Part shown: piece after piece, positions 1 to 64,000 of the stretch
Numbering within the stretch: the stretch's first letter is position 1
Layout of the letters: each line of letters begins with the position of its first letter
Origin: Halomonas sp. HL-93
GTDB lineage: Bacteria > Pseudomonadota > Gammaproteobacteria > Pseudomonadales > Halomonadaceae
DNA length: 64,000 nucleotides
NCBI RefSeq assembly: GCF_900086985.1
Contig: NZ_LT593974.1
Location: 4,030,001 to 4,094,000, forward strand
Direction: 5' to 3'
Notes under the pieces: generated by a model
Told to the model about the DNA's origin: nothing
The model's input: the letters and a program-made list of their open reading frames with translations, nothing else
Databases searched by the model: none
Program-made: the position numbers and the translations under genes

Positions 1-785
1 TTGCCCGGGTGATGATGGGCCTGACGGTGGCGATTTTGCTCGGCGCGCCGCTGGGCACCTGGGCGGGAAACCTGTTTGGCTGGCAGGTGGCTTTTTCCGC
101 AGTGGGCGGGATTGCACTGCTCACCGCATTGTTGATTCGCCTGTGGGTGCCGGTGCAGCCGTTCGATGCAAAGGCAAGCCCGCTTCGCGAACTCTCGGCG
201 TTGGTCAAACAGCGCGTGCTGGTGACGGTGGCCATCGCCTGTATCGGCTGCGGTGGCATGTTCGCGATCTTTAGCTACGTAATGCCGACGCTGACCCAGC
301 AGGCGGGGATGAGTGAGGCACTGGGGCCGCTGGTGCTGGTGATCTTCGGCCTGGGCTCGATCGCCGGTAACCTGATAGGCGGCCGCGCGGCGGACAAGAA
401 TTTGATGCGGGCGATTCCCGCCACCCTGGTGTGGTGCGCGGTGATTCAGGGGCTATTTTATTTTGCTGCCAATAACGTCTGGACCGGCCTGTTGTTTGTT
501 GGCTTGGTGGGTACCAGCATGGCACTTGCCCCCGCGCTGCAAACCCGCTTGATGGATGTTGCAGAAGATGCCCAAACTATGGCCGCCTCGCTCAATCACG
601 CGGCGTTCAACGGCGCCAATGCGTTAGGCGCGTGGCTTGCAGGGCTCGTCATTAGCGCGGGCTTTAGCTGGTCGAGTACTGGTTTGGTGGGCACCGGCTT
701 GGCGCTGTGTGGACTCGTACTGTTTGCTTTCGGGCGCTGGTTAGAGACGCGTTACCCGCCGACCCGAGTGGCTGCCGCACATTAA
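1..785 (+). CDS. MFS transporter (sugar/drug efflux type), 3' part
   Basis: The reading frame is already open at base 3 and ends with TAA at 783-785, so this is the C-terminal two thirds of a gene that begins before the window. About 260 residues are visible, with a run of hydrophobic helices (GLTVAILLGAPLGTWAG, FSAVGGIALLTALLI, LVLVIFGLGSIAGNLIGG). Loop patterns resemble the AraJ/ChlR group of major facilitator exporters, which pump small molecules out by proton antiport. The GTG/ATG/ATG codons at 9-17 lie inside the frame and are unlikely to be the real start. The substrate cannot be told. It converges with and overlaps the extensin-family gene by 4 bp. Confidence 0.85.
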   Translation, partial: ARVMMGLTVAILLGAPLGTWAGNLFGWQVAFSAVGGIALLTALLIRLWVPVQPFDAKASPLRELSALVKQRVLVTVAIACIGCGGMFAIFSYVMPTLTQQAGMSEALGPLVLVIFGLGSIAGNLIGGRAADKNLMRAIPATLVWCAVIQGLFYFAANNVWTGLLFVGLVGTSMALAPALQTRLMDVAEDAQTMAASLNHAAFNGANALGAWLAGLVISAGFSWSSTGLVGTGLALCGLVLFAFGRWLETRYPPTRVAAAH

Positions 786-1477
786 CGGCAGAGGCGGAAG
801 CCGCGCATACCGAAGTGAAAATGGTCGGCATGCGCGGCGTTGTAGTCGGGGCTTAGCGTATTGCCAAAAAAATCACAGGCATCGTCGCGGATGTCACGTA
901 GGAAGTCCCCCGTTGGCCCCTCGTCTCCCCAGTCTTCAAGCAGGGTGATACGCTCGCCGTTTGCCAACCGAAAGCCAATCACGTCCAGCGCTTCGGCGGT
1001 GGCATGCTCGCTGCGTCGCCCGCTCTCGCGGCCATACACATTGCGGCAGGCAAAACTGCCAACGTGATCCACCTGGCGCACTTGGGTGCCGAGAATGTTT
1101 TCGGCGCTGGGCTGCAGCGCATGGCGCTCGAACATCACCCAGGCCAACGCCAGGGGGCAACTGGCCACAAACGACTGATTAAACGCCACGCCGCTGCTTT
1201 GCAGGCGCACCACATTTTCAAGTGGGCAATTCTCGACGGGGATGTAGTCTGCCAGAGGGGAATAGCGCACCGCCTCATCTGGCACGCTATCCAGCGCTGC
1301 CAGGCAGCCGTCACGGTCATTTTCCAGGCGACGAAGTTTTAGTGAGGTGACCGGGGTGATCGGGTCGTCGACATACAGCGGCGCCCACGGTGCCCAGTGG
1401 CGTGGGATCTCGATCAGGTCTTTGTGTAGGGCCACGCCTAACGCTATCAGCGCCAGTATCAGCAATGTGCTTCGCAT
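782..1477 (-). CDS. Extensin-family (PF06904-like) secreted/anchored protein
   Basis: 231 residues. An N-terminal hydrophobic stretch (residues 1-17) is a signal peptide or membrane anchor, so the rest should be periplasmic. The C-terminal half carries the hallmarks of the bacterial extensin-like C-terminal domain: SEHATAEALDV (156-166) and HADHFHF (216-222). These resemble the zinc site of M15/VanY-type peptidoglycan carboxypeptidases. Six cysteines (58, 84, 107, 144, 201, 230) suggest disulfides. A role in cell-wall trimming is inferred from these motifs only; the family is poorly studied. It is divergent from gmk across a 115-bp gap. Confidence 0.75.
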   Translation of the reverse strand: MRSTLLILALIALGVALHKDLIEIPRHWAPWAPLYVDDPITPVTSLKLRRLENDRDGCLAALDSVPDEAVRYSPLADYIPVENCPLENVVRLQSSGVAFNQSFVASCPLALAWVMFERHALQPSAENILGTQVRQVDHVGSFACRNVYGRESGRRSEHATAEALDVIGFRLANGERITLLEDWGDEGPTGDFLRDIRDDACDFFGNTLSPDYNAAHADHFHFGMRGFRLCR

Positions 1478-1592
1478 CGTGACCTCCCTGTTCCGCGAAA
1501 CGCTACAGTCGTCGCGACGTGTGTGCGATACTGCGGCCCTTTCCTACACGCTCTGATCGCACGAGTTTACTTCGCCAACAAGGGAAGCGCGT

Positions 1593-2225
1593 ATGTCCCA
1601 AGGTACACTGTTTATCGTTTCTGCCCCATCGGGGGCGGGTAAAACCAGCCTGGTACGCGAGCTGATCGATAGCCTCGATGGTATTCAGGTGTCGGTATCG
1701 CACACCACGCGTGCCAGGCGCGAAGGCGAGGTCGATGGCGTCAATTACCACTTCACCGATGCGGCTACCTTTGAGGCGATGATTGAGTGCGGCGAGTTTT
1801 TTGAGTATGCCAAGGTTTTCGATAATTACTACGGCACGTCGCGCCAGGCGGCACAAACGATACTCGATGCCGGCCAGGATGTGATCCTTGAGATTGATTG
1901 GCAGGGCGCGCGCCAAGTGCGTGAACAAATGCCCGAGGCGGTATCGATTTTCATCCTGCCGCCGTCGCGCAGTGAGCTTGAACGTCGCCTTGCTAGCCGT
2001 GGCACCGACGAGCATGCCATCATTGCGCGGCGCATGCGTGATGCGATCAGCGAAATGTCACACTATGACGAATACGACTACCTGGTGGTCAACGATGACT
2101 TCACCACCGCCCTTCAGGAATTGCAGTCGCTAGTCATTAGCCGTCGCTTAGCGCGTCCGTTAATGAGCGAACGCCACGCGCCCTTACTGGCAACGCTCTT
2201 GTCACAGGCGCCCGGCGTCGAGTAA
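1593..2225 (+). CDS. gmk: Guanylate kinase
   Basis: 210 residues, normal length. The P-loop APSGAGKTS is at residues 11-19, followed by the GMP-binding region (SHTTRARREGEVDGVNYHF) and the lid. The enzyme phosphorylates GMP to GDP in the cytoplasm, feeding GTP and (p)ppGpp synthesis. The ATG follows AAGGGAAG at a fitting distance. It heads gmk-rpoZ-spoT-ridA, an order conserved in many gammaproteobacteria, where it places a GDP-making enzyme beside a (p)ppGpp-metabolising one. Confidence 0.97.
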   Translation: MSQGTLFIVSAPSGAGKTSLVRELIDSLDGIQVSVSHTTRARREGEVDGVNYHFTDAATFEAMIECGEFFEYAKVFDNYYGTSRQAAQTILDAGQDVILEIDWQGARQVREQMPEAVSIFILPPSRSELERRLASRGTDEHAIIARRMRDAISEMSHYDEYDYLVVNDDFTTALQELQSLVISRRLARPLMSERHAPLLATLLSQAPGVE

Positions 2226-2251
2226 TCTACACGGTTCTACTACCCTCTTTA

Positions 2252-2292
2252 GCTGGATCGGCCCGTTTGACCCCTTACGGAGACGATCCAGC
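2252..2292. repeat. Inverted repeat in the gmk-rpoZ gap
   Basis: GCTGGATCG (2252-2260) and CGATCCAGC (2284-2292) are perfect 9-base inverted arms around a 23-base loop. A second short pairing (CCGT/ACGG) lies inside the loop. It can form a hairpin just upstream of the rpoZ ribosome-binding site. There is no T-run, so it is not a classical terminator; a leader structure or processing site is possible. Confidence 0.5.
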
Positions 2293-2315
2293 GTCGTTAT
2301 TACAGGAAGGCACCC

Positions 2316-2576
2316 ATGGCTCGCGTCACCGTTGAAGACTGTCTTGATCATGTCGAAAATCGTTTCAAACTCGTAATGATCTCCACCCAGCGTGCCCGTC
2401 AGCTGGCGCGGGGCACCCGCGATTCCCAGCTTGCTTGGGAAAATGACAAACCCACTGTTTTGGCGCTGCGCGAAATTGCTGCGGGTTTAGTTGATCACAC
2501 GGTACTGGACGAACCAGTTGAAGCGCCTGTTCGCGCTCGTCCAGCGATGGCTCCCAGCGCACAAATCGACGACTAG
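2316..2576 (+). CDS. rpoZ: RNA polymerase omega subunit
   Basis: 86 residues, normal for omega. The N-terminus ([17 protein letters not shown]) and the RARQLARG segment are characteristic. Omega binds the beta-prime subunit, helps its assembly into RNA polymerase, and forms part of one ppGpp site. The ATG is preceded by AGGAAGG. It lies 27 bp upstream of spoT, as in many relatives, so the two are probably co-transcribed. Confidence 0.96.
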
Positions 2577-2603
2577 GTTCACGACCGATTAGAGGCGCGG
2601 TGA

Positions 2604-4733
2604 ATGTTTACCATTGACGACCTGGCCGACCGACTCGGCGGCTACTTACCTCCCGACGAGATCCAACAGGTCAAACGCGCCTTTTATTACGCCGAACAGG
2701 CCCACGACGGCCAGCGGCGTCGCTCCGGCGAGCCTTACGTTACCCATCCGCTGGCGGTGGCCAATATTCTGGCGAACATGCACATGGACCATCAAAGCCT
2801 GATGGCCGCCATGCTGCACGATGTGATTGAAGACACTGGCGTGTCCAAAAAAGCGCTGGGTGCACAGTTCGGTGAGCCGGTCGCCGAATTGGTAGACGGG
2901 GTCTCCAAACTGACCCAGATCACCTTTGAAGATAAAGCCGTCGCCCAGGCAGAAAACTTCCAAAAGATGGTGTTGGCGATGTCGCGGGATATCCGCGTGA
3001 TAATCGTCAAGCTGGCCGACCGTCTGCATAACATGCGCACCTTGGGAGCGCTGCGCCCCGATAAAAAGCGCCGCATCGCCCGCGAGACACTTGAAATCTA
3101 CGCCCGCATCGCCGGTCGGCTAGGTATTAACACCATTCGCGTTGAGCTTGAAGACCTTTCCTTTCAGGCGATTCACCCGATGCGCTCGGAACGCATCAAG
3201 CGTGCCGTTTCTAATGCCCGGGGGCACCGGCGTAGCGCGATGCGTGAAGTCCAGGCCACGCTACAAAAAAGCGTTGATGACGAAGCGCTGAGCGGCACGG
3301 TGGTCGGCCGTCAAAAGCATCTGTTGTCGATTTACCGCAAGATGCGTGACCAGCGTAAGCCGTTTGTCGAAATCATGGATGTGTTCGGTTTTCGGATCAT
3401 CACCGAAGATGTCGCCAGCTGCTATCGTATTTTGGGCGTTGTGCATAACCTGTATAAGCCGGTGCCAGGGCGCTTTAAAGATTACATCGCCATTCCCAAG
3501 GCCAACGGCTACCAGAGCCTGCACACCACATTGTTTGGTGCCCGGGGCATGCCCATTGAGGTGCAGATTCGCACCCGGGAAATGGAAGCCATGGCCAACA
3601 ACGGCATTGCCGCGCACTGGCTGTATAAAGCCGGGCAAACCTCGCACCCGATAGCCGAGGGTAGCCATGCACGGGCGCGCGCCTGGGTGAAAGGGCTACT
3701 CGAGATGCAGCGTCACGCGGGCGATTCCCTCGAGTTTATCGAGCACGTCAAAAACGACCTGTTTCCCGACGATATCTACGTATTCACTCCCAAAGGCGAC
3801 ATCATGGAGTTGCCCCAGGGGGCGACGGTTATCGATTTTGCCTACACGGTGCATACCGATATCGGCAATAACTGCATTGCCTGCCGGATAGATCGGCATC
3901 TGGCGCCGCTTTCCACGCGTCTGGAAAGCGGCCAGACGCTGGAGATCATCACCGCGCCAGGGGCACGCCCCAACTTGTCTTGGCTGAACTTCGTGACCAC
4001 CGCCAAGGCACGCTCGGCAATTCGCCATGCGCTCAAGCACCAGCAGCAAACCGAAGCGGTGATGCTCGGCCGGCGACTGCTAAACAAAGCGTTGGCACCG
4101 TTCAATACCAGCCTGGAAGAGCTGGATCCAACGGTTTTAACCCGCGCATTTGACCAACTCGATGTAGCCTCCGAAGAGGCGCTTTTGGAATCATTAGGAT
4201 TAGGCAACCGTGTTGCCCATGTGGTCGCGCGACGTTTGGTGGACGTGTCAGACGGTCATCCAAGCGAACTGGTCAACGAGGGCACCAGCCATAAAGCGGT
4301 GATGATAAGCGGCGGCGAAGGCATGGTGATTAACTATGCCCGCTGTTGTCATCCGCTGCCTGGGGATACTGTTGTTGGACACTTGTCTATGGGCAAAGGC
4401 TTGGTGGTCCACCGGGCAGAATGTAAAAATCTGGCCGATAGAGACGACCCGGATAAAGTCTTTGCGCTGGAATGGTCAGAGCATATCGACGAAGACTTTC
4501 CAGTGGCCCTACGTATTGAAATTGAAAGCCGCCGGGGGTTGGTCGCCGAGCTTGCCGGGCTGGTCACTGATGCCGATGCCAACATTGAGCGCATTAGCAT
4601 CGAAGAGCGCGACGCCCGCCTAGCCACGGTGAATCTCACGCTTTCGGTGAAGGGCCGTGTTCACCTCGCCCGCATCATGAAACGTATTCGTAATCTGCCC
4701 AACGTCGGCAAAATAACCCGCATGGCAAATTAA
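2604..4733 (+). CDS. spoT: Bifunctional (p)ppGpp synthetase/hydrolase SpoT
   Basis: 709 residues, full length. Order of domains: HD hydrolase with H48 and H72-D73 (HDVIEDT, 72-78); synthetase domain including GRFKDYIAIPKANGYQSLHT; TGS domain (VFTPKGDIMELPQGATVIDF); a cysteine-containing segment (YARCCHPLPGD); C-terminal ACT domain. It makes and degrades the stringent-response alarmone (p)ppGpp in the cytoplasm. The intact HD motif separates it from RelA, which lacks hydrolase activity. Whether the synthetase half is strong cannot be judged from sequence. Confidence 0.96.
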   Translation: MFTIDDLADRLGGYLPPDEIQQVKRAFYYAEQAHDGQRRRSGEPYVTHPLAVANILANMHMDHQSLMAAMLHDVIEDTGVSKKALGAQFGEPVAELVDGVSKLTQITFEDKAVAQAENFQKMVLAMSRDIRVIIVKLADRLHNMRTLGALRPDKKRRIARETLEIYARIAGRLGINTIRVELEDLSFQAIHPMRSERIKRAVSNARGHRRSAMREVQATLQKSVDDEALSGTVVGRQKHLLSIYRKMRDQRKPFVEIMDVFGFRIITEDVASCYRILGVVHNLYKPVPGRFKDYIAIPKANGYQSLHTTLFGARGMPIEVQIRTREMEAMANNGIAAHWLYKAGQTSHPIAEGSHARARAWVKGLLEMQRHAGDSLEFIEHVKNDLFPDDIYVFTPKGDIMELPQGATVIDFAYTVHTDIGNNCIACRIDRHLAPLSTRLESGQTLEIITAPGARPNLSWLNFVTTAKARSAIRHALKHQQQTEAVMLGRRLLNKALAPFNTSLEELDPTVLTRAFDQLDVASEEALLESLGLGNRVAHVVARRLVDVSDGHPSELVNEGTSHKAVMISGGEGMVINYARCCHPLPGDTVVGHLSMGKGLVVHRAECKNLADRDDPDKVFALEWSEHIDEDFPVALRIEIESRRGLVAELAGLVTDADANIERISIEERDARLATVNLTLSVKGRVHLARIMKRIRNLPNVGKITRMAN

Positions 4734-4833
4734 GCGCCCGCTGTGGCTGCTCGCTGGCCCAAGGCTGGCTAGCGTAAGCTATGGCAGGGGCCATCAACAT
4801 GAACATTTAACGCATCAAGGAGCATGACATCCA

Positions 4834-5223
4834 ATGAGCAACAAAGCTGTTATCAACACTGAAAAAGCTCCCGCCGCTATCGGCCCTTACTCTCAGGCGA
4901 TTAAGGCAGGCAATACCGTGTATCTGTCGGGCCAGATTCCCCTCGACCCGGCCACCATGGAGATCGTCTCCGACGATTTCGAAACGCAGGCACGTCAAGT
5001 GTTTACCAATTTACAGGCGGTATGTGAAGAAGCCGCCGGCACGCTGGGCGATGTCGTCAAGCTGAACCTCTACCTGGTCGATTTAGATAATTTCGCGATT
5101 GTGAACAAGGTAATGGAAGAGTTCTTTTCAATGCCGTTTCCAGCTCGCGCCGCGGTGGGCGTTAAAGCCTTGCCGAAAGGTAGTCAGGTAGAAGCCGAAG
5201 CCGTCATGGTGATTGGCGATTAA
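4834..5223 (+). CDS. ridA: RidA family reactive enamine/imine deaminase
   Basis: 129 residues, the usual RidA/YjgF/UK114 length. It opens with the typical KAPAAIGPYSQAI segment and carries the catalytic arginine region FPARAAVGV. RidA hydrolyses 2-aminoacrylate and related enamines released by PLP enzymes, protecting those enzymes from damage. The ATG lies 11 bases after AAGGAG. The position directly after spoT is conserved among relatives. Exact paralogue assignment within the Rid family is inferred. Confidence 0.92.
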   Translation: MSNKAVINTEKAPAAIGPYSQAIKAGNTVYLSGQIPLDPATMEIVSDDFETQARQVFTNLQAVCEEAAGTLGDVVKLNLYLVDLDNFAIVNKVMEEFFSMPFPARAAVGVKALPKGSQVEAEAVMVIGD

Positions 5224-5240
5224 GACTTGATAATACTTAC

Positions 5241-5267
5241 CATCAGCGAGCCGAGTGCTCGCTGATG
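5241..5267. terminator. Hairpin between convergent ridA and SDR genes
   Basis: CATCAGCGAGC (5241-5251) and GCTCGCTGATG (5257-5267) form an 11-bp perfect stem with a 5-base loop. It sits 18 bp after ridA and 29 bp before the end of the opposing gene. No strong T-run follows on either strand. It probably acts as a two-way transcription stop or 3'-end protector. Confidence 0.6.
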
Positions 5268-5295
5268 GAAGTGCGCTGAATGCGTGGGTGGGGGG

Positions 5296-6186
5296 TTATA
5301 CTTTTTGCACGCGCCAAAAACCGCCTTCTTTCAACACCTGAGCGTAGCCTTCACGGAAGGTTGGGTAGCGGAATTGATAGCCGGTGTCGAGGATCCGCCG
5401 ATTGTCGCAGCGCTTGCTGGTACGCCGACGCAATGGTGACTGCATGGTATCGGTGGACTCTACCTTAAGCTGCTTGGCGATCCAGGCCATCACGTTATGC
5501 ATTGTGACCGGCTCGCAATCGCTGCCCAGGTAAAGATCAGCCAAAGGCTGGCCTTTTTCCTGGCAGTGGATCAGATGGGCCAAAATGCCGGTACAGTCGT
5601 CGCGATGAATGCGGTTGGAATAGATCACCGGCGTCACCGAGGATAATCGGCCTTCGGCAACCTGATGAATGAGTCGGTCACGGCCGGGGCCGTAAATGCC
5701 CGAAAAACGCACCACGGTGCCGGGCAGCGGGTGATTGATCAGCGCTTGCTCGGCTTGGCACATCAGCGTGCCGGAGAAGCTGGTTGGCTCGGTAGGGCTT
5801 TCTTCGTTGACGACCTCGCCTTCCTGCTGGCCGTAGACGCTGGTGGAAGAGACAAAAAACACGCGGCGCGGCGGGGTGGCGTGTTGCTCCAAAACGCTCA
5901 GCACCCGCTTCAAGCCTTCGGGGTAGGCACTTTGGTAGGCGCTTTCTTCAAAGTGGTCCGCGCTCACCGTGTAAACGACGTAATCCACCTCGGGAAGCGC
6001 GCTGGCGTCGGCATCCTCAAGCGTATTCAAGTCCAGGGCTAAGGGCTCGATGCCGGTATCTTGCAATGCGTTGACTTGGCGGCGAACGCCAATCACGCGA
6101 TGTCCTTCGCTGAGCAGTTCGCGGCCTAGCGTGATGCCAATATCGCCACAGCCAATAATCAGTACCGTTAGCGTCACCTTGCTCAC
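5296..6186 (-). CDS. SDR family NAD(P)-dependent oxidoreductase/epimerase (YeeZ-like)
   Basis: 296 residues. The N-terminus has the Rossmann motif IGCGDIGITLG and the chain carries an extended-SDR style SSTSVYGQ segment with the active-site Ser and Tyr region. The overall layout resembles the YeeZ/NAD-dependent epimerase group. These bind NAD(P) and act on sugars or other alcohols; the substrate here is unknown. It stands alone, convergent with ridA and divergent from oxyR. Confidence 0.8.
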   Translation of the reverse strand: MSKVTLTVLIIGCGDIGITLGRELLSEGHRVIGVRRQVNALQDTGIEPLALDLNTLEDADASALPEVDYVVYTVSADHFEESAYQSAYPEGLKRVLSVLEQHATPPRRVFFVSSTSVYGQQEGEVVNEESPTEPTSFSGTLMCQAEQALINHPLPGTVVRFSGIYGPGRDRLIHQVAEGRLSSVTPVIYSNRIHRDDCTGILAHLIHCQEKGQPLADLYLGSDCEPVTMHNVMAWIAKQLKVESTDTMQSPLRRRTSKRCDNRRILDTGYQFRYPTFREGYAQVLKEGGFWRVQKV

Positions 6187-6358
6187 TCCTATTGATAAAT
6201 AATCCCTATTAGATACAAAGTCCCTGATCTACAATTCCTTAAGAGAAAGCAATAGTAGAGACGACATCGTCAGCAGGGCTTGCCTGTCCTTTTCCTTCCC
6301 GCTAATTGTCACGATCGTTAGTCACAAGCTGCTACGAGAGGATGCCACCGGCACCACT

Positions 6359-7288
6359 ATGACTTTAACAGAACTTCGCTACATCGTAACCCTTGCCCAA
6401 GAACGCCACTTTGGCCGCGCTGCTGAACGCTGCCATGTTTCCCAGCCAACGCTGTCGGTGGCCGTCAAAAAGCTAGAAGATGAGCTAGAAACGCCATTGT
6501 TTGAGCGTTCCAAGGCGACGGTCCAAGTGACCCCGCTGGGTGAAAAGATCATCGCTCAGGCGCAGCGCGTACTTGAGCAGAGTAGCCTGATCTTTGACAT
6601 GGCCAGTGCCGGTAAGGATCAGCTCGCTAATCCGCTACGCATCGGGGCCATTTACACCATCGGGCCCTATCTGTTTCCGCACTTGGTTCCCCAACTGGCC
6701 AAGGCCGCACCGCAGATGCCCTTGTACATTGAAGAAGGGCTGACCGGCGCGCTGCGTACCAAGCTGCGCAACGGCGAACTGGATGTGATTATCGTGGCGT
6801 TGCCGTTTACCGAAACCGACGTGGTGACCAAGCCGATTTACGATGAAACCTTTGAAGTGCTGATGCCCGCCAAGCATCGTTGGGAAGCGCGGGAAGCGAT
6901 CCATAAAGAAGAGCTATTAGAAGAACGTCTATTACTGTTGGGCGAGGGCCATTGCTTCCGCGATCAGCTATTGGAAGCCTGCCCGGCGATTACCCAAAAA
7001 CTCAACAACCCCAACAACACGTTAATCGCCGAAGGAGGGTCGCTAGAAACCATCCGACATATGGTGGCCTCCAAGCTGGGCATCACCGTGCTGCCACAGT
7101 CAGCGCTGGGCATGGATCAATATGAAAACGCCATGCTGATCAGCCGCCCCTTTGTCGGCCCCGCGCCCTCGCGGACGGTGGCGATTGCCTGGCGGGCCAG
7201 CTTTCCCCGTCCCAAAGCCATTGATGCGCTGGTGAATGCGATCAGCCAGTGCCGTCAGCCGGCCAAGGCGGCGACGGCAGGGTCATGA
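6359..7288 (+). CDS. oxyR: Hydrogen peroxide-sensing LysR regulator OxyR
   Basis: 309 residues. The N-terminal winged helix-turn-helix (about 1-60, HFGRAAERCHVSQPTLSVAVKK) is typical. The regulatory domain contains GHCFRDQLLEACP with cysteines at 199 and 208, the same numbers as the redox pair of E. coli OxyR. That match makes peroxide sensing through a disulfide very likely. The stop codon overlaps the recG start (ATGA), so the two genes are translationally coupled, an arrangement also known in Pseudomonas. Confidence 0.95.
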   Translation: MTLTELRYIVTLAQERHFGRAAERCHVSQPTLSVAVKKLEDELETPLFERSKATVQVTPLGEKIIAQAQRVLEQSSLIFDMASAGKDQLANPLRIGAIYTIGPYLFPHLVPQLAKAAPQMPLYIEEGLTGALRTKLRNGELDVIIVALPFTETDVVTKPIYDETFEVLMPAKHRWEAREAIHKEELLEERLLLLGEGHCFRDQLLEACPAITQKLNNPNNTLIAEGGSLETIRHMVASKLGITVLPQSALGMDQYENAMLISRPFVGPAPSRTVAIAWRASFPRPKAIDALVNAISQCRQPAKAATAGS

Positions 7289-9363
7289 CGGCGCTTTCGG
7301 AACCAGTCACGGCGCTTAAAGGCGTTGGCGAAGCGCTAGCCTTGAAGCTGGCCAGATTAGGCATTGAGCAGGTTAGCGACCTGCTGTTTCATTTACCGCT
7401 GCGTTATCAAGACCGCACCCGACTAACACCTATCGGTGAGCTGCGCGCTGGCAGCGAGGCGGTGATTGAAGGCGACGTCACCGCCTGCGACGTGGTGAAG
7501 GGGCGTCGGCGCAGCTTGCTGGTGCGGCTGCGCGATAACAGCGGCATTTTAAGCCTGCGTTTTTTCCACTTCTCGCCCGCCCAGCAGCAACAGCTGCGCC
7601 CGGGAGCCACCGTGCGTGCATTTGGCGAAGCGCGCGCCGGGGCCACGGGGCTGGAGATTTATCACCCTGAGTACCGGCTAAGCGGCGGCAGCGAAACCCC
7701 GGTTGATGAGTACTTTACGCCGATTTACCCGACCACCGAGGGGTTGCATCAAACGCGGTTGCGCGCGTTGACCCAACAGGCGCTGGGTCTATTGGACGCA
7801 CAACCCGAGGCGCTGCCTGACGTTATTCCTGACGCCCTGCGCCAGCGCTTCAAGCTACCTGGGCTTCACGCCAGCCTGAAACTTCTCCACCAGCCGCCGC
7901 CAGAGGCCGACCTGGAACAGCTCACCCACGGCCACCATCCGGCGACGCGGCGTTTGGCGCTGGAAGAACTGTTGGCCCACCAGCTAAGCCTGCGCGAGGT
8001 GCGGTTACGCATTCAGGCGGATGGCGCCCCCGAACTGCCCAGCGGGAGAAACCTTCAGGCGCGCTTTTTAGCCCAGTTGCCCTTTGCCTTGACCAGCGCC
8101 CAAGGGCGGGTGCTTGAAGAGATTGCGTTGGACCTGGCCCGTCCTGCCCCGATGTTGCGGCTGGTTCAGGGCGATGTGGGGTCAGGGAAGACCGTGGTTG
8201 CTGCCATGGCGGCGCTGTCGGCGCTGGCGGGCAACTGCCAGGCGGCAATCATGGCGCCCACGGAAATCCTCGCCGAGCAGCATTACCGCTCGTTTAAAGC
8301 CTGGTTCGAACCGCTGGGCATCGAAGTAGCGTGGCTGTCCGGCAAGCTCAAAGGCAAGGCACGGCTGGATACCAAGGCGGCGATTGCCGATGGACGCGCG
8401 CGCATGGTGGTCGGCACCCACGCGCTGTTCCAGGACGATGTCCATTTCCAGTGCCTAGGGCTGGCGATTATCGACGAGCAGCACCGTTTCGGCGTGCATC
8501 AGCGCCTGGCGCTGCGTGAAAAAGGCGAAGCAGGCGGGCTTACCCCTCACCAGTTGATCATGACCGCCACGCCGATACCCCGCACGCTGGCCATGAGCGC
8601 CTACGCGGATTTGGATGTCTCGGTGATCGACGAGCTGCCCCCAGGGCGCACGCCGGTGAAAACCGTCGTGGTCTCCGACGAGCGTCGCCCCGAAGTGGTG
8701 GAACGTATTCGCCGTGCCTGCAGTGAGGGCCGCCAGGCCTACTGGGTGTGCACGCTGATCGAAGAGTCCGAAGCGCTGCAGTGCCAGGCGGCGGAAGTGA
8801 CCCGCGACGAACTCACCGACGCGCTGCCGGAGCTGGCGATAGGCTTGGTGCACGGGCGCATGAAGTCCGGTGAAAAAGCCGAGGTGATGGCGGCTTTTCA
8901 ACAAGGCGAGCTGGATTTACTGGTCGCCACCACGGTCATTGAAGTGGGTGTAGACGTACCCAACGCTAGCCTGATGATTATCGAAAATCCCGAGCGGCTA
9001 GGGCTTTCTCAGCTTCATCAGTTGCGCGGCCGTGTAGGGCGCGGCAGCACCGAGAGTTTCTGTGTGCTGCTCTACCACCCGCCGCTGTCCAAAACCTCCC
9101 GGCAGCGTTTGGCGGTGATGCGCGAGACCACCGACGGCTTTCGCATCGCCGAGAAAGACCTGGAGATCCGCGGCCCCGGCGAGGTGCTCGGCACCCGCCA
9201 AACCGGCCTTGCGCAGATGAAAGTTGCCGATCTGGAGCGTGACGGCGACCTGCTGGATCAAGTTACCGCGCTGGCAAAGGCACTGCAGGGCAACAAGGAC
9301 ATCACCACCGTGCTGGTGCGCCGTTGGCTAGGCGAAGCTGCCGGGCGATATGGGCAGGTTTAG
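7285..9363 (+). CDS. recG: ATP-dependent DNA helicase RecG
   Basis: 692 residues from the ATG at 7285, which overlaps the oxyR stop and gives the family length; an upstream in-frame start at 7249 lies inside oxyR and is less likely. An N-terminal wedge/OB domain is followed by superfamily 2 helicase motifs: VQGDVGSGKT (Walker A), DEQH (Walker B) and GRVGRG (motif VI). RecG remodels stalled replication forks and branch-migrates Holliday junctions. Confidence 0.96.
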   Translation: MTALSEPVTALKGVGEALALKLARLGIEQVSDLLFHLPLRYQDRTRLTPIGELRAGSEAVIEGDVTACDVVKGRRRSLLVRLRDNSGILSLRFFHFSPAQQQQLRPGATVRAFGEARAGATGLEIYHPEYRLSGGSETPVDEYFTPIYPTTEGLHQTRLRALTQQALGLLDAQPEALPDVIPDALRQRFKLPGLHASLKLLHQPPPEADLEQLTHGHHPATRRLALEELLAHQLSLREVRLRIQADGAPELPSGRNLQARFLAQLPFALTSAQGRVLEEIALDLARPAPMLRLVQGDVGSGKTVVAAMAALSALAGNCQAAIMAPTEILAEQHYRSFKAWFEPLGIEVAWLSGKLKGKARLDTKAAIADGRARMVVGTHALFQDDVHFQCLGLAIIDEQHRFGVHQRLALREKGEAGGLTPHQLIMTATPIPRTLAMSAYADLDVSVIDELPPGRTPVKTVVVSDERRPEVVERIRRACSEGRQAYWVCTLIEESEALQCQAAEVTRDELTDALPELAIGLVHGRMKSGEKAEVMAAFQQGELDLLVATTVIEVGVDVPNASLMIIENPERLGLSQLHQLRGRVGRGSTESFCVLLYHPPLSKTSRQRLAVMRETTDGFRIAEKDLEIRGPGEVLGTRQTGLAQMKVADLERDGDLLDQVTALAKALQGNKDITTVLVRRWLGEAAGRYGQV

Positions 9364-9375
9364 CGTCGGTGTGAG

Positions 9376-11565
9376 TTATGCACTCGGGTCAGGTGTGCTG
9401 ATCAGTCGGCTAGCCGACTCCCCTAGCGGCGCCAACTGGTGGGCGATAAGGCGTAGCTGGCTTTGGATTGGCCGGTAACGCGTGACGGCGTTTTGCTCCG
9501 CTGTAGCCGAGCCTTGCTCATCGAGCTGCGCGATTAACGCCTCGGCCTGGGCTGACAGCGGGGTGATCGGCTGACGATTACGCAACTGCTCGGCAAGCTG
9601 GTCGAGCAATTCGCACATGCGCTTGGCGGCTGGCACCAGTGCTGAGTCGTCCTCATCGTCGGCTAGCTGGTGGCGGTGCGCGCCCAGCGCGGAAAGGTGG
9701 CTCAATAAGGTGTTGGACAGTACTAAAAAGCGCAGGCCGTTATCGGCATCCTGTTTACGGTAATGCCCCGGCTCGTGCAGCATATTAGTCAGCAGCGTGG
9801 ACAACGCCGCATCGGCATTGTGGGCGTTGCGGCGGGCCAGGCGATACGCTAAATCGTCCTGCTTGCCCGTTTCGTACTGATGAATGATTTCTTCCAGGTA
9901 GCGGCGATGGTTGGTCAGCACGTGCGCGGCCTCGCGGTTAAGCCGCCGCCCTTGCCAATCGGGAAGAATAAAAAACACTGCCAGGCCCGCAATCATCGCG
10001 CCAATCAGCGTATCGAATAAGCGTGGCCAGATAAGATCGAAGCCATCACCCACCTGATTAAAACTGCACAGCACCAGCAGGGTGATTGAGGCAGTCGCCA
10101 GGACGTAGTGTTTTTCGCGGTTGGCAAAGAACGATACCCCCGCCGCCACGGCGATTATGCTTTGTACCAATGGGTGAGGAAACAGGCTAATCGACGCCCA
10201 GCCGACCACCAACCCCAGCACCGTGCCGACAATCCGCTGGGAGAGAAACCGCCGAGTAGTGGCAAAGTTGGGCCGGCAAACAAAAAGCGTGGTCAACAAT
10301 ATCCAGAAGCCCTGATCCGGATTGAGCCAGTGCAGTAAGCCGTACCCGGTAACCAGCGCAGCACTGAGCCGTACGGCATGGCGAAAGGTGGGCGAGCCCA
10401 GATGTAAATTAAGCCGCACGCGTTTCCACGCTTCCCACAGACTGGACGGCGAGCGGTCATACAAGGCGCTATCGCGGCGTTCGTCCTTGGCATCCGGGTT
10501 ATGCGCGCTGGCAATCTGGGCTTCAAGGGTGGTCAGGTTGTCGGCCAAGGCGTTGAGGGGTCGCATGAGCGGCTGCCACTCGGGTTTTCCCCGGTCGCTA
10601 AGGTTATCAATTGAGGCGCGCAAATCGGCCAGGGCCTGCTCGCTTTGTTCGTGACCAAACGGGCGATTGAGCAGTAGTGACTTGGCTAACTGACGGCAGG
10701 CGCGGCCCTGCTGATCCAGGAGTCGCTGGCAGCGAAAAAGCACGTCATGGTGGAAAAACGCATCGGTTAAGGCGCTATACGGGTAGTGAGTTGAACTTGC
10801 CCGCTCGTGGATATCCTGGGCAATAAAATAGATGCGTAGATACCGGTTGAGCTTGCGATTACCCCGTTGGCCCTCCAGTCGGCGAAAAATCATCTCTTTG
10901 GCTTGGTTAAGCGCGCCCACCACCTTACCGTTCTGGTGTGCCAGGGCCACACGACGTGCTTCGACATCCACGTCGCGTACTGGCTCAAACAGTGCCGACT
11001 TCAAAATCAAAAACTCGCCCAGCGCCTTATACACCCGCGCCATGCTTTGCTTGAGCGGCTGGCGCGAAAAAAGCGCACACCAGATGATCGAAATGACGCC
11101 GTACCAGGCAGCTCCCGCCAGCAGTAGAAGTTGGCGGTAGGCGACATCTTCATCCATCCCGCCGTGCTGCTCGATATTGATCATCGAGTAGATCGACAGG
11201 ATCAGCGTGCCAGAGGCGATGGTGGCGTAGCGTTGGCCAATGGCCCCGAGCATGATCAGGGTAAAGGTAGAAACCGCCAGCCCCAAGGCAAACAGCCACG
11301 GCCAGGGAAACAGCCACTGCACGATGAACGACGCCGAAGCAAAGCAGGCAAGCGTCACCAACAGAGCCTGAAAGCGCCCCTCCCAGCTGTCATCGGTTTC
11401 CGACAACGCGCTGGCGATAATGCCCAAGAAAAGCGGAATGACCAGCGCGACATCGCCCAGTAGAGCGCTAAGCAGCAGCGCACCACTGAACGCGATAAAA
11501 ACGCGTAGGCTATAGGCGAATTTATCCAGTGTCCAAAGACGGCGCAGCGGTAATGCTATGGGCAT
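9376..11565 (-). CDS. FUSC/YccS-type inner membrane protein
   Basis: 729 residues with two blocks of closely spaced hydrophobic helices (about 15-165 and 395-520), each followed by a soluble helical part. This is the two-module layout of YccS/YhfK and aromatic acid exporter-like proteins (FUSC family). Such proteins are thought to export organic acids or other small molecules, but most are uncharacterised. It converges with recG with only 12 bp between stop codons, leaving no room for a separate terminator. Confidence 0.85.
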   Translation of the reverse strand: MPIALPLRRLWTLDKFAYSLRVFIAFSGALLLSALLGDVALVIPLFLGIIASALSETDDSWEGRFQALLVTLACFASASFIVQWLFPWPWLFALGLAVSTFTLIMLGAIGQRYATIASGTLILSIYSMINIEQHGGMDEDVAYRQLLLLAGAAWYGVISIIWCALFSRQPLKQSMARVYKALGEFLILKSALFEPVRDVDVEARRVALAHQNGKVVGALNQAKEMIFRRLEGQRGNRKLNRYLRIYFIAQDIHERASSTHYPYSALTDAFFHHDVLFRCQRLLDQQGRACRQLAKSLLLNRPFGHEQSEQALADLRASIDNLSDRGKPEWQPLMRPLNALADNLTTLEAQIASAHNPDAKDERRDSALYDRSPSSLWEAWKRVRLNLHLGSPTFRHAVRLSAALVTGYGLLHWLNPDQGFWILLTTLFVCRPNFATTRRFLSQRIVGTVLGLVVGWASISLFPHPLVQSIIAVAAGVSFFANREKHYVLATASITLLVLCSFNQVGDGFDLIWPRLFDTLIGAMIAGLAVFFILPDWQGRRLNREAAHVLTNHRRYLEEIIHQYETGKQDDLAYRLARRNAHNADAALSTLLTNMLHEPGHYRKQDADNGLRFLVLSNTLLSHLSALGAHRHQLADDEDDSALVPAAKRMCELLDQLAEQLRNRQPITPLSAQAEALIAQLDEQGSATAEQNAVTRYRPIQSQLRLIAHQLAPLGESASRLISTPDPSA

Positions 11566-11736
11566 AGAGGCTCTTATGGATGATTGTTAGACTTTAGTAT
11601 AAGTGTGTAGCCGTTGGATGTCGCTACCTTGGCGCTCAACGTTTGAGTGTTCTAAAAAATAGCGCACTAAAGCCCTATGATTGAAACAGTAACCTTTCGA
11701 TACTCGGAGTGACTCTAAAAAAACAAGGACACTCCT

Positions 11737-12555
11737 ATGGACCTCAAACTGCTGCTGGATTGGCGTCTGCACCTTACGGTGATCGTGACGTCAATGTTTG
11801 CCGAGTGGATCGGCATCGTGCGTATTCCCCTTGGGCCTGGAACGCTGCTGTTACTACCGCTGCTTTACGCCTTTGTGATTGGCGTACTGTTCAACCCCCA
11901 CCTTTTTTCGGCCATGGGCAAGGTCATTCCCAAGCCGGTCAGCAATGCCGCAGGCCCGATCATTCTAATCGCCATACTGCCCTTTATAGCCAAATTCGGT
12001 TCTACCATTGGCCCCGCCATTGAGCAGATCATCGAGGCAGGCCCCGCGCTGATACTCCAGGAGTTGGGTAACCTCGGTACTATGCTGATCGCGCTGCCCT
12101 TTGCTGTCTTATTCCTTAAGATGGGCCGGGAAGCGATTGGGGCTACCTACTCTATCGCCCGTGAACCCAATATTGCCATTATTTCAGATCGTTATGGGCT
12201 AAGAAGTCCTGAGGGTATCGGCATTATGGGCGTTTACGTCGTGGGCACCATGTTCGGTACGCTCTACTTTGCTTTAATGGCGGGCTATATCGCCTCACTG
12301 GATATTCTCGATATTCGTGCTTTGGCCATGGCCTGTGGGGTGGGCAGTGGCAGTATGGTGGCGGCGTGTTCGGCTGCGTTGGCCGAAGCGGCACCGGCAT
12401 CCAAGGATGAGCTGCTCGCCTTTGCAGGCGCGAGCAACCTGCTCACTTACGCCACCGGTCTGTATGTGTCGCTGTTTATTGCGCTACCGGTGACCGAGTG
12501 GATGTACAAGCGCTTAAAAGGTTCGCGTCAGGAGGTTAGCCATGAAAACTCATGA
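11737..12555 (+). CDS. DUF3100 membrane protein, putative permease subunit
   Basis: 272 residues, about eight hydrophobic segments. The C-terminal part contains a glycine/serine-rich stretch, CGVGSGSMVAACSAALAEAAP, next to helices; similar stretches occur in 2-keto-3-deoxygluconate permease, LysO and MadM-type carriers. I recognise it as DUF3100, which has no assigned function that I know of. It overlaps the next small membrane gene by 14 bp and precedes an M20 amidohydrolase. A role in taking up the amidohydrolase substrate is inferred. Confidence 0.8.
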   Translation: MDLKLLLDWRLHLTVIVTSMFAEWIGIVRIPLGPGTLLLLPLLYAFVIGVLFNPHLFSAMGKVIPKPVSNAAGPIILIAILPFIAKFGSTIGPAIEQIIEAGPALILQELGNLGTMLIALPFAVLFLKMGREAIGATYSIAREPNIAIISDRYGLRSPEGIGIMGVYVVGTMFGTLYFALMAGYIASLDILDIRALAMACGVGSGSMVAACSAALAEAAPASKDELLAFAGASNLLTYATGLYVSLFIALPVTEWMYKRLKGSRQEVSHENS

Positions 12556-13036
12556 GAGCACGGTCGATCAGTTTGATGCCGAAGCGCTGAAAGAGCTGCG
12601 CCCGGAAAACCAGCTCGGTAAAACGGCTTTGGTACTGGCCGCCGTGTGTATCGCTGCTTGGTTTAGCAATATCGTCAACGGTTCGCCGCTGTTAGACGCG
12701 CTGCCCGGCATGCTGATTCTGTATGTGATGGTCATTATCGGTTTGGTGATTGGCCGGTTTTGCCCATTTTACCTACCCAGCGTGGCCTGGGTGTCGCTGG
12801 TGAGCATTATCGCGACGCTGCCCTTTTTTCCGGGTAACGGCTGGATAATCGCCCGATTGGCCGAAGTGGACTTTCTTGCGGTGGTCACACCAGTACTGGC
12901 CTACGCCGGGCTGGCGCTGACCGGCCGTGAGTTCGCCATGTTCAAGCAAACCGGCTGGAAGCTGGTCATTGTGGCCCTGCTGGTCTTCACCGGCACCTTT
13001 ATCGGCTCTGCCGTTGTTGCTCACGTGATGCTTTAA
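12542..13036 (+). CDS. Small membrane protein, probable partner of the DUF3100 permease
   Basis: 164 residues: a charged N-terminus (about 1-30) and then four to five hydrophobic segments. The last part (YAGLALTGREFAMFKQTGWK) looks like the second half of bile-acid/KdgT-fold carriers. It begins 14 bp before the end of the DUF3100 gene, which implies coupled translation and a fixed ratio. It may be the missing half of a split transporter, as MadL and MadM are for malonate. I know no functional name for it. Confidence 0.7.
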   Translation: MKTHESTVDQFDAEALKELRPENQLGKTALVLAAVCIAAWFSNIVNGSPLLDALPGMLILYVMVIIGLVIGRFCPFYLPSVAWVSLVSIIATLPFFPGNGWIIARLAEVDFLAVVTPVLAYAGLALTGREFAMFKQTGWKLVIVALLVFTGTFIGSAVVAHVML

Positions 13037-13046
13037 GGACAAGACG

Positions 13047-14204
13047 ATGACTGCTTCAGTAAACTTACCGGAGAATGAAGCGCTAATCGCCTGGCGCCAC
13101 GATTTTCACCAACACCCGGAAACCGCCTTTGAGGAGCACCGCACCAGCGCGCGCATCGCCGCACTGTTGAGCGAGTGGGGCTTTGAGGTGACCTCCAATA
13201 TTGCCGGTACCGGCGTAGTGGCGGCCTTGGATGGCCGTTTGGGGGAAGGTAAAACCATCGGCCTGCGGGCCGATATCGACGCCCTGGATATTCGCGAAGA
13301 GACGGCGCTTGCCTACGCCTCCAAGACGCCTGGCAAGATGCACGCCTGCGGCCATGATGGCCACACCACCATGCTATTGGGCGCCGCCTGGGCGTTAAAG
13401 CAGCAGCCGGATTTCAAAGGGCGTGTGGTGTTTATCTTTCAGCCCGCCGAAGAGAACGCCGGCGGTGGGCGGGTGATGGTCGAAGAAGGCCTGTTTGAGC
13501 GCTTTCCCATGGACGCCGTGTACGGCCTGCACAACTGGCCGGGCCTGTCCGTGGGCGTTGCCGCAGTGCACGATACCGACGTGATGGCTGCTTTCGACAT
13601 CTTTAACCTGACGCTGACCGGCAAAGGCTGCCACGCAGCGATGCCACACTTAGGGACTGATACGGTATTGGCGAGCTGCCAACTGATCAGCCAGTTGCAG
13701 GGGCTGGTGAGCCGCGAGACGCCCCCGGATAAATCGGCAGTACTCAGTTTCACCAGCATTAACGCGGGGGATACGTTTAACGTGATTCCCGAACAGGTGG
13801 CGCTGCGCGGCACGCTGCGCTGTTTTGATATGGCGCTTAAAGAGCACCTGGAGGCACGCTTTAAGCAGGCGATTGCCAGCTTGGCGGAGTTTCACGGCTT
13901 AACCGTTGAGCTTGACTACCAGCGCTGCTATCCCGCCACTATCAATACCCCTGAACACGCCCAGCAGTGCGCCTCGGTGCTGGAAAATTTACTGGGCAGT
14001 GGCAACGTGATCCGCAACCCGCCGCCGAGTATGGCTTCGGAAGATTTCTCGTTTCTACTTGCCGAGCGCCCAGGTGCCTATATTTGGATGGGCAACGGCG
14101 AGGCGTCCGCGTCGCTGCACAACCCGCGCTATGACTTTAACGACGCACTATTGCCGCTAGGCACACGCTACTGGGTGGAGCTGGTAAGCGCACTGCTCGT
14201 CTAA
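13047..14204 (+). CDS. M20 family amidohydrolase (hippurate hydrolase/aminoacylase type)
   Basis: 385 residues. Metal-binding features of the M20D family are present: MHACGHDGHT, QPAEENAGGG, YGLHNWPG and the C-terminal PPPSMASEDFSF. These enzymes cleave N-acylated amino acids or similar amides in the cytoplasm. No signal peptide is seen. It starts 10 bp after the small membrane gene, so it belongs to the same operon as the DUF3100 pair. The natural substrate is not known. Confidence 0.9.
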   Translation: MTASVNLPENEALIAWRHDFHQHPETAFEEHRTSARIAALLSEWGFEVTSNIAGTGVVAALDGRLGEGKTIGLRADIDALDIREETALAYASKTPGKMHACGHDGHTTMLLGAAWALKQQPDFKGRVVFIFQPAEENAGGGRVMVEEGLFERFPMDAVYGLHNWPGLSVGVAAVHDTDVMAAFDIFNLTLTGKGCHAAMPHLGTDTVLASCQLISQLQGLVSRETPPDKSAVLSFTSINAGDTFNVIPEQVALRGTLRCFDMALKEHLEARFKQAIASLAEFHGLTVELDYQRCYPATINTPEHAQQCASVLENLLGSGNVIRNPPPSMASEDFSFLLAERPGAYIWMGNGEASASLHNPRYDFNDALLPLGTRYWVELVSALLV

Positions 14205-14335
14205 ATCGTTACCCTTTTCTTAGCTACAAGCGTTATTCGCTCTCTGATGCCCAATGGGTAGGGGAGCGTCTACGCCAAATATCAACACCGAACACGGCGT
14301 TTCGTTACCCAAAAAGCGCTGTAGGGAGTTTTAGA

Positions 14336-15226
14336 ATGTCTTTAACCATTACAGTCATCGGGCTGGGGCAGATGGGCGGCAATATGGCGCTCACCCTTAA
14401 AGCAGCAGGGTTTGCAGTAACAGGTAGCGATGTATTTGAGCAGGCGCGGTCACGCCTCGCTACCCAAGGGTTACCCGTCGTGGCGCCCGAAGAACTGCCT
14501 GCAAGCGATGTGTACCTGCTGTCGCTGCCGACTTCCGCCCATGTGCGCGAGGTGATCGAGCAATCACCGGGCTTACTCACCTTAGCGCCGAAAGACAGTG
14601 TGATAGTGGATACATCGACAAGTGATCCTCAGGTTAGTCGCGAACTGGCTGAAAACGTCATCGCAGCGGGCCTTGGGTGGCTGGATGCCCCGGTCAGCGG
14701 TGGGCCAAAAGGCGCGGCCAGCGGCAAGCTAGGGATGCTGTTGGGCGGCGATGAAGCCACCATCAAGCGGGTGATGCCGATGCTGGAAGCCATGTCCGCC
14801 AAGCGCAACCATGTGGGCGGCCCAGGCAGTGGCCATGTGGTTAAGCTCGCTAATAATTACCTGTGTGCGGCGCACTTGCTGACCACCGCAGAGGCAGTCG
14901 CCATGGCAGCCAAGGCGGGCGTTGAACCCGCCGCCTGTTTGGCGGGGCTCAATAGTGGCTCCGGACGCAGCGCGGTTAGCGAAGTGAATTTCCCCGAGTG
15001 GGTGCTAAGTGAACGTTTCGACTCAGGCTTTACCACCGGCTTGATGCGTAAAGACCTGCGTCTGGCGCGGGATGCCGCTGAGCAACTGGGTATTCCACTG
15101 CCGCTGTTACAAGCCGTGGTCGATGCCTGGCACGGGAACGCTGATCACCCCGCCGATAGCGACGACTTCAACCACATCACCACGCCGATTTTAGCGCGTG
15201 CTACTCAAGCGGAGGGCAACCAATGA
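14336..15226 (+). CDS. NAD(P)-dependent beta-hydroxyacid dehydrogenase (3-hydroxyisobutyrate dehydrogenase family)
   Basis: 296 residues. It starts with the Rossmann motif GLGQMGGNMA (residues 9-18), has the substrate-binding DAPVSGGPKGA segment, and the catalytic lysine lies in GSGHVVKLANNYL. Family members oxidise 3-hydroxyisobutyrate, tartronate semialdehyde, L-threonate and similar acids. The stop overlaps the aldehyde dehydrogenase start (ATGA), so the two enzymes are coupled and may act in sequence. GGGAG precedes the ATG at good spacing. The substrate remains open. Confidence 0.87.
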   Translation: MSLTITVIGLGQMGGNMALTLKAAGFAVTGSDVFEQARSRLATQGLPVVAPEELPASDVYLLSLPTSAHVREVIEQSPGLLTLAPKDSVIVDTSTSDPQVSRELAENVIAAGLGWLDAPVSGGPKGAASGKLGMLLGGDEATIKRVMPMLEAMSAKRNHVGGPGSGHVVKLANNYLCAAHLLTTAEAVAMAAKAGVEPAACLAGLNSGSGRSAVSEVNFPEWVLSERFDSGFTTGLMRKDLRLARDAAEQLGIPLPLLQAVVDAWHGNADHPADSDDFNHITTPILARATQAEGNQ

Positions 15227-16773
15227 ACGCACTCAGCCAACACGCCAGTGATCATCTTACCGAACTGCTCGAAGGTTTCGGATTAGCCGCTGCCACGCCG
15301 CTGAGTAACTGGATAAACGGTGAGTTTGTCGCGGGAGAGGGGGAAGCGATCACCCTAATTAACCCTGCCACCGGCGAAACGCTGGTGAGCTATCGCGATG
15401 GGGGTGCTGGGTTGATTGAGCGTGCCGCCCAAGCCGCTGAGCGTGGGCAGCGCGAATGGATGGCGCTAACCGCCAGCGAGCGCGGCCGACGCATGAATAC
15501 CGCTATACGCGGCCTGGAGGGCCATGAAGAGGCGCTGGCGCAGTTGGAAAGTGTCGTTGCCGGTAAGCCGATTCGCGACTGCCGCGCTGAAGTCGGCAAA
15601 GTGCGCGAGATGTTCGAGTACTACGCAGGCTGGTGCGATAAACAGCATGGCGAAGTGATTCCGGTGCCTACCTCGCACCTTAACTATGTGCGCCACGTTC
15701 CTTACGGCGTGGTGGGGCAAATTACCCCCTGGAACGCGCCGATGTTCACCTGCGCCTGGCAGCTGGCCCCGGCCATTGCCGCAGGCAACGCCGCCGTATT
15801 GAAGCCTTCTGAGTTAACCCCGTTCTCCTCGGTGGTGATCGCCAAGCTGCTGGAAGGCGGCGGGTTGCCGAAGGGGCTGATCAATATCGTCAACGGGCTG
15901 GGCAAAACGACCGGTGCAGCGCTAACCGACCATCCCGCTATCAGCAAATTGGTATTCGTGGGTTCTCCCCAGAGTGGCCGCATGATTGCCGAGGCGGGCG
16001 CGCGGCGGTTGGTGCCCAGCGTGTTAGAGCTGGGTGGGAAATCGGCCAATATTGTGTTTGCCGACGCCAAGCTGGACGAAGCGGTGGCAGGGGCCCAAGC
16101 AGCGATTTTTGCCGCCGCTGGCCAGAGCTGTGTGGCAGGGTCGCGCTTATTGATTGAGCGCGGAGTGTTTGAGCAGGTCACCACTCGTTTAGCACGGGCG
16201 GCTGAGCAGATTGCGGTGGGCCTGCCCAGCGATGAGGCGACCCGGATGGGGCCGCTGCAGAATCGCCGCCAATTTGAGCAGGTCACCCGCATGATTGATG
16301 CGGCGGTAGCCGCTGGCGCAACGTTGTTAACGGGCGGTAAACGACCAGAGGGGTTACCTGACGAGGCTCAGGGCTATTTTATCGCCCCTACCGTACTGGT
16401 CGATGTAACGCCGGATATGGAGATTGCCCAGCAAGAGGTGTTCGGCCCGGTGCTGGTGGCCATGGCCTTTGACGATGAAGCCGAGGCTATTCAACTCGCC
16501 AATGAGACGCGGTTTGGTTTGGCTGGCGCCGTTTGGAGCCAGGACGTCGCGCGGGCGCATCGCGTCACCGGTCAGTTGCGGGCTGGCACGGTGTGGATCA
16601 ATAGCTACAAGGCGATCAGCGTGATGTCGCCGTTTGGTGGCTTTGGCGAAAGCGGCTTTGGCCGCTCCAGCGGCTTGGATGGCCTGCGCGAATATACGGT
16701 GCCGCAAAGCGTTTGGGTGGAAACCGCAACAGAGGCCAGCGTGGCGTTTGGTTACGGCAGTGGCGTTGGTTGA
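15223..16773 (+). CDS. NAD(P)-dependent aldehyde dehydrogenase
   Basis: 516 residues. It carries the family landmarks: ITPWNAP, the catalytic glutamate in VLELGGKS, the catalytic cysteine in GQSCVAGSR, and FGPVLV near the C-terminus. It would oxidise an aldehyde to the carboxylate with NAD(P). It is coupled to the upstream dehydrogenase by a 4-bp overlap. Its 3' end overlaps the convergent LysR gene by 22 bp, so antisense interference between the two transcripts is possible. Confidence 0.92.
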   Translation: MNALSQHASDHLTELLEGFGLAAATPLSNWINGEFVAGEGEAITLINPATGETLVSYRDGGAGLIERAAQAAERGQREWMALTASERGRRMNTAIRGLEGHEEALAQLESVVAGKPIRDCRAEVGKVREMFEYYAGWCDKQHGEVIPVPTSHLNYVRHVPYGVVGQITPWNAPMFTCAWQLAPAIAAGNAAVLKPSELTPFSSVVIAKLLEGGGLPKGLINIVNGLGKTTGAALTDHPAISKLVFVGSPQSGRMIAEAGARRLVPSVLELGGKSANIVFADAKLDEAVAGAQAAIFAAAGQSCVAGSRLLIERGVFEQVTTRLARAAEQIAVGLPSDEATRMGPLQNRRQFEQVTRMIDAAVAAGATLLTGGKRPEGLPDEAQGYFIAPTVLVDVTPDMEIAQQEVFGPVLVAMAFDDEAEAIQLANETRFGLAGAVWSQDVARAHRVTGQLRAGTVWINSYKAISVMSPFGGFGESGFGRSSGLDGLREYTVPQSVWVETATEASVAFGYGSGVG

Positions 16774-17696
16774 TCGCTTACCGGGCCGGGTTCTCGAAAA
16801 GCCTGCATCCAGCGCTGCAAATGGCGCAGCAATAGGATGCACGCCTTGGGCTGTTGGCGACCTACACGGGTGACCATGTGGGCTTGGGAGCGCTGAAAAA
16901 GCGGATTATCTACTGGGCGCGCCACTAACGTGCCAAGCTCTAAATCGTGGGCGACGGCAAAGGCGGGTAGCAGGGTAATGCCCATGCCACTGCGCACGTA
17001 CTGTGCCAGTACCACCATGGAGTTAGTGTTCATTGCCAGACGAGGGGCAATGCGCGCTTGCTGAAAGGCCTGATCGACCATTTGGCGCACCCCGTGGCTG
17101 GTATCCCACATCGCCATGGGCTCGGCGCTCAGTTGATCGAGAGAGAGCGGCGCAGGCTGGTTGGCCAAGGCATGCTGCGGTGACAGGATGGCCATTAATG
17201 GCTGTGGGCTGGAAGCCCAGAAACGCAGTTGAGGATGGGTTCTTTCGTGGAACATTAAGCCGATATGGCTGTGATCATCGACCACGGCTTCAATAATGCC
17301 CGAGGTGCCAGCGATATGAATATCGAGCTGGATACCCGCGTAAAGCTGGGTGAACTCATGTAGCGGGGACGCCACTAAATCACTGACGAACCCTTCACCG
17401 ACGGTGAGCGATATTCTTCCGGTCTCCAGACGCTGGTAGGATTCAAGAGACGCAATAAAGCCTTCATCAAGGGCACCGCGACGTTCGCAGTACTCAAGCA
17501 GCATTTCGCCTACCGGGGTAGGCGAAATGCCGTCGCGCTGACGCTCCATGAGGGTGGCTCCCAAGGCTTCTTCCAGCAGCGCAATTTGCCTGCTAACCGC
17601 CGAGGGAGCAATGTCCAAGCGCGCCGCTGCACGGCGCACTGAACCAGACTCCAGGGTAACGCGAAAGTACACTAAGCGCTGATGAGGTATATCCAT
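16752..17696 (-). CDS. LysR family transcriptional regulator
   Basis: 314 residues. The N-terminal helix-turn-helix (SGSVRRAAARLDIAPSAVSRQIALLEEALG) is followed by a periplasmic-binding-like effector domain. It converges with the aldehyde dehydrogenase gene and could regulate the dehydrogenase pair, although LysR regulators more often lie divergently from their targets. It lies 36 bp after a small gene and the HU gene on the same strand, so it may instead be read with them. Confidence 0.88.
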   Translation of the reverse strand: MDIPHQRLVYFRVTLESGSVRRAAARLDIAPSAVSRQIALLEEALGATLMERQRDGISPTPVGEMLLEYCERRGALDEGFIASLESYQRLETGRISLTVGEGFVSDLVASPLHEFTQLYAGIQLDIHIAGTSGIIEAVVDDHSHIGLMFHERTHPQLRFWASSPQPLMAILSPQHALANQPAPLSLDQLSAEPMAMWDTSHGVRQMVDQAFQQARIAPRLAMNTNSMVVLAQYVRSGMGITLLPAFAVAHDLELGTLVARPVDNPLFQRSQAHMVTRVGRQQPKACILLLRHLQRWMQAFREPGPVSDQPTPLP

Positions 17697-17732
17697 CGCT
17701 AAAGCGCCACCTCCGCTCAGTCTGTCGGGTAA

Positions 17733-18089
17733 CTACAAATACTTAAGCAGTTTCTGCAGCTTGTTCATATCGGCGGAGTCGCCTACCAAGCGTACCTCGC
17801 CGTTAATCATGCCATCGAGGAAGGCTTGCTGCGTTGGCTTTTTGAGGATGCGTAACGCCGCATCATCGTTGCGAAAGCGCAGTTCAAGGTCCAAGTCGAT
17901 CGGCAGGCCTTTACCCGTGGTGATGCTGGTTGGCGTCATCCGGTAATGGCGGGCAGTACCCAAATCCTCTGTGGCAATGCCCCAGTCCAAGCCGCGCATT
18001 CGCTCAAGTTGTTCACGAAAGCGCGGCTTGCGGCGCAGGGCACGTTTGAGCAGTAAGCCCAATAGCCACAGCGTCAGTTTGAGCTTCAT
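17733..18089 (-). CDS. Small conserved protein, SCP2-like
   Basis: 118 residues. A hydrophobic and basic N-terminus (residues 1-20) is followed by a soluble part (LELRFRNDDAALRILKKPT ... LVGDSADMNKLQKLL). The spacing recalls sterol-carrier-protein-2-like lipid-binding domains, but this is a weak resemblance. Its ATG overlaps the HU stop by one base (TAATG), so it is translationally coupled to HU. Function is unknown. Confidence 0.7.
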   Translation of the reverse strand: MKLKLTLWLLGLLLKRALRRKPRFREQLERMRGLDWGIATEDLGTARHYRMTPTSITTGKGLPIDLDLELRFRNDDAALRILKKPTQQAFLDGMINGEVRLVGDSADMNKLQKLLKYL

Positions 18090-18361
18090 TAAGAAACAGC
18101 GTCCTTAAGCGCTTTGCCCGGCTTGAAGGCGACATTTTTGCTGGCTGGAATTTGCAGCGGCGCGCCGGTTTGCGGGTTTTTACCGGTACGGGCGGCACGC
18201 TCGCGAACGGTAAAGGTGCCAAAGCCAATCAGGGCAACGTCTTCGCCTTTGGACACGCTGTTAGTGATTTCATCGAGAATCACGTTAAGTACTTGGCCCG
18301 CTTTGTCTTTGGACAGGTCGGCATTTTCGGCAATGGCGGCTGCAAGTTCAGGTTTACGCAT
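18089..18361 (-). CDS. HU family DNA-binding protein
   Basis: 90 residues from the ATG at 18361 (MRKPELAAAIAE), which has GGGAG upstream; a longer in-frame start adds 13 residues that do not belong to the family. It shows the HU/IHF pattern: GEDVALIGFGTFTVRERAARTGKNPQTG, the DNA-grasping beta arm, and VAFKPGKALKDAV at the end. It is a small dimeric nucleoid protein that bends DNA. The neighbourhood matches the HU-like gene near recG in Pseudomonas. Confidence 0.94.
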   Translation of the reverse strand: MRKPELAAAIAENADLSKDKAGQVLNVILDEITNSVSKGEDVALIGFGTFTVRERAARTGKNPQTGAPLQIPASKNVAFKPGKALKDAVS

Positions 18362-18468
18362 AAGGAAACTCCCTTTGTTTAATGATCGTGCAAGATACAC
18401 TGTCGTGTTGTTGGTAAGGTCACTGAGGTTGAGCCATCATTTCAGCCAAACCGTCAGCGCCGCGAAAC

Positions 18469-19650
18469 TCAGCCTAGCAGCGTAGGGGCTGCTCTGGAAA
18501 GCTCCACTTTCCTTCTCACGCAGCCGCCTGTCAATGCAAAACCAATCAAACGTCCGTCTCTATCTTCCGCGATTGCCGTCATATCACCGCCTTCGCCTTC
18601 GATCCGCCAGCGTTCAGGGGGCCGGGTTGGCGGGTAGGCGACCACCGGCAGTAATGGCGTTTTAACGATTACCGGCCAAGCCCCAAAGCGCACTGCCGTG
18701 GGTGTACCAGCTAGGGTGGCGGCGAGTGCCTGGGCACTGGCTTGAAGAGGCTGCACGTACATCGCGTTGATGCCGTCAACGCAGGCAACGTCACCCAGGG
18801 CGTGGATATCCGGGTGCGAGGTGCGTAGCTGCCGGTCTACCTGGATACCACTGGCGGAAACCGTGAGCCCCGCCGCCTCGGCCAGTGCAATACGCGGGGC
18901 CAAACCGGTGGCCATCAACAACACATCGACAGTGAGCGAGTCGTCGTTATCCAGCGTTAGCGTCACGCCATCGTCATCATTAAGCGCCATCGTCTTGAGC
19001 GTTCTGCCCAGCGCAAGGCGGATGCCCGCCTCCAGAAACGCCTCGCCTAGCGCGCGACCTAGCGGAGCAGGCAGCAAGCGGGACAATGGCGCAGCGTCTG
19101 GGGCGATAACGCTAACCTCGTGGCCCCCCGCATGCAGGTCATTGGCAAATTCGCAGCCGACCAGCCCTGCGCCGATGACCGCCACGCGGGCAGGCGTAGC
19201 CCCCAGCGCGCGGTGAAAACACCGATAGTCGTCAAGATTGTTAACGGTAAAACAGCGCGGTTTGAGCGGGTCAGGAATGGCCATGGGCACGCGTGGCTCG
19301 GCACCGGTGGCCAGTACCAGGCGGTCGTAGCCAAGCGCCTGGCCGTCTGCCAGCCGGAGCGAGTGATGCGCGGCGTCCAACTGGCTTACGGTGGCCTGGG
19401 TGAGCACACGGGCGTCCAGCGAGTCGGCGAGCTCGTTGGCGTTGCGTTGGGCGAGGCGTTCCGGTGGCAGGCGCTTGGCAAAGGCGGTCGATAGCAGGGG
19501 TTTGCTGTAGTCATCGCCGCTATCGGCACTGATCAGGCAGATCGAACGCGTATCGCTCTGTCGGCGTAGCGCACGGGCAAGACCAACGCCCGCCATACCC
19601 GTGCCGACAATAATCAGCTCAGCGTGTGATGAGGGCATCCAATTATCCAA
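18469..19650 (-). CDS. FAD-dependent NAD(P) oxidoreductase, rubredoxin reductase-like
   Basis: 393 residues. Two Rossmann folds are visible: IIVGTGMAGVGLARALRR near the start for FAD and VAVIGAGLVGCEFANDLHAGG in the middle for NAD(P)H. The second FAD motif is HALGDVACVDG. The layout matches rubredoxin reductase (RubB/AlkT), and the location before ubiC matches the Pseudomonas rub locus. However, no small CxxC protein that could be rubredoxin lies beside it, so the electron acceptor is uncertain. Confidence 0.85.
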   Translation of the reverse strand: MDNWMPSSHAELIIVGTGMAGVGLARALRRQSDTRSICLISADSGDDYSKPLLSTAFAKRLPPERLAQRNANELADSLDARVLTQATVSQLDAAHHSLRLADGQALGYDRLVLATGAEPRVPMAIPDPLKPRCFTVNNLDDYRCFHRALGATPARVAVIGAGLVGCEFANDLHAGGHEVSVIAPDAAPLSRLLPAPLGRALGEAFLEAGIRLALGRTLKTMALNDDDGVTLTLDNDDSLTVDVLLMATGLAPRIALAEAAGLTVSASGIQVDRQLRTSHPDIHALGDVACVDGINAMYVQPLQASAQALAATLAGTPTAVRFGAWPVIVKTPLLPVVAYPPTRPPERWRIEGEGGDMTAIAEDRDGRLIGFALTGGCVRRKVELSRAAPTLLG

Positions 19651-19721
19651 AGGTCAGTGGGACAAAAGCCTATATATGGCCTCATGTTACACTAATGCAC
19701 CGTTTAATTGCCTGGGAGGCT

Positions 19722-20288
19722 ATGGTGCCGCGTCACTTTATTGGGTCCGTCCCTGATTTGCCATGTTGGCGACCCGTCAAGGCATTGCGACCGTCGATGA
19801 GCGCGGCGTGGTGGCAGTGGGTTGCCTCCACAGACTCATTGACAGCGCGTATTATGGCAGCAGGCGGCGAGCGGCCTTTCCGCGTGCAGCTGTTGCGCCA
19901 GGGCGTTGGGCTACCTCAGCCGCATGAGGCCCAGGCGCTGGGCCTAGCGGCAAGGCGCTATGCCTGGCTGCGCGAGGTGGCCCTGTGCGTGGATGAGACC
20001 CCGTGGGTCGTGGCCCGCTCGGTGGCCCCCCTTGAAGCCCTGCGTGGCCAGCGACTGGAACGCCTGGGGGAGCGGTCGCTGGGTAGTTGGCTATTTAGCC
20101 AGCCTGACCTGGTACGCGGCCCGCTATATGCCACGCGTCATGCACCTGGGTTTGTTTATCCCTGTGACAAACGCGTTAGCAGCCAGTGGGGGCGACGCTC
20201 GGTTTTCCAACACGCGGGGCTATCGCTGCTGGTTCAAGAATACTTTTTATCGACCATGGCGGATGATCTTGCGCTGCCTTCGCGCTAG
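19722..20288 (+). CDS. ubiC: Chorismate lyase
   Basis: 188 residues from the ATG at 19722, which has GGGAGG two bases upstream; the GTG at 19725 has better spacing and is an alternative. The frame is open to 19626, but that extension has no ribosome-binding site. The C-terminal half matches UbiC (RYAWLREVALCVDETPWVVARS, WGRRSVF, LLVQEYFL). It converts chorismate to 4-hydroxybenzoate and pyruvate, the first step of ubiquinone synthesis. It is followed by ubiA. Confidence 0.88.
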   Translation: MVPRHFIGSVPDLPCWRPVKALRPSMSAAWWQWVASTDSLTARIMAAGGERPFRVQLLRQGVGLPQPHEAQALGLAARRYAWLREVALCVDETPWVVARSVAPLEALRGQRLERLGERSLGSWLFSQPDLVRGPLYATRHAPGFVYPCDKRVSSQWGRRSVFQHAGLSLLVQEYFLSTMADDLALPSR

Positions 20289-20323
20289 GCTAACGCTGCG
20301 TCTCTTGGATGGGTGAGGTAAGC

Positions 20324-21214
20324 ATGGATCGTTCTCTACTGCGGCCAACGGGAATGGGTCGCCTGATGGATTTTATACGGCTGATGCGGCTGGATCGGCC
20401 GATCGGTACCTGGCTGCTGATGTGGCCCACGCTATGGGCCTTGTGGATGGCCGCTGAAGGTGTACCAGGGCGCGACGTGCTATTGATCTTTATCGCCGGG
20501 GTCTACGTGATGCGCGCAGCGGGGTGTGTGGTCAACGATTATGCTGACCGCCACGTTGATGGCTATGTGAAGCGTACCCAACATCGTCCGTTAGCCACCG
20601 GGCGGATCAGTGAAACCGAAGCCCAGTTGCTGTTTATCGGGCTGGTGGCTGCGGCGTTTATGCTGGTGCTGTTAACTAATTGGTTTACCGTTTTGCTGTC
20701 GGTGGGCGGCGTATTACTGGCGTTCATCTACCCGTTTATGAAGCGCTACACGCATTTCCCTCAGGTGGTACTCGGCGCGGCTTTTTCCTGGGCGATTCCG
20801 ATGGCCTTCGGGGCGGTCTTGGGCGATGTGCCGGTGGAGGCGTGGTTACTGTTTTTTGCCAATCTGCTGTGGACCGTCGCCTACGATACCCAGTACGCCA
20901 TGGTCGATCGCGACGACGATATCAAGATCGGCATCAAATCCACGGCCGTGCTGCTGGGCAACGCCGACCGGCTGGTAATTGGTCTGCTTCAGCTTGCCAC
21001 GCTGGCACTTTTGGCTTGGGTGGGCGCGCGCGTCGGTTTGGGCGGTTTTTTCTGGCTTGGTCTGGCGGGTATGGCGGCGACGTTCATCCACCAGCAGCGT
21101 TTGATCCGTCAGCGTGAGCGGGACCCGTGTTTCCAGGCATTTTTGAATAATCATTGGTCAGGTCTACTGGTGTTTGCCGGGATTGCGCTGAGTTGGTGGC
21201 CGATTGCTGGCTAA
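20324..21214 (+). CDS. ubiA: 4-hydroxybenzoate octaprenyltransferase
   Basis: 296 residues from the ATG at 20324, which has GGTGAGG at proper spacing; the upstream ATG at 20309 would sit before that site. Two aspartate-rich motifs typical of UbiA prenyltransferases are present: [10 protein letters not shown] and [12 protein letters not shown]. About eight membrane helices are seen. It attaches the polyprenyl chain to 4-hydroxybenzoate in the inner membrane. It directly follows ubiC. Confidence 0.96.
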
Positions 21215-21223
21215 TCCCTGGTA

Positions 21224-21242
21224 ATGTCATAGAATTGTCATC
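21224..21242 (+). promoter_or_regulatory. Pho box upstream of phoB
   Basis: ATGTCATAGAATTGTCATC has two TGTCAT direct repeats 11 bases apart, closely matching the known PhoB-binding consensus (CTGTCATAWAWCTGTCAYY). It lies 69 bp upstream of the phoB start, so phoBR is probably autoregulated under phosphate limitation. Confidence 0.8.
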
Positions 21243-21310
21243 AAGTCATGGTGTGATCGTCATTGACATGTCACTGGATTACTTTCTATCGAACACCGTG
21301 AGGCTCTGGA

Positions 21311-22000
21311 ATGACCGCCAAGACCGTACTGATCGTCGATGATGAGGCACCCATTCGCGAAATGATCGCGGTGGCGCTGGAAATGGCTGACTATCGTGTT
21401 CTTGAAGCGGACAACGCCCAGGATGCCCACGCCATGGTAGTTGACCACCAGCCCGACCTGCTATTGCTTGACTGGATGATGCCCGGCACGAGTGGCATCG
21501 AACTGGCCCGGCGTCTCAAGCGAGAGGAGGCGACCGCCGAATTGCCAATTATTATGCTCACCGCCAAAGGCGAAGAGGATAATAAAATTCAGGGCCTGGA
21601 AGCGGGGGCCGACGACTACATCACCAAGCCGTTTTCGCCTCGCGAACTGGTGGCGCGCTTAAAAGCCGTGCTGCGTCGCGCTACGCCTCGCGGCGTAGAA
21701 GATCCTATCGAAATTAACGGATTACTGCTTGATCCGGTAGGCCACCGGGTAAGCGCCTACGGTAAAGCGCTGGATATGGGGCCCACCGAGTATCGATTGT
21801 TACAATTCTTTATGACCCATCAGGAAAGGGCCTATACGCGTAGCCAGCTGCTTGATCAGGTGTGGGGAGGCAATGTCTATGTGGAAGAACGCACGGTAGA
21901 TGTTCATATACGTCGGTTACGTAAAGCCCTGGGCGATGCGCACCAGAACTTAATCCAAACGGTACGCGGTACTGGCTACCGCTTTTCCGCGCGAGTTTAA
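21311..22000 (+). CDS. phoB: Phosphate regulon response regulator PhoB
   Basis: 229 residues. The receiver domain has acidic residues D10-D11, phosphoacceptor D54 (LLLDWMMPG) and K106 (YITKPF). The C-terminal OmpR-type winged helix contains [31 protein letters not shown]. Phosphorylated PhoB activates genes with Pho boxes, here its own promoter and the pst operon. A Pho box lies upstream. Two bases separate it from phoR. Confidence 0.96.
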
Positions 22001-22002
22001 CC

Positions 22003-23328
22003 TTGCGTTTGTGGAGCCGTGAACTGTGGCGCTTGGTGGGATGGGCGGCACTCGGCACGTGCTTGGGCTGGCTAGTCGGTATGCCTGGGCTAGGGTTAGC
22101 CGCTGGCTTCGCCGTGTGTTTGATCTATCACTTGCGGCAATTACGCGCCGCATATCGCTGGCTGACGCAACAGCCGCAGGATGAGCCACCCGCCGCACGC
22201 GGCCTTTGGGGCGAGCTATTTGACCGCCTATACCGCTATCAGAAAAGCCAACGGATTACCCAAAGTCGTCTGCGTACGACGCTTGCCCGCATTCAAGAGT
22301 CCTCTGAGGCCATGCGTGACAGTGTGGTGATGCTCGACCGTCACGGCGACCTGGAATGGTGGAATAGCGCTGCCAGCGATATGCTAGGGCTGCAAACGGC
22401 CCACGATCGCGGCCAGCATATTACCAATCTGCTGCGCGACCCGCGTTTCATCAGCTACTTTAATGCGCGTGACTACGGTGAGCCGCTGACACTCACATCG
22501 CCAATAGACGAACGGCGCATTCTGCAGTACCAGATTACCCTTTATGGTGACGATGAGCGTTTAGTTATGGCGCGCGATATCACCCGGTTGCATCGACTAG
22601 AGCAGATGCGGCGAGACTTTGTGGCCAATGTTTCCCACGAGCTACGTACGCCGTTAACCGTGCTGTCGGGGTATCTTGAAACCTATGGTGAACTGGCTGA
22701 TCAGCTCCCCCCTCGCCTGGGGCGGGGAATTGAGCAGATGGAGGCCCAAACACAGCGCATGCAGAATTTGGTAAATGACTTACTGCTGCTGTCTCGCTTA
22801 GAAATTGATCAAGGCGGTCAAGATCATCAGCATCTTGATGTGACCGCCTTGTTAAACAGTGTAGGAGCTGATGCTCTGGCGCTTTCTGATCATCAGCATA
22901 CGCTTAGGGTCGACAGCGATTACCCCGCACAGCTAGTGGGTAGCGAGCAGGAAATGCGTAGCGCCGTGTCTAACCTTGCCTTTAATGCGGTGCGTTATAC
23001 CCCTCCAGGCAGCACGATCACACTGCGCTGGACAGCGTTTGGCCAAGGCGCGTGTATCGAAGTGTGCGACGACGGGGAGGGGATCGACCCCGTGCATATT
23101 CCGCGTTTGACCGAGCGGTTTTATCGCGTTGATAAGGGCCGCAGTACCGCGACCGGGGGCACCGGGCTTGGACTTGCCATTGTAAAACACGTCTTGTTGC
23201 GCCACGACGCTCAGTTACAAATTGATTCACGCCCGGGCGAAGGTGCTCTGTTCCGCTGTGTGTTCCCGGCGACCCGCCTCATTACCCCTGCCACTCCGCC
23301 GCGTAATGCGTCGTCGATGACGCAATAA
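22003..23328 (+). CDS. phoR: Phosphate regulon sensor kinase PhoR
   Basis: 441 residues. One or two N-terminal membrane helices (about 10-45), a PAS domain (about 100-195), a DHp domain with the phosphorylated histidine H212 (NVSHELRTPL), and an ATPase domain with N, G1 (CDDGEGID) and G2 (GGTGLGLAIV) boxes. It phosphorylates PhoB when phosphate is scarce, with input from Pst-PhoU. The start chosen is a TTG two bases after the phoB stop; no clear ribosome-binding site is visible, so the exact start is uncertain. Confidence 0.94.
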   Translation: MRLWSRELWRLVGWAALGTCLGWLVGMPGLGLAAGFAVCLIYHLRQLRAAYRWLTQQPQDEPPAARGLWGELFDRLYRYQKSQRITQSRLRTTLARIQESSEAMRDSVVMLDRHGDLEWWNSAASDMLGLQTAHDRGQHITNLLRDPRFISYFNARDYGEPLTLTSPIDERRILQYQITLYGDDERLVMARDITRLHRLEQMRRDFVANVSHELRTPLTVLSGYLETYGELADQLPPRLGRGIEQMEAQTQRMQNLVNDLLLLSRLEIDQGGQDHQHLDVTALLNSVGADALALSDHQHTLRVDSDYPAQLVGSEQEMRSAVSNLAFNAVRYTPPGSTITLRWTAFGQGACIEVCDDGEGIDPVHIPRLTERFYRVDKGRSTATGGTGLGLAIVKHVLLRHDAQLQIDSRPGEGALFRCVFPATRLITPATPPRNASSMTQ

Positions 23329-23585
23329 CCCTGCGCCGTGAGTGGATATTCCCGTTACATGTGTCATTACGACTCACAACGTGAGTATCCATTTGTCACG
23401 CTTCGCTCATGCAGTGATAGGAAGCATAAAAAAACAACTCTTTGTTATCATTACATAATAAATAGCTTAGTGGGTAGCTGGCACAGAGTCTGCTCTTAAA
23501 TAAATACGACAGTCGCCTTGTATTGTAAAATGCAGAAAACTGTTGATACTTTTCTTTACATAGTAGGGAAAAGTAACTACGCTTA
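23329..23585. other. Gene-free part of the phoR to sRNA gap
   Basis: This AT-richer stretch follows phoR. A short stem (ACTCAC/GTGAGT) lies near its start. Open frames on the minus strand here are short, have no family features and no ribosome-binding site, so I do not call them genes. A possible promoter for the RNA that follows is TTGTAA (23523-23528) and GATACT (23545-23550) with 16-bp spacing; this is weak. Confidence 0.4.
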
Positions 23586-23787
23586 GATAGTGAACCGATG
23601 CGAGGCAAGGACGTCTTGTGTCAGCAGGGATGATTGAAGATTCACAGGATGAATCTAAAAGGCGATCACACTGCCAGTCAGGGTAACGTCCACGGTTGGA
23701 ATCCCGCAAAAGGATTGGAAGCTGGTTAGCAACATCGCCTAAAATGATCACTGTCGAAGACCCCGCCACGGCGGGGTCTTGTTTTTT
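23586..23787 (+). ncRNA. Candidate CsrB/RsmZ-type regulatory RNA
   Basis: No protein gene is supported here, but the + strand has the design of a CsrA/RsmA-sequestering RNA. Six GGA motifs lie within 111 bases (at 23609, 23628, 23647, 23698, 23712 and 23717). Three of them fit the CANGGANG-type binding site: CAAGGACGT, CAGGGATGA and ACAGGATGA, spaced exactly 19 bases apart. The third sits in the loop of a perfect 6-bp hairpin, GATTCACAGGATGAATC (23639-23655). A longer-range pairing AGGCGAT/ATCGCCT closes the second half. It ends at a strong intrinsic terminator. The 3' end is firm; the 5' end could lie anywhere from about 23555 to 23600. Confidence 0.6.
23757..23787 (+). terminator. Strong Rho-independent terminator of the candidate sRNA
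   Basis: AAGACCCCGC (23757-23766) pairs with GCGGGGTCTT (23771-23780) around a 4-base loop, followed by G and six T (23782-23787). The T-run is only on the + strand side, so it ends rightward transcription. Confidence 0.92.
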
Positions 23788-23801
23788 ACTGGGTTCTATT
23801 C

Positions 23802-23822
23802 GATATCGCTCCCTGCGATATC
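23802..23822. repeat. Perfect inverted repeat after the sRNA terminator
   Basis: GATATCGC (23802-23809) and GCGATATC (23815-23822) flank a 5-base spacer. It lies 64 bp beyond the stop of the leftward CysZ-like gene and may serve as its 3' hairpin or as a protein site. No T-run follows on the minus strand. Confidence 0.45.
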
Positions 23823-23885
23823 ACGCCATCGCCTCTCATTAACGCGATTTTTTTCCACACCGTCTTGCGGTTAATGCACATCTTC

Positions 23886-24617
23886 TCAAGGCTTGGTGAG
23901 CGTATGGACATCACGGTAGTGGTCATCCCACATTAGCACGGCCCCGGCCACGGCACCGGGAATCAAGAACAGGTTGGCTAGCGGAATCCACGTAAGCAGC
24001 GTCACAAGGCCGCCATAGCTTAGGCTTTGCCACCAGCGCGCCGACAGGCGTCCGCGCATATCGCGAAACGATACCTTGTTGTTATCCATTGGGTAATCTA
24101 AATAAGTGATGGCCATCACCCAGGCGGAAAACAATGCCCATAGCAACGGGGCAAACAGGTTAAGTCCTGGAATCCAGCCCACCACAAACAGTAGTGCGGC
24201 GCGCGGTAAGATATAGCCCAGCTTGACCAGTTCGCGACCCATTGCATCAAGTGCTGTTTTGGTTAGCCCGCGGTCATCCAGAGGCTCTTTACCGACAACT
24301 TGGCGCTCTACCTTGGCGGCCAAAAAGCCATAGAAGGGCGCGGCGATAAAGTGGGTTACCAGCGTAAAGGTGAAAAAAATCACCACCAGCAAGCAGATAA
24401 AAAACACCGGCCAAATTAGCCACGAGAGCCATTCCAGCCAGCTGGGGACGGCGCTCATCCAGCTTGTCATCCAGCCGGAAAAACGCTCCAGCACGACGTG
24501 AAGCATGGCACCGTAGACCAGCACATTGACCATAATGGGTAGAAAAATATAGCGCCTCAGCCCAGGCCCATAAACACAGCGTGTACCTCGGCTGATGGCA
24601 GTGACCGCGTCTAGCAT
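23886..24617 (-). CDS. EI24/CysZ-like membrane protein
   Basis: 243 residues from the ATG at 24617 (MLDAVTAISRGTRCVYGPG), the first usable start after a GAGGAG ribosome-binding site; frames upstream of it are not CysZ-like. Four or more hydrophobic segments and the pattern of the EI24 domain are seen. CysZ proteins move sulfate across the inner membrane, but many EI24 relatives are uncharacterised. It is the last gene on the leftward pst-phoU strand, separated from phoU by a long hairpin. Confidence 0.8.
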   Translation of the reverse strand: MLDAVTAISRGTRCVYGPGLRRYIFLPIMVNVLVYGAMLHVVLERFSGWMTSWMSAVPSWLEWLSWLIWPVFFICLLVVIFFTFTLVTHFIAAPFYGFLAAKVERQVVGKEPLDDRGLTKTALDAMGRELVKLGYILPRAALLFVVGWIPGLNLFAPLLWALFSAWVMAITYLDYPMDNNKVSFRDMRGRLSARWWQSLSYGGLVTLLTWIPLANLFLIPGAVAGAVLMWDDHYRDVHTLTKP

Positions 24618-24641
24618 GGAAAGTATGACTCCTCGTTGATC

Positions 24642-24678
24642 GCAATACCCTGGCTGCCGTGCAGCCAGGGCGTATTGC
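24642..24678. repeat. Long hairpin between phoU and the CysZ-like gene
   Basis: GCAATAC (24642-24648) pairs with GTATTGC (24672-24678), and CCCTGGCTGC (24648-24657) pairs with GCAGCCAGGG (24661-24670), with a 3-base loop and one bulge. The stem of about 16 bp has no T-run. It could separate expression of the CysZ-like gene from the pst operon or protect the phoU end. Confidence 0.65.
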
Positions 24679-24698
24679 ATGAGGAATCAGGGGGCAGG

Positions 24699-25427
24699 TC
24701 AAGACTTTTTCGGCGCCGCCTGCTGATCCAGGGTGTCGGGATCGGTATGGCGGATATCCAGCCCTTTGACGAGGTAAACGACGTGCTCGGCCAGATTGTT
24801 GGCGTGGTCACCGACGCGCTCCAGGGCGCGCAGTACCCACATGATGCTGAGCACCGAGGTGATCGAACGCGAATCCTCCATCATGAAGGTCATCAGCGAG
24901 CGCATGGCGCTGCCGTACTCACCGTCGACAAATTCATCCTCACGGATGACCTGCATGGCGAGCTCAGTATCGAAGCGGGCAAACGCCGTCAGTGAGTCGC
25001 GCAGCATTTTGCGCACATGCTCACTGATGTGGCGGACTTCCACCAGCCCGCGGACGGTATTGCTGTTTTCGCTCAAGGTTAGAGCGTTGCGGGCGATTTT
25101 GCTGGCCTCATCGCCAATCCGCTCTAAATCGGATGTGGCACGGATCACCGCCAGCACCAGACGCAAATCCGAGGCGGCAGGCTGGCGGCGCGCCAGCACG
25201 CGGGTGCACTCATCATCGATTTGGATCTGCAGGTCGTTGACCTGGCGGTCGTTATCGCGGACCTTTTCGGCCAACCGCGAATCGTTTTCCAGCAGCGCAA
25301 AGACAGCGTCTTGCACCTGTTTTTCCACCATCCCGCCCATGGCCATCAGGTGGGTCTTGAGCTCTTCCAACTCCTGGTTGAATTGGCGCGAGATATGCGT
25401 GCTGTGGGTATCGCTGGTAATGTCCAT
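24699..25427 (-). CDS. phoU: Phosphate signalling regulator PhoU
   Basis: 242 residues, normal length. Two PhoU helical repeats are seen, each with a metal-binding E/D pattern such as RIGDEASKIARNA and RVGDHANNLAEHV. PhoU links the Pst transporter to PhoR and keeps the Pho regulon off when phosphate is plentiful. It follows pstB by 28 bp. Confidence 0.96.
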   Translation of the reverse strand: MDITSDTHSTHISRQFNQELEELKTHLMAMGGMVEKQVQDAVFALLENDSRLAEKVRDNDRQVNDLQIQIDDECTRVLARRQPAASDLRLVLAVIRATSDLERIGDEASKIARNALTLSENSNTVRGLVEVRHISEHVRKMLRDSLTAFARFDTELAMQVIREDEFVDGEYGSAMRSLMTFMMEDSRSITSVLSIMWVLRALERVGDHANNLAEHVVYLVKGLDIRHTDPDTLDQQAAPKKS

Positions 25428-25455
25428 GGAGCCCTCCTAACGGGGTTGCTGCAAC

Positions 25456-26271
25456 CTAAGCCATGCGGCCGGTTATGTAGTTTTCGGTTCGTTGTAAACG
25501 AGGGTTAGTGAAAACGTGGTCGGTGGGGCCGTACTCCACAAGCTCACCCTGTTGCAAAAAGGCGGTGTAATCGGACACCCGAGCCGCCTGCTGCATATTG
25601 TGAGTCACCAACACTAACGTTAGCTGAGATTTCAGATTACGAATCAGCTCTTCAATTTTAAGCGTGGAAATCGGGTCAAGCGCCGATGCAGGTTCATCGA
25701 GCAGCAGCACATCGGGCTGAACCGCCAGGGTGCGCGCAATCACCAGACGCTGCTGTTGCCCGCCGGACAGCTGCCAAGCGGAGCGATGCAGGCGATCTTT
25801 GACTTCATCCCATAGTGCCGCCGAGGTGAGTGCCCACTCGATAATATCGTCCCGCTGGCGCTTGGCGAGCCGCTTCTGCAGGCGCAGACCAAAGGCGACA
25901 TTCTCGTAGATCGACATCGGGAAGGGGTTAGGGGTTTGAAACACCATGCCCACCCGACGGCGAAGCTCTGTCACGTTAACCTCCGGGTCATGAATGCTTT
26001 GCCCTTCGAGACTGATAACACCGCTGTGGCTGACCGATTCATTAAGATCGTGCAGCCGGTTGATTGCCCTTAACAGAGTCGACTTGCCACACCCCGAGGG
26101 GCCAATAAAGGCCGTCACACGATGGCGGGGCACCTGCAGCGTAAGCTCCTGCAATGCCGGTTTCCCCGCGTAGGCGAGGCTAAACTGGTCAATGTTCAGG
26201 CAGCACTGCTCCGCTGGAAAAAGCGTCACGGGCGCCTGCGTGGCGTGATCGACATGTCGAGATGCTAGCAT
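25456..26271 (-). CDS. pstB: Phosphate ABC transporter ATPase PstB
   Basis: 271 residues. Walker [10 protein letters not shown], signature LSGGQQQR and Walker [10 protein letters not shown] are present. It powers phosphate import through PstA and PstC at the inner membrane. The start overlaps the pstA stop by 7 bp. The first 25 or so residues precede the ATPase core and are variable. Confidence 0.96.
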
Positions 26272-27662
26272 TCGCTTCCTCGCTGACGACGTAGATGATG
26301 ACGCAATAATATGGCAGTTAGGTTAAGCACCAACACAATCAGCACTAATAATAGAGCAGTGGCATACACCAACGGGATAGCGGCCTGGACATCTTCGCCG
26401 TGAAAGGCGGTGTCAAACAGGTGGTAGCCAAGGTGCATAAACTTGCGTTCCAGGTGTAAGTAAGGGAATTCTCCGTCGAGTGGCATCTGCGGCGCGAGCT
26501 TAGCCACCCCGACCAGCATTAATGGTGCTACCTCTCCGGCCGCCCGTGCCACGGCTAGAATGACCCCGGTTAGCATGGCCGGTGTGGCCATCGGCAGCAC
26601 GACACGCGTCAGCATTTCAAGCCGCGTGGCCCCCAGCGCCACCGCGCCTTCACGCTGAGCCTCGGGAATCCGCGCAAGCCCCTCTTCGGTGGCCACGATC
26701 ACCACCGGCAGGGTGAGCAGGGCGAGGGTTAACGATGCCCATAACAAGCCGCCGGTACCAAAGGTAGGCGACGGTAAGGCGTCGTCGAAGAACCACTCAT
26801 CGAGTGAGCCACCAATGCCGTACACAAACACCCCCAGGCCGAACACGCCATATACAATCGACGGCACGCCTGCGAGGTTGCGAACGCCAATACGCACCAG
26901 TCGGGTAAGCGGCCCCTGGTGGGCAATCTCATTGAGGTAGATGGCAGCCAGCACGCCAAACGGGGTGACGATTACCGACATTAAAATGACCATCAGCATG
27001 GTGCCGAATATGGCTGGCCATACGCCGCCGCTGGTATTAGCCGCACGCGGCCCCTGACTTAAAAATTGCCAGACATCGCCCCCCCAGGCTTGAATTTTTT
27101 GCCCCACATTCATGGCATTCGGCGCTTCGACGTTAAGCACGGGGGCGAGTGACTGGCGCAGCGTTTGCCCTTGGGGCGTGCGCAAAGTGAGCTGATAGTG
27201 TGTGCGCTGCGCGGTGGGCAGAGGCAGTGCCTGCTGAACCTGCTGCCATGCGTCATCGCCGGTAAACCGCTCGCCATTGACCTCAACCGCCTCCAGATAG
27301 CCGATAAAGTCGCCCCAGGTGCGCCGCTCCAGGCGCAGCAGGTTCGCCGGCTGGGTCTGCCGGGCAATGGCGTCGATAGCCACCCAGCGCCAGCGGGCAT
27401 CGTCGACGTCGCGATTGCCCGTAAAATAGAGGCGCTCGCGACCTTCCTGGTCGGGAAGCGGCATCTCGCGTACCGCCTCGCCCGCCACTACGTCACCATT
27501 GTCCAGCGTGACTTCGTCCAACGCAGCCGGCCAGAAATGGCCTAGACCGCGCGTTAGCAGTAACGCAAGCAAGGCACCCAGCATGAGCAGTGAGAGCGCA
27601 ACGCTGCCTGCGCATAACCAGGGCCAGACGCCCTGCTGCATGGCGCTTTTCAGCCACTTCAT
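26265..27662 (-). CDS. pstA: Phosphate ABC transporter permease PstA, long form
   Basis: 465 residues, longer than E. coli PstA (about 296). An N-terminal membrane helix is followed by a large soluble, probably periplasmic region (about 40-195) before the conserved permease core with EAA-like loop ([21 protein letters not shown]). Long PstA forms are known in Pseudomonas. It forms the channel with PstC. Its start overlaps the pstC stop (ATGA). Confidence 0.93.
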
Positions 27663-28771
27663 GGAACACCCCCTATGCGCTGATAGCGTCGACGCAGTCG
27701 TTGACGTACCACTTCCGCCAGGGTGTTGACGAAAAAGGTGAACAAAAACAGCACCAGCGCCGCCAACACCAGCATGCGATAGGTGGCACCTCCGGCGGCG
27801 GCTTCGGGCAGTTCAATTGCGATGGCGGCCGCCATGGTGCGCATGCCCTCGAAGGGGCTGGCGCTGAGCAGCGCCGTATTGCTGCTGGCCATCAGCACGA
27901 TCATGGTTTCTCCCACCGCTCTGCCCGCGCCAATCATGATGGCGGAAAACAGCCCCGGCCCCGCGGCGGCAAGCGCCACCTTGATCACCGCCTGCCAGCG
28001 GCTAGCGCCCAGTGCCTGAGCCCCTTCCAAGAGCGGCCGGGGGACCTCGGTAAGGGCATCTTCGGCGAGCGAATAAACGCTGGGGATGACGGCGAAACCC
28101 ATCGCCAAGCCAACAATCAGCGCATTGCGAGTGACGTAGTCGAGGTCAAACCATTGGTAAAGGTGTTGGCGGAGATCGCCGCCCCAAAAGGCCTGCTCCA
28201 CCAGCGGGGTTATCCATAGGGCCACCATAAACATGGCGATGAGCCAAGGAATCAGCCACAACGCCGCCCACGAAAGCGGCAAGCGACGCTGCCAACGGCG
28301 AGTCGCCAGGTGCCAAAGCAAGCCAGCAAGCCCAGCGCTGAGCGGCAGCCAAAGTAGCACTACAAGAGTGCTGGCCAAGTGACGCTCGACCCAAGGCGCG
28401 AGCACCATACCGGCAATAAAACCCACTACCACGCCAGGGATGGCCTCCATCATTTCCAGCGTTGGCTTAATGCGACTGCGTAGCCGCGGGGACATGAAAA
28501 ACGCCGAGTAAGCCGCCGCTCCAAGCGCCAACGGTAGCGCAAACAGTAGCGCCATCAGAGCGGCTTTTAGCGTGCCCCAGGCCAGCGGTGAGAGCGTTGT
28601 CAACGAGGCGCGATCGTTGCTCAGTAATAAGGGGGCTGCTTCCCAGACTAAAAACACCCCAATGCCCAATACCGCCAACAGCACGCCAATGCCGCCGGCG
28701 GTGATGAGTCCGGTGGCGATACGGTCTTTTAAGTGGCGGTACGGCGGAGAAGAAAACCGAGCGCGGGTCAT
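27659..28771 (-). CDS. pstC: Phosphate ABC transporter permease PstC
   Basis: 370 residues with six or more membrane helices and the permease EAA-like loop (EVPRPLLEGAQALGASRWQAVIKV). It is the partner of PstA in the phosphate channel. It is preceded by its own Pho box in the gap after pstS, so it can be transcribed separately. The large N-terminal domain of the Pseudomonas PstC is not present here. Confidence 0.93.
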   Translation of the reverse strand: MTRARFSSPPYRHLKDRIATGLITAGGIGVLLAVLGIGVFLVWEAAPLLLSNDRASLTTLSPLAWGTLKAALMALLFALPLALGAAAYSAFFMSPRLRSRIKPTLEMMEAIPGVVVGFIAGMVLAPWVERHLASTLVVLLWLPLSAGLAGLLWHLATRRWQRRLPLSWAALWLIPWLIAMFMVALWITPLVEQAFWGGDLRQHLYQWFDLDYVTRNALIVGLAMGFAVIPSVYSLAEDALTEVPRPLLEGAQALGASRWQAVIKVALAAAGPGLFSAIMIGAGRAVGETMIVLMASSNTALLSASPFEGMRTMAAAIAIELPEAAAGGATYRMLVLAALVLFLFTFFVNTLAEVVRQRLRRRYQRIGGVP

Positions 28772-28847
28772 GTGACGATCATGGACAAGTCAGCGATAGG
28801 ATCAGCGTGTGGGCTTGCATGGGAACTCCTTACGTTACGGGACCTTT

Positions 28848-28865
28848 GTGACAGTTAAATGACAA
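28848..28865 (-). promoter_or_regulatory. Pho box upstream of pstC
   Basis: Read on the minus strand the site is TTGTCATTTAACTGTCAC, two TGTCA repeats 11 bases apart, matching the PhoB consensus. It lies in the 101-bp pstS-pstC gap, 77 bp upstream of pstC, and should drive pstC-pstA-pstB-phoU when phosphate is low. Confidence 0.8.
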
Positions 28866-28872
28866 TATCTGC

Positions 28873-29829
28873 CTACCATGCCCGCTGAGCCTCTAAGGCG
28901 TCTAGTGGCAGGGGAACAAAGCCTGCGGCTCGGGTAATCTGTTGGCCTTCAGCGGACATGACCAGATCCAGAAACGCGCGTTCTGCGGAAGGCAGCGACT
29001 CACCTGGCGGCAGGTTGACGTAAACATACAAGTAGCGCGATAACGGATACTCGCCGCTTTGGATGGCAGTTTCGCTCGGTGGCACGGCGTTACCCTGCTC
29101 GGTTGCCAGAGGGAGCGCCCTCACCGACGGTGTTAGGTGGTTATAACCCGAGTAGCCCATGGCTGCATAGGACTCCCCGACTGCCGCGACGACCGCTGAC
29201 GCGCCCATGTACTCGCTGATATCAGGTCGAAAGTCGCCGTCGCATAGCAAGCGCTGACGGAACAGGCCGTAGGTGCCCGAGGTAATGTTACGTCCATGCA
29301 AGGCGATAGGCCCGCTTGGCCCCTCATCGCCCGGCGTTAGTGCCTCCCAGCGAGATACCGAGCGCTCGCTGCCGCAAGCCCGAGTGGTCGAGAAAATCGC
29401 ATCCACGTCTTTAAGCGAGATGGCAGGCAATGGATTATGGCGATGCACAATCACGATTAACGCATCGCGCGCCACACGAAGTTCTAACGGGGGATAGCCG
29501 TAACGCTCAACAAAGGCGTCGCGTTCTTCATCGGTCATGCGCCGCGACATGGGCCCGATGCGGGTGGTACCGGCGAGTAACGCGGGCGGTGCGCTGGCAG
29601 AGCCACTGGCTTGAAATTGAACGTTGATATCTGGATGCTCGGTAGTAAGCGCTTCGCCCCAGCGCAACATCAGCCCGGCCATGGTGTCCGAACCGACAGT
29701 GCCCAGGGTACCGCTTGCCGAAGGCCCCTGGGATTGCGCCCAACTCGCAAGCGGCAAGCCCAATAGTAGCCAGGCCAAGCCTAGGGCCGCGAGATATTTA
29801 ATGCGTAAAGCGAAACCGTTACTATTCAA
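28873..29829 (-). CDS. pstS: Phosphate-binding periplasmic protein PstS
   Basis: 318 residues. A signal peptide (about 1-31, ending SWAQS) is followed by the phosphate-binding fold: GTVGSDTMAGLMLRW near the start, an SGSASAPPALLAG region, and NITSGTYGLF. It captures phosphate in the periplasm and hands it to PstCA. It is the first gene of the leftward pst set, divergent from a thioesterase gene. No good Pho box is visible in its own upstream region. Confidence 0.93.
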   Translation of the reverse strand: MNSNGFALRIKYLAALGLAWLLLGLPLASWAQSQGPSASGTLGTVGSDTMAGLMLRWGEALTTEHPDINVQFQASGSASAPPALLAGTTRIGPMSRRMTDEERDAFVERYGYPPLELRVARDALIVIVHRHNPLPAISLKDVDAIFSTTRACGSERSVSRWEALTPGDEGPSGPIALHGRNITSGTYGLFRQRLLCDGDFRPDISEYMGASAVVAAVGESYAAMGYSGYNHLTPSVRALPLATEQGNAVPPSETAIQSGEYPLSRYLYVYVNLPPGESLPSAERAFLDLVMSAEGQQITRAAGFVPLPLDALEAQRAW

Positions 29830-29935
29830 TCGAATGCTCTCTTGTGATTAACTATCTGCGTATTGCGATGCAACAAGGTGTGCCTTAGAGGGCGACCTGA
29901 TATTCACAATAATAAACCGACAAAGCGACCGACAC

Positions 29936-30349
29936 ATGACACTGCTGGATACCGATTTGGACGATGTGCCTGCTCCCCAAGGAGAACTGACCCTTAAACT
30001 ACTGGCCTCACGCCAGGATACCAATGTTTACGGCGATATTTCCGGCGGCTGGTTGGTTAACCAGATGGATCAAGCGGCCGAGCTGGCAGCTGGCCGAGAG
30101 GCCGGGGGGCGAACCGCCACCGTGGCCATTGAGGCGATGGATTTTTTAAGTCCGGTGCGGGTGGGGTCGATGGTGAGCGTGTATACCCAGCTTCAAGAGG
30201 TGGGTCACAGCTCAATGAAAATCGACGTAGAGGTCTGGGTGCGTGCGCTGCACGAGCCGCATCTGGAAGAGCGCCAAAAAGTCACCGAAGCGCGTTTTGT
30301 GATGGTGGCGCTGGACGACAACGGCCGCATTCGCGCGGTGCACGGCTAA
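29936..30349 (+). CDS. Acyl-CoA thioesterase, YciA-like hotdog protein
   Basis: 137 residues, single hotdog domain. The sequence NVYGDISGGWLVNQMDQAAELAAGREAGGRTATVAIEAMDF follows the YciA/BACH pattern with the conserved aspartate and long central helix. Such enzymes hydrolyse acyl-CoA esters in the cytoplasm. It is read away from pstS and has no linked metabolic genes. Confidence 0.88.
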   Translation: MTLLDTDLDDVPAPQGELTLKLLASRQDTNVYGDISGGWLVNQMDQAAELAAGREAGGRTATVAIEAMDFLSPVRVGSMVSVYTQLQEVGHSSMKIDVEVWVRALHEPHLEERQKVTEARFVMVALDDNGRIRAVHG

Positions 30350-30357
30350 CCTAAACC

Positions 30358-30387
30358 AAAAAAGGACGCTTGTTTAAAAGCGCCCTT
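30358..30387 (-). terminator. Terminator of the TakP-like gene
   Basis: Read leftward, AAGGGCGCTT (30387-30378) pairs with AAGCGTCCTT (30371-30362) with one mismatch, followed by a run of T (30363-30358). It lies 29 bp after the stop of the leftward TRAP binding protein gene. Confidence 0.75.
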
Positions 30388-30416
30388 AATACAACTCTTC
30401 ACCGTTTTTGAGTAGC

Positions 30417-31511
30417 TTAACCGCCTACGTTATCACGGCTTTTCAAGTACGCGTATTCGCCGACATCGTTGAAGGGGCGGACGATTTTCTGGAACGCTGA
30501 ATAGGATTCATATACGCGGCGTGATTCCTCATCGTCGTCGATCTGGCGTTGGATGGCTTCCTGGGAGCTTTGGTAAAGCGCCTTCATGACATCTTCAGGG
30601 AAAGTGCGCAACTTCACGCCATGCTCGTCGACCAGCGTTTCGAGAGCCTGGGCGTTACGGAAGGCAAACTCGCTGTACATCGCCAGGTTCGACGCGCGGG
30701 CAGCTTCGGTGATAACCGCCTGGAGATCTTCAGGTAACTCGTTCCAGGCATCCAGGTTGATCGTGCCTTCCAGCACCGCGGTTGGCTCGTTCCATACCGA
30801 GGTGTAGTAATAGTCAGCCACTTGGTGCAGGCCGAATGCCAGGTCGTTGTAGGGGCCGACCCAGTCGGCGGCATCCAAAGCACCGGTCTGCAATGAGGTG
30901 AAAATCTCAGACCCAGGCATATTGACGGTGCTTACGCCGATGCTGTTCATGGCTTCACCGGCCAAGCCTGGCAAGCGCAGCTTCAGGCCCTGCATATCCT
31001 CCAGCGAGTTAACTTCTTGCTTAAACCAGCCCCCCATCTGCGGACCGGTATTGCCGACCGCAAAGGGTTTCAGGTTGTGCTGCTCGTAAATTTCATCCCA
31101 CAGTGCCTGACCGTCGCCATGATAAAGCCAGGCGTTCATTTCAGTGGTGGTCATGCCGAAGGGCACGGCAGTGAAGAACTGCGAGGCAGCGACTTTTCCG
31201 CGCCAATAGTAAGATGCCGAGTGACCCATTTCAGCGGTGCCGGCCGCGACGGCATCAAAGACTTCGAGCGCAGGCACCAGTTCACCCGCACCGTGAACGG
31301 TAATTTTCATGCGGCCGTTGGAAAGCTGTTCCACGCGGCGGGCGAAGTCGTTGGCACCGGTACCTAACGCGGGAAAGTTTTTTGGCCATGAGGTGACCAT
31401 GTCCCAGGTATAGGTTTCGTCGGCGCGGGCGCGAGACGTAGATACAAAGGGGGCAGCAGCAGCCCCAGCGACGCCAAGGCTGGCGGTTTTGAGAAAGTGA
31501 CGGCGTTGCAT
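30417..31511 (-). CDS. TRAP transporter substrate-binding protein, TakP-like
   Basis: 364 residues from the ATG at 31511; 33 further in-frame residues upstream would bury the signal sequence. It begins with a twin-arginine type signal (MQRRHFLKTASLG), so it may be exported folded by Tat. The body matches TakP-type binding proteins (GNTGPQMGGWFKQEVNSLEDMQGLK, DAADWVGPYNDLAFG), which bind 2-oxo acids or related anions. No TRAP permease genes lie beside it, so it either uses a distant permease or is an orphan. A terminator follows. Confidence 0.88.
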   Translation of the reverse strand: MQRRHFLKTASLGVAGAAAAPFVSTSRARADETYTWDMVTSWPKNFPALGTGANDFARRVEQLSNGRMKITVHGAGELVPALEVFDAVAAGTAEMGHSASYYWRGKVAASQFFTAVPFGMTTTEMNAWLYHGDGQALWDEIYEQHNLKPFAVGNTGPQMGGWFKQEVNSLEDMQGLKLRLPGLAGEAMNSIGVSTVNMPGSEIFTSLQTGALDAADWVGPYNDLAFGLHQVADYYYTSVWNEPTAVLEGTINLDAWNELPEDLQAVITEAARASNLAMYSEFAFRNAQALETLVDEHGVKLRTFPEDVMKALYQSSQEAIQRQIDDDEESRRVYESYSAFQKIVRPFNDVGEYAYLKSRDNVGG

Positions 31512-31619
31512 ATTGAGCAAGACTCCAAGAGTTATCACGCTGTTGTTATAGGGGCGCTGGGTGCGCCTTATCCGCCAGCCAGTATGCGATAAAGCGAATT
31601 TTTCCCGCAAGCTTTATGG

Positions 31620-32099
31620 TCAATCGTCGCTCGCATCTTTCATGCGGTTGGCATGCCGAACCAGCCAGTAACAGCCACCGAGGGCCAACACCGCTGCTGC
31701 CAGCGCACCAATTTGCCAGGGGTCGATGGTTTCCATGTCCAGCACCATAAATTTGCGTACCAACGCCATAATGGCAATCAGCACCACGATTTCGACGTGG
31801 ATAAAGCCTTTGCCGCTGGTCATCGTGCGGATGATCGAGTTATTGAATTCCATGGCAATCAGCACGGTAAGGATCATGTCGAACAGCGCTTGAAACACGC
31901 GGTAGTCGAAGGGGTCGCGGCTTTGAATGAATAATAGCTGCACTACATGAATGACCAGATGATACATGGCGACCAGCACGGCCCCGCCGATAGCGAGGGC
32001 CAGTACCAACGATACCATGCGCTCAAAACGATGGTAGCCGCTGAGTTCTGACCAGCCGTTGCACACTTCGGGGAATAGGCGTTTCAAGCGTTGTTTCAT
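31620..32099 (-). CDS. PsiE family membrane protein
   Basis: 159 residues from the ATG at 32099, which has GAGG five bases upstream; a start 7 codons earlier has none. Four hydrophobic segments and the PsiE pattern (AMEFNNSIIRTMTSGKGFIHVEIVVLIAIMALVRKFMVLD) are seen. PsiE was named as a phosphate-starvation-inducible protein in E. coli, but its function is unknown. I find no Pho box upstream here. Confidence 0.88.
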   Translation of the reverse strand: MKQRLKRLFPEVCNGWSELSGYHRFERMVSLVLALAIGGAVLVAMYHLVIHVVQLLFIQSRDPFDYRVFQALFDMILTVLIAMEFNNSIIRTMTSGKGFIHVEIVVLIAIMALVRKFMVLDMETIDPWQIGALAAAVLALGGCYWLVRHANRMKDASDD

Positions 32100-32177
32100 A
32101 AGGTCCTCTGCACGGCGCAATGGGTGCGTGAGTATAGGCGCAAGTAATGGCGCGTGAACGTCCCGGTCACGGGCGGT

Positions 32178-34376
32178 TTACAGAGGCGTTAGCTTAGCAA
32201 ATCCGAGCACCAGCCATTTAACGCCTTCGCCTTCAAAGCTGACCTGCACCCGGGCACGGGCACCCTCGCCTTCGGCGTTGAGAATGACCCCTTCACCAAA
32301 GACCGGATGCTCCACCCCCTGGCCGACATGCAGGCTGGGCAGGTCGCCGTGGCTTTCGACGCTTTGCTGGGCAAAAGCCGTGCGCGAGGCGGTAACCGGG
32401 CGTGAAATATGCCCACGCAGGCGTACTTCTTCGAGCAGGTGCGGCGGCAGCTCACGTATAAAACGCGAAGGCCGAGGAAACACCTCTTTGCCGTGCAGGC
32501 GGCGGGTCTCGGCGTGGGTTAAGTAGAGTTTTTGCATTGCCCGGGTAACGCCCACGTAGCACAGGCGGCGCTCTTCCTCGAGCCTACCTGGCTCTTCCAG
32601 CGACATCTTGTGAGGAAATAGCCCTTCCTCGACGCCGGCAATAAACACCACGGGAAATTCCAAGCCCTTCGCCGAATGCAGCGTCATCAGCTGCACGCTG
32701 TCTTCGAACTCTTCGGCTTCGTGATCGCCGGCGTTGAGTGCCGCTTCGGATAAAAACGCCTCCAGCGCGGCCATGCCCTCACCGGCTTCAGGGGTTTCGA
32801 AGGCATCGCCGTGGGTAAACGCCCGTGCGGCGTTGACCAGTTCTTCGAGGTTTTCTACCCGTGCCTGGCCTTTCTCGCCGCGTTCGCTTTGGTGGTGCTC
32901 AATCAAGCCCGTTTTGGCGGTGACGTGGTCGATGATGTCATGCAGCGGAAGTCCTGAAACGTCGTTGTCCAACGCCTCAATCAAATTGGCGAATGCCTGC
33001 ACCGCGTTGGCTGCGCGGCCTTTCAAGGTGCCATCGTGTATCGCGTCGTGCAGCGCCTGCCACAGCGGGATGTTCTGTTCGCGGGCGCGTAGGCGGACGA
33101 TTTCCACCGTACGGGTGCCAATGCCCCGGGTGGGGACGTTAATTACCCGCTCAAGAGAGGCGTCGTCGTCGCGATTAAGCAATAGGCGCAAATAGGCCAG
33201 GGCGTTTTTAATTTCCAGCCGCTCGTAGAACCGATGGCCGCCGTAGATGCGGTAGGGCATCCCCTGGCGGATCAGTGTCTCTTCCAGCAGTCGCGATTGC
33301 GCGTTGGAGCGGTAGAGAATGGCGATATCGCGGCGGTTCAGTCCTTCATCGACTTTCTCTTTGATGGTGTCGACGATGAAGCGCGCTTCTTCAAGGTCGT
33401 TAAAACCGGCGTATATCGAGATGGGTTCGCCCTCGACGCCTTCGGTCCATAGCTGCTTACCCATGCGTTCGCTGTTGTGACTGATCAGCGCGTTAGCGGC
33501 GTCGAGAATCGCGCTGGTCGAGCGGTAGTTTTGCTCAAGGCGGACGGTGTGGGTTTGGGGGAACTCCTGCTCGAAGCGGCGAATATTCTCGACCTTGGCG
33601 CCACGCCAGCCGTAGATCGACTGATCGTCGTCGCCGACCACGGTCATCGGCGTCTGCATGCCGGTCAGCAGTTTGAGCCACGCGTACTGAAGCGTATTGG
33701 TATCTTGAAACTCATCGACCAGTAAGTGGCTGAATCGCTCGCGGTAATGCGCCAGCAACGCCGGGTTGTCGCGCAATAGCTCAAGGCTTCTGAGCAGTAA
33801 CTCGCCGAAATCGACCAGCCCGCCGCGTTCGCAGGTTAGCTGATAGCGCTCGTAGAGTTCGCCCATCTGGCCTAGGTAGGCATCGCCGTCGACGTTGACC
33901 TGATGGGGCCGCAGGCCTTCTTCCTTGCAGCCGGAAATAAACCCCTGCACCTGGCGGGGCGGGAAACGCTCGTCGTCGATGGAATAGTCTTTGAGCAGGC
34001 GTTTGACCAGCCGTAGCTGGTCGTCGGCATCAATGATCTGGAAGTGTTGTGGCAGTCGCGCATCTTGCCAGTGGGTGCGCAGCAGGCGGTGGGAAATTGA
34101 GTGGAAGGTGCCCACCCACACATTTCGCAACGATAGCCCCAGCAGCGCTTCCAGCCGGGTGCGCATTTCGCGGGCGGCCTTATTGGTGAAGGTCACGGCA
34201 AGCAGCGCATAGGGCGACAACCCTTCGGCTTGCATCAACCAGGCAATACGGTGCACCAGCACACGGGTTTTGCCCGAGCCTGCGCCCGCCAGTACCAACA
34301 GATTGCCTTGCGGGGCGCTAACCGCTTCACGCTGGTCGGAATTAAGCTGATCGAGTATCGCCGTGACGTCGTCCAT
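32178..34376 (-). CDS. uvrD: DNA helicase II
   Basis: 732 residues, full length. Superfamily 1 helicase motifs are all present: Walker A AGAGSGKT, motif II/III DDDQSIYGWRGA, and motif V LMTLHSAKGLEFPVVF. The C-terminal tail has the extra beta-rich segment seen in UvrD. It unwinds DNA in nucleotide excision repair and mismatch repair and clears RecA and stalled polymerase. It is preceded by a perfect hairpin in its leader. Confidence 0.96.
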   Translation of the reverse strand: MDDVTAILDQLNSDQREAVSAPQGNLLVLAGAGSGKTRVLVHRIAWLMQAEGLSPYALLAVTFTNKAAREMRTRLEALLGLSLRNVWVGTFHSISHRLLRTHWQDARLPQHFQIIDADDQLRLVKRLLKDYSIDDERFPPRQVQGFISGCKEEGLRPHQVNVDGDAYLGQMGELYERYQLTCERGGLVDFGELLLRSLELLRDNPALLAHYRERFSHLLVDEFQDTNTLQYAWLKLLTGMQTPMTVVGDDDQSIYGWRGAKVENIRRFEQEFPQTHTVRLEQNYRSTSAILDAANALISHNSERMGKQLWTEGVEGEPISIYAGFNDLEEARFIVDTIKEKVDEGLNRRDIAILYRSNAQSRLLEETLIRQGMPYRIYGGHRFYERLEIKNALAYLRLLLNRDDDASLERVINVPTRGIGTRTVEIVRLRAREQNIPLWQALHDAIHDGTLKGRAANAVQAFANLIEALDNDVSGLPLHDIIDHVTAKTGLIEHHQSERGEKGQARVENLEELVNAARAFTHGDAFETPEAGEGMAALEAFLSEAALNAGDHEAEEFEDSVQLMTLHSAKGLEFPVVFIAGVEEGLFPHKMSLEEPGRLEEERRLCYVGVTRAMQKLYLTHAETRRLHGKEVFPRPSRFIRELPPHLLEEVRLRGHISRPVTASRTAFAQQSVESHGDLPSLHVGQGVEHPVFGEGVILNAEGEGARARVQVSFEGEGVKWLVLGFAKLTPL

Positions 34377-34415
34377 ATAAGCCGCTGCCGGGTCGAAAAA
34401 TGGGCGGTCAGTTTA

Positions 34416-34439
34416 GCACAGCCATTGAACTGGCTGTGC
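34416..34439. repeat. Perfect inverted repeat in the uvrD leader
   Basis: GCACAGCCA (34416-34424) and TGGCTGTGC (34431-34439) flank a 6-base loop, 40 bp upstream of the uvrD start. It can be an operator or an RNA hairpin in the 5' leader. No T-run is present. Confidence 0.6.
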
Positions 34440-34498
34440 ATACAGGTATGACATCTTCACAACTCACTACCGAGGGCAGGTCTCCGCGAGGGCGCTAC

Positions 34499-34569
34499 TT
34501 TCGCCATCTGACCGCCATGGCTGGCGGAAATGCCGGAAATGTCGGGAACATTTTCCGGCCATGGCGAAA
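34499..34569. repeat. Nested inverted repeats forming a three-way junction
   Basis: Outer arms TTTCGCCAT (34499-34507) and ATGGCGAAA (34561-34569) enclose two hairpins: CCGCCA/TGGCGG (34512-34517 and 34522-34527) and GCCGGAAATGT/ACATTTTCCGGC (34532-34542 and 34548-34559). It lies between the end of hexR and the uvrD promoter region. It may be the hexR 3' structure or a REP-like intergenic element. Confidence 0.65.
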
Positions 34570-34596
34570 AAACCTCGCTTCAACCTTCCCTAAGAC

Positions 34597-35454
34597 TTAT
34601 TGGGAGTCTTCCGGGAAGCGCAGCGAGTTAAGGCTTTTCTTAACCGATTTGAGCTGTTCGGCGAGCTTCGGGCCGCGGGTTTTGGCCACGCCCACCGCGA
34701 GCACGTCGACCAGTACCAAATGGGCGATGCGTGAACTCATCGGCGTGTAGATTTCGGTGTCTTCGTGCACGTCAATATACAGCGGCAGGGTGACTTCTTC
34801 CGCCAGCGGCGAGTCGCTGGGGCACAGGCCAATCACCGTCGCGCCCGCCTCCCGGGCTAGCCGTACGCTTGCCACCAGCGCCTTGGTGCGCCCGGTTTGC
34901 GAAATGGCCACCACCACATCACCTTCTTTGAGCGTCACCGCCGACATGTTCTGCATGTGGGGGTCGGCGTAGGCCGAGGTGGAAATCTGTAACCGAAAAA
35001 ATTTGTGTTGGGCATCAAACGCCACCGCGCCTGACGCGCCATAGCCATAAAACTCGACGCGATTGGCCATCGCCAGCGCATTTACGGCACGGCCCAGGGC
35101 ATCGTTATCGAGCCGGTCGCGAACCGACAGCAAGGTGCCTACCGTCGAGTCGAAAATGCTATGCGAGAATTCGGCGACTGAATCGCTATCGTTCATCGAG
35201 AACTGGGCAAATTGGCTGCCGGTGGCCAGCATTTGTGCCAGCTGCAATTTAAAATCCTGAAAGCCATTGCATCCCAGGGCGCGGCAGAAACGCACCACGG
35301 TGGGCTCGCTGACTTTCGCCTCGGTAGCGAGGTCGACGATCCGCATGTGGATCACTTCTTCGGGATTGCGCAGTACAAACCGCGCCACTTTCTGCTCGGA
35401 GCGGCGAAAGTGCTCCATGCGGCGTCTCATTTCATCGAACAGGGCGCGACTCAC
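34597..35454 (-). CDS. hexR: HexR-like MurR/RpiR family regulator
   Basis: 285 residues from a GTG at 35454, chosen because AAGGAG lies six bases upstream; a start six codons earlier would lie on that site. The N-terminal RpiR helix-turn-helix (VSEPTVVRFCRALG) is followed by an SIS sugar-phosphate-binding domain (YGYGASGAVAFDAQHKFFRL, AISQTGRTKALV). HexR in relatives represses glucose catabolism genes and responds to 2-keto-3-deoxy-6-phosphogluconate. None of those genes is in this window. Confidence 0.85.
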   Translation of the reverse strand: MSRALFDEMRRRMEHFRRSEQKVARFVLRNPEEVIHMRIVDLATEAKVSEPTVVRFCRALGCNGFQDFKLQLAQMLATGSQFAQFSMNDSDSVAEFSHSIFDSTVGTLLSVRDRLDNDALGRAVNALAMANRVEFYGYGASGAVAFDAQHKFFRLQISTSAYADPHMQNMSAVTLKEGDVVVAISQTGRTKALVASVRLAREAGATVIGLCPSDSPLAEEVTLPLYIDVHEDTEIYTPMSSRIAHLVLVDVLAVGVAKTRGPKLAEQLKSVKKSLNSLRFPEDSQ

Positions 35455-35706
35455 GTTTAGCTCCTTAATCAAGCGGCGCAGCGTTATATGCTAGGCGTGC
35501 GACCAGTATGCCTGAGTGACGCACTAAATGGGCAAGCAAGCATTGCGCCCACGTTAGTTTGACACGGCGTTAGATGACGGTTTTTTGAATTGGTCATCAT
35601 TTTGTCAAGTAGGTTATAGTAAGAAATGAAGTGTCGCACTGCATCATCTAACAGTCGTCACCGATGCAGGTGGACGAAGGCATATTCACCTGGAGGAACG
35701 TCGATC

Positions 35707-35925
35707 ATGCGAAACGTCGAACGCATCACCTCGGTTAAGAGCGAACTGCTCGATATTTTCATGAGTATGGAAGTAGACGAACACGCCCAACGGCGGCGTA
35801 GCGCAGCGCAACGTAACCTGCGCGCGCGTCGAGGCATTGAACTACACCGGGAATTTCAAAAACTATCGCAGGATATCGCTCCCTTGCCAGACGAAGATGA
35901 ACGGCAAGAGAGCGAACTGCACTGA
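35707..35925 (+). CDS. Small charged hypothetical protein
   Basis: 72 residues from the ATG at 35707, which follows GGAGG at about ten bases; an upstream in-frame start at 35626 gives a cysteine- and serine-rich leader that does not look conserved. The product is rich in Arg, Glu and Asp (AQRRRSAAQRNLRARRGIEL) with an acidic end. No domain is recognised. It resembles in style small envelope-linked PA3496-type proteins, but I cannot confirm this. Confidence 0.6.
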   Translation: MRNVERITSVKSELLDIFMSMEVDEHAQRRRSAAQRNLRARRGIELHREFQKLSQDIAPLPDEDERQESELH

Positions 35926-35990
35926 GAAATGTACTAAGCGGCCATGCCTTAAGGGAAGCTAAGCCGTTTTAGAGCATGCTAATTATAGGC

Positions 35991-36019
35991 GCTTGGCCCT
36001 GCTACGCGCAGAGCCAAGC
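35991..36019. terminator. Hairpin after the convergent small gene and the NSS transporter
   Basis: GCTTGGC (35991-35997) pairs with GCCAAGC (36013-36019), with an inner CTGC/GCAG stem and one mismatch. It lies 9 bp after the stop of the leftward transporter. No T-run is seen, so efficiency is uncertain. Confidence 0.55.
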
Positions 36020-36027
36020 AGACCCTA

Positions 36028-37371
36028 TTAAAGAAAGCCGGTGATGAACACCACGATAACGCCAATCGGTGCGATAAAGCGTGCCACGATGTTCCATACG
36101 CTGGTTCCTGTCGCGGATAAGGCAAGCTCTTGCTCGACGCTTTTGCGCTCCAGACACCAGGCGACAAATACTATCGCGCCAAGACCGGTGAGCGGCAGCA
36201 GAATCTTCGCCGTAAAGGTATCCAGCAAGTCGAAGATATTCAGCCCAAAGACCAAAAATTCTGACCATAGGTTGAACGACAGCAGTGCCGCGACGCCCAA
36301 CAGCCAAACGGCAACGCCGCTAACCAGCGTCGCGGTAATACGTGACAGCGATGTGCGCTCTTCCAACATTTCGACGGTTGGTTCCAGCAGCGAAATCGCT
36401 GAGGTGAGCGCAGCAAAGGTCAGCAATAGGAAGAACATCAGCCCCAGTATGGCGCCACCGGTCATGCTGCCGAATGCGATAGGTAGCGTGACAAAGATCA
36501 ATCCCGGGCCTTCGCCAGCGCTTAAGCCGTTGGCAAACACAATCGGGAAAATCGCTAGGCCAGCTAGCAGCGCAATGACGGTATCAATAATAATGACCGT
36601 GCGCGCCGTGCTCAGCAGGTTAACGTCTTCGCCGAGGTAGGAGCCGTAGGCCATCATAATACCCATGCCCAGCGAGAGCGTGAAGAATGCCTGGCCCATC
36701 GCGGCCAGTACCACGCCGCCATCCAGTGCGCTCCAGTCGGGGCTGAACATAAACGCCAGGGTTTCACCAAAGTGGCCCGTGGTCATGCCGTAACCCACCA
36801 GAATCAGCATCAAAATGACCAGTGCCGGCATCAGTGAGCGCACCGCACCCTCCAGCCCTTTGGTCACACCTCGGGCGACAATACCCACCACCAGCACCAT
36901 AAAGGCGCTGTGCCATAACAGCAGCGTCCCGGGGCTTGCCAGCATGCCGTTGAAGATCTCACCAACGCTGTCGGAATCCTGGCCGCTAAAGGTGCCAATC
37001 ACCGAGCTCAAGGTATAGTTGAGCGACCAGCCACCAATCACGCTGTAGAACGACAGGATCAAAAAGCCGGCCAGGACGCCGCTAATACCGACCAGCGCCC
37101 ACCCTTGGGACTTGCCGTTTTTCTTGGCCAGCTCTCGCATACTGTCGATGGGGTTTTTCTGGCCGCGCCGACCGATCATCCACTCAGCGAGCAAAATAGG
37201 CACACCGACCAGCGCCACGCAGGCAAGGTATACCAGCACGAACGCGGCACCGCCGCTTTCACCCACCATGTAGGGGAATTTCCAGATATTGCCTAGGCCT
37301 ACTGCAGAGCCTGCAGCTGCCAGCACAAAGGCCATTTTCGATGACCACTGTGCATGTGCAAGTTTTGCCAT
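36028..37371 (-). CDS. Sodium-dependent transporter, NSS/SNF family
   Basis: 447 residues with 11 to 12 membrane helices. The first helix region has the family signature AGSAVGLGNIWKFPYMVGESGGAAFVLVYL split over residues 15-45, where LeuT-type carriers bind sodium and substrate. These symporters take up amino acids or related osmolytes with sodium, a common strategy in halophiles. The substrate cannot be told. It stands alone. Confidence 0.92.
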   Translation of the reverse strand: MAKLAHAQWSSKMAFVLAAAGSAVGLGNIWKFPYMVGESGGAAFVLVYLACVALVGVPILLAEWMIGRRGQKNPIDSMRELAKKNGKSQGWALVGISGVLAGFLILSFYSVIGGWSLNYTLSSVIGTFSGQDSDSVGEIFNGMLASPGTLLLWHSAFMVLVVGIVARGVTKGLEGAVRSLMPALVILMLILVGYGMTTGHFGETLAFMFSPDWSALDGGVVLAAMGQAFFTLSLGMGIMMAYGSYLGEDVNLLSTARTVIIIDTVIALLAGLAIFPIVFANGLSAGEGPGLIFVTLPIAFGSMTGGAILGLMFFLLLTFAALTSAISLLEPTVEMLEERTSLSRITATLVSGVAVWLLGVAALLSFNLWSEFLVFGLNIFDLLDTFTAKILLPLTGLGAIVFVAWCLERKSVEQELALSATGTSVWNIVARFIAPIGVIVVFITGFL

Positions 37372-37530
37372 ACATCACCTGTTAATTAATTGTAATGAGA
37401 CTGTTGTCGGCGCGTTGCACCGCTATTCGAAAAACCACAGACAGAGGATTGCCTACGTTATTTTTCGAAAGTACGCGCAATTTATCCGATCAGTGCCTTG
37501 CATGCCAGTCAGCATCGCTAAAAAGGCAGG

Positions 37531-38385
37531 CTAAAATAGCTGGCTCTGCTTTTCATTGGCAAACGGGCCAAGCGGTGGTAAAGGCGTAATGTCATGGACG
37601 GCGCTATAGAGCATGCGGGCTAACGCGGGGGACTCCCGGTTATCCGCTGTATGCACAAATAAGAAAGGGGTTTTCCCCTGATTTATCCACAGGGAAAGAC
37701 GTGATTTCCAGGCATTGAAGTAGTCAATGTTAATGGTTTTGTCAATATGGCCAATAAAGCGAATGATAGGATGATCTGCTGTCGAAAGCACGTGTAATGG
37801 GAGTTTCGGCTTTTCTTGCTGAGCATGGGCAAGCCCGGGATGGCTATTGGCCGACGTCGAAAACAGCGGGCGGACGTCGAGCATCACGCGGTTGGCTCGA
37901 TAAGTTATCAACAGGCGGTTAAGGGCTTGCTCAGCCGTTCCCTTGTGGAAAAAAACAGGGTGTCGGACTTCCACGGCGCAGGCTAAATGAGCAGGCCAAT
38001 CGGCGAGAAGGGCTTCCAGCTGCGGTAACTCATCGGGGCCAAAATCTCGGGGAAGCTGGACCATTGTGGGGCCTAACCGATCGTGAAGCGGGGCTAGGGC
38101 GTCTAAAAAGGCCCAGGCCTCTTCTAAGCGCGTTAAGCGCTGATCGTGGGTGACGCTAGCGGGAAGTTTGAAGCAAAAACGAAAATGCGCGGGCGCCTGG
38201 CGTGCCCAAGCCGCTACCGTTTCTGGCTTTGGGGCACCGCTATAAAAGGTGGTATTGCCTTCTACGCTGGAAAACACCGCCGCATAATCGCTGAGCAGGT
38301 CAGTTTTGGCGTGACGCGGATAGAGCGAGCCCAGCCAATCCGTGTTGGCCCACATGGGCAAGCCGATATAAAGCGGGCACGTCAT
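37531..38385 (-). CDS. DUF72 family protein
   Basis: 284 residues. The pattern is that of DUF72 (YecE-like) TIM-barrel proteins: YIGLPMWANTDWLGSLYP, a VEGNTTFYSGAP segment, and FRFCFKLPASVTHDQRL. No enzymatic activity is established for the family as far as I know. It is a single gene, divergent from the HglS gene. Confidence 0.85.
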   Translation of the reverse strand: MTCPLYIGLPMWANTDWLGSLYPRHAKTDLLSDYAAVFSSVEGNTTFYSGAPKPETVAAWARQAPAHFRFCFKLPASVTHDQRLTRLEEAWAFLDALAPLHDRLGPTMVQLPRDFGPDELPQLEALLADWPAHLACAVEVRHPVFFHKGTAEQALNRLLITYRANRVMLDVRPLFSTSANSHPGLAHAQQEKPKLPLHVLSTADHPIIRFIGHIDKTINIDYFNAWKSRLSLWINQGKTPFLFVHTADNRESPALARMLYSAVHDITPLPPLGPFANEKQSQLF

Positions 38386-38581
38386 GGTATTGAGTCTGCC
38401 TCAAGGAAAGTGGTCATTAATGTAACAGCCGGGCGCGTGACCTCCCAACGCTGCCGACCGATACCGATGGCATTTTGATGAAGCTAAGGGCGGAAAATAT
38501 GCAATTGTCGGTGAAACAGGCGCGGTACTATCTTATCAAGCTCATACTTACCCAGTTCTTATTGCTTTCAAGGAGCGCACG

Positions 38582-39952
38582 ATGAGTGCAGCGCACGTCA
38601 GCAGCGACGACATTCGCGATCAGTTTTCCAAGGCAATGTCGGCCATGTACCAGCAGGAAGTCCCGCAATACAGTGCCCTGCTGTCATTGGTCGCGTCGGT
38701 GAACGAAGAGGTGCTGGCTGCATCCCCGGCGCTGCGTGACACGCTAGTAGCGAACAACGATTTGGCGCGCATTAGCGTTGAGCGTCATGGCGCGATTCGC
38801 GTTGGCACAGCTGAGGAACTTTCCATGCTGCGGCGCATGTTCGCGGTGATGGGGATGCAGCCCGTTGGCTATTACGATTTAGCCGCCGCAGGCGTACCGG
38901 TACACTCTACGGCGTTTCGACCGGTCGACGATGCGGCGCTTTCGCGCAACCCCTTCCGTGTATTCACTTCTTTGTTGCGCCTGGAACTGATCGACGATCC
39001 CGCGCTGCGCGAGCAGGCCAGCAAGATTCTCGATGCCCGCCATATTGTCACCCCGCAGGCGGAAGCCTTGATAGAGCGTTTTGAACGCCAGGGTGGGCTA
39101 ACCGCTGAACAGGCTGAGCAGTTTGTCCATCAAGCATTGGAAACGTTTCGCTGGCATGAACAGGCCACGGTCGACCTGGCGACCTATCAGCGCTTGCAGC
39201 AGGAGCATCGGCTGATTGCTGACGTAGTGTGCTTCAAGGGCCCGCATATCAACCACTTGACGCCGCGTACCCTGGATATCGACGAGGTGCAGCGGCGTAT
39301 GCCTCAGGTGGGTATTGACCCCAAAGCCATCATCGAAGGGCCTCCACGCCGTCGTTGCCCGATTCTGCTGCGCCAAACCAGCTTCAAGGCGCTGGAAGAG
39401 CCGATTTCGTTTGCCGATGCCGCCCAGGGGCATCACACCGCCCGCTTTGGCGAAATCGAGCAGCGCGGCATTGCACTGACGCACAAAGGGCGGGCACTGT
39501 ATGACCGTTTATTGGGCGACGCAAAAAGCGCGACGGTCGCAGATAACGACACTCACCAGACCCGCTTATCGGCAGTGTTTGAAGCCTTCCCGGATGATGA
39601 TGCCACCCTGCGCCGCGAGGGCCTGGCTTTTTTCCACTACCACGCCGCGCCCGGCGCCAAGGTGGCCGGCTCTATCGACACAAGCGATGTGGAAGCGTTA
39701 CTGGAGCAGGGTGCGCTAACGATCTCTCCCATGATTTACGAGGATTTTCTGCCGGTCAGTGCGGCGGGCATTTTCCAGTCGAACCTGGGCGATAAAGGAC
39801 ACAGCGGCTACGCCCGTGACGCCAACCAGCGACAGTTCGAGCAGGCGCTGGGCGTGCCGGTGATCGATGAAGTTGCGCTCTACGCAAAACGCCAGCAGGC
39901 ATCGCTAGAGCAGGCGCTTGCGCAATTAGCTGGTAATGCTGGTACGAATTAG
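38582..39952 (+). CDS. hglS: 2-oxoadipate dioxygenase/decarboxylase (DUF1338, HglS-type)
   Basis: 456 residues, a VOC-like DUF1338 protein. Typical stretches are ADVVCFKGPHINHLTPRTLDID and GPPRRRCPILLRQTSFKALEEPI. HglS of Pseudomonas converts 2-oxoadipate to D-2-hydroxyglutarate with non-heme iron, in D-lysine catabolism. Upstream lysine genes are not in this window. Its 3' end overlaps the convergent IclR regulator gene by 27 bp. AAGGAG precedes the ATG. Confidence 0.88.
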   Translation: MSAAHVSSDDIRDQFSKAMSAMYQQEVPQYSALLSLVASVNEEVLAASPALRDTLVANNDLARISVERHGAIRVGTAEELSMLRRMFAVMGMQPVGYYDLAAAGVPVHSTAFRPVDDAALSRNPFRVFTSLLRLELIDDPALREQASKILDARHIVTPQAEALIERFERQGGLTAEQAEQFVHQALETFRWHEQATVDLATYQRLQQEHRLIADVVCFKGPHINHLTPRTLDIDEVQRRMPQVGIDPKAIIEGPPRRRCPILLRQTSFKALEEPISFADAAQGHHTARFGEIEQRGIALTHKGRALYDRLLGDAKSATVADNDTHQTRLSAVFEAFPDDDATLRREGLAFFHYHAAPGAKVAGSIDTSDVEALLEQGALTISPMIYEDFLPVSAAGIFQSNLGDKGHSGYARDANQRQFEQALGVPVIDEVALYAKRQQASLEQALAQLAGNAGTN

Positions 39953-40735
39953 TCGAGCCTTTTCCTGCAATAGTGGCAGGTGATTATTTAATAGCGTGTC
40001 CAAGTCGATTCGGGCGGCGTTGGTGCTGATATTGATCGCGCCTAATAGCTTGCCGTTGGCGTCAAACGCGGGTACTGCCAATGAGCGTAGACCGGGGTCA
40101 AGCTCTTGGTCGGCAATGGCATAACCCTGTTGACGGACTTCTAAGATGCATTGTTTGAGCTCGTCTTTATCGGTCACGGTTTTTTCTGTATAGCGAGTGA
40201 CCTCTAGCCGCGACAGAAAGGCATCAAGTTCGGTTTCGGGGAGTTGGGCGAGCAGTACCCGCCCCATGGACGTGTGCGCTGCTGGTAAGCGAGTACCTAT
40301 CGAGAGCGTAATACCCATTAGCCGGTGGGGAGCCGCTGAGCGCGCCACGTAGATAACCTCATCGCCATCCAACACAGCTAGCGATGAGGATTCGCCGCTC
40401 TCCTGAGTAATGTCTTCCAAGTACTGTTGAATAACACTGCGGTAGTTGTTGGCAGATAAAAAGGCATAGCCGAGTTGCAGCACACGGGGTGCGAGTTCAA
40501 AGTAGCGTTGTTGTTTACGTACATAGCCCAATGCATGCAATGTCAGCAAAAAGCGTCGTGCTTTGGCGCGATTCATGCCGGTGCGGGATGCCACCTCGCT
40601 AAGCGTCATTCGAGAGTGGCTTTCATCAAATGCTAGAATCACTTCCAAGCCGCTCGCAAGTGCTGTTACGAAGTCGCGGTCATCGGGATCAAGTTTGTCT
40701 TCCTGAACCATTGCATCCATGGGTCGGCAGGCCAT
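39926..40735 (-). CDS. pcaR: IclR family regulator, PcaR/PobR-like
   Basis: 269 residues from the ATG at 40735; ATGs at 40720 and 40711 are equally possible because no clear ribosome-binding site is seen. The N-terminal winged helix (MTLSEVASRTGMNRAKARRFLLTLHALGY) and the C-terminal IclR effector domain (LSIGTRLPAAHTSMGRVLLA, DQELDPGLRSLAVPAFD) closely follow the PcaR/PobR/CatR group. Such proteins respond to beta-ketoadipate or aromatic acids. Four GTTCG-N5-CGAAC/T palindromes near pca/aro genes support a local regulon. Confidence 0.82.
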   Translation of the reverse strand: MACRPMDAMVQEDKLDPDDRDFVTALASGLEVILAFDESHSRMTLSEVASRTGMNRAKARRFLLTLHALGYVRKQQRYFELAPRVLQLGYAFLSANNYRSVIQQYLEDITQESGESSSLAVLDGDEVIYVARSAAPHRLMGITLSIGTRLPAAHTSMGRVLLAQLPETELDAFLSRLEVTRYTEKTVTDKDELKQCILEVRQQGYAIADQELDPGLRSLAVPAFDANGKLLGAINISTNAARIDLDTLLNNHLPLLQEKARLIRTSITS

Positions 40736-40771
40736 TTTTTTGGTGATTAAGAACGTACAATGTAACACGCT

Positions 40772-40786
40772 GTTCGAATAACGAAC
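40772..40786. promoter_or_regulatory. PcaR-like operator, pcaR-aroQ intergenic
   Basis: GTTCGAATAACGAAC is a perfect 5+5 palindrome with a 5-base centre, in the region between divergent pcaR and aroQ. It resembles the known PcaR site (GTTCGATAATCGCAC) of Pseudomonas putida. It may control both genes. Confidence 0.72.
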
Positions 40787-40894
40787 AAATAGGCTTTTTT
40801 GAAATTACATGAAAAATTCATTATTAATAATAAGTTACGATAAAAATACCACTAACCTACATTATGATATGTCGCTAAGAAAGGATATCAGTCA

Positions 40895-41338
40895 ATGAGT
40901 CAGCCAAAGGTAACGGTGCTCCATGGTCCCAATCTAAATCTCCTGGGAACACGTCAGCCGGAAATTTACGGTTATGAAACGCTGGAAGATGTTAACAACG
41001 CTTTGCGGGAAAAAGCCGTGATTGCTGGGTGGGATATTAACTGCCTGCAAAGCAACCATGAGGGCGAGCTGATTGATGCCATTCACGCCGCGCGTACCGA
41101 TGGCACCCAGGCGATCATCATCAATCCGGCGGCTTATACTCACACATCGGTGGCCGTTCTCGATGCGCTCAATGCGTTTGAAGGCAAAGTGATTGAGGTA
41201 CATATCTCTAACGTGCACAAGCGCGAAAGCTTCCGCCACCACTCCTACGTCTCGCTGCGCGCCGACGGCGTGATTGCCGGGTTAGGCACACAGGGCTATC
41301 AAGCAGCATTAGAGGCTATTATAAAATCTGCGAACTGA
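40895..41338 (+). CDS. aroQ: Type II 3-dehydroquinate dehydratase
   Basis: 147 residues, normal length. The active-site segment [17 protein letters not shown], the [11 protein letters not shown] loop and [11 protein letters not shown] are typical. It interconverts 3-dehydroquinate and 3-dehydroshikimate in the cytoplasm. Its place beside a pcaR-like gene and its operator points to a catabolic role in quinate breakdown rather than, or besides, aromatic amino acid synthesis. Confidence 0.95.
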
Positions 41339-41349
41339 GCCTTGGGTTA

Positions 41350-42300
41350 CTACGTAGTTAGTAATCCTGCTAGCGTCATCCACCAGATAATCAAGCTCAG
41401 CGTGAAGAAAGAAGCGACCGTTGCCACCAGCATGGCGGCGGCACTGACGCCGCCCAGCCCATAGCGTTGGCCGAACAACGGATAAATACTGATCATCGGC
41501 GCAGCAGCGAAGAGGATGGCACCGGCTTTGTAAACTGGGTCGATGCCGGGCACCAAGCAAAAGGCACTGAAAATCGCCAGCGGGTGAATCAGCAGTTTGC
41601 CGATCACAATTTGTCCAACGTCTCTGGCCATGCCTTTGACCTTAAGGCCAAATAGTGCGCCGCCAATCACGAATAGCGCCGCTGGACCTGCGGATTCGGC
41701 CAGCATATCGATTGCTTTGTACAGCGGGCCGGGAATGGCTGTGCCAGTCACGGCGATCACAATGCCAGTCAATAAACCCACCAGCACGGGGTTTTTCGCC
41801 AGGCTGAGAGCCGTCTGCTTAACTGTCTTCCAAACGCTCGCCCCTTGTTGGGTGGCCATTTCGGCAAGTATCAGAGCGGTGGGGATAATAATTAGCGTTT
41901 CAATCACCATGTTAAGGGCCAACAGCACCGCTGCTGGGGAACCAATCACCATGGCCGCCACTGGGTAGCCTACAAAACCGCTATTGGCGGCGGCCATTCC
42001 CAGTGCCTGCATTGCGCTTGCGTTAAGCGATAATTGCTGGCGCTTAATGCCAAGCCACAGCCCTCCAGCGAACACCACCAGCGAGCCAAGCCCGTAAGCC
42101 ACCAGATAATTCAGCTTAAAAATGTCTTCTAACGGTTGCTGGGTTAATGCGCGAATCACCAGCGCGGGTAGCGCGCAGTAAAGCACAAAAACCCCCACGC
42201 CCTGCATTTGGTCATGCTGGATAATGCCGCTCCATCTTGCCAGATACCCTGTGCCAATCAGTAGGAAAATCGGCGTGGTAATGGCAAGAATGGCGAGCAT
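41350..42300 (-). CDS. AEC family transporter (auxin efflux carrier-like)
   Basis: 316 residues with about ten membrane helices in the two-half AEC layout (LAILAITTPIFLLIGTGYLARW at the start; AANSGFVGYPVAAMVIGSPAA in the middle). AEC carriers move organic anions such as malate or malonate. A PcaR-like operator lies 31 bp upstream of its start, so it is probably induced with the protocatechuate pathway and may carry an aromatic or dicarboxylic acid. It converges with aroQ. Confidence 0.87.
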   Translation of the reverse strand: MLAILAITTPIFLLIGTGYLARWSGIIQHDQMQGVGVFVLYCALPALVIRALTQQPLEDIFKLNYLVAYGLGSLVVFAGGLWLGIKRQQLSLNASAMQALGMAAANSGFVGYPVAAMVIGSPAAVLLALNMVIETLIIIPTALILAEMATQQGASVWKTVKQTALSLAKNPVLVGLLTGIVIAVTGTAIPGPLYKAIDMLAESAGPAALFVIGGALFGLKVKGMARDVGQIVIGKLLIHPLAIFSAFCLVPGIDPVYKAGAILFAAAPMISIYPLFGQRYGLGGVSAAAMLVATVASFFTLSLIIWWMTLAGLLTT

Positions 42301-42331
42301 AGTGGTCTCTTTAGCGTACTAAGAATGGGGT

Positions 42332-42346
42332 GTTCGAATAACGAAT
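42332..42346. promoter_or_regulatory. PcaR-like operator upstream of the AEC transporter
   Basis: GTTCGAATAACGAAT differs from the site at 40772 by one base. It lies 32 bp upstream of the leftward AEC transporter start, in its promoter region. Confidence 0.7.
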
Positions 42347-42399
42347 GATCGCACGTGACTTTGCCAGAATTTCACGATAAGAGATTCATGGTCAAAGTT

Positions 42400-43278
42400 T
42401 TATGGCACGTTGCTAGCTTTTGGGGTAACGAGCTGTTCGAAATAGTGGGTACGTAGCGGTATGACATGCGGGTCAATCTGCTCAGCATCGATAGACTCAG
42501 CGGTAAAAAAGCGAAACGCATCCACACCTTGAAACACGAACAGATCAACCCCCGACAGCGTTTTAGCACCGGCTTGGTAAGCGGCATTTAACAGTTCGGT
42601 ATGAGCCGGAATGTACACCGCATCAAACACCCAGTGCTGAGCACCCAAGCCGGCGGTGTCGATGGGGCAGCCGGGGTGATTGATATGGCCGATAGGCGAG
42701 CAGTTGACCACGCCCTGCCAATTGGGCAGCTCTTGCTGCGCCTGCTCTGGGGTAACGCAATCGGCGGTAATGCCCATGCTGTTAAGGTCACGACTAAGGC
42801 TTTGTGCTCGTTTGCTGTCGCGCTCAAGAATGTGGATACAGCTGACAGCGAGTTCGCCCAGGGCGCATGCCACCGCGCGGCCCACGCCTCCGGCACCAAT
42901 CAATAGCACATCGCCTGCGGGTTGGTTGCCAAAGGAGTAGCGGTAGGCACTGATAAAGCCGGTGTAATCGGTATTTTCAGCACGCAGGCCGTGTTCATCG
43001 AACAGCAGCGTGTTGGCGGTGCCTACCCGGCGCACTCCTTCACCGCGGATATCGGCCAGCTGTGCGGCTTTCTCTTTAAAGGGGAAGGTAACATTGGTGC
43101 CACGGTAGCCCTCGGCACGCAGCGTTTGTATCGCGCTTCGAAAATCGAAATCCTCAACGCCCCGGCTATCCACTAAATCGTAGCGCACCGGCACACCCAA
43201 CGAAGCGCCCAGCCGTTCGTGCAAATCGGGAGATTGCGATTTGGCAATGCCTTCGCCTACCAGCCCAAGTTTGATCAT
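42400..43278 (-). CDS. aroE: Shikimate/quinate dehydrogenase
   Basis: 292 residues. Substrate-binding S-x-S (KSQSPDLH), catalytic lysine in NVTFPFKEK, NTDYTGF, and the NAD(P) motif GAGGVGRA are present. It oxidises shikimate to 3-dehydroshikimate, and some relatives also oxidise quinate. It is the last gene of a leftward operon with TRAP genes and quiC and overlaps quiC by 4 bp, so a catabolic role is likely. A separate biosynthetic aroE may exist elsewhere. Confidence 0.9.
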   Translation of the reverse strand: MIKLGLVGEGIAKSQSPDLHERLGASLGVPVRYDLVDSRGVEDFDFRSAIQTLRAEGYRGTNVTFPFKEKAAQLADIRGEGVRRVGTANTLLFDEHGLRAENTDYTGFISAYRYSFGNQPAGDVLLIGAGGVGRAVACALGELAVSCIHILERDSKRAQSLSRDLNSMGITADCVTPEQAQQELPNWQGVVNCSPIGHINHPGCPIDTAGLGAQHWVFDAVYIPAHTELLNAAYQAGAKTLSGVDLFVFQGVDAFRFFTAESIDAEQIDPHVIPLRTHYFEQLVTPKASNVP

Positions 43279-45158
43279 GCGTGGCTACCTCCCGTGTCTT
43301 GGTCAATGTTCTGAGCGTTTTCGTCAATGGCCGCTTCCAGGCGCTGCTGCGCGGTGACGCGCACAAAGGCATTAGGCGCGCCCAGCCCTTGGTAACCTTC
43401 ACGCTGCACTAGCTCGAAGAAGAACGTTTGGCGGCCGGGTTGCGTATACAGCTGGTGGAAGTCGCCGCCGCTATCCTGATCAAAAAGGATGTGGTGCTCC
43501 TGCATCCATGCTTGAGTTTGCGCTGGGAGGTCGAAGCGTGCGGCCAGGTCGCGGTAGTAGTTGCCGGGAATCGGCAGCACCGGCGTGCCCGCCTGCTTTA
43601 GTGCTGCGCTGGTGTCGCGCATCGAGGCTGTTCGCAGGGCGACGTGGTGAATGCCCGAGCCGCCGTACTGGCGCACAAAACGGTTGCTGGCGGTATCCGG
43701 CGAGGCACTGGCGTTAAGCGCCAGCCGAAAGCGGCCGTTATAGTTTTGCAGTACCTGGCTTTGGATCAGCCCGCGTGGGTCGGTTACATCGAAGGAGGGC
43801 GTCGGCTCCAGCTGGAAAATAGCGCGGTACTGCAGCATCAGCGAGAGATAGTCGTGGTAGGAGAGGGCCACGCTGATATGGTCGATATCCACCAGTGCCC
43901 CTTGGGGGACGGGCTGCACATCGACAGGGAATTCACGATCCCATGTGCGGCTAAGTTGTGAGTCGTCAATGATGTAGGAGAGGCTGCCATCCACATTGCG
44001 CAGGGCGCTCATGCGGTGGCTGGCACCGACGTCTTCTGGCTCGACAATATCGTAGCCCAGCTTGTCTGCACGCTTAAACGCTTCATAAGCGTTGCCCACA
44101 CGCAGGCCGATTGCGGTGACAGCGGTGGCGTCGCGACCCGGCACACGGCCGGTGAAGCTCGCCTCGGTGTTAAGCACCAGATTAACGTCGCCCGCGGCCC
44201 AGCGTTCGGCATTCAGCGTGTGGTGGCGCCCCACGCAAGCCATGCCCAGGGCGCTGAGCAACTCGCGTAGCGGGGCTAGATCGTCAGGCTCAACGGCGAT
44301 TTCGAGAAAGGCGACCGACTCAATTGGCTGCGGCACAGGGATGCCGCTGTCGACCTGCATGCTGCGCAGCAAATGGTAGGAACGCAAACCGTCACGTGCG
44401 GTTTGGTCGCTGTGCCCCATGCGGAACACATCGTTGAAGATTTCATGGGACAGCGGGCCGTCGTAACGTGTCTCGTCCAGCATGGCCATGAACTTATCCA
44501 TCTGCAGCTCACCCTGGCCGGGGAAGCAGCGGTAGTGGCGGCTCCACGACAGGTGATCCATGGAAAGACGCGGCGCATCGGCGGTCTGAACCAGAAATAT
44601 GCGATCCCCGGGAATGCGGCCAACGGTGCCCAGTTCCGTCTGGCGCGAGAAGATATGGAAGGTATCCAGCACAAGACCGACATTGGGGTGGGCGGCGCGG
44701 CGCACCACTTCCCAGCTGTCCCGGTAGTCGTGAATATGGCGGCCCCAGGCCAGCGCCTCATAGGCCACACGCAGGTTACGCCGGGCGGCACGCTCGCCTA
44801 ACTCATAGAAATCATCGGCGGCGCGGCTTAAGCCTGGCAGCGAATCAGGATGAACGGTACTACACGCCATCAATAGATCCGTGCCGAGCTCTTCCATCAG
44901 GTCAAACTTGTGTTCGGCGCGGTCGAACGCTGTCTGGCGTGCGCGTCCCTGCAGGCCTTCAAAGTCGCGAAACGGCTGCAGGGTGACCAGCTTGAGACCA
45001 CGGGCGCGAATCAACGCGCCAGCCTCGCGCGGCGTGCCGGGGAACGCCGTTAGGTCATTTTCAAACAGCTCAAGCCCTTCAAAGCCAGCCTGAGCGATGG
45101 CCTCTACCTTCTCTTCCAGTGAGCCGCTTAGGCAAACCGTGGCAATGGACGAGTACAT
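43275..45158 (-). CDS. quiC: 3-dehydroshikimate dehydratase, QuiC1-type fusion
   Basis: 627 residues. The first half (about 1-275) is a sugar-phosphate isomerase-like TIM barrel (YSSIATVCLSGSLEEKVEAI; VGLVLDTFHIFSR; SHEIFND). The second half (about 280-600) is a 4-hydroxyphenylpyruvate dioxygenase-like VOC domain (SGIHHVALRTASMRD). This is the two-domain arrangement of QuiC1 of Pseudomonas putida. It converts 3-dehydroshikimate to protocatechuate with a divalent metal, feeding the pca genes. Confidence 0.92.
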   Translation of the reverse strand: MYSSIATVCLSGSLEEKVEAIAQAGFEGLELFENDLTAFPGTPREAGALIRARGLKLVTLQPFRDFEGLQGRARQTAFDRAEHKFDLMEELGTDLLMACSTVHPDSLPGLSRAADDFYELGERAARRNLRVAYEALAWGRHIHDYRDSWEVVRRAAHPNVGLVLDTFHIFSRQTELGTVGRIPGDRIFLVQTADAPRLSMDHLSWSRHYRCFPGQGELQMDKFMAMLDETRYDGPLSHEIFNDVFRMGHSDQTARDGLRSYHLLRSMQVDSGIPVPQPIESVAFLEIAVEPDDLAPLRELLSALGMACVGRHHTLNAERWAAGDVNLVLNTEASFTGRVPGRDATAVTAIGLRVGNAYEAFKRADKLGYDIVEPEDVGASHRMSALRNVDGSLSYIIDDSQLSRTWDREFPVDVQPVPQGALVDIDHISVALSYHDYLSLMLQYRAIFQLEPTPSFDVTDPRGLIQSQVLQNYNGRFRLALNASASPDTASNRFVRQYGGSGIHHVALRTASMRDTSAALKQAGTPVLPIPGNYYRDLAARFDLPAQTQAWMQEHHILFDQDSGGDFHQLYTQPGRQTFFFELVQREGYQGLGAPNAFVRVTAQQRLEAAIDENAQNIDQDTGGSHA

Positions 45159-45186
45159 GGCATCACGCTCCTATCATTGGTTGACA

Positions 45187-46452
45187 TCAGTAACCCGCCA
45201 GGCGCGGTAGGAAGGTCACCAGCTCAGGCACGAAGGTAATCAGCAGCAGGATTAAAAACTGCACACCCAGCATCGGCAGAATGCGGCGGATAATGGGCCC
45301 CATCCCCACGCCGGAGACCGAGTCGGCGACAAACAGGCAGAGCCCCATCGGCGGTGTGATTAGCCCCATCATCAGGTTGAAGATCACCACGATGCCGAAG
45401 TGAAGAGGGTCGATGCCCAGTGCCATGGCGATGGGGTGCAGAATCGGCACCAGTACCAAAATAGCCGCGATGCCTTCCAAGAACAGCCCAACCACCAGCA
45501 ACAGCAAAATGACAGCAATCAGGAAGGCCCACTGGGTGTCGATGCTCATCATTGCCCACTCAGTGAGCATGTTGGGCACGCGCTCGAAGGTTAGAACCCA
45601 GTTGGCTGCGGCGACCGCACCCATGATGACCATAATGACCGCGCTATCGCGCATGGCGCGGGCGAAAATGCCCGGCAGGTTAACCAGTTTGATATTGCGG
45701 TAGAGCACCACACCGAGAAGCAGCGCGTAGACCACGGCAAAGGCGGCTGCTTCGGTGGGCGTGACGATACCGATGAGAATCGCCCCGACCACAAATACCG
45801 GCATCAGCGCTGGCAAAAGGCCGTGGAGCAATGCGCGGCGACGTGATTGCTGCTTAAATTGCGTCGCCCCCAGATCGCCGGCAAAAAAGTAAACGTAAAT
45901 GGAAAGCCCTAGCGCCAGAAGGAGCCCCGGCACGATACCGGCTAAAAACAGCCCCGGTACCGACACACCAGAGACCGTGAGCGCGTAGATAATCACCGGG
46001 ATACTGGGTGGAATAATTGGGCCAATCACCGATGAGGCAGCGGTGAGGGCGGCAGAAAAATCGCGCGGATAGCCTTCTTTTTCCATCGCCGGGACGAACA
46101 CCCGCCCTAGCGCGGAGGTGTCGGCAATCGCTGAACCTGAAAGCCCGGCAAAAATCACCGACGCCCAGATATTCACGTGTGCCAGCCCGGCTTTCAGGCG
46201 GCCGACGATCGCCGTGGCCAGGTTAATAATACGGTGCGTAATACCCGCTTCGTTCATCAGCTCGCCGGCCAAAATGAACAGCGGTATCGCCAGTAGCGGG
46301 AAGGATTCCATCCCACCGAAAAACTGCTGCGAGACGATTCGAATGTGGTAGGGCAAATCGCCGGTACTCATCAGCACGGTAAGCGTGCCGATAATAGCGA
46401 ACGCAAACGGCACGCCCAGTAATATGAGGGCTAAAAGCAGTACAAAAATCAT
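45187..46452 (-). CDS. TRAP transporter large permease (DctM type)
   Basis: 421 residues with 12 hydrophobic segments and the DctM pattern (GEDLMNEAGIT-like GELMNEAGITHRIINLA; GLSGSAIADTSALG; IIPPSIPVIIYA). It forms the membrane channel of a sodium-driven TRAP importer. Its start overlaps the DctQ stop by 4 bp. With quiC and aroE downstream, the cargo is probably quinate, shikimate or dehydroshikimate. Confidence 0.93.
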   Translation of the reverse strand: MIFVLLLALILLGVPFAFAIIGTLTVLMSTGDLPYHIRIVSQQFFGGMESFPLLAIPLFILAGELMNEAGITHRIINLATAIVGRLKAGLAHVNIWASVIFAGLSGSAIADTSALGRVFVPAMEKEGYPRDFSAALTAASSVIGPIIPPSIPVIIYALTVSGVSVPGLFLAGIVPGLLLALGLSIYVYFFAGDLGATQFKQQSRRRALLHGLLPALMPVFVVGAILIGIVTPTEAAAFAVVYALLLGVVLYRNIKLVNLPGIFARAMRDSAVIMVIMGAVAAANWVLTFERVPNMLTEWAMMSIDTQWAFLIAVILLLLVVGLFLEGIAAILVLVPILHPIAMALGIDPLHFGIVVIFNLMMGLITPPMGLCLFVADSVSGVGMGPIIRRILPMLGVQFLILLLITFVPELVTFLPRLAGY

Positions 46453-46946
46453 GATGATGCCTCCTGACCGTCGTGGTCGGTCAGGCGACGACCAGCCATG
46501 ACCAGCGCAGAAAGGCTAAGCAGCCCGCCGCCAATCAGCATTGACGCCTGAAATAGCCACATCGGCATGCCCGTGCTTGAGGAGGTGCGCCCACCACGGG
46601 AGGCGATAAATTCAACCGCCGACACCATCAGGCCTATGCCGATCACCAGCACCGCCAGATCGACAGCAACAGCCTGCCAGCGTACCCAGCTCGGCGGTAG
46701 CAGGCGGCGAATAAGGTCAAACCCGATGTGTTTGTCCTGTAGGTACGCCCAAGACATGCCAAACATCAGACCGTAAATCATCAGGTAGATGGCGGTGTCT
46801 TCGCCCCAGGTAATGGAGCCGCCATAGGTATAGCGTGCAAAGGCATTGCCCGCGACCAACAGGAAAATCAGCACCATGGCAAGTCCTGCCAAGCTGCCAT
46901 TGAACAAGATCAGGCCACGATGTATTCGGGCGAGAAGATGAGACAT
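46449..46946 (-). CDS. TRAP transporter small permease (DctQ type)
   Basis: 165 residues, four membrane helices, with the family pattern YGGSITWGEDTAIYLMIYGLMFG. It pairs with the large permease to form the TRAP carrier. It lies between the binding protein and DctM genes in the standard P-Q-M order. Confidence 0.9.
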   Translation of the reverse strand: MSHLLARIHRGLILFNGSLAGLAMVLIFLLVAGNAFARYTYGGSITWGEDTAIYLMIYGLMFGMSWAYLQDKHIGFDLIRRLLPPSWVRWQAVAVDLAVLVIGIGLMVSAVEFIASRGGRTSSSTGMPMWLFQASMLIGGGLLSLSALVMAGRRLTDHDGQEASS

Positions 46947-47033
46947 AAAAGCACCTTCTATCGTTTGTCAGGCAAGCATAGATGCGAGTGGGCGTATAAG
47001 GCCCACTCGCAAAGCACTTGAATCAGGCGAGGG

Positions 47034-48080
47034 TTAGAAACGCTCGGAGGCCTCTTCCACAGAGGAAGATAGACGCTCAATCCACTCGGCATCATCACCA
47101 AGCTCATCGCGCAGGTAGCCCTGCACCGGAGGCTGGGCGGCTTCGCGGAAGGCTTCCATTTGCTCGGCGTTGGGCTGGGTCACTTCCATGCCCTCTTCTT
47201 CCAGCTTGGCGATGCCCTCGGCCGAGTTGAACTGCTGGACTGCACGGCCGGTGGTGCCCGCAACGACAGCGGCGCGCTTCACCGCGGCTTGTTCTTCTTC
47301 GGAGAGCGACTGGAAGAGTTCATCACTGATCAGAATATGATCGACGCCATAAACGTGGCGGTCTAGCGTGAGGTAATCTTGAAACTCATAAAAATTGTTG
47401 CCGTAAATGACCGAAATGGGGTTTTCTTGGCCATCCACTACGCCAGTAGAGAGCGCCGTTGGTACCTCACCCCAGGAGATGCCCTGCGGCTCAGCCCCAA
47501 GGCCCTTTATCATTTCTTCGTAAAGAGGAATGGTTTGCACGCGAAACTTCAGGCCTTCCATATCCTCCGGTGAATTGATCGGGCGAACGGAGTTGGTGAA
47601 GTGGCGAAAGCCGGTTTCGCCGTAGGCTAGCGTGCGCAAGCCAGTTTCTTCTAAGCAATGCTCGGCCAGGGAAGTGCCGAACTCGCCGTCCATCACTTCC
47701 CACGCCACCGGCGCTGACGGGAAGGTGTAAGGAATATCGGTGACGGCGACCGCAGGGCAGAAATTGGCATAGGCACCGGAAACCATTGCGATACTGATAG
47801 TGCCATCCTGCGCGCCTTCGATAAGCTCGGTTTCATCGCCTAATGAGCCAGCCGGGTATAGCTCTATCTCTAGATCCGTTTCGGCTTCTACCAAGTTTTT
47901 GAATACCTGGGCGGCCGCACCTTTTTTCGAGGTGGTCCAGTCATCGGGATCAACGTGGGCAAAGCGTAGCGTCTGGGCAGAGGCATTCGCCGCGGCAATC
48001 AGCGTGGCGGCAGCCACGGCAGCCGTTAGTGTGTGTTTCATAGATGTTTGTTTTAGTGCAAATAGCGGATGCAGAGACAT
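47034..48080 (-). CDS. TRAP transporter substrate-binding protein (DctP type)
   Basis: 348 residues from the ATG at 48080, supported by GAGG nine bases upstream; a further upstream start lacks such a site, and the later ATG at 48041 also lacks one. A signal peptide region ends at ANASA/QTLRFAH. The DctP fold shows FRVQTIPLYEEMIKGLGAEPQGISWGEV and GVVDGQENP. It captures the substrate in the periplasm. It heads the leftward TRAP-quiC-aroE operon and is divergent from a tetR gene. Confidence 0.92.
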   Translation of the reverse strand: MSLHPLFALKQTSMKHTLTAAVAAATLIAAANASAQTLRFAHVDPDDWTTSKKGAAAQVFKNLVEAETDLEIELYPAGSLGDETELIEGAQDGTISIAMVSGAYANFCPAVAVTDIPYTFPSAPVAWEVMDGEFGTSLAEHCLEETGLRTLAYGETGFRHFTNSVRPINSPEDMEGLKFRVQTIPLYEEMIKGLGAEPQGISWGEVPTALSTGVVDGQENPISVIYGNNFYEFQDYLTLDRHVYGVDHILISDELFQSLSEEEQAAVKRAAVVAGTTGRAVQQFNSAEGIAKLEEEGMEVTQPNAEQMEAFREAAQPPVQGYLRDELGDDAEWIERLSSSVEEASERF

Positions 48081-48170
48081 TGTTATTGTCCTCTTGTCGG
48101 GCCGTTGTATGGGGTGAAAAAGCCTTAAAACAGTGGCGTGCTTGGCCTTTCCATGTTGTCCCAATTAACA

Positions 48171-48188
48171 ATGTACGAAATGGTACGT
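48171..48188. promoter_or_regulatory. Candidate TetR operator between tetR and the TRAP operon
   Basis: ATGTACGAAATGGTACGT is a near-perfect inverted repeat (ATGTAC and GTACGT, one mismatch) in the 166-bp divergent gap. It lies 58 bp before the TetR start and 90 bp before the binding-protein start, a fitting place for control of both. Confidence 0.6.
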
Positions 48189-48246
48189 TCAGTCAAGCTG
48201 TGACATACTAGACAAAAGATGACCATGACAACAAAAGGCACGCTCT

Positions 48247-48930
48247 ATGACAGCCACTTCGACCAAGGCCAGCCCCCCTTCCGCGCAGCAACGGCGTAAA
48301 AATAACCCCGAATCCGTGCGCGCCGATATCCTGGCGGTGGCCACCCGCGAATTCTCAGAAAAGGGCCTCTCAGGGGCGCGGATCGATGAAATCGCCGAGA
48401 AAACCCGCGCTTCCAAGCGCATGATTTATTACTATTTTAATGATAAGGAAACGCTCTACCTTCATACGCTTGAAGCTGCCTACCAGAAAGTGCGTCTGCA
48501 GGAGGCGGAGCTAGATCTTGACCACTTAGCCCCGCTTGAGGCGCTAAGTCGACTAGTTCGGTTTACCTTTTGCCACCACGCCAAAAACCCCGATTTCATT
48601 CGTCTGGTAATGATCGAAAATATTCATCATGGCCGCTTTTTGGCGCAGTCAGAGTTGATTCAATCGCTCAATGCAGGGGTAATTGATGTGCTCACTAGCG
48701 TGTACCTCCGTGGCGTCGAGGAAGGGTGTTTTCGCGAAGGGCTAGACCCGCGGGAGCTGCATTGGCTGATTAGTGCGCTGTCATTTTTTAATGTCTCAAA
48801 CCAGCATACCTTTTCGCGTATTTTTGATTGGCAGCAGGCCGCGCCGGAAAATCAACAAAAGTTAGAAGAACACGTGACTGATATGGTGCTGCGCTACGTG
48901 CGCGCTGACGAGACACTGCCTCACTCGTGA
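48247..48930 (+). CDS. TetR family regulator of the TRAP-quiC-aroE operon
   Basis: 227 residues. The N-terminal helix-turn-helix (SGARIDEIAEKTRASKRMIYYYFNDKETLYLHTLE) is followed by a ligand-binding helical domain. It is divergent from the TRAP binding-protein gene, with a palindrome in between, so it most likely represses that operon until a hydroaromatic acid or its product binds. The effector is inferred. Confidence 0.88.
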   Translation: MTATSTKASPPSAQQRRKNNPESVRADILAVATREFSEKGLSGARIDEIAEKTRASKRMIYYYFNDKETLYLHTLEAAYQKVRLQEAELDLDHLAPLEALSRLVRFTFCHHAKNPDFIRLVMIENIHHGRFLAQSELIQSLNAGVIDVLTSVYLRGVEEGCFREGLDPRELHWLISALSFFNVSNQHTFSRIFDWQQAAPENQQKLEEHVTDMVLRYVRADETLPHS

Positions 48931-48986
48931 GCACGAGCCACCGTAGGTTAACGTTTGCAAGTGAGCGCCTGCCTATTTAGCGTATA

Positions 48987-49001
48987 GTTCGAATGACGAA
49001 C
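48987..49001. promoter_or_regulatory. PcaR-like operator upstream of pcaB
   Basis: GTTCGAATGACGAAC is a palindrome with the same arms as the site at 40772 and a one-base change in the centre. It lies 48 bp upstream of the pcaB start. Confidence 0.72.
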
Positions 49002-49048
49002 ATATGTGCAACTTTTTCCTGTGTACCGTTAAAAGGAGGCTGCTGCCC

Positions 49049-50377
49049 ATGCCTGCTGGATTTTTAAAGCATCCGTTTATGAGTCTGCACGCGCTAGAAG
49101 CCTGTGATGACAACGCTATGGTGCGTGCCATGTTGGCATTTGAGCTTTCGCTGGCCGAGATACAGGAAGCCAGCGGTGCTGTGCCCCAGGGCGTTAGCCA
49201 GCAGATGCGCACCCAGTTGGAACACACTGCCTTCGATAGCGAAGAGATCGCGGCGGGCATCGCAAGCGGCGGCAACGTGGCGATTCCCTTTGTGAAACAC
49301 GGACGGGCGCTGCTTGCCGATGAAATTAAGCGCTATTGGCATCAAGGCGCAACCAGCCAGGACGTGGTCGACTCCGCATTAATGCTGCTGCTTAAGCCAC
49401 GCCTAGCGGCGCTGGATGATTTGCTACAGCGCTGCCGCTCGGCAGCGACGGCGTTGATGAGCGCTCATGCCGACACGCCCATGGTGGGGCGCACCTTAAT
49501 GCAGCAGGCGCTGCCAATCACCTTTGGCGTCAAGGTAGCCCACTGGGCAATCGGCTTGGAGCAAGCCCGTCGCCGTTTAAGCACTGTTGAACTCCCCGTG
49601 CAGTTTGGTGGCGCAGTGGGTGTGCATTCTGGCTGGGACGTGCAGGGACTTGAATGGATGGACGCCCTGGCCGAGCGGTTGGGCTTAGATGCCCCCGTGT
49701 TGCCCTGGCATACCGACCGCTACCCCGTGCATTCGCTGAGTACGGCGTTAGATGCGGTGGCCGGAGCCGCTGAAAAAATCGCCCTTGATGTGGCTCTCTT
49801 GACGCAAACCGAAGTCGGCGAGGTGGCAGAGCCCTCGGCACCGGGCATGGGCGACTCGTCCTCCATGCCGCATAAGCGCAACCCGGTGCGCAGCGCGCTG
49901 ATTCGTGGCGCGGCTAGGCAGGTGCATGGCCATACCAGTGTGCTGCTGAACGCTGCTGCCCAGCCGCTTGAGCGCGGGCTGGGGGAGTGGCATGCGGAAT
50001 GGGCGCCTTTGGTCGACAGCGCCTTGCTGGTGGAAGGCGCACTTGAGCAGATGGCGGTGCTGCTCGAAGGCCTGGAAGTCTACCCCGAAAACATGCAGCG
50101 CAACTTAGCCGCCACTGGGGGTGGCATTATGGCCGAACCCGTCGCACGCCTGCTCTCCCCTCGGCTTGGGCCAGACGCGGCAAAAGCGACCAGCGCTGAG
50201 GCGGCTGAAACCGCCCGTCTGTCCGGCCGCCCCTACTTAGACGTCCTCGCCGAGCGCCCTGATGTAAAAAGCGCCGTTGACACCGATGCGCTCATCAAGG
50301 CCTGCAACCCTGCTTTATACCTTGGTAGCAGCACGCGTCAGGTCGAGCGTGCAAAAAAGTGGCTGAATAACGAATAA
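49049..50377 (+). CDS. pcaB: 3-carboxy-cis,cis-muconate cycloisomerase
   Basis: 442 residues from the ATG at 49049, preceded by AGGAGG; a start 15 codons earlier overlaps that site. It is a fumarase/argininosuccinate lyase superfamily member with the signature GDSSSMPHKRNP. It closes 3-carboxymuconate to gamma-carboxymuconolactone, the second step of protocatechuate ortho-cleavage. It is 185 bp upstream of pcaI, and each of the two has its own operator. Confidence 0.94.
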   Translation: MPAGFLKHPFMSLHALEACDDNAMVRAMLAFELSLAEIQEASGAVPQGVSQQMRTQLEHTAFDSEEIAAGIASGGNVAIPFVKHGRALLADEIKRYWHQGATSQDVVDSALMLLLKPRLAALDDLLQRCRSAATALMSAHADTPMVGRTLMQQALPITFGVKVAHWAIGLEQARRRLSTVELPVQFGGAVGVHSGWDVQGLEWMDALAERLGLDAPVLPWHTDRYPVHSLSTALDAVAGAAEKIALDVALLTQTEVGEVAEPSAPGMGDSSSMPHKRNPVRSALIRGAARQVHGHTSVLLNAAAQPLERGLGEWHAEWAPLVDSALLVEGALEQMAVLLEGLEVYPENMQRNLAATGGGIMAEPVARLLSPRLGPDAAKATSAEAAETARLSGRPYLDVLAERPDVKSAVDTDALIKACNPALYLGSSTRQVERAKKWLNNE

Positions 50378-50504
50378 CTATTTGAAAATAAAATATTTAA
50401 ATGCCCGCCTAACAACCCGGTGTGGTGAGGTGTTGCCCTCGTCAACGCCAGCGGATTTGACCCGATTAGCGTTCGGCAGTAACTTGTTCGTATAGAGAAT
50501 CTAT

Positions 50505-50519
50505 GTTCGTTTAACGAAC
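50505..50519. promoter_or_regulatory. PcaR-like operator upstream of pcaI
   Basis: GTTCGTTTAACGAAC is a perfect palindrome, 43 bp upstream of pcaI. A weaker copy, GTTCGTATAGAGAAT (50486-50500), lies 19 bases upstream, suggesting two sites in tandem on the same face region of the DNA. Confidence 0.72.
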
Positions 50520-50562
50520 AAGAACCAACAAGTTTGTCACGTCCAGCTAAGAGGCATTCATC

Positions 50563-51396
50563 ATGGCCGAGTTTTTAAGCTTGCATGACGCGGTAGCCCG
50601 CTACGTTGAAGACGGCGCTACCGTGGCCATGGAAGGCTTTACCCACCTGATTCCTTTCGCGGCGGGCCACGAAGTGATACGTCAGAAAAAGCGCGATCTG
50701 ACGCTGATTCGCATGACCCCCGATATCATCTACGATCAGCTGATTGGTGCGGGCTGCGCGAAAAAAGTGATTTTCTCCTGGGGCGGTAACCCGGGGGTTG
50801 GTTCCCTCCACCGCCTACGCGATGCGGTGGAGAAAGGCTGGCCGCGCAAAATCGAGATTCTGGAGCATAGCCACGCGGCCATGGCCTGCGCTTTTGAAGC
50901 GGGCGCCGCAGGTCTTCCTTTGGCGGTTTTTCGCGGCTATATCGGCAGCGAGCTGCCCAGTGTCAATGACCAGATCAAATTCATCGAATGCCCCTTCACC
51001 GGTGAGCGCCTGGCCGCGGTGCCGTCGGTGCGTCCGGATGTCTCGATTGTTCACGCCCAGCGGGCAGACCGCCAGGGCAACGTGCTGGTAGAAGGCATTG
51101 TCGGGGTTCAAAAAGAAGCCATATTGGCGGCCAAGCACAGCATCGTCACGGTGGAAGAGATCGTCGACGACCTGAACACCCACCCCAATGCCTGCGTCAT
51201 TCCAGGCTGGGCAGTCAGTGCCATTGCCGTCGCCGAGAAAGGCGCGCTGCCTTCTTATACCCACGGCTATTACGGCCGCAGCAACCGCTTCTACAAAGAG
51301 TGGGATGCCATTGCCCGCGACCGTGACACCTTTACCCAGTGGCTCGATGAGAACGTCTTTAATGTTGTTCACAATCATGCGGGGGAGAAAGCCTAA
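50563..51396 (+). CDS. pcaI: 3-oxoadipate CoA-transferase subunit A
   Basis: 277 residues, the long form of the alpha subunit as in CatI-type enzymes (E. coli-type alpha subunits are shorter). It shows VAMEGFTHLIPFAAGHEVIRQ and FSWGGNPGVGSLHRLRDA. With PcaJ it moves CoA from succinyl-CoA to 3-oxoadipate. The stop overlaps the pcaJ start by one base (TAATG). It begins the pcaIJF-pcaDC-pcaHG gene set. Confidence 0.93.
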   Translation: MAEFLSLHDAVARYVEDGATVAMEGFTHLIPFAAGHEVIRQKKRDLTLIRMTPDIIYDQLIGAGCAKKVIFSWGGNPGVGSLHRLRDAVEKGWPRKIEILEHSHAAMACAFEAGAAGLPLAVFRGYIGSELPSVNDQIKFIECPFTGERLAAVPSVRPDVSIVHAQRADRQGNVLVEGIVGVQKEAILAAKHSIVTVEEIVDDLNTHPNACVIPGWAVSAIAVAEKGALPSYTHGYYGRSNRFYKEWDAIARDRDTFTQWLDENVFNVVHNHAGEKA

Positions 51397-52169
51397 TGAG
51401 CCCGGAATACACCTCTTCTGAAATGATGTCGGTAACCGCGGCACGCGCACTGGAAAACGGCATGACTTGTTTTGTGGGCATTGGCCTGCCGTCAGAAGCC
51501 GCCAACCTGGCGCGTCTTACCCATGCTCCTGATGTGGTGCTGATTTATGAGTCCGGCACGCTGCAAACCAAGCCCGAGGTGCTGCCACTCTCGATTGGAG
51601 ACGGCGAGCTGTGTGAATCGGCGCTGACCACCGTGGCGGTGCCGGAAATGTTCCGCTACTGGTTGCAGGGCGGCAAGGTGGACGTGGGCTTCTTGGGCAC
51701 CGCGCAAATCGACCGCTTTGCTAACCTGAATACCACGCTGATCGGCGATTACAAAGCCCCCAAGGTGCGCCTGCCGGGCGGCGGTGGGGCGCCGGAAATT
51801 GCTACCAACGCGGGCGAAGTGTTTATCACCCTCAAGCACTCCAAGCGCGCCTTTGTGCAGGATGTCGATTTCGTCACCACGCTAGGCTTTGGCCGCGACG
51901 GTAAAGGGCGCGATAACGTGCCTAATATCGGCAAAGGTCCTACCCGAGTGATCACCGATCTGTGCGTCATGAAGCCTGACCCGGAGACCAAAGAACTGGT
52001 GGTGGTGTCGCTGCACCCCGGCGTTAGCCGTGATGACGTGATCGAGGCGACGGGCTGGGATATTCGCTTTGCCGAGCAGCTGGAGAGCACGTCCGAGCCC
52101 AGCACAGAAGAGCTTGAAATTCTGCGCGAGCTGAAAGCCCGCACCGAGCGCGCCCACGCGGGCGAATAA
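51396..52169 (+). CDS. pcaJ: 3-oxoadipate CoA-transferase subunit B
   Basis: 257 residues. The catalytic glutamate is E52 in the YESG motif. It also has GGGGAPEIATNAGEVFI and the TLGFGRDG segment. It is the beta subunit partner of PcaI. It is translationally coupled to pcaI and precedes pcaF by ten bases. Confidence 0.93.
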   Translation: MSPEYTSSEMMSVTAARALENGMTCFVGIGLPSEAANLARLTHAPDVVLIYESGTLQTKPEVLPLSIGDGELCESALTTVAVPEMFRYWLQGGKVDVGFLGTAQIDRFANLNTTLIGDYKAPKVRLPGGGGAPEIATNAGEVFITLKHSKRAFVQDVDFVTTLGFGRDGKGRDNVPNIGKGPTRVITDLCVMKPDPETKELVVVSLHPGVSRDDVIEATGWDIRFAEQLESTSEPSTEELEILRELKARTERAHAGE

Positions 52170-52179
52170 GGAGTTTTTG

Positions 52180-53382
52180 ATGAGCAACGTCTACCTTTGC
52201 CATCCACGCCGCACCGCCATAGGCCGCTTTGGCGGTACGCTGGCCAGCGTGCGCCCGGATGATTTCGCCGCGACGATTTTTAAAGCCGTACTGGCAGAAG
52301 CGCCGGATCTCGACCCTGCTGCCATTGACGAAGTCTTTATGGGCTGCGCCAACCAGGCCGGTGAAGATAACCGCAACGTAGCACGGATGTCGTCGCTGCT
52401 GGCAGGCATTCCTACCTCAGTGCCCGGCACGACCATGAACCGTCTGTGCGGCTCGGGTATGGACGCCGTGGGCACCGCGTTCCGCGCCATCAAGGCAGGC
52501 GAAATGGCCCTGGCACTCGCCGGCGGCGTGGAGTCCATGTCCCGCGCGCCGTATGTCATGGGTAAGGCCGACAGCGCCTTCGCCCGCGGCCAAAAGATTG
52601 AAGATACCACCATCGGCTGGCGCTTTATCAACCCGCTGATGAAGAAAGCGTATGGCGTGGATTCGATGCCCGAGACGGCGGAAAACGTCGCCGAGCAGTT
52701 CACTATCTCCCGGGAAGACCAGGACGCCTTTGCACTGCGCTCCCAGCAGAAAGCCGCCGCCGCGCAACAGGCCGGACGCTTTGCCCAAGAGATTACGGCG
52801 ATTGAGATCTCCCGCCGTAAGCAGGCGCCGCTGATCTTTGATCAGGACGAGCACCTGCGGGAAACCACGCTGGAAAAACTGGCTAGCCTGCCCACGCCTT
52901 TCCGAGAGGGCGGCAGCGTCACGGCGGGCAACGCCTCGGGCGTCAATGACGGCGCGGCGGCAATGCTGGTGGCAAGCGAAGCGGCGGTTAAACAGTACGG
53001 CCTCACGCCCATGGCGAAAATCATCGGCATGGCAACGGCGGGCGTTGAGCCGCGCATCATGGGCTATGGCCCGGTGCCTGCGGTCAACCGGCTGCTGGAG
53101 CGCACAGGCGTAAGCCTTGATGAGATTGATATTATCGAACTCAACGAAGCCTTTGCCGCCCAGGCATTGGCCTGCATGCGCGACTTGGGCCTTAAAGACG
53201 ACGACCCGCGCGTCAATCCCAACGGTGGTGCCATTGCGCTGGGCCACCCGCTGGGCATGTCCGGCGCGCGACTGCTGCTGACCGCCGCCCATGAGCTGCA
53301 AGCCAGTGGCAAACGTTACGCGCTGTGCACCATGTGTGTGGGCGTGGGCCAGGGCATCGCTACGCTGATAGAAAGGGCTTAA
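52180..53382 (+). CDS. pcaF: 3-oxoadipyl-CoA thiolase
   Basis: 400 residues from the ATG at 52180, which has AAGGAG six bases upstream. Thiolase landmarks: acyl-accepting C90 ([14 protein letters not shown]), [16 protein letters not shown] and the second cysteine in TMCVGVGQG. It cleaves 3-oxoadipyl-CoA into succinyl-CoA and acetyl-CoA, the last step of the pathway. Confidence 0.95.
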
Positions 53383-53520
53383 GAGGTAAGAAGTAAGAAG
53401 GAATAGGAACAGTAGGGTCTTTTCCCTCTTCCAGGTGCTAAGCACCGATCATCCGTCTTACCGCTATTTTCCAATTAGGCGCCGCGCCATGATGCGACGC
53501 CTTAGGAAGGGAGAGTTCGT

Positions 53521-54702
53521 ATGGCATTTCACACAATCAACGGCCGCAGCGTGGCGTACCGCCTGCTCGGCTCAGAGGCCAATCCATTGGTGGTGTTGGC
53601 CCATCCACTGGGCATGAGCCAAGCGGTGTGGGATGACATGCTTCCTGCACTGCTGTCCCGCTACCGGGTGCTGACTTGGGATTTGCCCGGCCACGGTGCC
53701 AGCCACGCGGTGAGTGGTGAACGGATCACGCCCGCTGACCTGGCCGCTGAGCCCTTGGCGCTGGCTGAACTGGCGGGCGCTCCGCGCTTTCACTTTGTGG
53801 GCACCTCGATTGGTGGTGTGGTGGGCCAGCAACTGATTGCCGAGCATAGCGAGCGGCTGCTCTCCGCTACGCTGACCAACACCGGCGCGGTGATTGGTAA
53901 TCCGGATTTATGGAATACCCGTGCAGGCCGGGTTCGCCAGGAAGGTCTGGCGGCGATGTCTGAAGAGATCGTGCCGCGCTGGTTTGCACCCAAGGCGTTT
54001 GCAGCAAGTCCGGCGCTAAAAGCGGGCTGGTGCGTGCAGATGGGCCGTGGCGACGATGAATCCTATGCCCAGCTATGTGAAATGCTCGGTCGCGATACGT
54101 TCACTGGAAAGCTTTCAGGTAAGAGCGTCCCTCATAAGGTCAGGGTACAGCTGTTTGGCGGCAGCGAGGATATGGCCACGCCACCCGCGACACTGGAAGC
54201 CCTGGCGGCGGAACTGGACGGCGCGGCGCTGGAGATTTTTGACGGCGTAGGCCACGTGCCTTCGGTGGAAGCCCCGGCGCTATTGTCCGAAAAACTACTT
54301 GCCGTATGGGCGGCTGATTTGGGTGACGTGGCTAACCACGGCGTGGCCTATGCGACCGGCCTGGAAACCCGCAAGCAAGTACTGGGTGAGGAGCACGTGG
54401 CGCGCTCCACCGCCAACGCCAACAGCCTGGATGCGCCCTTCCAGCAGATGATTACCCGTCTTGCCTGGGGTGAGCTGTGGAGTAATAACGATTTAACCCG
54501 CCGCGAACGCAGCATGATCACCACCGGCATTCTCGCCGCCCTAGGGCGCGAGGAGCTAACGCTGCACTTGAAAACCGCCAAGCGTATCGGCCTGACGGAA
54601 GCAGAGCTGCGTCAGGTGCTGATGCATGTGGCGATTTACGGTGGCGTTCCGGCGGCCAACCACGCCTTTGCGCTTGCCAAAGAGCTGGGCTGGGGCGAGT
54701 AG
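53521..54702 (+). CDS. pcaL: Fused 3-oxoadipate enol-lactonase and 4-carboxymuconolactone decarboxylase
   Basis: 393 residues, two enzymes in one chain. The N-terminal alpha/beta hydrolase (about 1-265) has the nucleophile S96 in GTSIGG and a GVGHVPSVEAP histidine loop: enol-lactonase (PcaD). The C-terminal part (about 275-393) is the decarboxylase (PcaC) with LMHVAIYGGVPAANHAFALAKE. It performs the two adjacent steps from gamma-carboxymuconolactone to 3-oxoadipate. Such PcaD-PcaC fusions are known as PcaL in several bacteria. It lies 138 bp after pcaF. Confidence 0.93.
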   Translation: MAFHTINGRSVAYRLLGSEANPLVVLAHPLGMSQAVWDDMLPALLSRYRVLTWDLPGHGASHAVSGERITPADLAAEPLALAELAGAPRFHFVGTSIGGVVGQQLIAEHSERLLSATLTNTGAVIGNPDLWNTRAGRVRQEGLAAMSEEIVPRWFAPKAFAASPALKAGWCVQMGRGDDESYAQLCEMLGRDTFTGKLSGKSVPHKVRVQLFGGSEDMATPPATLEALAAELDGAALEIFDGVGHVPSVEAPALLSEKLLAVWAADLGDVANHGVAYATGLETRKQVLGEEHVARSTANANSLDAPFQQMITRLAWGELWSNNDLTRRERSMITTGILAALGREELTLHLKTAKRIGLTEAELRQVLMHVAIYGGVPAANHAFALAKELGWGE

Positions 54703-54733
54703 CGGTTCAAAAAATGGATGAGAGGTAAGGGTG

Positions 54734-55462
54734 ATGACCTACGATAACAAACGCTTTGTAGCACGCGACCGCAACTGGCATCCGCCTGCCTACGCGCCCG
54801 GCTATAAAACCTCGGTAGCGCGCTCGCCCCAGCAGGCGCTGGTGAGTATGCAGCAGCCTACCGCATCCGAGCTGACCGGTCCGGATTTTAGCCACTTGCG
54901 CATGGGGCCGCATGACAACGACCTGCTGCTGAACTTTCGCCAAGCGGATAGCCAGGGGCTGCCCCAGGGCGAGCGGATTATCATGTTTGGCCGGGTGGTG
55001 GACCAGTTCGGCAAGCCGGTACCGCACACCCTCGTGGAAATGTGGCAGGCCAACGCGGGTGGCCGTTACCGGCATAAGAACGATAAGTACCTGGCACCGC
55101 TGGATCCCAACTTCGGCGGTGTGGGCCGCTGTTTGACCGATGAGCAGGGGATGTACCGTTTTCGCACCATCAAACCCGGCCCCTACCCGTGGCCCAATGA
55201 TATGAACAGCTGGCGACCGGCGCATATTCACGTCTCGGTGACCGGGCCTGCAATCTCCACGCGGCTGATCACCCAGATGTATTTCGAAGGCGACCCGCTG
55301 ATTCCGCTTTGCCCCATCGTGCATACGCTCAACGACCCCGAGGCGGTGGACACCATGATCGGGCGGCTGGATATGGCGCACAGCAAGCCGATGGACTGCC
55401 TCGCCTATCGCTTTGATATCGTGGTACGCGGCGAGCTGCAAACCTACTTTGAAAATCAATAA
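54734..55462 (+). CDS. pcaH: Protocatechuate 3,4-dioxygenase beta subunit
   Basis: 242 residues from the ATG at 54734 (AGAGGTAAGGGTG upstream; the GTG one codon earlier is less likely). The iron ligands Y112, Y151, H164 and H166 align with the known Tyr108, Tyr147, His160 and His162 of Pseudomonas PcaH with a constant offset of four. It cleaves protocatechuate to 3-carboxy-cis,cis-muconate with PcaG. Confidence 0.96.
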
Positions 55463-55477
55463 GGGCGGGGAGAGATC

Positions 55478-56110
55478 ATGAAACAACCCAACAGCCAGCC
55501 GACCAGCGAGTTGATGCTGCGTGAGACCGCCTCGCAAACCGCGGGACCCTATGTGCATATCGGCTTGGCCCTGGCCGCGGCAGGCAACCCGGTGCGCGAT
55601 GAAGAGATTTGGAACGAGATGGCCAAGCCCGAGGCAGAGGGCGAACATATCGAGGTGGTGGGCACCGTCATAGATGGCAACGGTGATCTGGTACGCGATG
55701 CGTTTATCGAGGCCTGGCAAGCCGATGCTAACGGCGACTACCATGCGGATTACGACCTGAAAAAACCGTTCAACAGCTTTGGCCGTACCGCCACGACCTT
55801 TGATCACGGCAGCGAGTGGACGCTGACCACCATCAAGCCCGGTGCGGTGAAGCACGCAAGCGGCCAATTAATGGCACCGCATATCAACCTTACCCTGTTC
55901 GCCCGGGGGGTTAACATTCACCTGCAAACGCGGCTTTACTTTGATGATGAGGCTGACGCCAATGCGCAGTGCCCGGTGCTTTCGCGCATCGAGTCACCGG
56001 CGCGCCGCCAGACCCTCATCGCCAAGCGCGAAGAGGCGGATGGCAAGGTGCGCTATCGTTTGGAGATTCGTTTGCAGGGCGAAGGCGAGACGGTATTTTT
56101 CGATTTTTAG
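55478..56110 (+). CDS. pcaG: Protocatechuate 3,4-dioxygenase alpha subunit
   Basis: 210 residues. The intradiol dioxygenase fold is visible (TASQTAGPYVHIGL, GDGNGDLVRDAFIEAWQADANGDY-like region, RLYFDDEADANAQCPVL). The alpha subunit has no iron site of its own but shapes the active site. It lies 15 bp after pcaH and ends the rightward pca set at a strong terminator. Confidence 0.95.
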   Translation: MKQPNSQPTSELMLRETASQTAGPYVHIGLALAAAGNPVRDEEIWNEMAKPEAEGEHIEVVGTVIDGNGDLVRDAFIEAWQADANGDYHADYDLKKPFNSFGRTATTFDHGSEWTLTTIKPGAVKHASGQLMAPHINLTLFARGVNIHLQTRLYFDDEADANAQCPVLSRIESPARRQTLIAKREEADGKVRYRLEIRLQGEGETVFFDF

Positions 56111-56138
56111 CGTGCTATCGCGTTAAGGATGAGAAACC

Positions 56139-56168
56139 AAAACGCTGCTTATAAAAGCAGCGTTTTTT
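56139..56168. terminator. Strong terminator after pcaG, usable in both directions
   Basis: AACGCTGCTT (56141-56150) pairs with AAGCAGCGTT (56155-56164) around ATAA, followed by T-run 56163-56168 on + and an A-run (56139-56142) that gives T on minus. It ends pcaG transcription and, 26 bp beyond its stop, the leftward TRAP binding-protein gene. Confidence 0.93.
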
Positions 56169-56193
56169 GCTCAGGTATCAACAAACGTCGCTT

Positions 56194-57204
56194 TTATACC
56201 TCGCAGTCTTGCTTTAGCTGCATGGCACGCTGATAAATATCATTGGCATTTCCCCCTACGTCATCTAGGTAACGGTCAATGGTTTCTTGAAGCACCGGGC
56301 CCCACTCATCGTCATTTAAGCTATCGTCGATCGCCACGAACTCATGCCCGGCGTCCTCTGCTTCCTGGCGCCCTTGGTGGCTCAGCTCATCGTAAATCGC
56401 GGATGCCTTGATTGACCATTCAAGGCCGCTGTGATCATCAATGACCTCTTTTAGGTGATCCGGCAGGCCGTTATAGGTTTCGGGGTTCATGGTCGCGATC
56501 AGGGACAAATCATACAGGGGCACTTCGGTGTGGTACTCGGCAAGCTCGTTTAGGCGAAACGTTTTCATGCCTTCCCAGTTAAAGCTCAAGCCATCCACCA
56601 CGCCACGTTGCATCGAGGTGAAAACATCCGGTGCCGGCATACCGACCGCCTGCGCATCCAGGCGCTCAAACATATCGCCAACCACCGACGTGGGGCGGCG
56701 CAAGCGCAGACCGGCCAGATCATCGGGGCTTTCAATCAGCGCTTCTTTGGTATGTAAATAGCCAGGCCCTGTGGTGAACATAAACAAGGGGTGGCTATCG
56801 TCGTACTCATCACCGAGCTGATCGTCATCGTAAAGCGATTGCAGAATACAGGAGCCCTGGCGGCTGCTTTCCGAAACGCCCGGCAGTTCAACGATTTGCG
56901 TCAGGGGGAAGCGCCCCGAGGTGTACCCCTGAGCGGTCGCTCCCACATCGGCAATACCGGTAACGGCGCTATGGTAGGTTTGGTCCGATTTAGCCAATGT
57001 TTGGCTGGGAAACACCTCGACGGTCAGCTCGCCGTTCGATGCTTCTTCGACACTATCGGCCCAGGCCTGAAAAATCTCCTTATCAATCATCGACCCGCCA
57101 GGCCATACATGGGCGATGCGTATCGTTGTGTTGGCTTCCACGGCGAAAGAAGTCAATAGGGTGGCCGCCAGGGCGCATTTTAGTGTTGTTGTAGATGATC
57201 TCAT
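56194..57204 (-). CDS. Orphan TRAP transporter substrate-binding protein
   Basis: 336 residues. A signal peptide (about 1-24, ending AVEA) and a DctP-type body (LAKSDQTYHSAVTGIADVGATAQGY, LDAQAVGMPAPDVFTSMQRGVVDGLS) are present. There are no permease genes beside it. It follows vanAB on the same strand by 51 bp, so it may bind vanillate or a related aromatic acid; this is inference from position only. Confidence 0.88.
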   Translation of the reverse strand: MRSSTTTLKCALAATLLTSFAVEANTTIRIAHVWPGGSMIDKEIFQAWADSVEEASNGELTVEVFPSQTLAKSDQTYHSAVTGIADVGATAQGYTSGRFPLTQIVELPGVSESSRQGSCILQSLYDDDQLGDEYDDSHPLFMFTTGPGYLHTKEALIESPDDLAGLRLRRPTSVVGDMFERLDAQAVGMPAPDVFTSMQRGVVDGLSFNWEGMKTFRLNELAEYHTEVPLYDLSLIATMNPETYNGLPDHLKEVIDDHSGLEWSIKASAIYDELSHQGRQEAEDAGHEFVAIDDSLNDDEWGPVLQETIDRYLDDVGGNANDIYQRAMQLKQDCEV

Positions 57205-57255
57205 TGGGTCTCTCTTCTCGTCTGTTGTTCTTATAGGTTGAAGTTTTATGCGGGG

Positions 57256-58221
57256 TTAGAGGTCAAGCACGAGGGTCTTGCTTTTGGCCCTTGAGCAGCA
57301 TGGGGTAAATTGATCGTTGGCCGCGTGCTCATGATCCTCCAGGTATAAATCCCGATGGTCGGGCTCGCCTTCAAGCACACGGGTCAGGCAGGTGCCGCAG
57401 ACCCCTTGCTCGCAGGACACCATGATGTCAATGCCGTTTTCGGCGAGCACCTGATGGACGGTCTTATCGGCGGGCACGGTGAAGGAGGCGCCGCTGCTGG
57501 CGATACGCACCTCGAAGCTACCGTCGTCTGCTGAGGCTGTCTCAGCGCCTGCAAAGTACTCGGTGTGCAGCTGGTCATCTGGCCAGCCGCACCGTTTACC
57601 CGTTGATAGGACGGCGTCGATAAAGCCGGCAGGGCCGCAGACGTAAACCTGGGCATCAGCCTCTGGCTCACCGAGCAGTTCCTCCAGGTCGAGGGGCGGG
57701 GACGCGTCGTCATCCAGGTAAAAGTGCGTTCTATCGGCAAAGCTTGATGTCTTGATACGTTCGCGAAAGGCCATGCGCTCGGCGGAGCGCGCACAGTAGT
57801 GGAGCTCGAAGTCTGCCTCGGTGCGCGCCAACCGCTCCGCCATACACAGCAACGGGGTGATGCCAATCCCGCCCGCCAGCAGATACGTTCGTTTAGCTGG
57901 CTTGAGCGGGAAGTGGTTTTTAGGGGCGCTGATCAGCAGGAGATCACCCTCCTTAACCTCATCGTGCATGGCGACGGAGCCTCCTCGGGAGGCTTCGTCC
58001 CGCAATACGCCGATCAGGTAGCGATCCCGTTCCTCAGAGTGATTGCACAGTGAGTACTGTCGTATCACGCCCTCTTTCACTTGCACGTCGATATGGGCGC
58101 CCGCGCTGAAGGGCGGAAGCGGCCGACCATGAGGGTCCGCAAGCTCAAAGGTGGCGATGCCAAGTGCCTCCTCACGGCGCGCTTTGACTTCTACGATAAG
58201 CGATAAGGAGGGGTGACTCAT
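57256..58221 (-). CDS. vanB: Vanillate O-demethylase reductase component
   Basis: 321 residues. FMN/NAD-binding reductase domain (about 1-225) with RQYSLCNHSEERDRYLIGV and GIGITPLLCMAERLA, then a C-terminal plant-type 2Fe-2S ferredoxin domain with cysteines in VSCEQGVCGTCLTRVLEG. It passes electrons from NADH to VanA. Its start overlaps the vanA stop by 4 bp. Other reductases of this PDR/VanB family serve other oxygenases, but VanA next door fixes the role. Confidence 0.92.
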   Translation of the reverse strand: MSHPSLSLIVEVKARREEALGIATFELADPHGRPLPPFSAGAHIDVQVKEGVIRQYSLCNHSEERDRYLIGVLRDEASRGGSVAMHDEVKEGDLLLISAPKNHFPLKPAKRTYLLAGGIGITPLLCMAERLARTEADFELHYCARSAERMAFRERIKTSSFADRTHFYLDDDASPPLDLEELLGEPEADAQVYVCGPAGFIDAVLSTGKRCGWPDDQLHTEYFAGAETASADDGSFEVRIASSGASFTVPADKTVHQVLAENGIDIMVSCEQGVCGTCLTRVLEGEPDHRDLYLEDHEHAANDQFTPCCSRAKSKTLVLDL

Positions 58222-59297
58222 GCTGTCGTCTCCTGCGCTTGCGCTGCCTGCTCCTCCGCTCGTTCTTCCGTCAGAATGCGGTCAATGATGCGGCGCGCCT
58301 GTACACCACCGCCGTCGATATTGAGTTTCAACAGTTGGCGGTCAGGGTATTTGAGCAGGTTGCGCTGCTGTGCCTCGAGCATCTCAAGGTCTTCTTCGAA
58401 GATCTTGCCCTGGCCCTCACGGATCCTGTCGGTGAGCGCCTGATCTTCCGGCTTGAAGTTGCGGGCCATGCCCCAGAAGTACCAGATAGAGGTATCCGTC
58501 TCCGGAGTGATAAAGTCGACCACGATACTTGAGGCTTTTACATTGGCCGGTGCGTTTGCCCCTCCATTACCGGCGTGGGCCACGCCGACATCGATGAGTA
58601 CATGGCTTGGAGGCGTAAAGCGGCAGATTTGCCAGCGGTCGACAGGCACGTCATCAGCGAGCCCGTTACCCCTTAGAGCGGCCTGCCAGAAGGGCGGCGC
58701 GGGTATATTTTCCATCTCGCGGCTGGTGACCACTTCATCGCCGTTCACCGTTGTTTCCGGCGCCGCCTCCTCTATCTCGGGTTGGCCAATGCTGGAGGCA
58801 TGCACATAGGTCTCATGGGTAAGGTCCATGAGATTATCGATCATCAGGCGGTATTCACACTGAATATGGTAGAGCCCGCCGCCATACGCCCAGTCCGGGT
58901 TGTTGGCCCAGTGCAGCTCGGGAATCAGGTCAGCGTCCGCTTTCTCTGGGTCGCCGGGCCAGATCCAGATAAAGCCGTGGCGCTCTTCAACGGGATAGGC
59001 GCGATTGCTTGGAAAGCCGCGAACCCGCTGGCCGGGCATGCTGTCGCATTTGCCGCTGCAGTTCATTTCAAGGCCGTGGTAACCGCAAACCAACTTGCCA
59101 TCACGGACGAAGCCCAAGGAGAGCGGCGCGCCACGGTGGGGGCAGAAATCCTCGACGGCGGCCACACGGTTTTCGTCACCACGGAAGAAAACTAGTTGTT
59201 TATTGCAAATAGTTCGCCCAAGTGGCTTCTCTGCCAGTTCTTCAGGGGTGCAGGCGACGTACCAAGTATTTAAGGGAAAGGGGGCTTGTTGAGTCAC
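58218..59297 (-). CDS. vanA: Vanillate O-demethylase oxygenase subunit
   Basis: 359 residues. The Rieske cluster ligands are C52, H54, C71 and H74 (CPHRGAPLS and CGYHG). The mononuclear iron site lies in DLTHETYVHASSIG. It removes the methyl group of vanillate, giving protocatechuate and formaldehyde. It is first in the leftward vanAB pair, divergent from vanR. Confidence 0.93.
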   Translation of the reverse strand: MTQQAPFPLNTWYVACTPEELAEKPLGRTICNKQLVFFRGDENRVAAVEDFCPHRGAPLSLGFVRDGKLVCGYHGLEMNCSGKCDSMPGQRVRGFPSNRAYPVEERHGFIWIWPGDPEKADADLIPELHWANNPDWAYGGGLYHIQCEYRLMIDNLMDLTHETYVHASSIGQPEIEEAAPETTVNGDEVVTSREMENIPAPPFWQAALRGNGLADDVPVDRWQICRFTPPSHVLIDVGVAHAGNGGANAPANVKASSIVVDFITPETDTSIWYFWGMARNFKPEDQALTDRIREGQGKIFEEDLEMLEAQQRNLLKYPDRQLLKLNIDGGGVQARRIIDRILTEERAEEQAAQAQETTA

Positions 59298-59335
59298 GGT
59301 AAACTCCTTATTGGTTTAGCGTTGTAATTATCTTT

Positions 59336-59347
59336 ATTGGATCCAAA
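59336..59347. promoter_or_regulatory. VanR operator candidate in the vanA-vanR gap
   Basis: ATTGGATCCAAA contains the perfect palindrome TTGGATCCAA and differs by one base from the ATTGGATCCAAT operator known for VanR of Caulobacter. It lies 39 bp upstream of vanA and in the divergent promoter region. Confidence 0.78.
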
Positions 59348-59377
59348 GTAAAGGCGAGGAAGGTTTGGGTAGTCAAT

Positions 59378-59393
59378 CTATACTTTCGTATAG
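59378..59393. promoter_or_regulatory. Second palindrome in the vanA-vanR gap
   Basis: CTATACTTTCGTATAG is a perfect 6+6 inverted repeat with a 4-base centre, 47 bp upstream of vanR. It has a different sequence from the ATTGGATCCAA site, so it may be a separate operator or overlap the vanR promoter. Confidence 0.6.
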
Positions 59394-59439
59394 TTCGCTA
59401 ATGGTGAGCAATACCGTGTTGATATGAGGGAAAAAATAA

Positions 59440-60117
59440 ATGAGTAACAACGATAAAAGTGTCGTCAGTCGGCTGCGTAAATTGATCAGCGAGGGGGCAT
59501 ATGCGCCTGGGGAACGGCTTGGTGAAGTCGCGGTCGCGGAGCAGTTAGGGGTCTCGAGAACGCCGGTAAGGCTTGCTTTTAGGACGTTGGAGCAAGAAGG
59601 GCTGCTGCAGCAGGCGGGCAAGCGTGGGTTTATGGTACGTGAGTTTACTCAGGCGGATGTGCACTGCGCGGTGGAGGTTCGTGGGGTGCTGGAAGGGCTG
59701 GCCGCTCGGCATCTGGCAGAGCAGGGTGTTTCGGACAATGTCGATAAGGAGTTGAAATTTTGGATCCAAGAAGGAAAGGTGCTTATCGCCAAAGGATACC
59801 TTTTGGAATCAGATATTAACCAGTGGAGTGAGCTGAATGCACATTTCCACGGCACTATCATTCACTCCATTGGCAGCGATGTCGTGGCGGATGCCATTGC
59901 AAGGAATAATCATTTGCCCTTTGCTGCTGCTGACTCGATCATTATCGACGAATCTGACTTGGCGCGAGAGTTTAAAAAGTTGCAGTTGGCTCAATTCCAT
60001 CATGAGCTTATATTTCAGTCACTTAAGTCAGGGGAAGGCGCGCGCGCAGAAATGCTGATGCGCGAGCATGCGCTGATCGGGCTGCGTTACCCTGAGTTGC
60101 TGGCTGGTCAAGAGTAA
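59440..60117 (+). CDS. vanR: GntR family regulator VanR
   Basis: 225 residues. N-terminal GntR winged helix (GEVAVAEQLGVSRTPVRLAFRTLEQEGLL) and a C-terminal FCD-type effector domain with metal-binding histidines (LNAHFHGTIIHSIG, MREHALIGLRYPE). VanR represses vanAB until vanillate binds. It is divergent from vanA, with two palindromes in between. A terminator follows its 3' end. Confidence 0.92.
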   Translation: MSNNDKSVVSRLRKLISEGAYAPGERLGEVAVAEQLGVSRTPVRLAFRTLEQEGLLQQAGKRGFMVREFTQADVHCAVEVRGVLEGLAARHLAEQGVSDNVDKELKFWIQEGKVLIAKGYLLESDINQWSELNAHFHGTIIHSIGSDVVADAIARNNHLPFAAADSIIIDESDLAREFKKLQLAQFHHELIFQSLKSGEGARAEMLMREHALIGLRYPELLAGQE

Positions 60118-60219
60118 AAAATTGTCTGGCTATTTAGTTATTATATATAATTAAACCAAAGTATTAACGATGTAAAATTATTTATATTCAATGCTTTATG
60201 TGTTCTCCAAGGTGTCCTG

Positions 60220-60253
60220 CCTCCATTCTGTTTGACAGATGGAGGTTTTTTTT
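60220..60253 (+). terminator. Terminator after vanR
   Basis: CCTCCAT (60220-60226) pairs with ATGGAGG (60239-60245), with an inner CTGT/ACAG stem and one bulge, followed by eight T (60246-60253). It lies in an AT-rich 218-bp gap before the porin gene. Confidence 0.92.
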
Positions 60254-60266
60254 ACAGCTTGGTACG

Positions 60267-60290
60267 TAATGCGGATCAAAATTCGCATTA
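60267..60290. promoter_or_regulatory. Palindrome upstream of the porin gene
   Basis: TAATGCG (60267-60273) and CGCATTA (60284-60290) are perfect inverted arms with a 10-base spacer. The site lies 46 bp before the porin start, where an operator would be expected. No partner regulator is known. Confidence 0.5.
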
Positions 60291-60335
60291 AGAACAATTA
60301 CAGCTAACCATTACGACCAATAGCAGAGACAAACA

Positions 60336-61529
60336 ATGAAAATTAACCACTTTGTTACATGCGCCCTTCTTGCTCCCTGTGCGCTTGCTGCCCAGGCCCA
60401 TGCGTTTGATGTTGTAGAAGCCGGAGAACCCGTTGTGACTGGTGAGCCAAGCCGTGTAGGCCCGCCATGGAATCACCGATCAACGATTAATATTCCAGGC
60501 ACCAAAACTGATATCGCTTTTGGGGGGTACGTTAAGCTCGATGCGTTTTACGATTTCGACTATGACCTGGGTACATCGACCGATCCTTACGCCGTGATGG
60601 ACCCAGGCAATAGAACCGATGGTCGAACCAGCTTTACGGCCTATGAGTCCCGCCTGAATTTCCGCACCCATACCGCCACTGACTATGGGCGTTTATCTAC
60701 TTACTTCGAAGGGCACTTTGTGCCTGATGGCAAGTTCGGGTTGCGCCATGCGTATGGCGAGCTGAACGGTTTTCTCGCCGGGCAAACGTGGTCAAATTTC
60801 ATGAGCTTTGTGGGCGGGACGCGCACCCTGGCGCTCGGCGATCCTAAGGGCTATGCCTTCGAGCGGCAGGCCCAGTTGCGCTATACGCAGCCTGTTGGAG
60901 AAGGGAGTTTCTCGGCTGCATTGGAAAACCCCACGACGGTCATCGCCCGCAATGATGCGTCAGTGGCCGATGGGGAGAGCCAGCTGCCAGATTTGACGCT
61001 GCGCTATGAATACAAGCGTTTATTTGCGCTATCGGGGATAGCACGTCAACTTTCGACCAATAATATCACCAATACTATTGATGATGAAGTCACGGGCTAT
61101 GGGGTGCAGGCGCAGTTCAATTTGCCCTTTAATACCTCAACCAGCTTGAAAGGCAGTGCCACCTATGGCGAGGGTATTGGTAACTACATGGGTAACCCTG
61201 GCAATGTAGGGCACCGTAATGCGCCTGACGTCTATGTACAGGGTGACGACCTTGAAGCGATTGAAACCCAGGCGTTTGGCCTCTCATTGAATCACCACTG
61301 GACGGATAGCTGGTTCAGTTCTGTGGGTGTTTCGCGGCTTGAACAAGACTTGCCCGCAGGCTATGGCGATCATTTTGAAACGCTCGACTACGGGTTTGCC
61401 AATGTGATTTGGGATGTGACCGAGCGTATGGCGCTGGGTCTTGAGTACCAGCACGCTGATATCGAGCAGGTCAATGGTGTCTCCAACGATGCGAGTCGCC
61501 TTCAAGCGAGTGCCACCTTCCAGTTCTAA
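60336..61529 (+). CDS. DcaP-like outer membrane porin
   Basis: 397 residues. A signal peptide (about 1-23, ending AHA) is followed by a beta-barrel protein of the DcaP family (YVKLDAFYDFDYDLGTS, GQTWSNFMSF, alternating aromatic strands to the C-terminal phenylalanine). DcaP-type trimers admit dicarboxylic and aromatic acids. Its place among van and pca genes suggests it supplies these acids across the outer membrane. A terminator follows. Confidence 0.87.
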   Translation: MKINHFVTCALLAPCALAAQAHAFDVVEAGEPVVTGEPSRVGPPWNHRSTINIPGTKTDIAFGGYVKLDAFYDFDYDLGTSTDPYAVMDPGNRTDGRTSFTAYESRLNFRTHTATDYGRLSTYFEGHFVPDGKFGLRHAYGELNGFLAGQTWSNFMSFVGGTRTLALGDPKGYAFERQAQLRYTQPVGEGSFSAALENPTTVIARNDASVADGESQLPDLTLRYEYKRLFALSGIARQLSTNNITNTIDDEVTGYGVQAQFNLPFNTSTSLKGSATYGEGIGNYMGNPGNVGHRNAPDVYVQGDDLEAIETQAFGLSLNHHWTDSWFSSVGVSRLEQDLPAGYGDHFETLDYGFANVIWDVTERMALGLEYQHADIEQVNGVSNDASRLQASATFQF

Positions 61530-61593
61530 CGATCTGTGCTTTGCAGTGAGGTGGCTGTGTAAGTGCTTTAGCGCTGTTTCGATCACGTTTTAG

Positions 61594-61616
61594 GCTGGCG
61601 CTTTGCCAGCTTTTTT
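61594..61616 (+). terminator. Terminator after the porin gene
   Basis: GCTGGC (61594-61599) pairs with GCCAGC (61605-61610) around GCTTT, followed by six T (61611-61616). It lies between the convergent porin and CoA synthetase genes. Confidence 0.9.
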
Positions 61617-61648
61617 AGGTCACTTATGGCTATCTAAAAGTACCAGTG

Positions 61649-63457
61649 CTAAGACGCTGGGCTAGTAGAGGGTAGGATTATGCGTGGATCCTGGGGTGGT
61701 TCAGCGTAGAGACACGCCACGAGATCCGTGTAGCGCTCGCGAACGAGCCGTTGGTTCACCGATCCCTTGTCGGTCAATTCGCCACGATCAACGGAAAGCG
61801 GCTGGTCGAGCAGCAATAGGCGCTCCAACCGCATGGAGCTTGACTGGCCACGGCAGTGGGTCGCCAGGCGCTTTGCGAACCACTGTTGCAGGTTGGGGTC
61901 TGCGGCCAGAACCTCAAGCGGCGTTTTCCCTGAGCCAAGCTGCTGTTGGCAGGCAGGAAGGTTCAGCACGACGATGCCGGTCAGGTAGTCACGTCCTTCG
62001 CCGACCACCACGATGTCCTGTGCGAGTGGGGCGAAGTGTTCGACGAGATGTAGACGCAGGGTGCCCACATTGACCCAGGTGCCGGTCACCAGTTTGAAGT
62101 TCTCGCTTAGCCGACCGTCAAAGATTAGCCCACGTTCGGGGTGGTCGGGGTCAATGAGTCGCATGGCATCCCCTGTGCAGTAGTACCCTTCGTGGTCAAA
62201 CGCCTCGTTGGTTCGCTGTTTATCGCGCCAGTACCCCGGCGTGATGTTGAGCCCCTTAAGACGTGCCTCCCACTTATCGTCCTTCGCCACCAGCTTCACC
62301 GTCATGCCCGGGACAGGGTGGCCGATCAACCCTGGTGTGTCGCTGGGCTCTTCGGTGCAAAAGGCCAGGCATGCTTCGGTGGAACCGAGCCCCGTCAACA
62401 TGGGAACGGGAGCTCCGCGTGTCTGTTTGCCTAATGCTTCCAGAGCAGCGCGCACATGAGCGGGCAGCACGGCGCCCCCGAAGTGCAGCATTTGCAGGTC
62501 GTGGAAAAAGGCCTCGCGCAGGGAGTCATCGTTGCGCAGGTGCTCGACCAGCGCTTCGAACCCCTTGGGGACATTGCAGTAAAACGTGGGCGACACCTCG
62601 CGCAGGTTCTCTATAGTTCGCTGAACCCCTTGAGCAGTGGGGTTGCCATCATCAATATATAAAGCGCCCCCGTTGTGGATCGCCATCCCCAGAATCGTAT
62701 TGCCGCCAAAGGTGTGATGCCAGGGCAGCCAGTCGACTAATACCGGTGGGTGCCGCTCTAGAAAGCTCTGCCGTTTCGCTAGCATGGTTTGATTGCTACA
62801 CAGCATACGGTGGGTGTTAATCACCGCCTTGGGCATGCCCGTCGACCCTGAGGTAAACAGTAGTTTGGCGATAGTGTCAGGTGTTACGCGGGCGTGGGCA
62901 TTCTCTACATCGTGAGTCGCCGGTGTCGAGACGAGGGAGTCAAAGGTCAGGGCTCTCTGTGCGGGTATCTTGGCTACACAGGTAACGCCATTATCGCAAA
63001 CGGCCGCCAGTGCCCGGCTAAAGCGCGCCTCCTCATCGACAAATAGCATCCCCGGGGTCACCAGTTCCACCACATGCCGCAGCTTAACGAAATCTTCCGA
63101 TAGTAGCGCGTAGGAGGGTGACACCGGCACGTAAGGAATGCCCACATGCATAGCGGCACAGGCAAGTAATGCGTGCTCAATGCTATTTCCCGACAGCACC
63201 ATCAACGGCCGCTCCGTCGACAGGCCATGATCAATCAGTGCTTGTGCCAAGCGTTTTACTTGTGGCAATGCTTCACCGAAGGTAAGCGTTCGCCACCTGT
63301 GCGGGCCTTCTTGGCGCTCAGCTAAGAAGGGTTGCTGTGATGTTTTACTTGCCCAATGGGCAAGGCGCTGGGTCATGTTACGGGGGTAGGTAGGGACATC
63401 GCCTCCGTGTAGTCGGAACTCTTGTAAGGTGTCAGTCAGCGGAGGGGGGAGAGACAT
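61649..63457 (-). CDS. fcs: Feruloyl-CoA synthetase (AMP-forming)
   Basis: 602 residues from the ATG at 63457, with GGAG six to seven bases upstream; a start four codons earlier has none. The AMP-binding motif LLFTSGSTGMPKAVIN, the GLGSTE region and the YCTGD segment are present. It resembles trans-feruloyl-CoA synthases that activate ferulate, p-coumarate or caffeate. Products would enter vanillin/vanillate formation. The hydratase/lyase and vanillin dehydrogenase genes are not in the window. It is divergent from a marR gene. Confidence 0.85.
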   Translation of the reverse strand: MSLPPPLTDTLQEFRLHGGDVPTYPRNMTQRLAHWASKTSQQPFLAERQEGPHRWRTLTFGEALPQVKRLAQALIDHGLSTERPLMVLSGNSIEHALLACAAMHVGIPYVPVSPSYALLSEDFVKLRHVVELVTPGMLFVDEEARFSRALAAVCDNGVTCVAKIPAQRALTFDSLVSTPATHDVENAHARVTPDTIAKLLFTSGSTGMPKAVINTHRMLCSNQTMLAKRQSFLERHPPVLVDWLPWHHTFGGNTILGMAIHNGGALYIDDGNPTAQGVQRTIENLREVSPTFYCNVPKGFEALVEHLRNDDSLREAFFHDLQMLHFGGAVLPAHVRAALEALGKQTRGAPVPMLTGLGSTEACLAFCTEEPSDTPGLIGHPVPGMTVKLVAKDDKWEARLKGLNITPGYWRDKQRTNEAFDHEGYYCTGDAMRLIDPDHPERGLIFDGRLSENFKLVTGTWVNVGTLRLHLVEHFAPLAQDIVVVGEGRDYLTGIVVLNLPACQQQLGSGKTPLEVLAADPNLQQWFAKRLATHCRGQSSSMRLERLLLLDQPLSVDRGELTDKGSVNQRLVRERYTDLVACLYAEPPQDPRIILPSTSPAS

Positions 63458-63514
63458 GAATAGCTCCATAGCGAAAAATCTTGGATTTGTTGTGTGCTGT
63501 CATCTTGGCGAATA

Positions 63515-63533
63515 TAGTTATAGTGGTTAACTA
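63515..63533. promoter_or_regulatory. Candidate MarR operator between fcs and marR
   Basis: TAGTTA (63515-63520) and TAACTA (63528-63533) are perfect inverted arms with a 7-base spacer, in the 143-bp divergent gap. It lies 58 bp upstream of fcs, where it could control both genes. Confidence 0.55.
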
Positions 63534-63600
63534 GATGATTAGCTAGGATGCTGATTTAAGACCTTGGTTGTAATTATTTAAATGAGACAGGAATTAACGC

Positions 63601-64000
63601 ATGGCCAAATCGAAAAAGAGTACGTCCGTTCAACAAGTTGAGCCCGATGAAAAAGAGCCGACGTCTGTCGCCGGTCTGGTGCTTGAAAATCGCCTTGGTT
63701 ACGCCTTGAGAAGGGCGCAGTTGACTGTTTTTAAACATTTTAATGAGGCCATGCAGGAGCATGAGATACGCCCTGCCCAGTTCTCTTCGCTCGTGGTGAT
63801 TGAAGGCTATCCCGGCATCACCCAAACCAATTTAGCCAAGGTGCTGGACATTGATCCACCCAGAATCGTTAGCTTAATTAACAATCTGGAGGAGAGAGGG
63901 TTGGCTTTACGGGTGCGCTGTAAGCGGGATAAGCGCTCCCACGGGATTTTTCTTAGCAAAAAGGGCGAAGCCTTGACCGAACAGCTGAAGGGGCTGGCTG
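63601..64000 (+). CDS. MarR family regulator, 5' part
   Basis: 133 codons run from the ATG at 63601 to the window end without a stop, so the 3' end is outside. The frame was found by direct translation. It shows a MarR winged helix (GITQTNLAKVLDIDPPRIVSLINNLEERGLALRVRCKRDKRSHGIFLSKKG). It is divergent from the feruloyl-CoA synthetase gene and probably represses it, releasing on binding a hydroxycinnamoyl-CoA, as known for related regulators. The effector is inferred. Confidence 0.85.
   Translation, partial: MAKSKKSTSVQQVEPDEKEPTSVAGLVLENRLGYALRRAQLTVFKHFNEAMQEHEIRPAQFSSLVVIEGYPGITQTNLAKVLDIDPPRIVSLINNLEERGLALRVRCKRDKRSHGIFLSKKGEALTEQLKGLA

Follow-up and report, generated by a model that had tools for sequence, protein, structure and literature searches.

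A real, conserved RNA lies in the gap between phoR and a CysZ-like gene of Halomonas sp. HL-93, and it is likely to be of the Csr/Rsm type. (The window below is the whole stretch of 64,000 nucleotides analyzed; coordinates without a prefix are positions in it.) This candidate CsrA-decoy-like RNA would occupy 23590..23787 of the + strand, a call based on conservation of its core and on the fold energy (z -2.67). The explanation that we prefer, and hold as a whole to be likely, is that it is a Csr/Rsm decoy RNA at the 3' end of a cassette having a sigma54/enhancer switch, the open reading frame (ORF) of the cassette being gone in the clade of the window. The GGA motifs, several of them in hairpin loops, would bind CsrA dimers and so free the mRNA targets of CsrA. 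We infer transcription, CsrA binding, use of sigma54 and sequestration from the DNA, and sequestration of CsrA would be the main role. The surroundings of the gene suggest an on-switch differing in kind from that usual for Csr/Rsm RNAs. If this is true, sigma54 control of a Csr-type RNA through an enhancer would give a second signal a further way to reset CsrA.

Conservation, fold and GGA hairpins

On the + strand of 23586-23787 GGA begins at 23609, 23628, 23647, 23698, 23712 and 23717, which reproduces the count in the preliminary description of six motifs within 111 bases, the first three spaced exactly 19 bases apart; the - strand of the same segment has two. By itself this density is only moderately unusual: at least six GGA are found in 0.125% of the 111-base stretches on the + strand of the window and in 0.028% of those on the - strand. 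Four GGA of the window RNA lie in hairpin loops; dinucleotide shuffles average 0.90, and 10 of 1000 reached four, and 4 of 200 shuffles reached the fold score of 23590-23787 (z = -2.67). The GGA-loop hairpin described earlier as perfect, GATTCACAGGATGAATC, is so, and spans 23638-23656 with one more pair. The strong intrinsic terminator claimed was also found (23757..23787, + strand); 23757-23780 form a 10-bp stem with 7 GC followed by a T run, and two-sided changes occur in 7 of 8 stem pairs.

In relatives, for which the preliminary description had proposed an alignment of the same gap, the RNA proved to be conserved with covarying stems. Among 82 genomes of the genus a DNA search with the RNA matched 52 and a covariance model of the core (terminator excluded) 69, stricter filters being applied in the covariance-model searches of this set and of a 250-genome set. 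The location is fixed. In 68 of the 69 RNA-bearing genomes the RNA is preceded by phoR in the same orientation, with 221-866 bases between the phoR match and the RNA, and the sole exception (G067) was a genome whose examined stretch contained no phoR. The CysZ-like gene is convergent and downstream of the RNA in all 54 genomes whose stretch extends far enough. Thirteen genomes of the genus gave no RNA match and five of these were inspected: in four the ends of the phoR and cysZ matches are just 16-92 bases apart, and in the fifth no phoR match adjoins cysZ.

A family-wide draw gave core-model matches in 64 of 250 genomes under the stricter filters, all within one of 24 genera, and among named genomes the exact core pattern occurred in 38 stretches, each of which bears the title Halomonas, Vreelandella or Halovibrio. 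The loci of 22 genomes of other genera had no RNA match, and before cysZ had neither the sigma54 pattern nor the enhancer core discussed below. Searches with the RNA in phage and plasmid collections and with the core pattern in viral contigs gave no match. Hence, as far as the searches can see, the RNA appears to be confined to one genus.

For structural analysis the alignment was reduced from 80 rows to 65 by removal of nhmmer hits of fewer than 120 model positions (one fragment in L014) and of duplicate sequences; 64 of the 65 aligned copies are distinct. In these copies 97.3% of the cells of the core stem, inner stems and terminator pair. Two-sided changes are found in 13 of the 23 pairs, and none of 500 shuffles reached the covariation score. 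Structures slid by 1-3 columns gave pairing in only 31-52% of cells, a comparison that favors the unslid version because the structure was predicted from the alignment on which it was tested. The only moderately unusual GGA density could be taken to mean that the motifs are a chance cluster in an intergenic gap devoid of any RNA, a reading to which we give almost no credence: it is refuted by the covariation, and is excluded because the RNA is conserved and fixed in location as well, with a terminator at its end.

The preliminary description had put forward loss of the GGA hairpins in relatives as grounds for rejecting its proposal. The first and third hairpins passed this test and the second did not, its motif being kept and its hairpin being at the control level. 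The first hairpin, H1 (23597..23622, + strand), has a 10-bp stem and the loop AAGGAC in the fold from 23590. Its GGA is present in 47 of the 65 copies, 44 of which form a hairpin of at least 4 pairs (control fraction 0.22 in shuffled flanks) with 29 different stems. That GGA stays while the stems change around it argues for the preferred explanation, although the lack of the H1 GGA in the other 18 copies, mostly second copies, weakens it. The H1 of relatives is often CAAGGAUGU, which we take to fit the CsrA consensus RUACARGGAUGU. The second GGA, H2 (23628..23630, + strand), is conserved in 64 of 65 copies with a hairpin of at least 4 pairs in 18 of the 64 (control fraction 0.24), and this unsupported hairpin also counts against the preferred explanation. 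The third, H3 (23638..23656, + strand), has its GGA in the loop of AGATTCACAGGATGAATCT; the motif is present in 64 of 65 copies, and all 64 form a hairpin of at least 4 pairs (control fraction 0.21).

Downstream of H3 is a core domain (23660..23740, + strand), in which GTCAGGG...CCACGGTTGG...CCCGCA marks a stem that covaries and AAAAGGATTGGAAG, single-stranded, holds the GGA at 23712 and 23717; all 65 copies have two GGA in the 3' strand of the core. Over the 65 copies the mean number of GGA is 6.15 on the sense strand versus 2.23 on the reverse strand, and the mean number in hairpin loops is 2.54 versus 0.84 in shuffles. This sense-strand excess and loop placement, together with the covarying stems of a conserved RNA 3' of phoR, are grounds for the preferred explanation. 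The excess and the loop placement also argue, as do the stems that change around kept GGA loops, against a structured or base-pairing RNA that works through its invariant core, mainly with a partner other than CsrA, and carries its GGA motifs only incidentally. We consider that alternative quite improbable. It draws on the 28 invariant columns of the alignment, 24 of which are in the core (GTNAGGG included) and exceed what a decoy needs. The core is indeed unusually strict (GTNAGGG...CCANGG(T)TGG...CCCGCA), and conservation of primary sequence beyond that need, a point against the preferred explanation, hints that it may have a further role.

The display of H1 and H3 depends on where the RNA begins. 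The fold from 23590 displays both, whereas the minimum-energy fold from 23505 pairs both stretches otherwise, a loss that weakens the preferred explanation with its sigma54 start. The consensus fold of the alignment omits H1 and H3, the registers of which vary between copy types.

Comparison with known Csr/Rsm RNAs

RsmY, RsmZ and RsmX, like CsrB and CsrC, carry repeated GGA in hairpin loops and an intrinsic terminator. The phoR-side RNA resembles them in its GGA hairpin loops and terminator, and its genome has candidate partners: one csrA match and a regulator of the UvrY/SirA/GacA family that adjoins uvrC and exceeds the curated cut-off, both of which speak for the preferred explanation. The class feature of several GGA, some as ANGGA in hairpin loops, was found except that H2 lacks support as a hairpin. 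The RNA differs from these RNAs in falling below the RsmY, RsmZ and CsrB cut-offs, in having no GacA box above chance and in having sigma54-type signals. With the H1 and H3 hairpins conserved, the Csr/Rsm-type reading of the preliminary description stands as the best one, and the RNA is a candidate for CsrA binding.

The comparison with Rfam models that the preliminary description had suggested did not bear out membership in a described family, and the sub-cut-off scores weaken the preferred explanation. Nothing in the whole window reached gathering cut-offs. RsmY (RF00195; gathering score 57 bits) came up in a permissive scan with 24.4 bits for the + strand and with 27.1 for the - strand, both matches taking in the terminator hairpin common to the two strands. 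PrrB_RsmZ (RF00166, gathering 44 bits) matched none of 19 genomes including that of the window at E up to 0.001, and CsrB (RF00018, gathering 71 bits) had no match in the genome of the window at E up to 1. The RsmY model gave 21 matches in that genome, all below cut-off. Since several of these are to the terminator part only and 10 of 14 control genomes match too, we gave the sub-cut-off RsmY score no weight. Of five such matches read by eye, three (L097-L099) had 1-2 GGA and were rejected.

One sub-cut-off RsmY match, at G000:C1:1351199-1351309 (L095), revealed a second GGA-rich RNA with conserved relatives. This canonical-looking Csr/Rsm RNA (G000:C1:1351162-1351315, about 2163-2316 of L163) has 8 GGA, the hairpins CAAGCAGGACGCTTG and CACGAACAGGACGTTCGTG and a terminator. 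A search of 201 family genomes gave relatives in 62, spread over 11 of 24 genera; a number of these matches are short or cover the terminator only. A profile search of 30 loci gave 46 rows: 42 near-full-length copies, 1 partial copy and 3 reverse-strand terminator matches. The near-full-length copies have 6-10 GGA on the sense strand and 0-1 on the reverse strand and the partial copy has 8. The two RNAs of the genome are alike in their GGA hairpin loops and terminators, but the 1.351 Mb RNA has relatives in other genera and no + strand sigma54-pattern match upstream in L163. We think that it probably serves the family as its main Csr RNA, to which the RNA of the window is an addition. The family thus has two testable candidates for CsrA-binding small RNAs. 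Several genomes carry two close-set copies of the 1.351 Mb RNA.

Csr/Rsm-type RNAs are described as presenting ANGGA in short hairpins in the available part of a 2020 review, which gives Halomonas anticariensis as having GacS-GacA and CsrA and its small RNA partner as unknown (PMC7366521). A search of the open-licence literature on Halomonas and Vreelandella small RNAs and on RpoN/Rsm found, among the matches listed, no title or abstract opening that names the phoR-side RNA. In P. stutzeri the available part of a study of the Rpo/Gac/Rsm network names RpoN sites at nifLA and pslA and not at rsmY or rsmZ (PMC8249394). The closest precedent found, judged by its description and without sequence comparison, is RsmW of Pseudomonas aeruginosa. 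In the source as far as available, RsmW is GGA-rich (7 GGA, 3 in outer loops), is reported to bind RsmA in vitro, is believed to arise by processing of the 3' UTR that follows a small hypothetical ORF, is not activated by GacA and exists in addition to RsmY and RsmZ (PMC4950607). It resembles the phoR-side RNA in being GGA-rich and at the 3' end of a small ORF. The differences are that the available part of the RsmW report gives no sigma54 site, whereas the phoR-side RNA belongs to a repeated cassette and in some clades occurs without the ORF.

Upstream signals and the small-protein cassette

A GacA box is usual for such RNAs and not universal, RsmW and RsmV being described as Gac-independent in the portions of the sources available. 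We surveyed the sequences upstream of 90 copies from 69 genomes, leaving out any hit that spanned fewer than 110 positions or did not share the strand of the best hit. The GacA box pattern TGTAAG-N6-CTTACA had best matches of 3-5 mismatches in the 90 copies (mean 4.28 versus 4.09 in shuffles), which is no better than chance. With spacings of 5-7, the matches listed included 2-mismatch, spacing-5 boxes in L009, L010, L016, L017 and L021, and 3 mismatches in the window. The proposed link to phosphate holds for position, beside phoR in nearly all RNA-bearing genomes, and fails for the one Pho-box pattern tried: its best match on the + strand of 23329-23600 had 4 mismatches of 14, and a box is unsupported.

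The upstream signals point instead to sigma54 with an enhancer-binding protein. A sigma54-type -24/-12 element, TGGCACAGAGTCTGCT, lies at 23479..23494 (+ strand), and given the consensus and start distance that we assume for sigma54, transcription of the window RNA would be expected to start near 23505. The strict pattern occurs upstream of 81 of the 90 copies, where mononucleotide shuffles average 0.64 and the reverse strand has 2; in the 64-kb window alone its 3 matches versus 1.04 expected leave the chance probability not low. Further upstream, ATGTGTCATTACGACTCACA contains a putative enhancer (23359..23378, + strand), the imperfect palindrome TGTGYC-N5-GRCACA, with a conserved CATGTG that starts 121 bases before the sigma54 site. 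CATGTG is found within 160 bases before the site in all 81 copies and at 117-121 bases in 76 of them, and the palindrome has a mean of 1.46 mismatches versus 4.56 in shuffles, both enhancer motif and strict pattern having been fixed after the sequences were seen. The features of a sigma54-dependent promoter (-24 GG, -12 GC, fixed spacing and a distal enhancer) are thus present at the level of sequence, and conservation of the site and of CATGTG adds to the case for the preferred explanation. A motif scan of the 64-kb window found neither rpoN nor an enhancer-binding protein gene.

In most relatives a small, acidic, secreted-looking protein is encoded between the sigma54 site and the RNA: such an ORF precedes 73 of the 90 copies, ending within 250 bases upstream. 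Most copies thus have the order enhancer, sigma54 promoter, protein, GGA RNA and terminator, a cassette that would be turned on through sigma54 by an enhancer-binding protein bound to the TGTGYC palindrome. We consider sigma54 control of the cassette likely. The related proteins fall by eye into types A, B and C, of which A and B precede the RNA; signal peptides were also assigned by eye, and neither Pfam nor NCBIfam gave a match at E up to 1 to the three sequences tested. In the phoR-cysZ gap of some relatives (such as L038, L045 and L058) up to three tandem cassettes of types A, B and C are seen, and in the loci read the RNA profile matched after types A and B and had no match after C. Two sub-cut-off RsmY matches lie near such cassettes in L019 and L031.

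In the other 17 copies the RNA lacks the ORF, and 11 of these retain the sigma54 site, the distance between site and RNA being 32-145 bases. The clade of the window (8 genomes) is among them: no such ORF was found, and the enhancer, RNA and sigma54 site are kept, the RNA following the site at a distance of 103-106 bases. A nearby site without the ORF is also seen in G020, in G045 and in the first copy of G076. We read the ORF as lost, rather than never present, in the clade of the window, where the sigma54 promoter would drive the RNA alone, and regard sigma54 control of the window RNA as probable. If this is true, clades having RNA and promoter without the protein gene show a 3'-end RNA turning into a free-standing gene. 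Persistence of the RNA without the ORF supports the preferred explanation and is an objection to the RNA being chiefly a cis-acting 3'-UTR element, in which CsrA binding would protect or process the mRNA of the small protein. Such a role seems improbable to us, even given the 73 copies with a homologous ORF close upstream and the GGA motifs that mRNA leaders also bear (seen by eye in a reading of 22 of the 81 leaders).

Nine of the 90 copies have no strict sigma54 site, which weakens the preferred explanation. Six of these also lack the ORF and yet keep the RNA (G001 and G047 in both copies, G074 and G076 in the second copy), so sigma54 may not be indispensable. Nearer the RNA is a sigma70-like element, TTTACA-N17-TACGCT (23555..23583, + strand; loose pattern), from which a start near 23590 would be expected. 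The RNA would be about 198 nt long from the start predicted for this element and about 283 nt from 23505 with sigma54. Of the 90 copies 46 have the element, placed between -31 and -29 (mononucleotide shuffles: mean 0.43, largest 2), and a general promoter scan found no + strand site at 23555-23583. In the preferred explanation it would perhaps be a basal or alternative start. Alternatively, it could be the promoter of a Csr/Rsm RNA, the sigma54 site serving, or having served, only the protein gene. This is a doubtful reading, and its probability overlaps that of the preferred explanation, the CsrA part being common to both. The frequency of the element, its presence also where the strict sigma54 site is missing (second copies of G001 and G047) and the display of H1 and H3 only in the fold from its start all favor the reading. 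It is hard to reconcile with absence of the element from 44 copies, including the first copy in each of the 21 two-copy genomes, and with retention of sigma54 site and enhancer in the clade of the window, where no homologous ORF remains. An inverted repeat, TACTTTTCTTTAC/GTAGGGAAAAGTA (23547-23575), spans the -35 of the element and forms a 13-bp stem in the predicted fold; a similar repeat is visible across the clade, and it is possibly a 5' hairpin or an operator.

A second cassette locus

The genome of the window has three related small proteins at C1:591156-593047 and none at phoR. The locus (L162 1657-3620 = G000:C1:591156-593119) encodes three small acidic secreted-looking proteins with two sigma54/enhancer promoters. 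Two of the proteins are preceded by the sigma54 pattern with CATGTG 119 and 118 bases further up, and this recurrence of the enhancer/sigma54 spacing is in favor of the preferred explanation. After the second protein there are three GGA hairpins, one of them AGATTCAAGGATGAATCT, plus a terminator. The first and third proteins have no GGA hairpin of at least 5 pairs between stop codon and terminator, and the first also has no sigma54 pattern before it, both of which weaken the preferred explanation. We advance tentatively, as a possibility, that a sigma54/enhancer regulon of at least two loci couples small secreted acidic proteins to 3' CsrA-decoy RNAs as a Csr input separate from Gac, and that in the lineage of the window the RNA outlived its protein gene, the invariant core of the RNA having a second function. 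A sub-cut-off RsmY match (L101) falls inside this second locus, and a 5' leader hairpin, AGGTAGGACGACCT, is also seen there.
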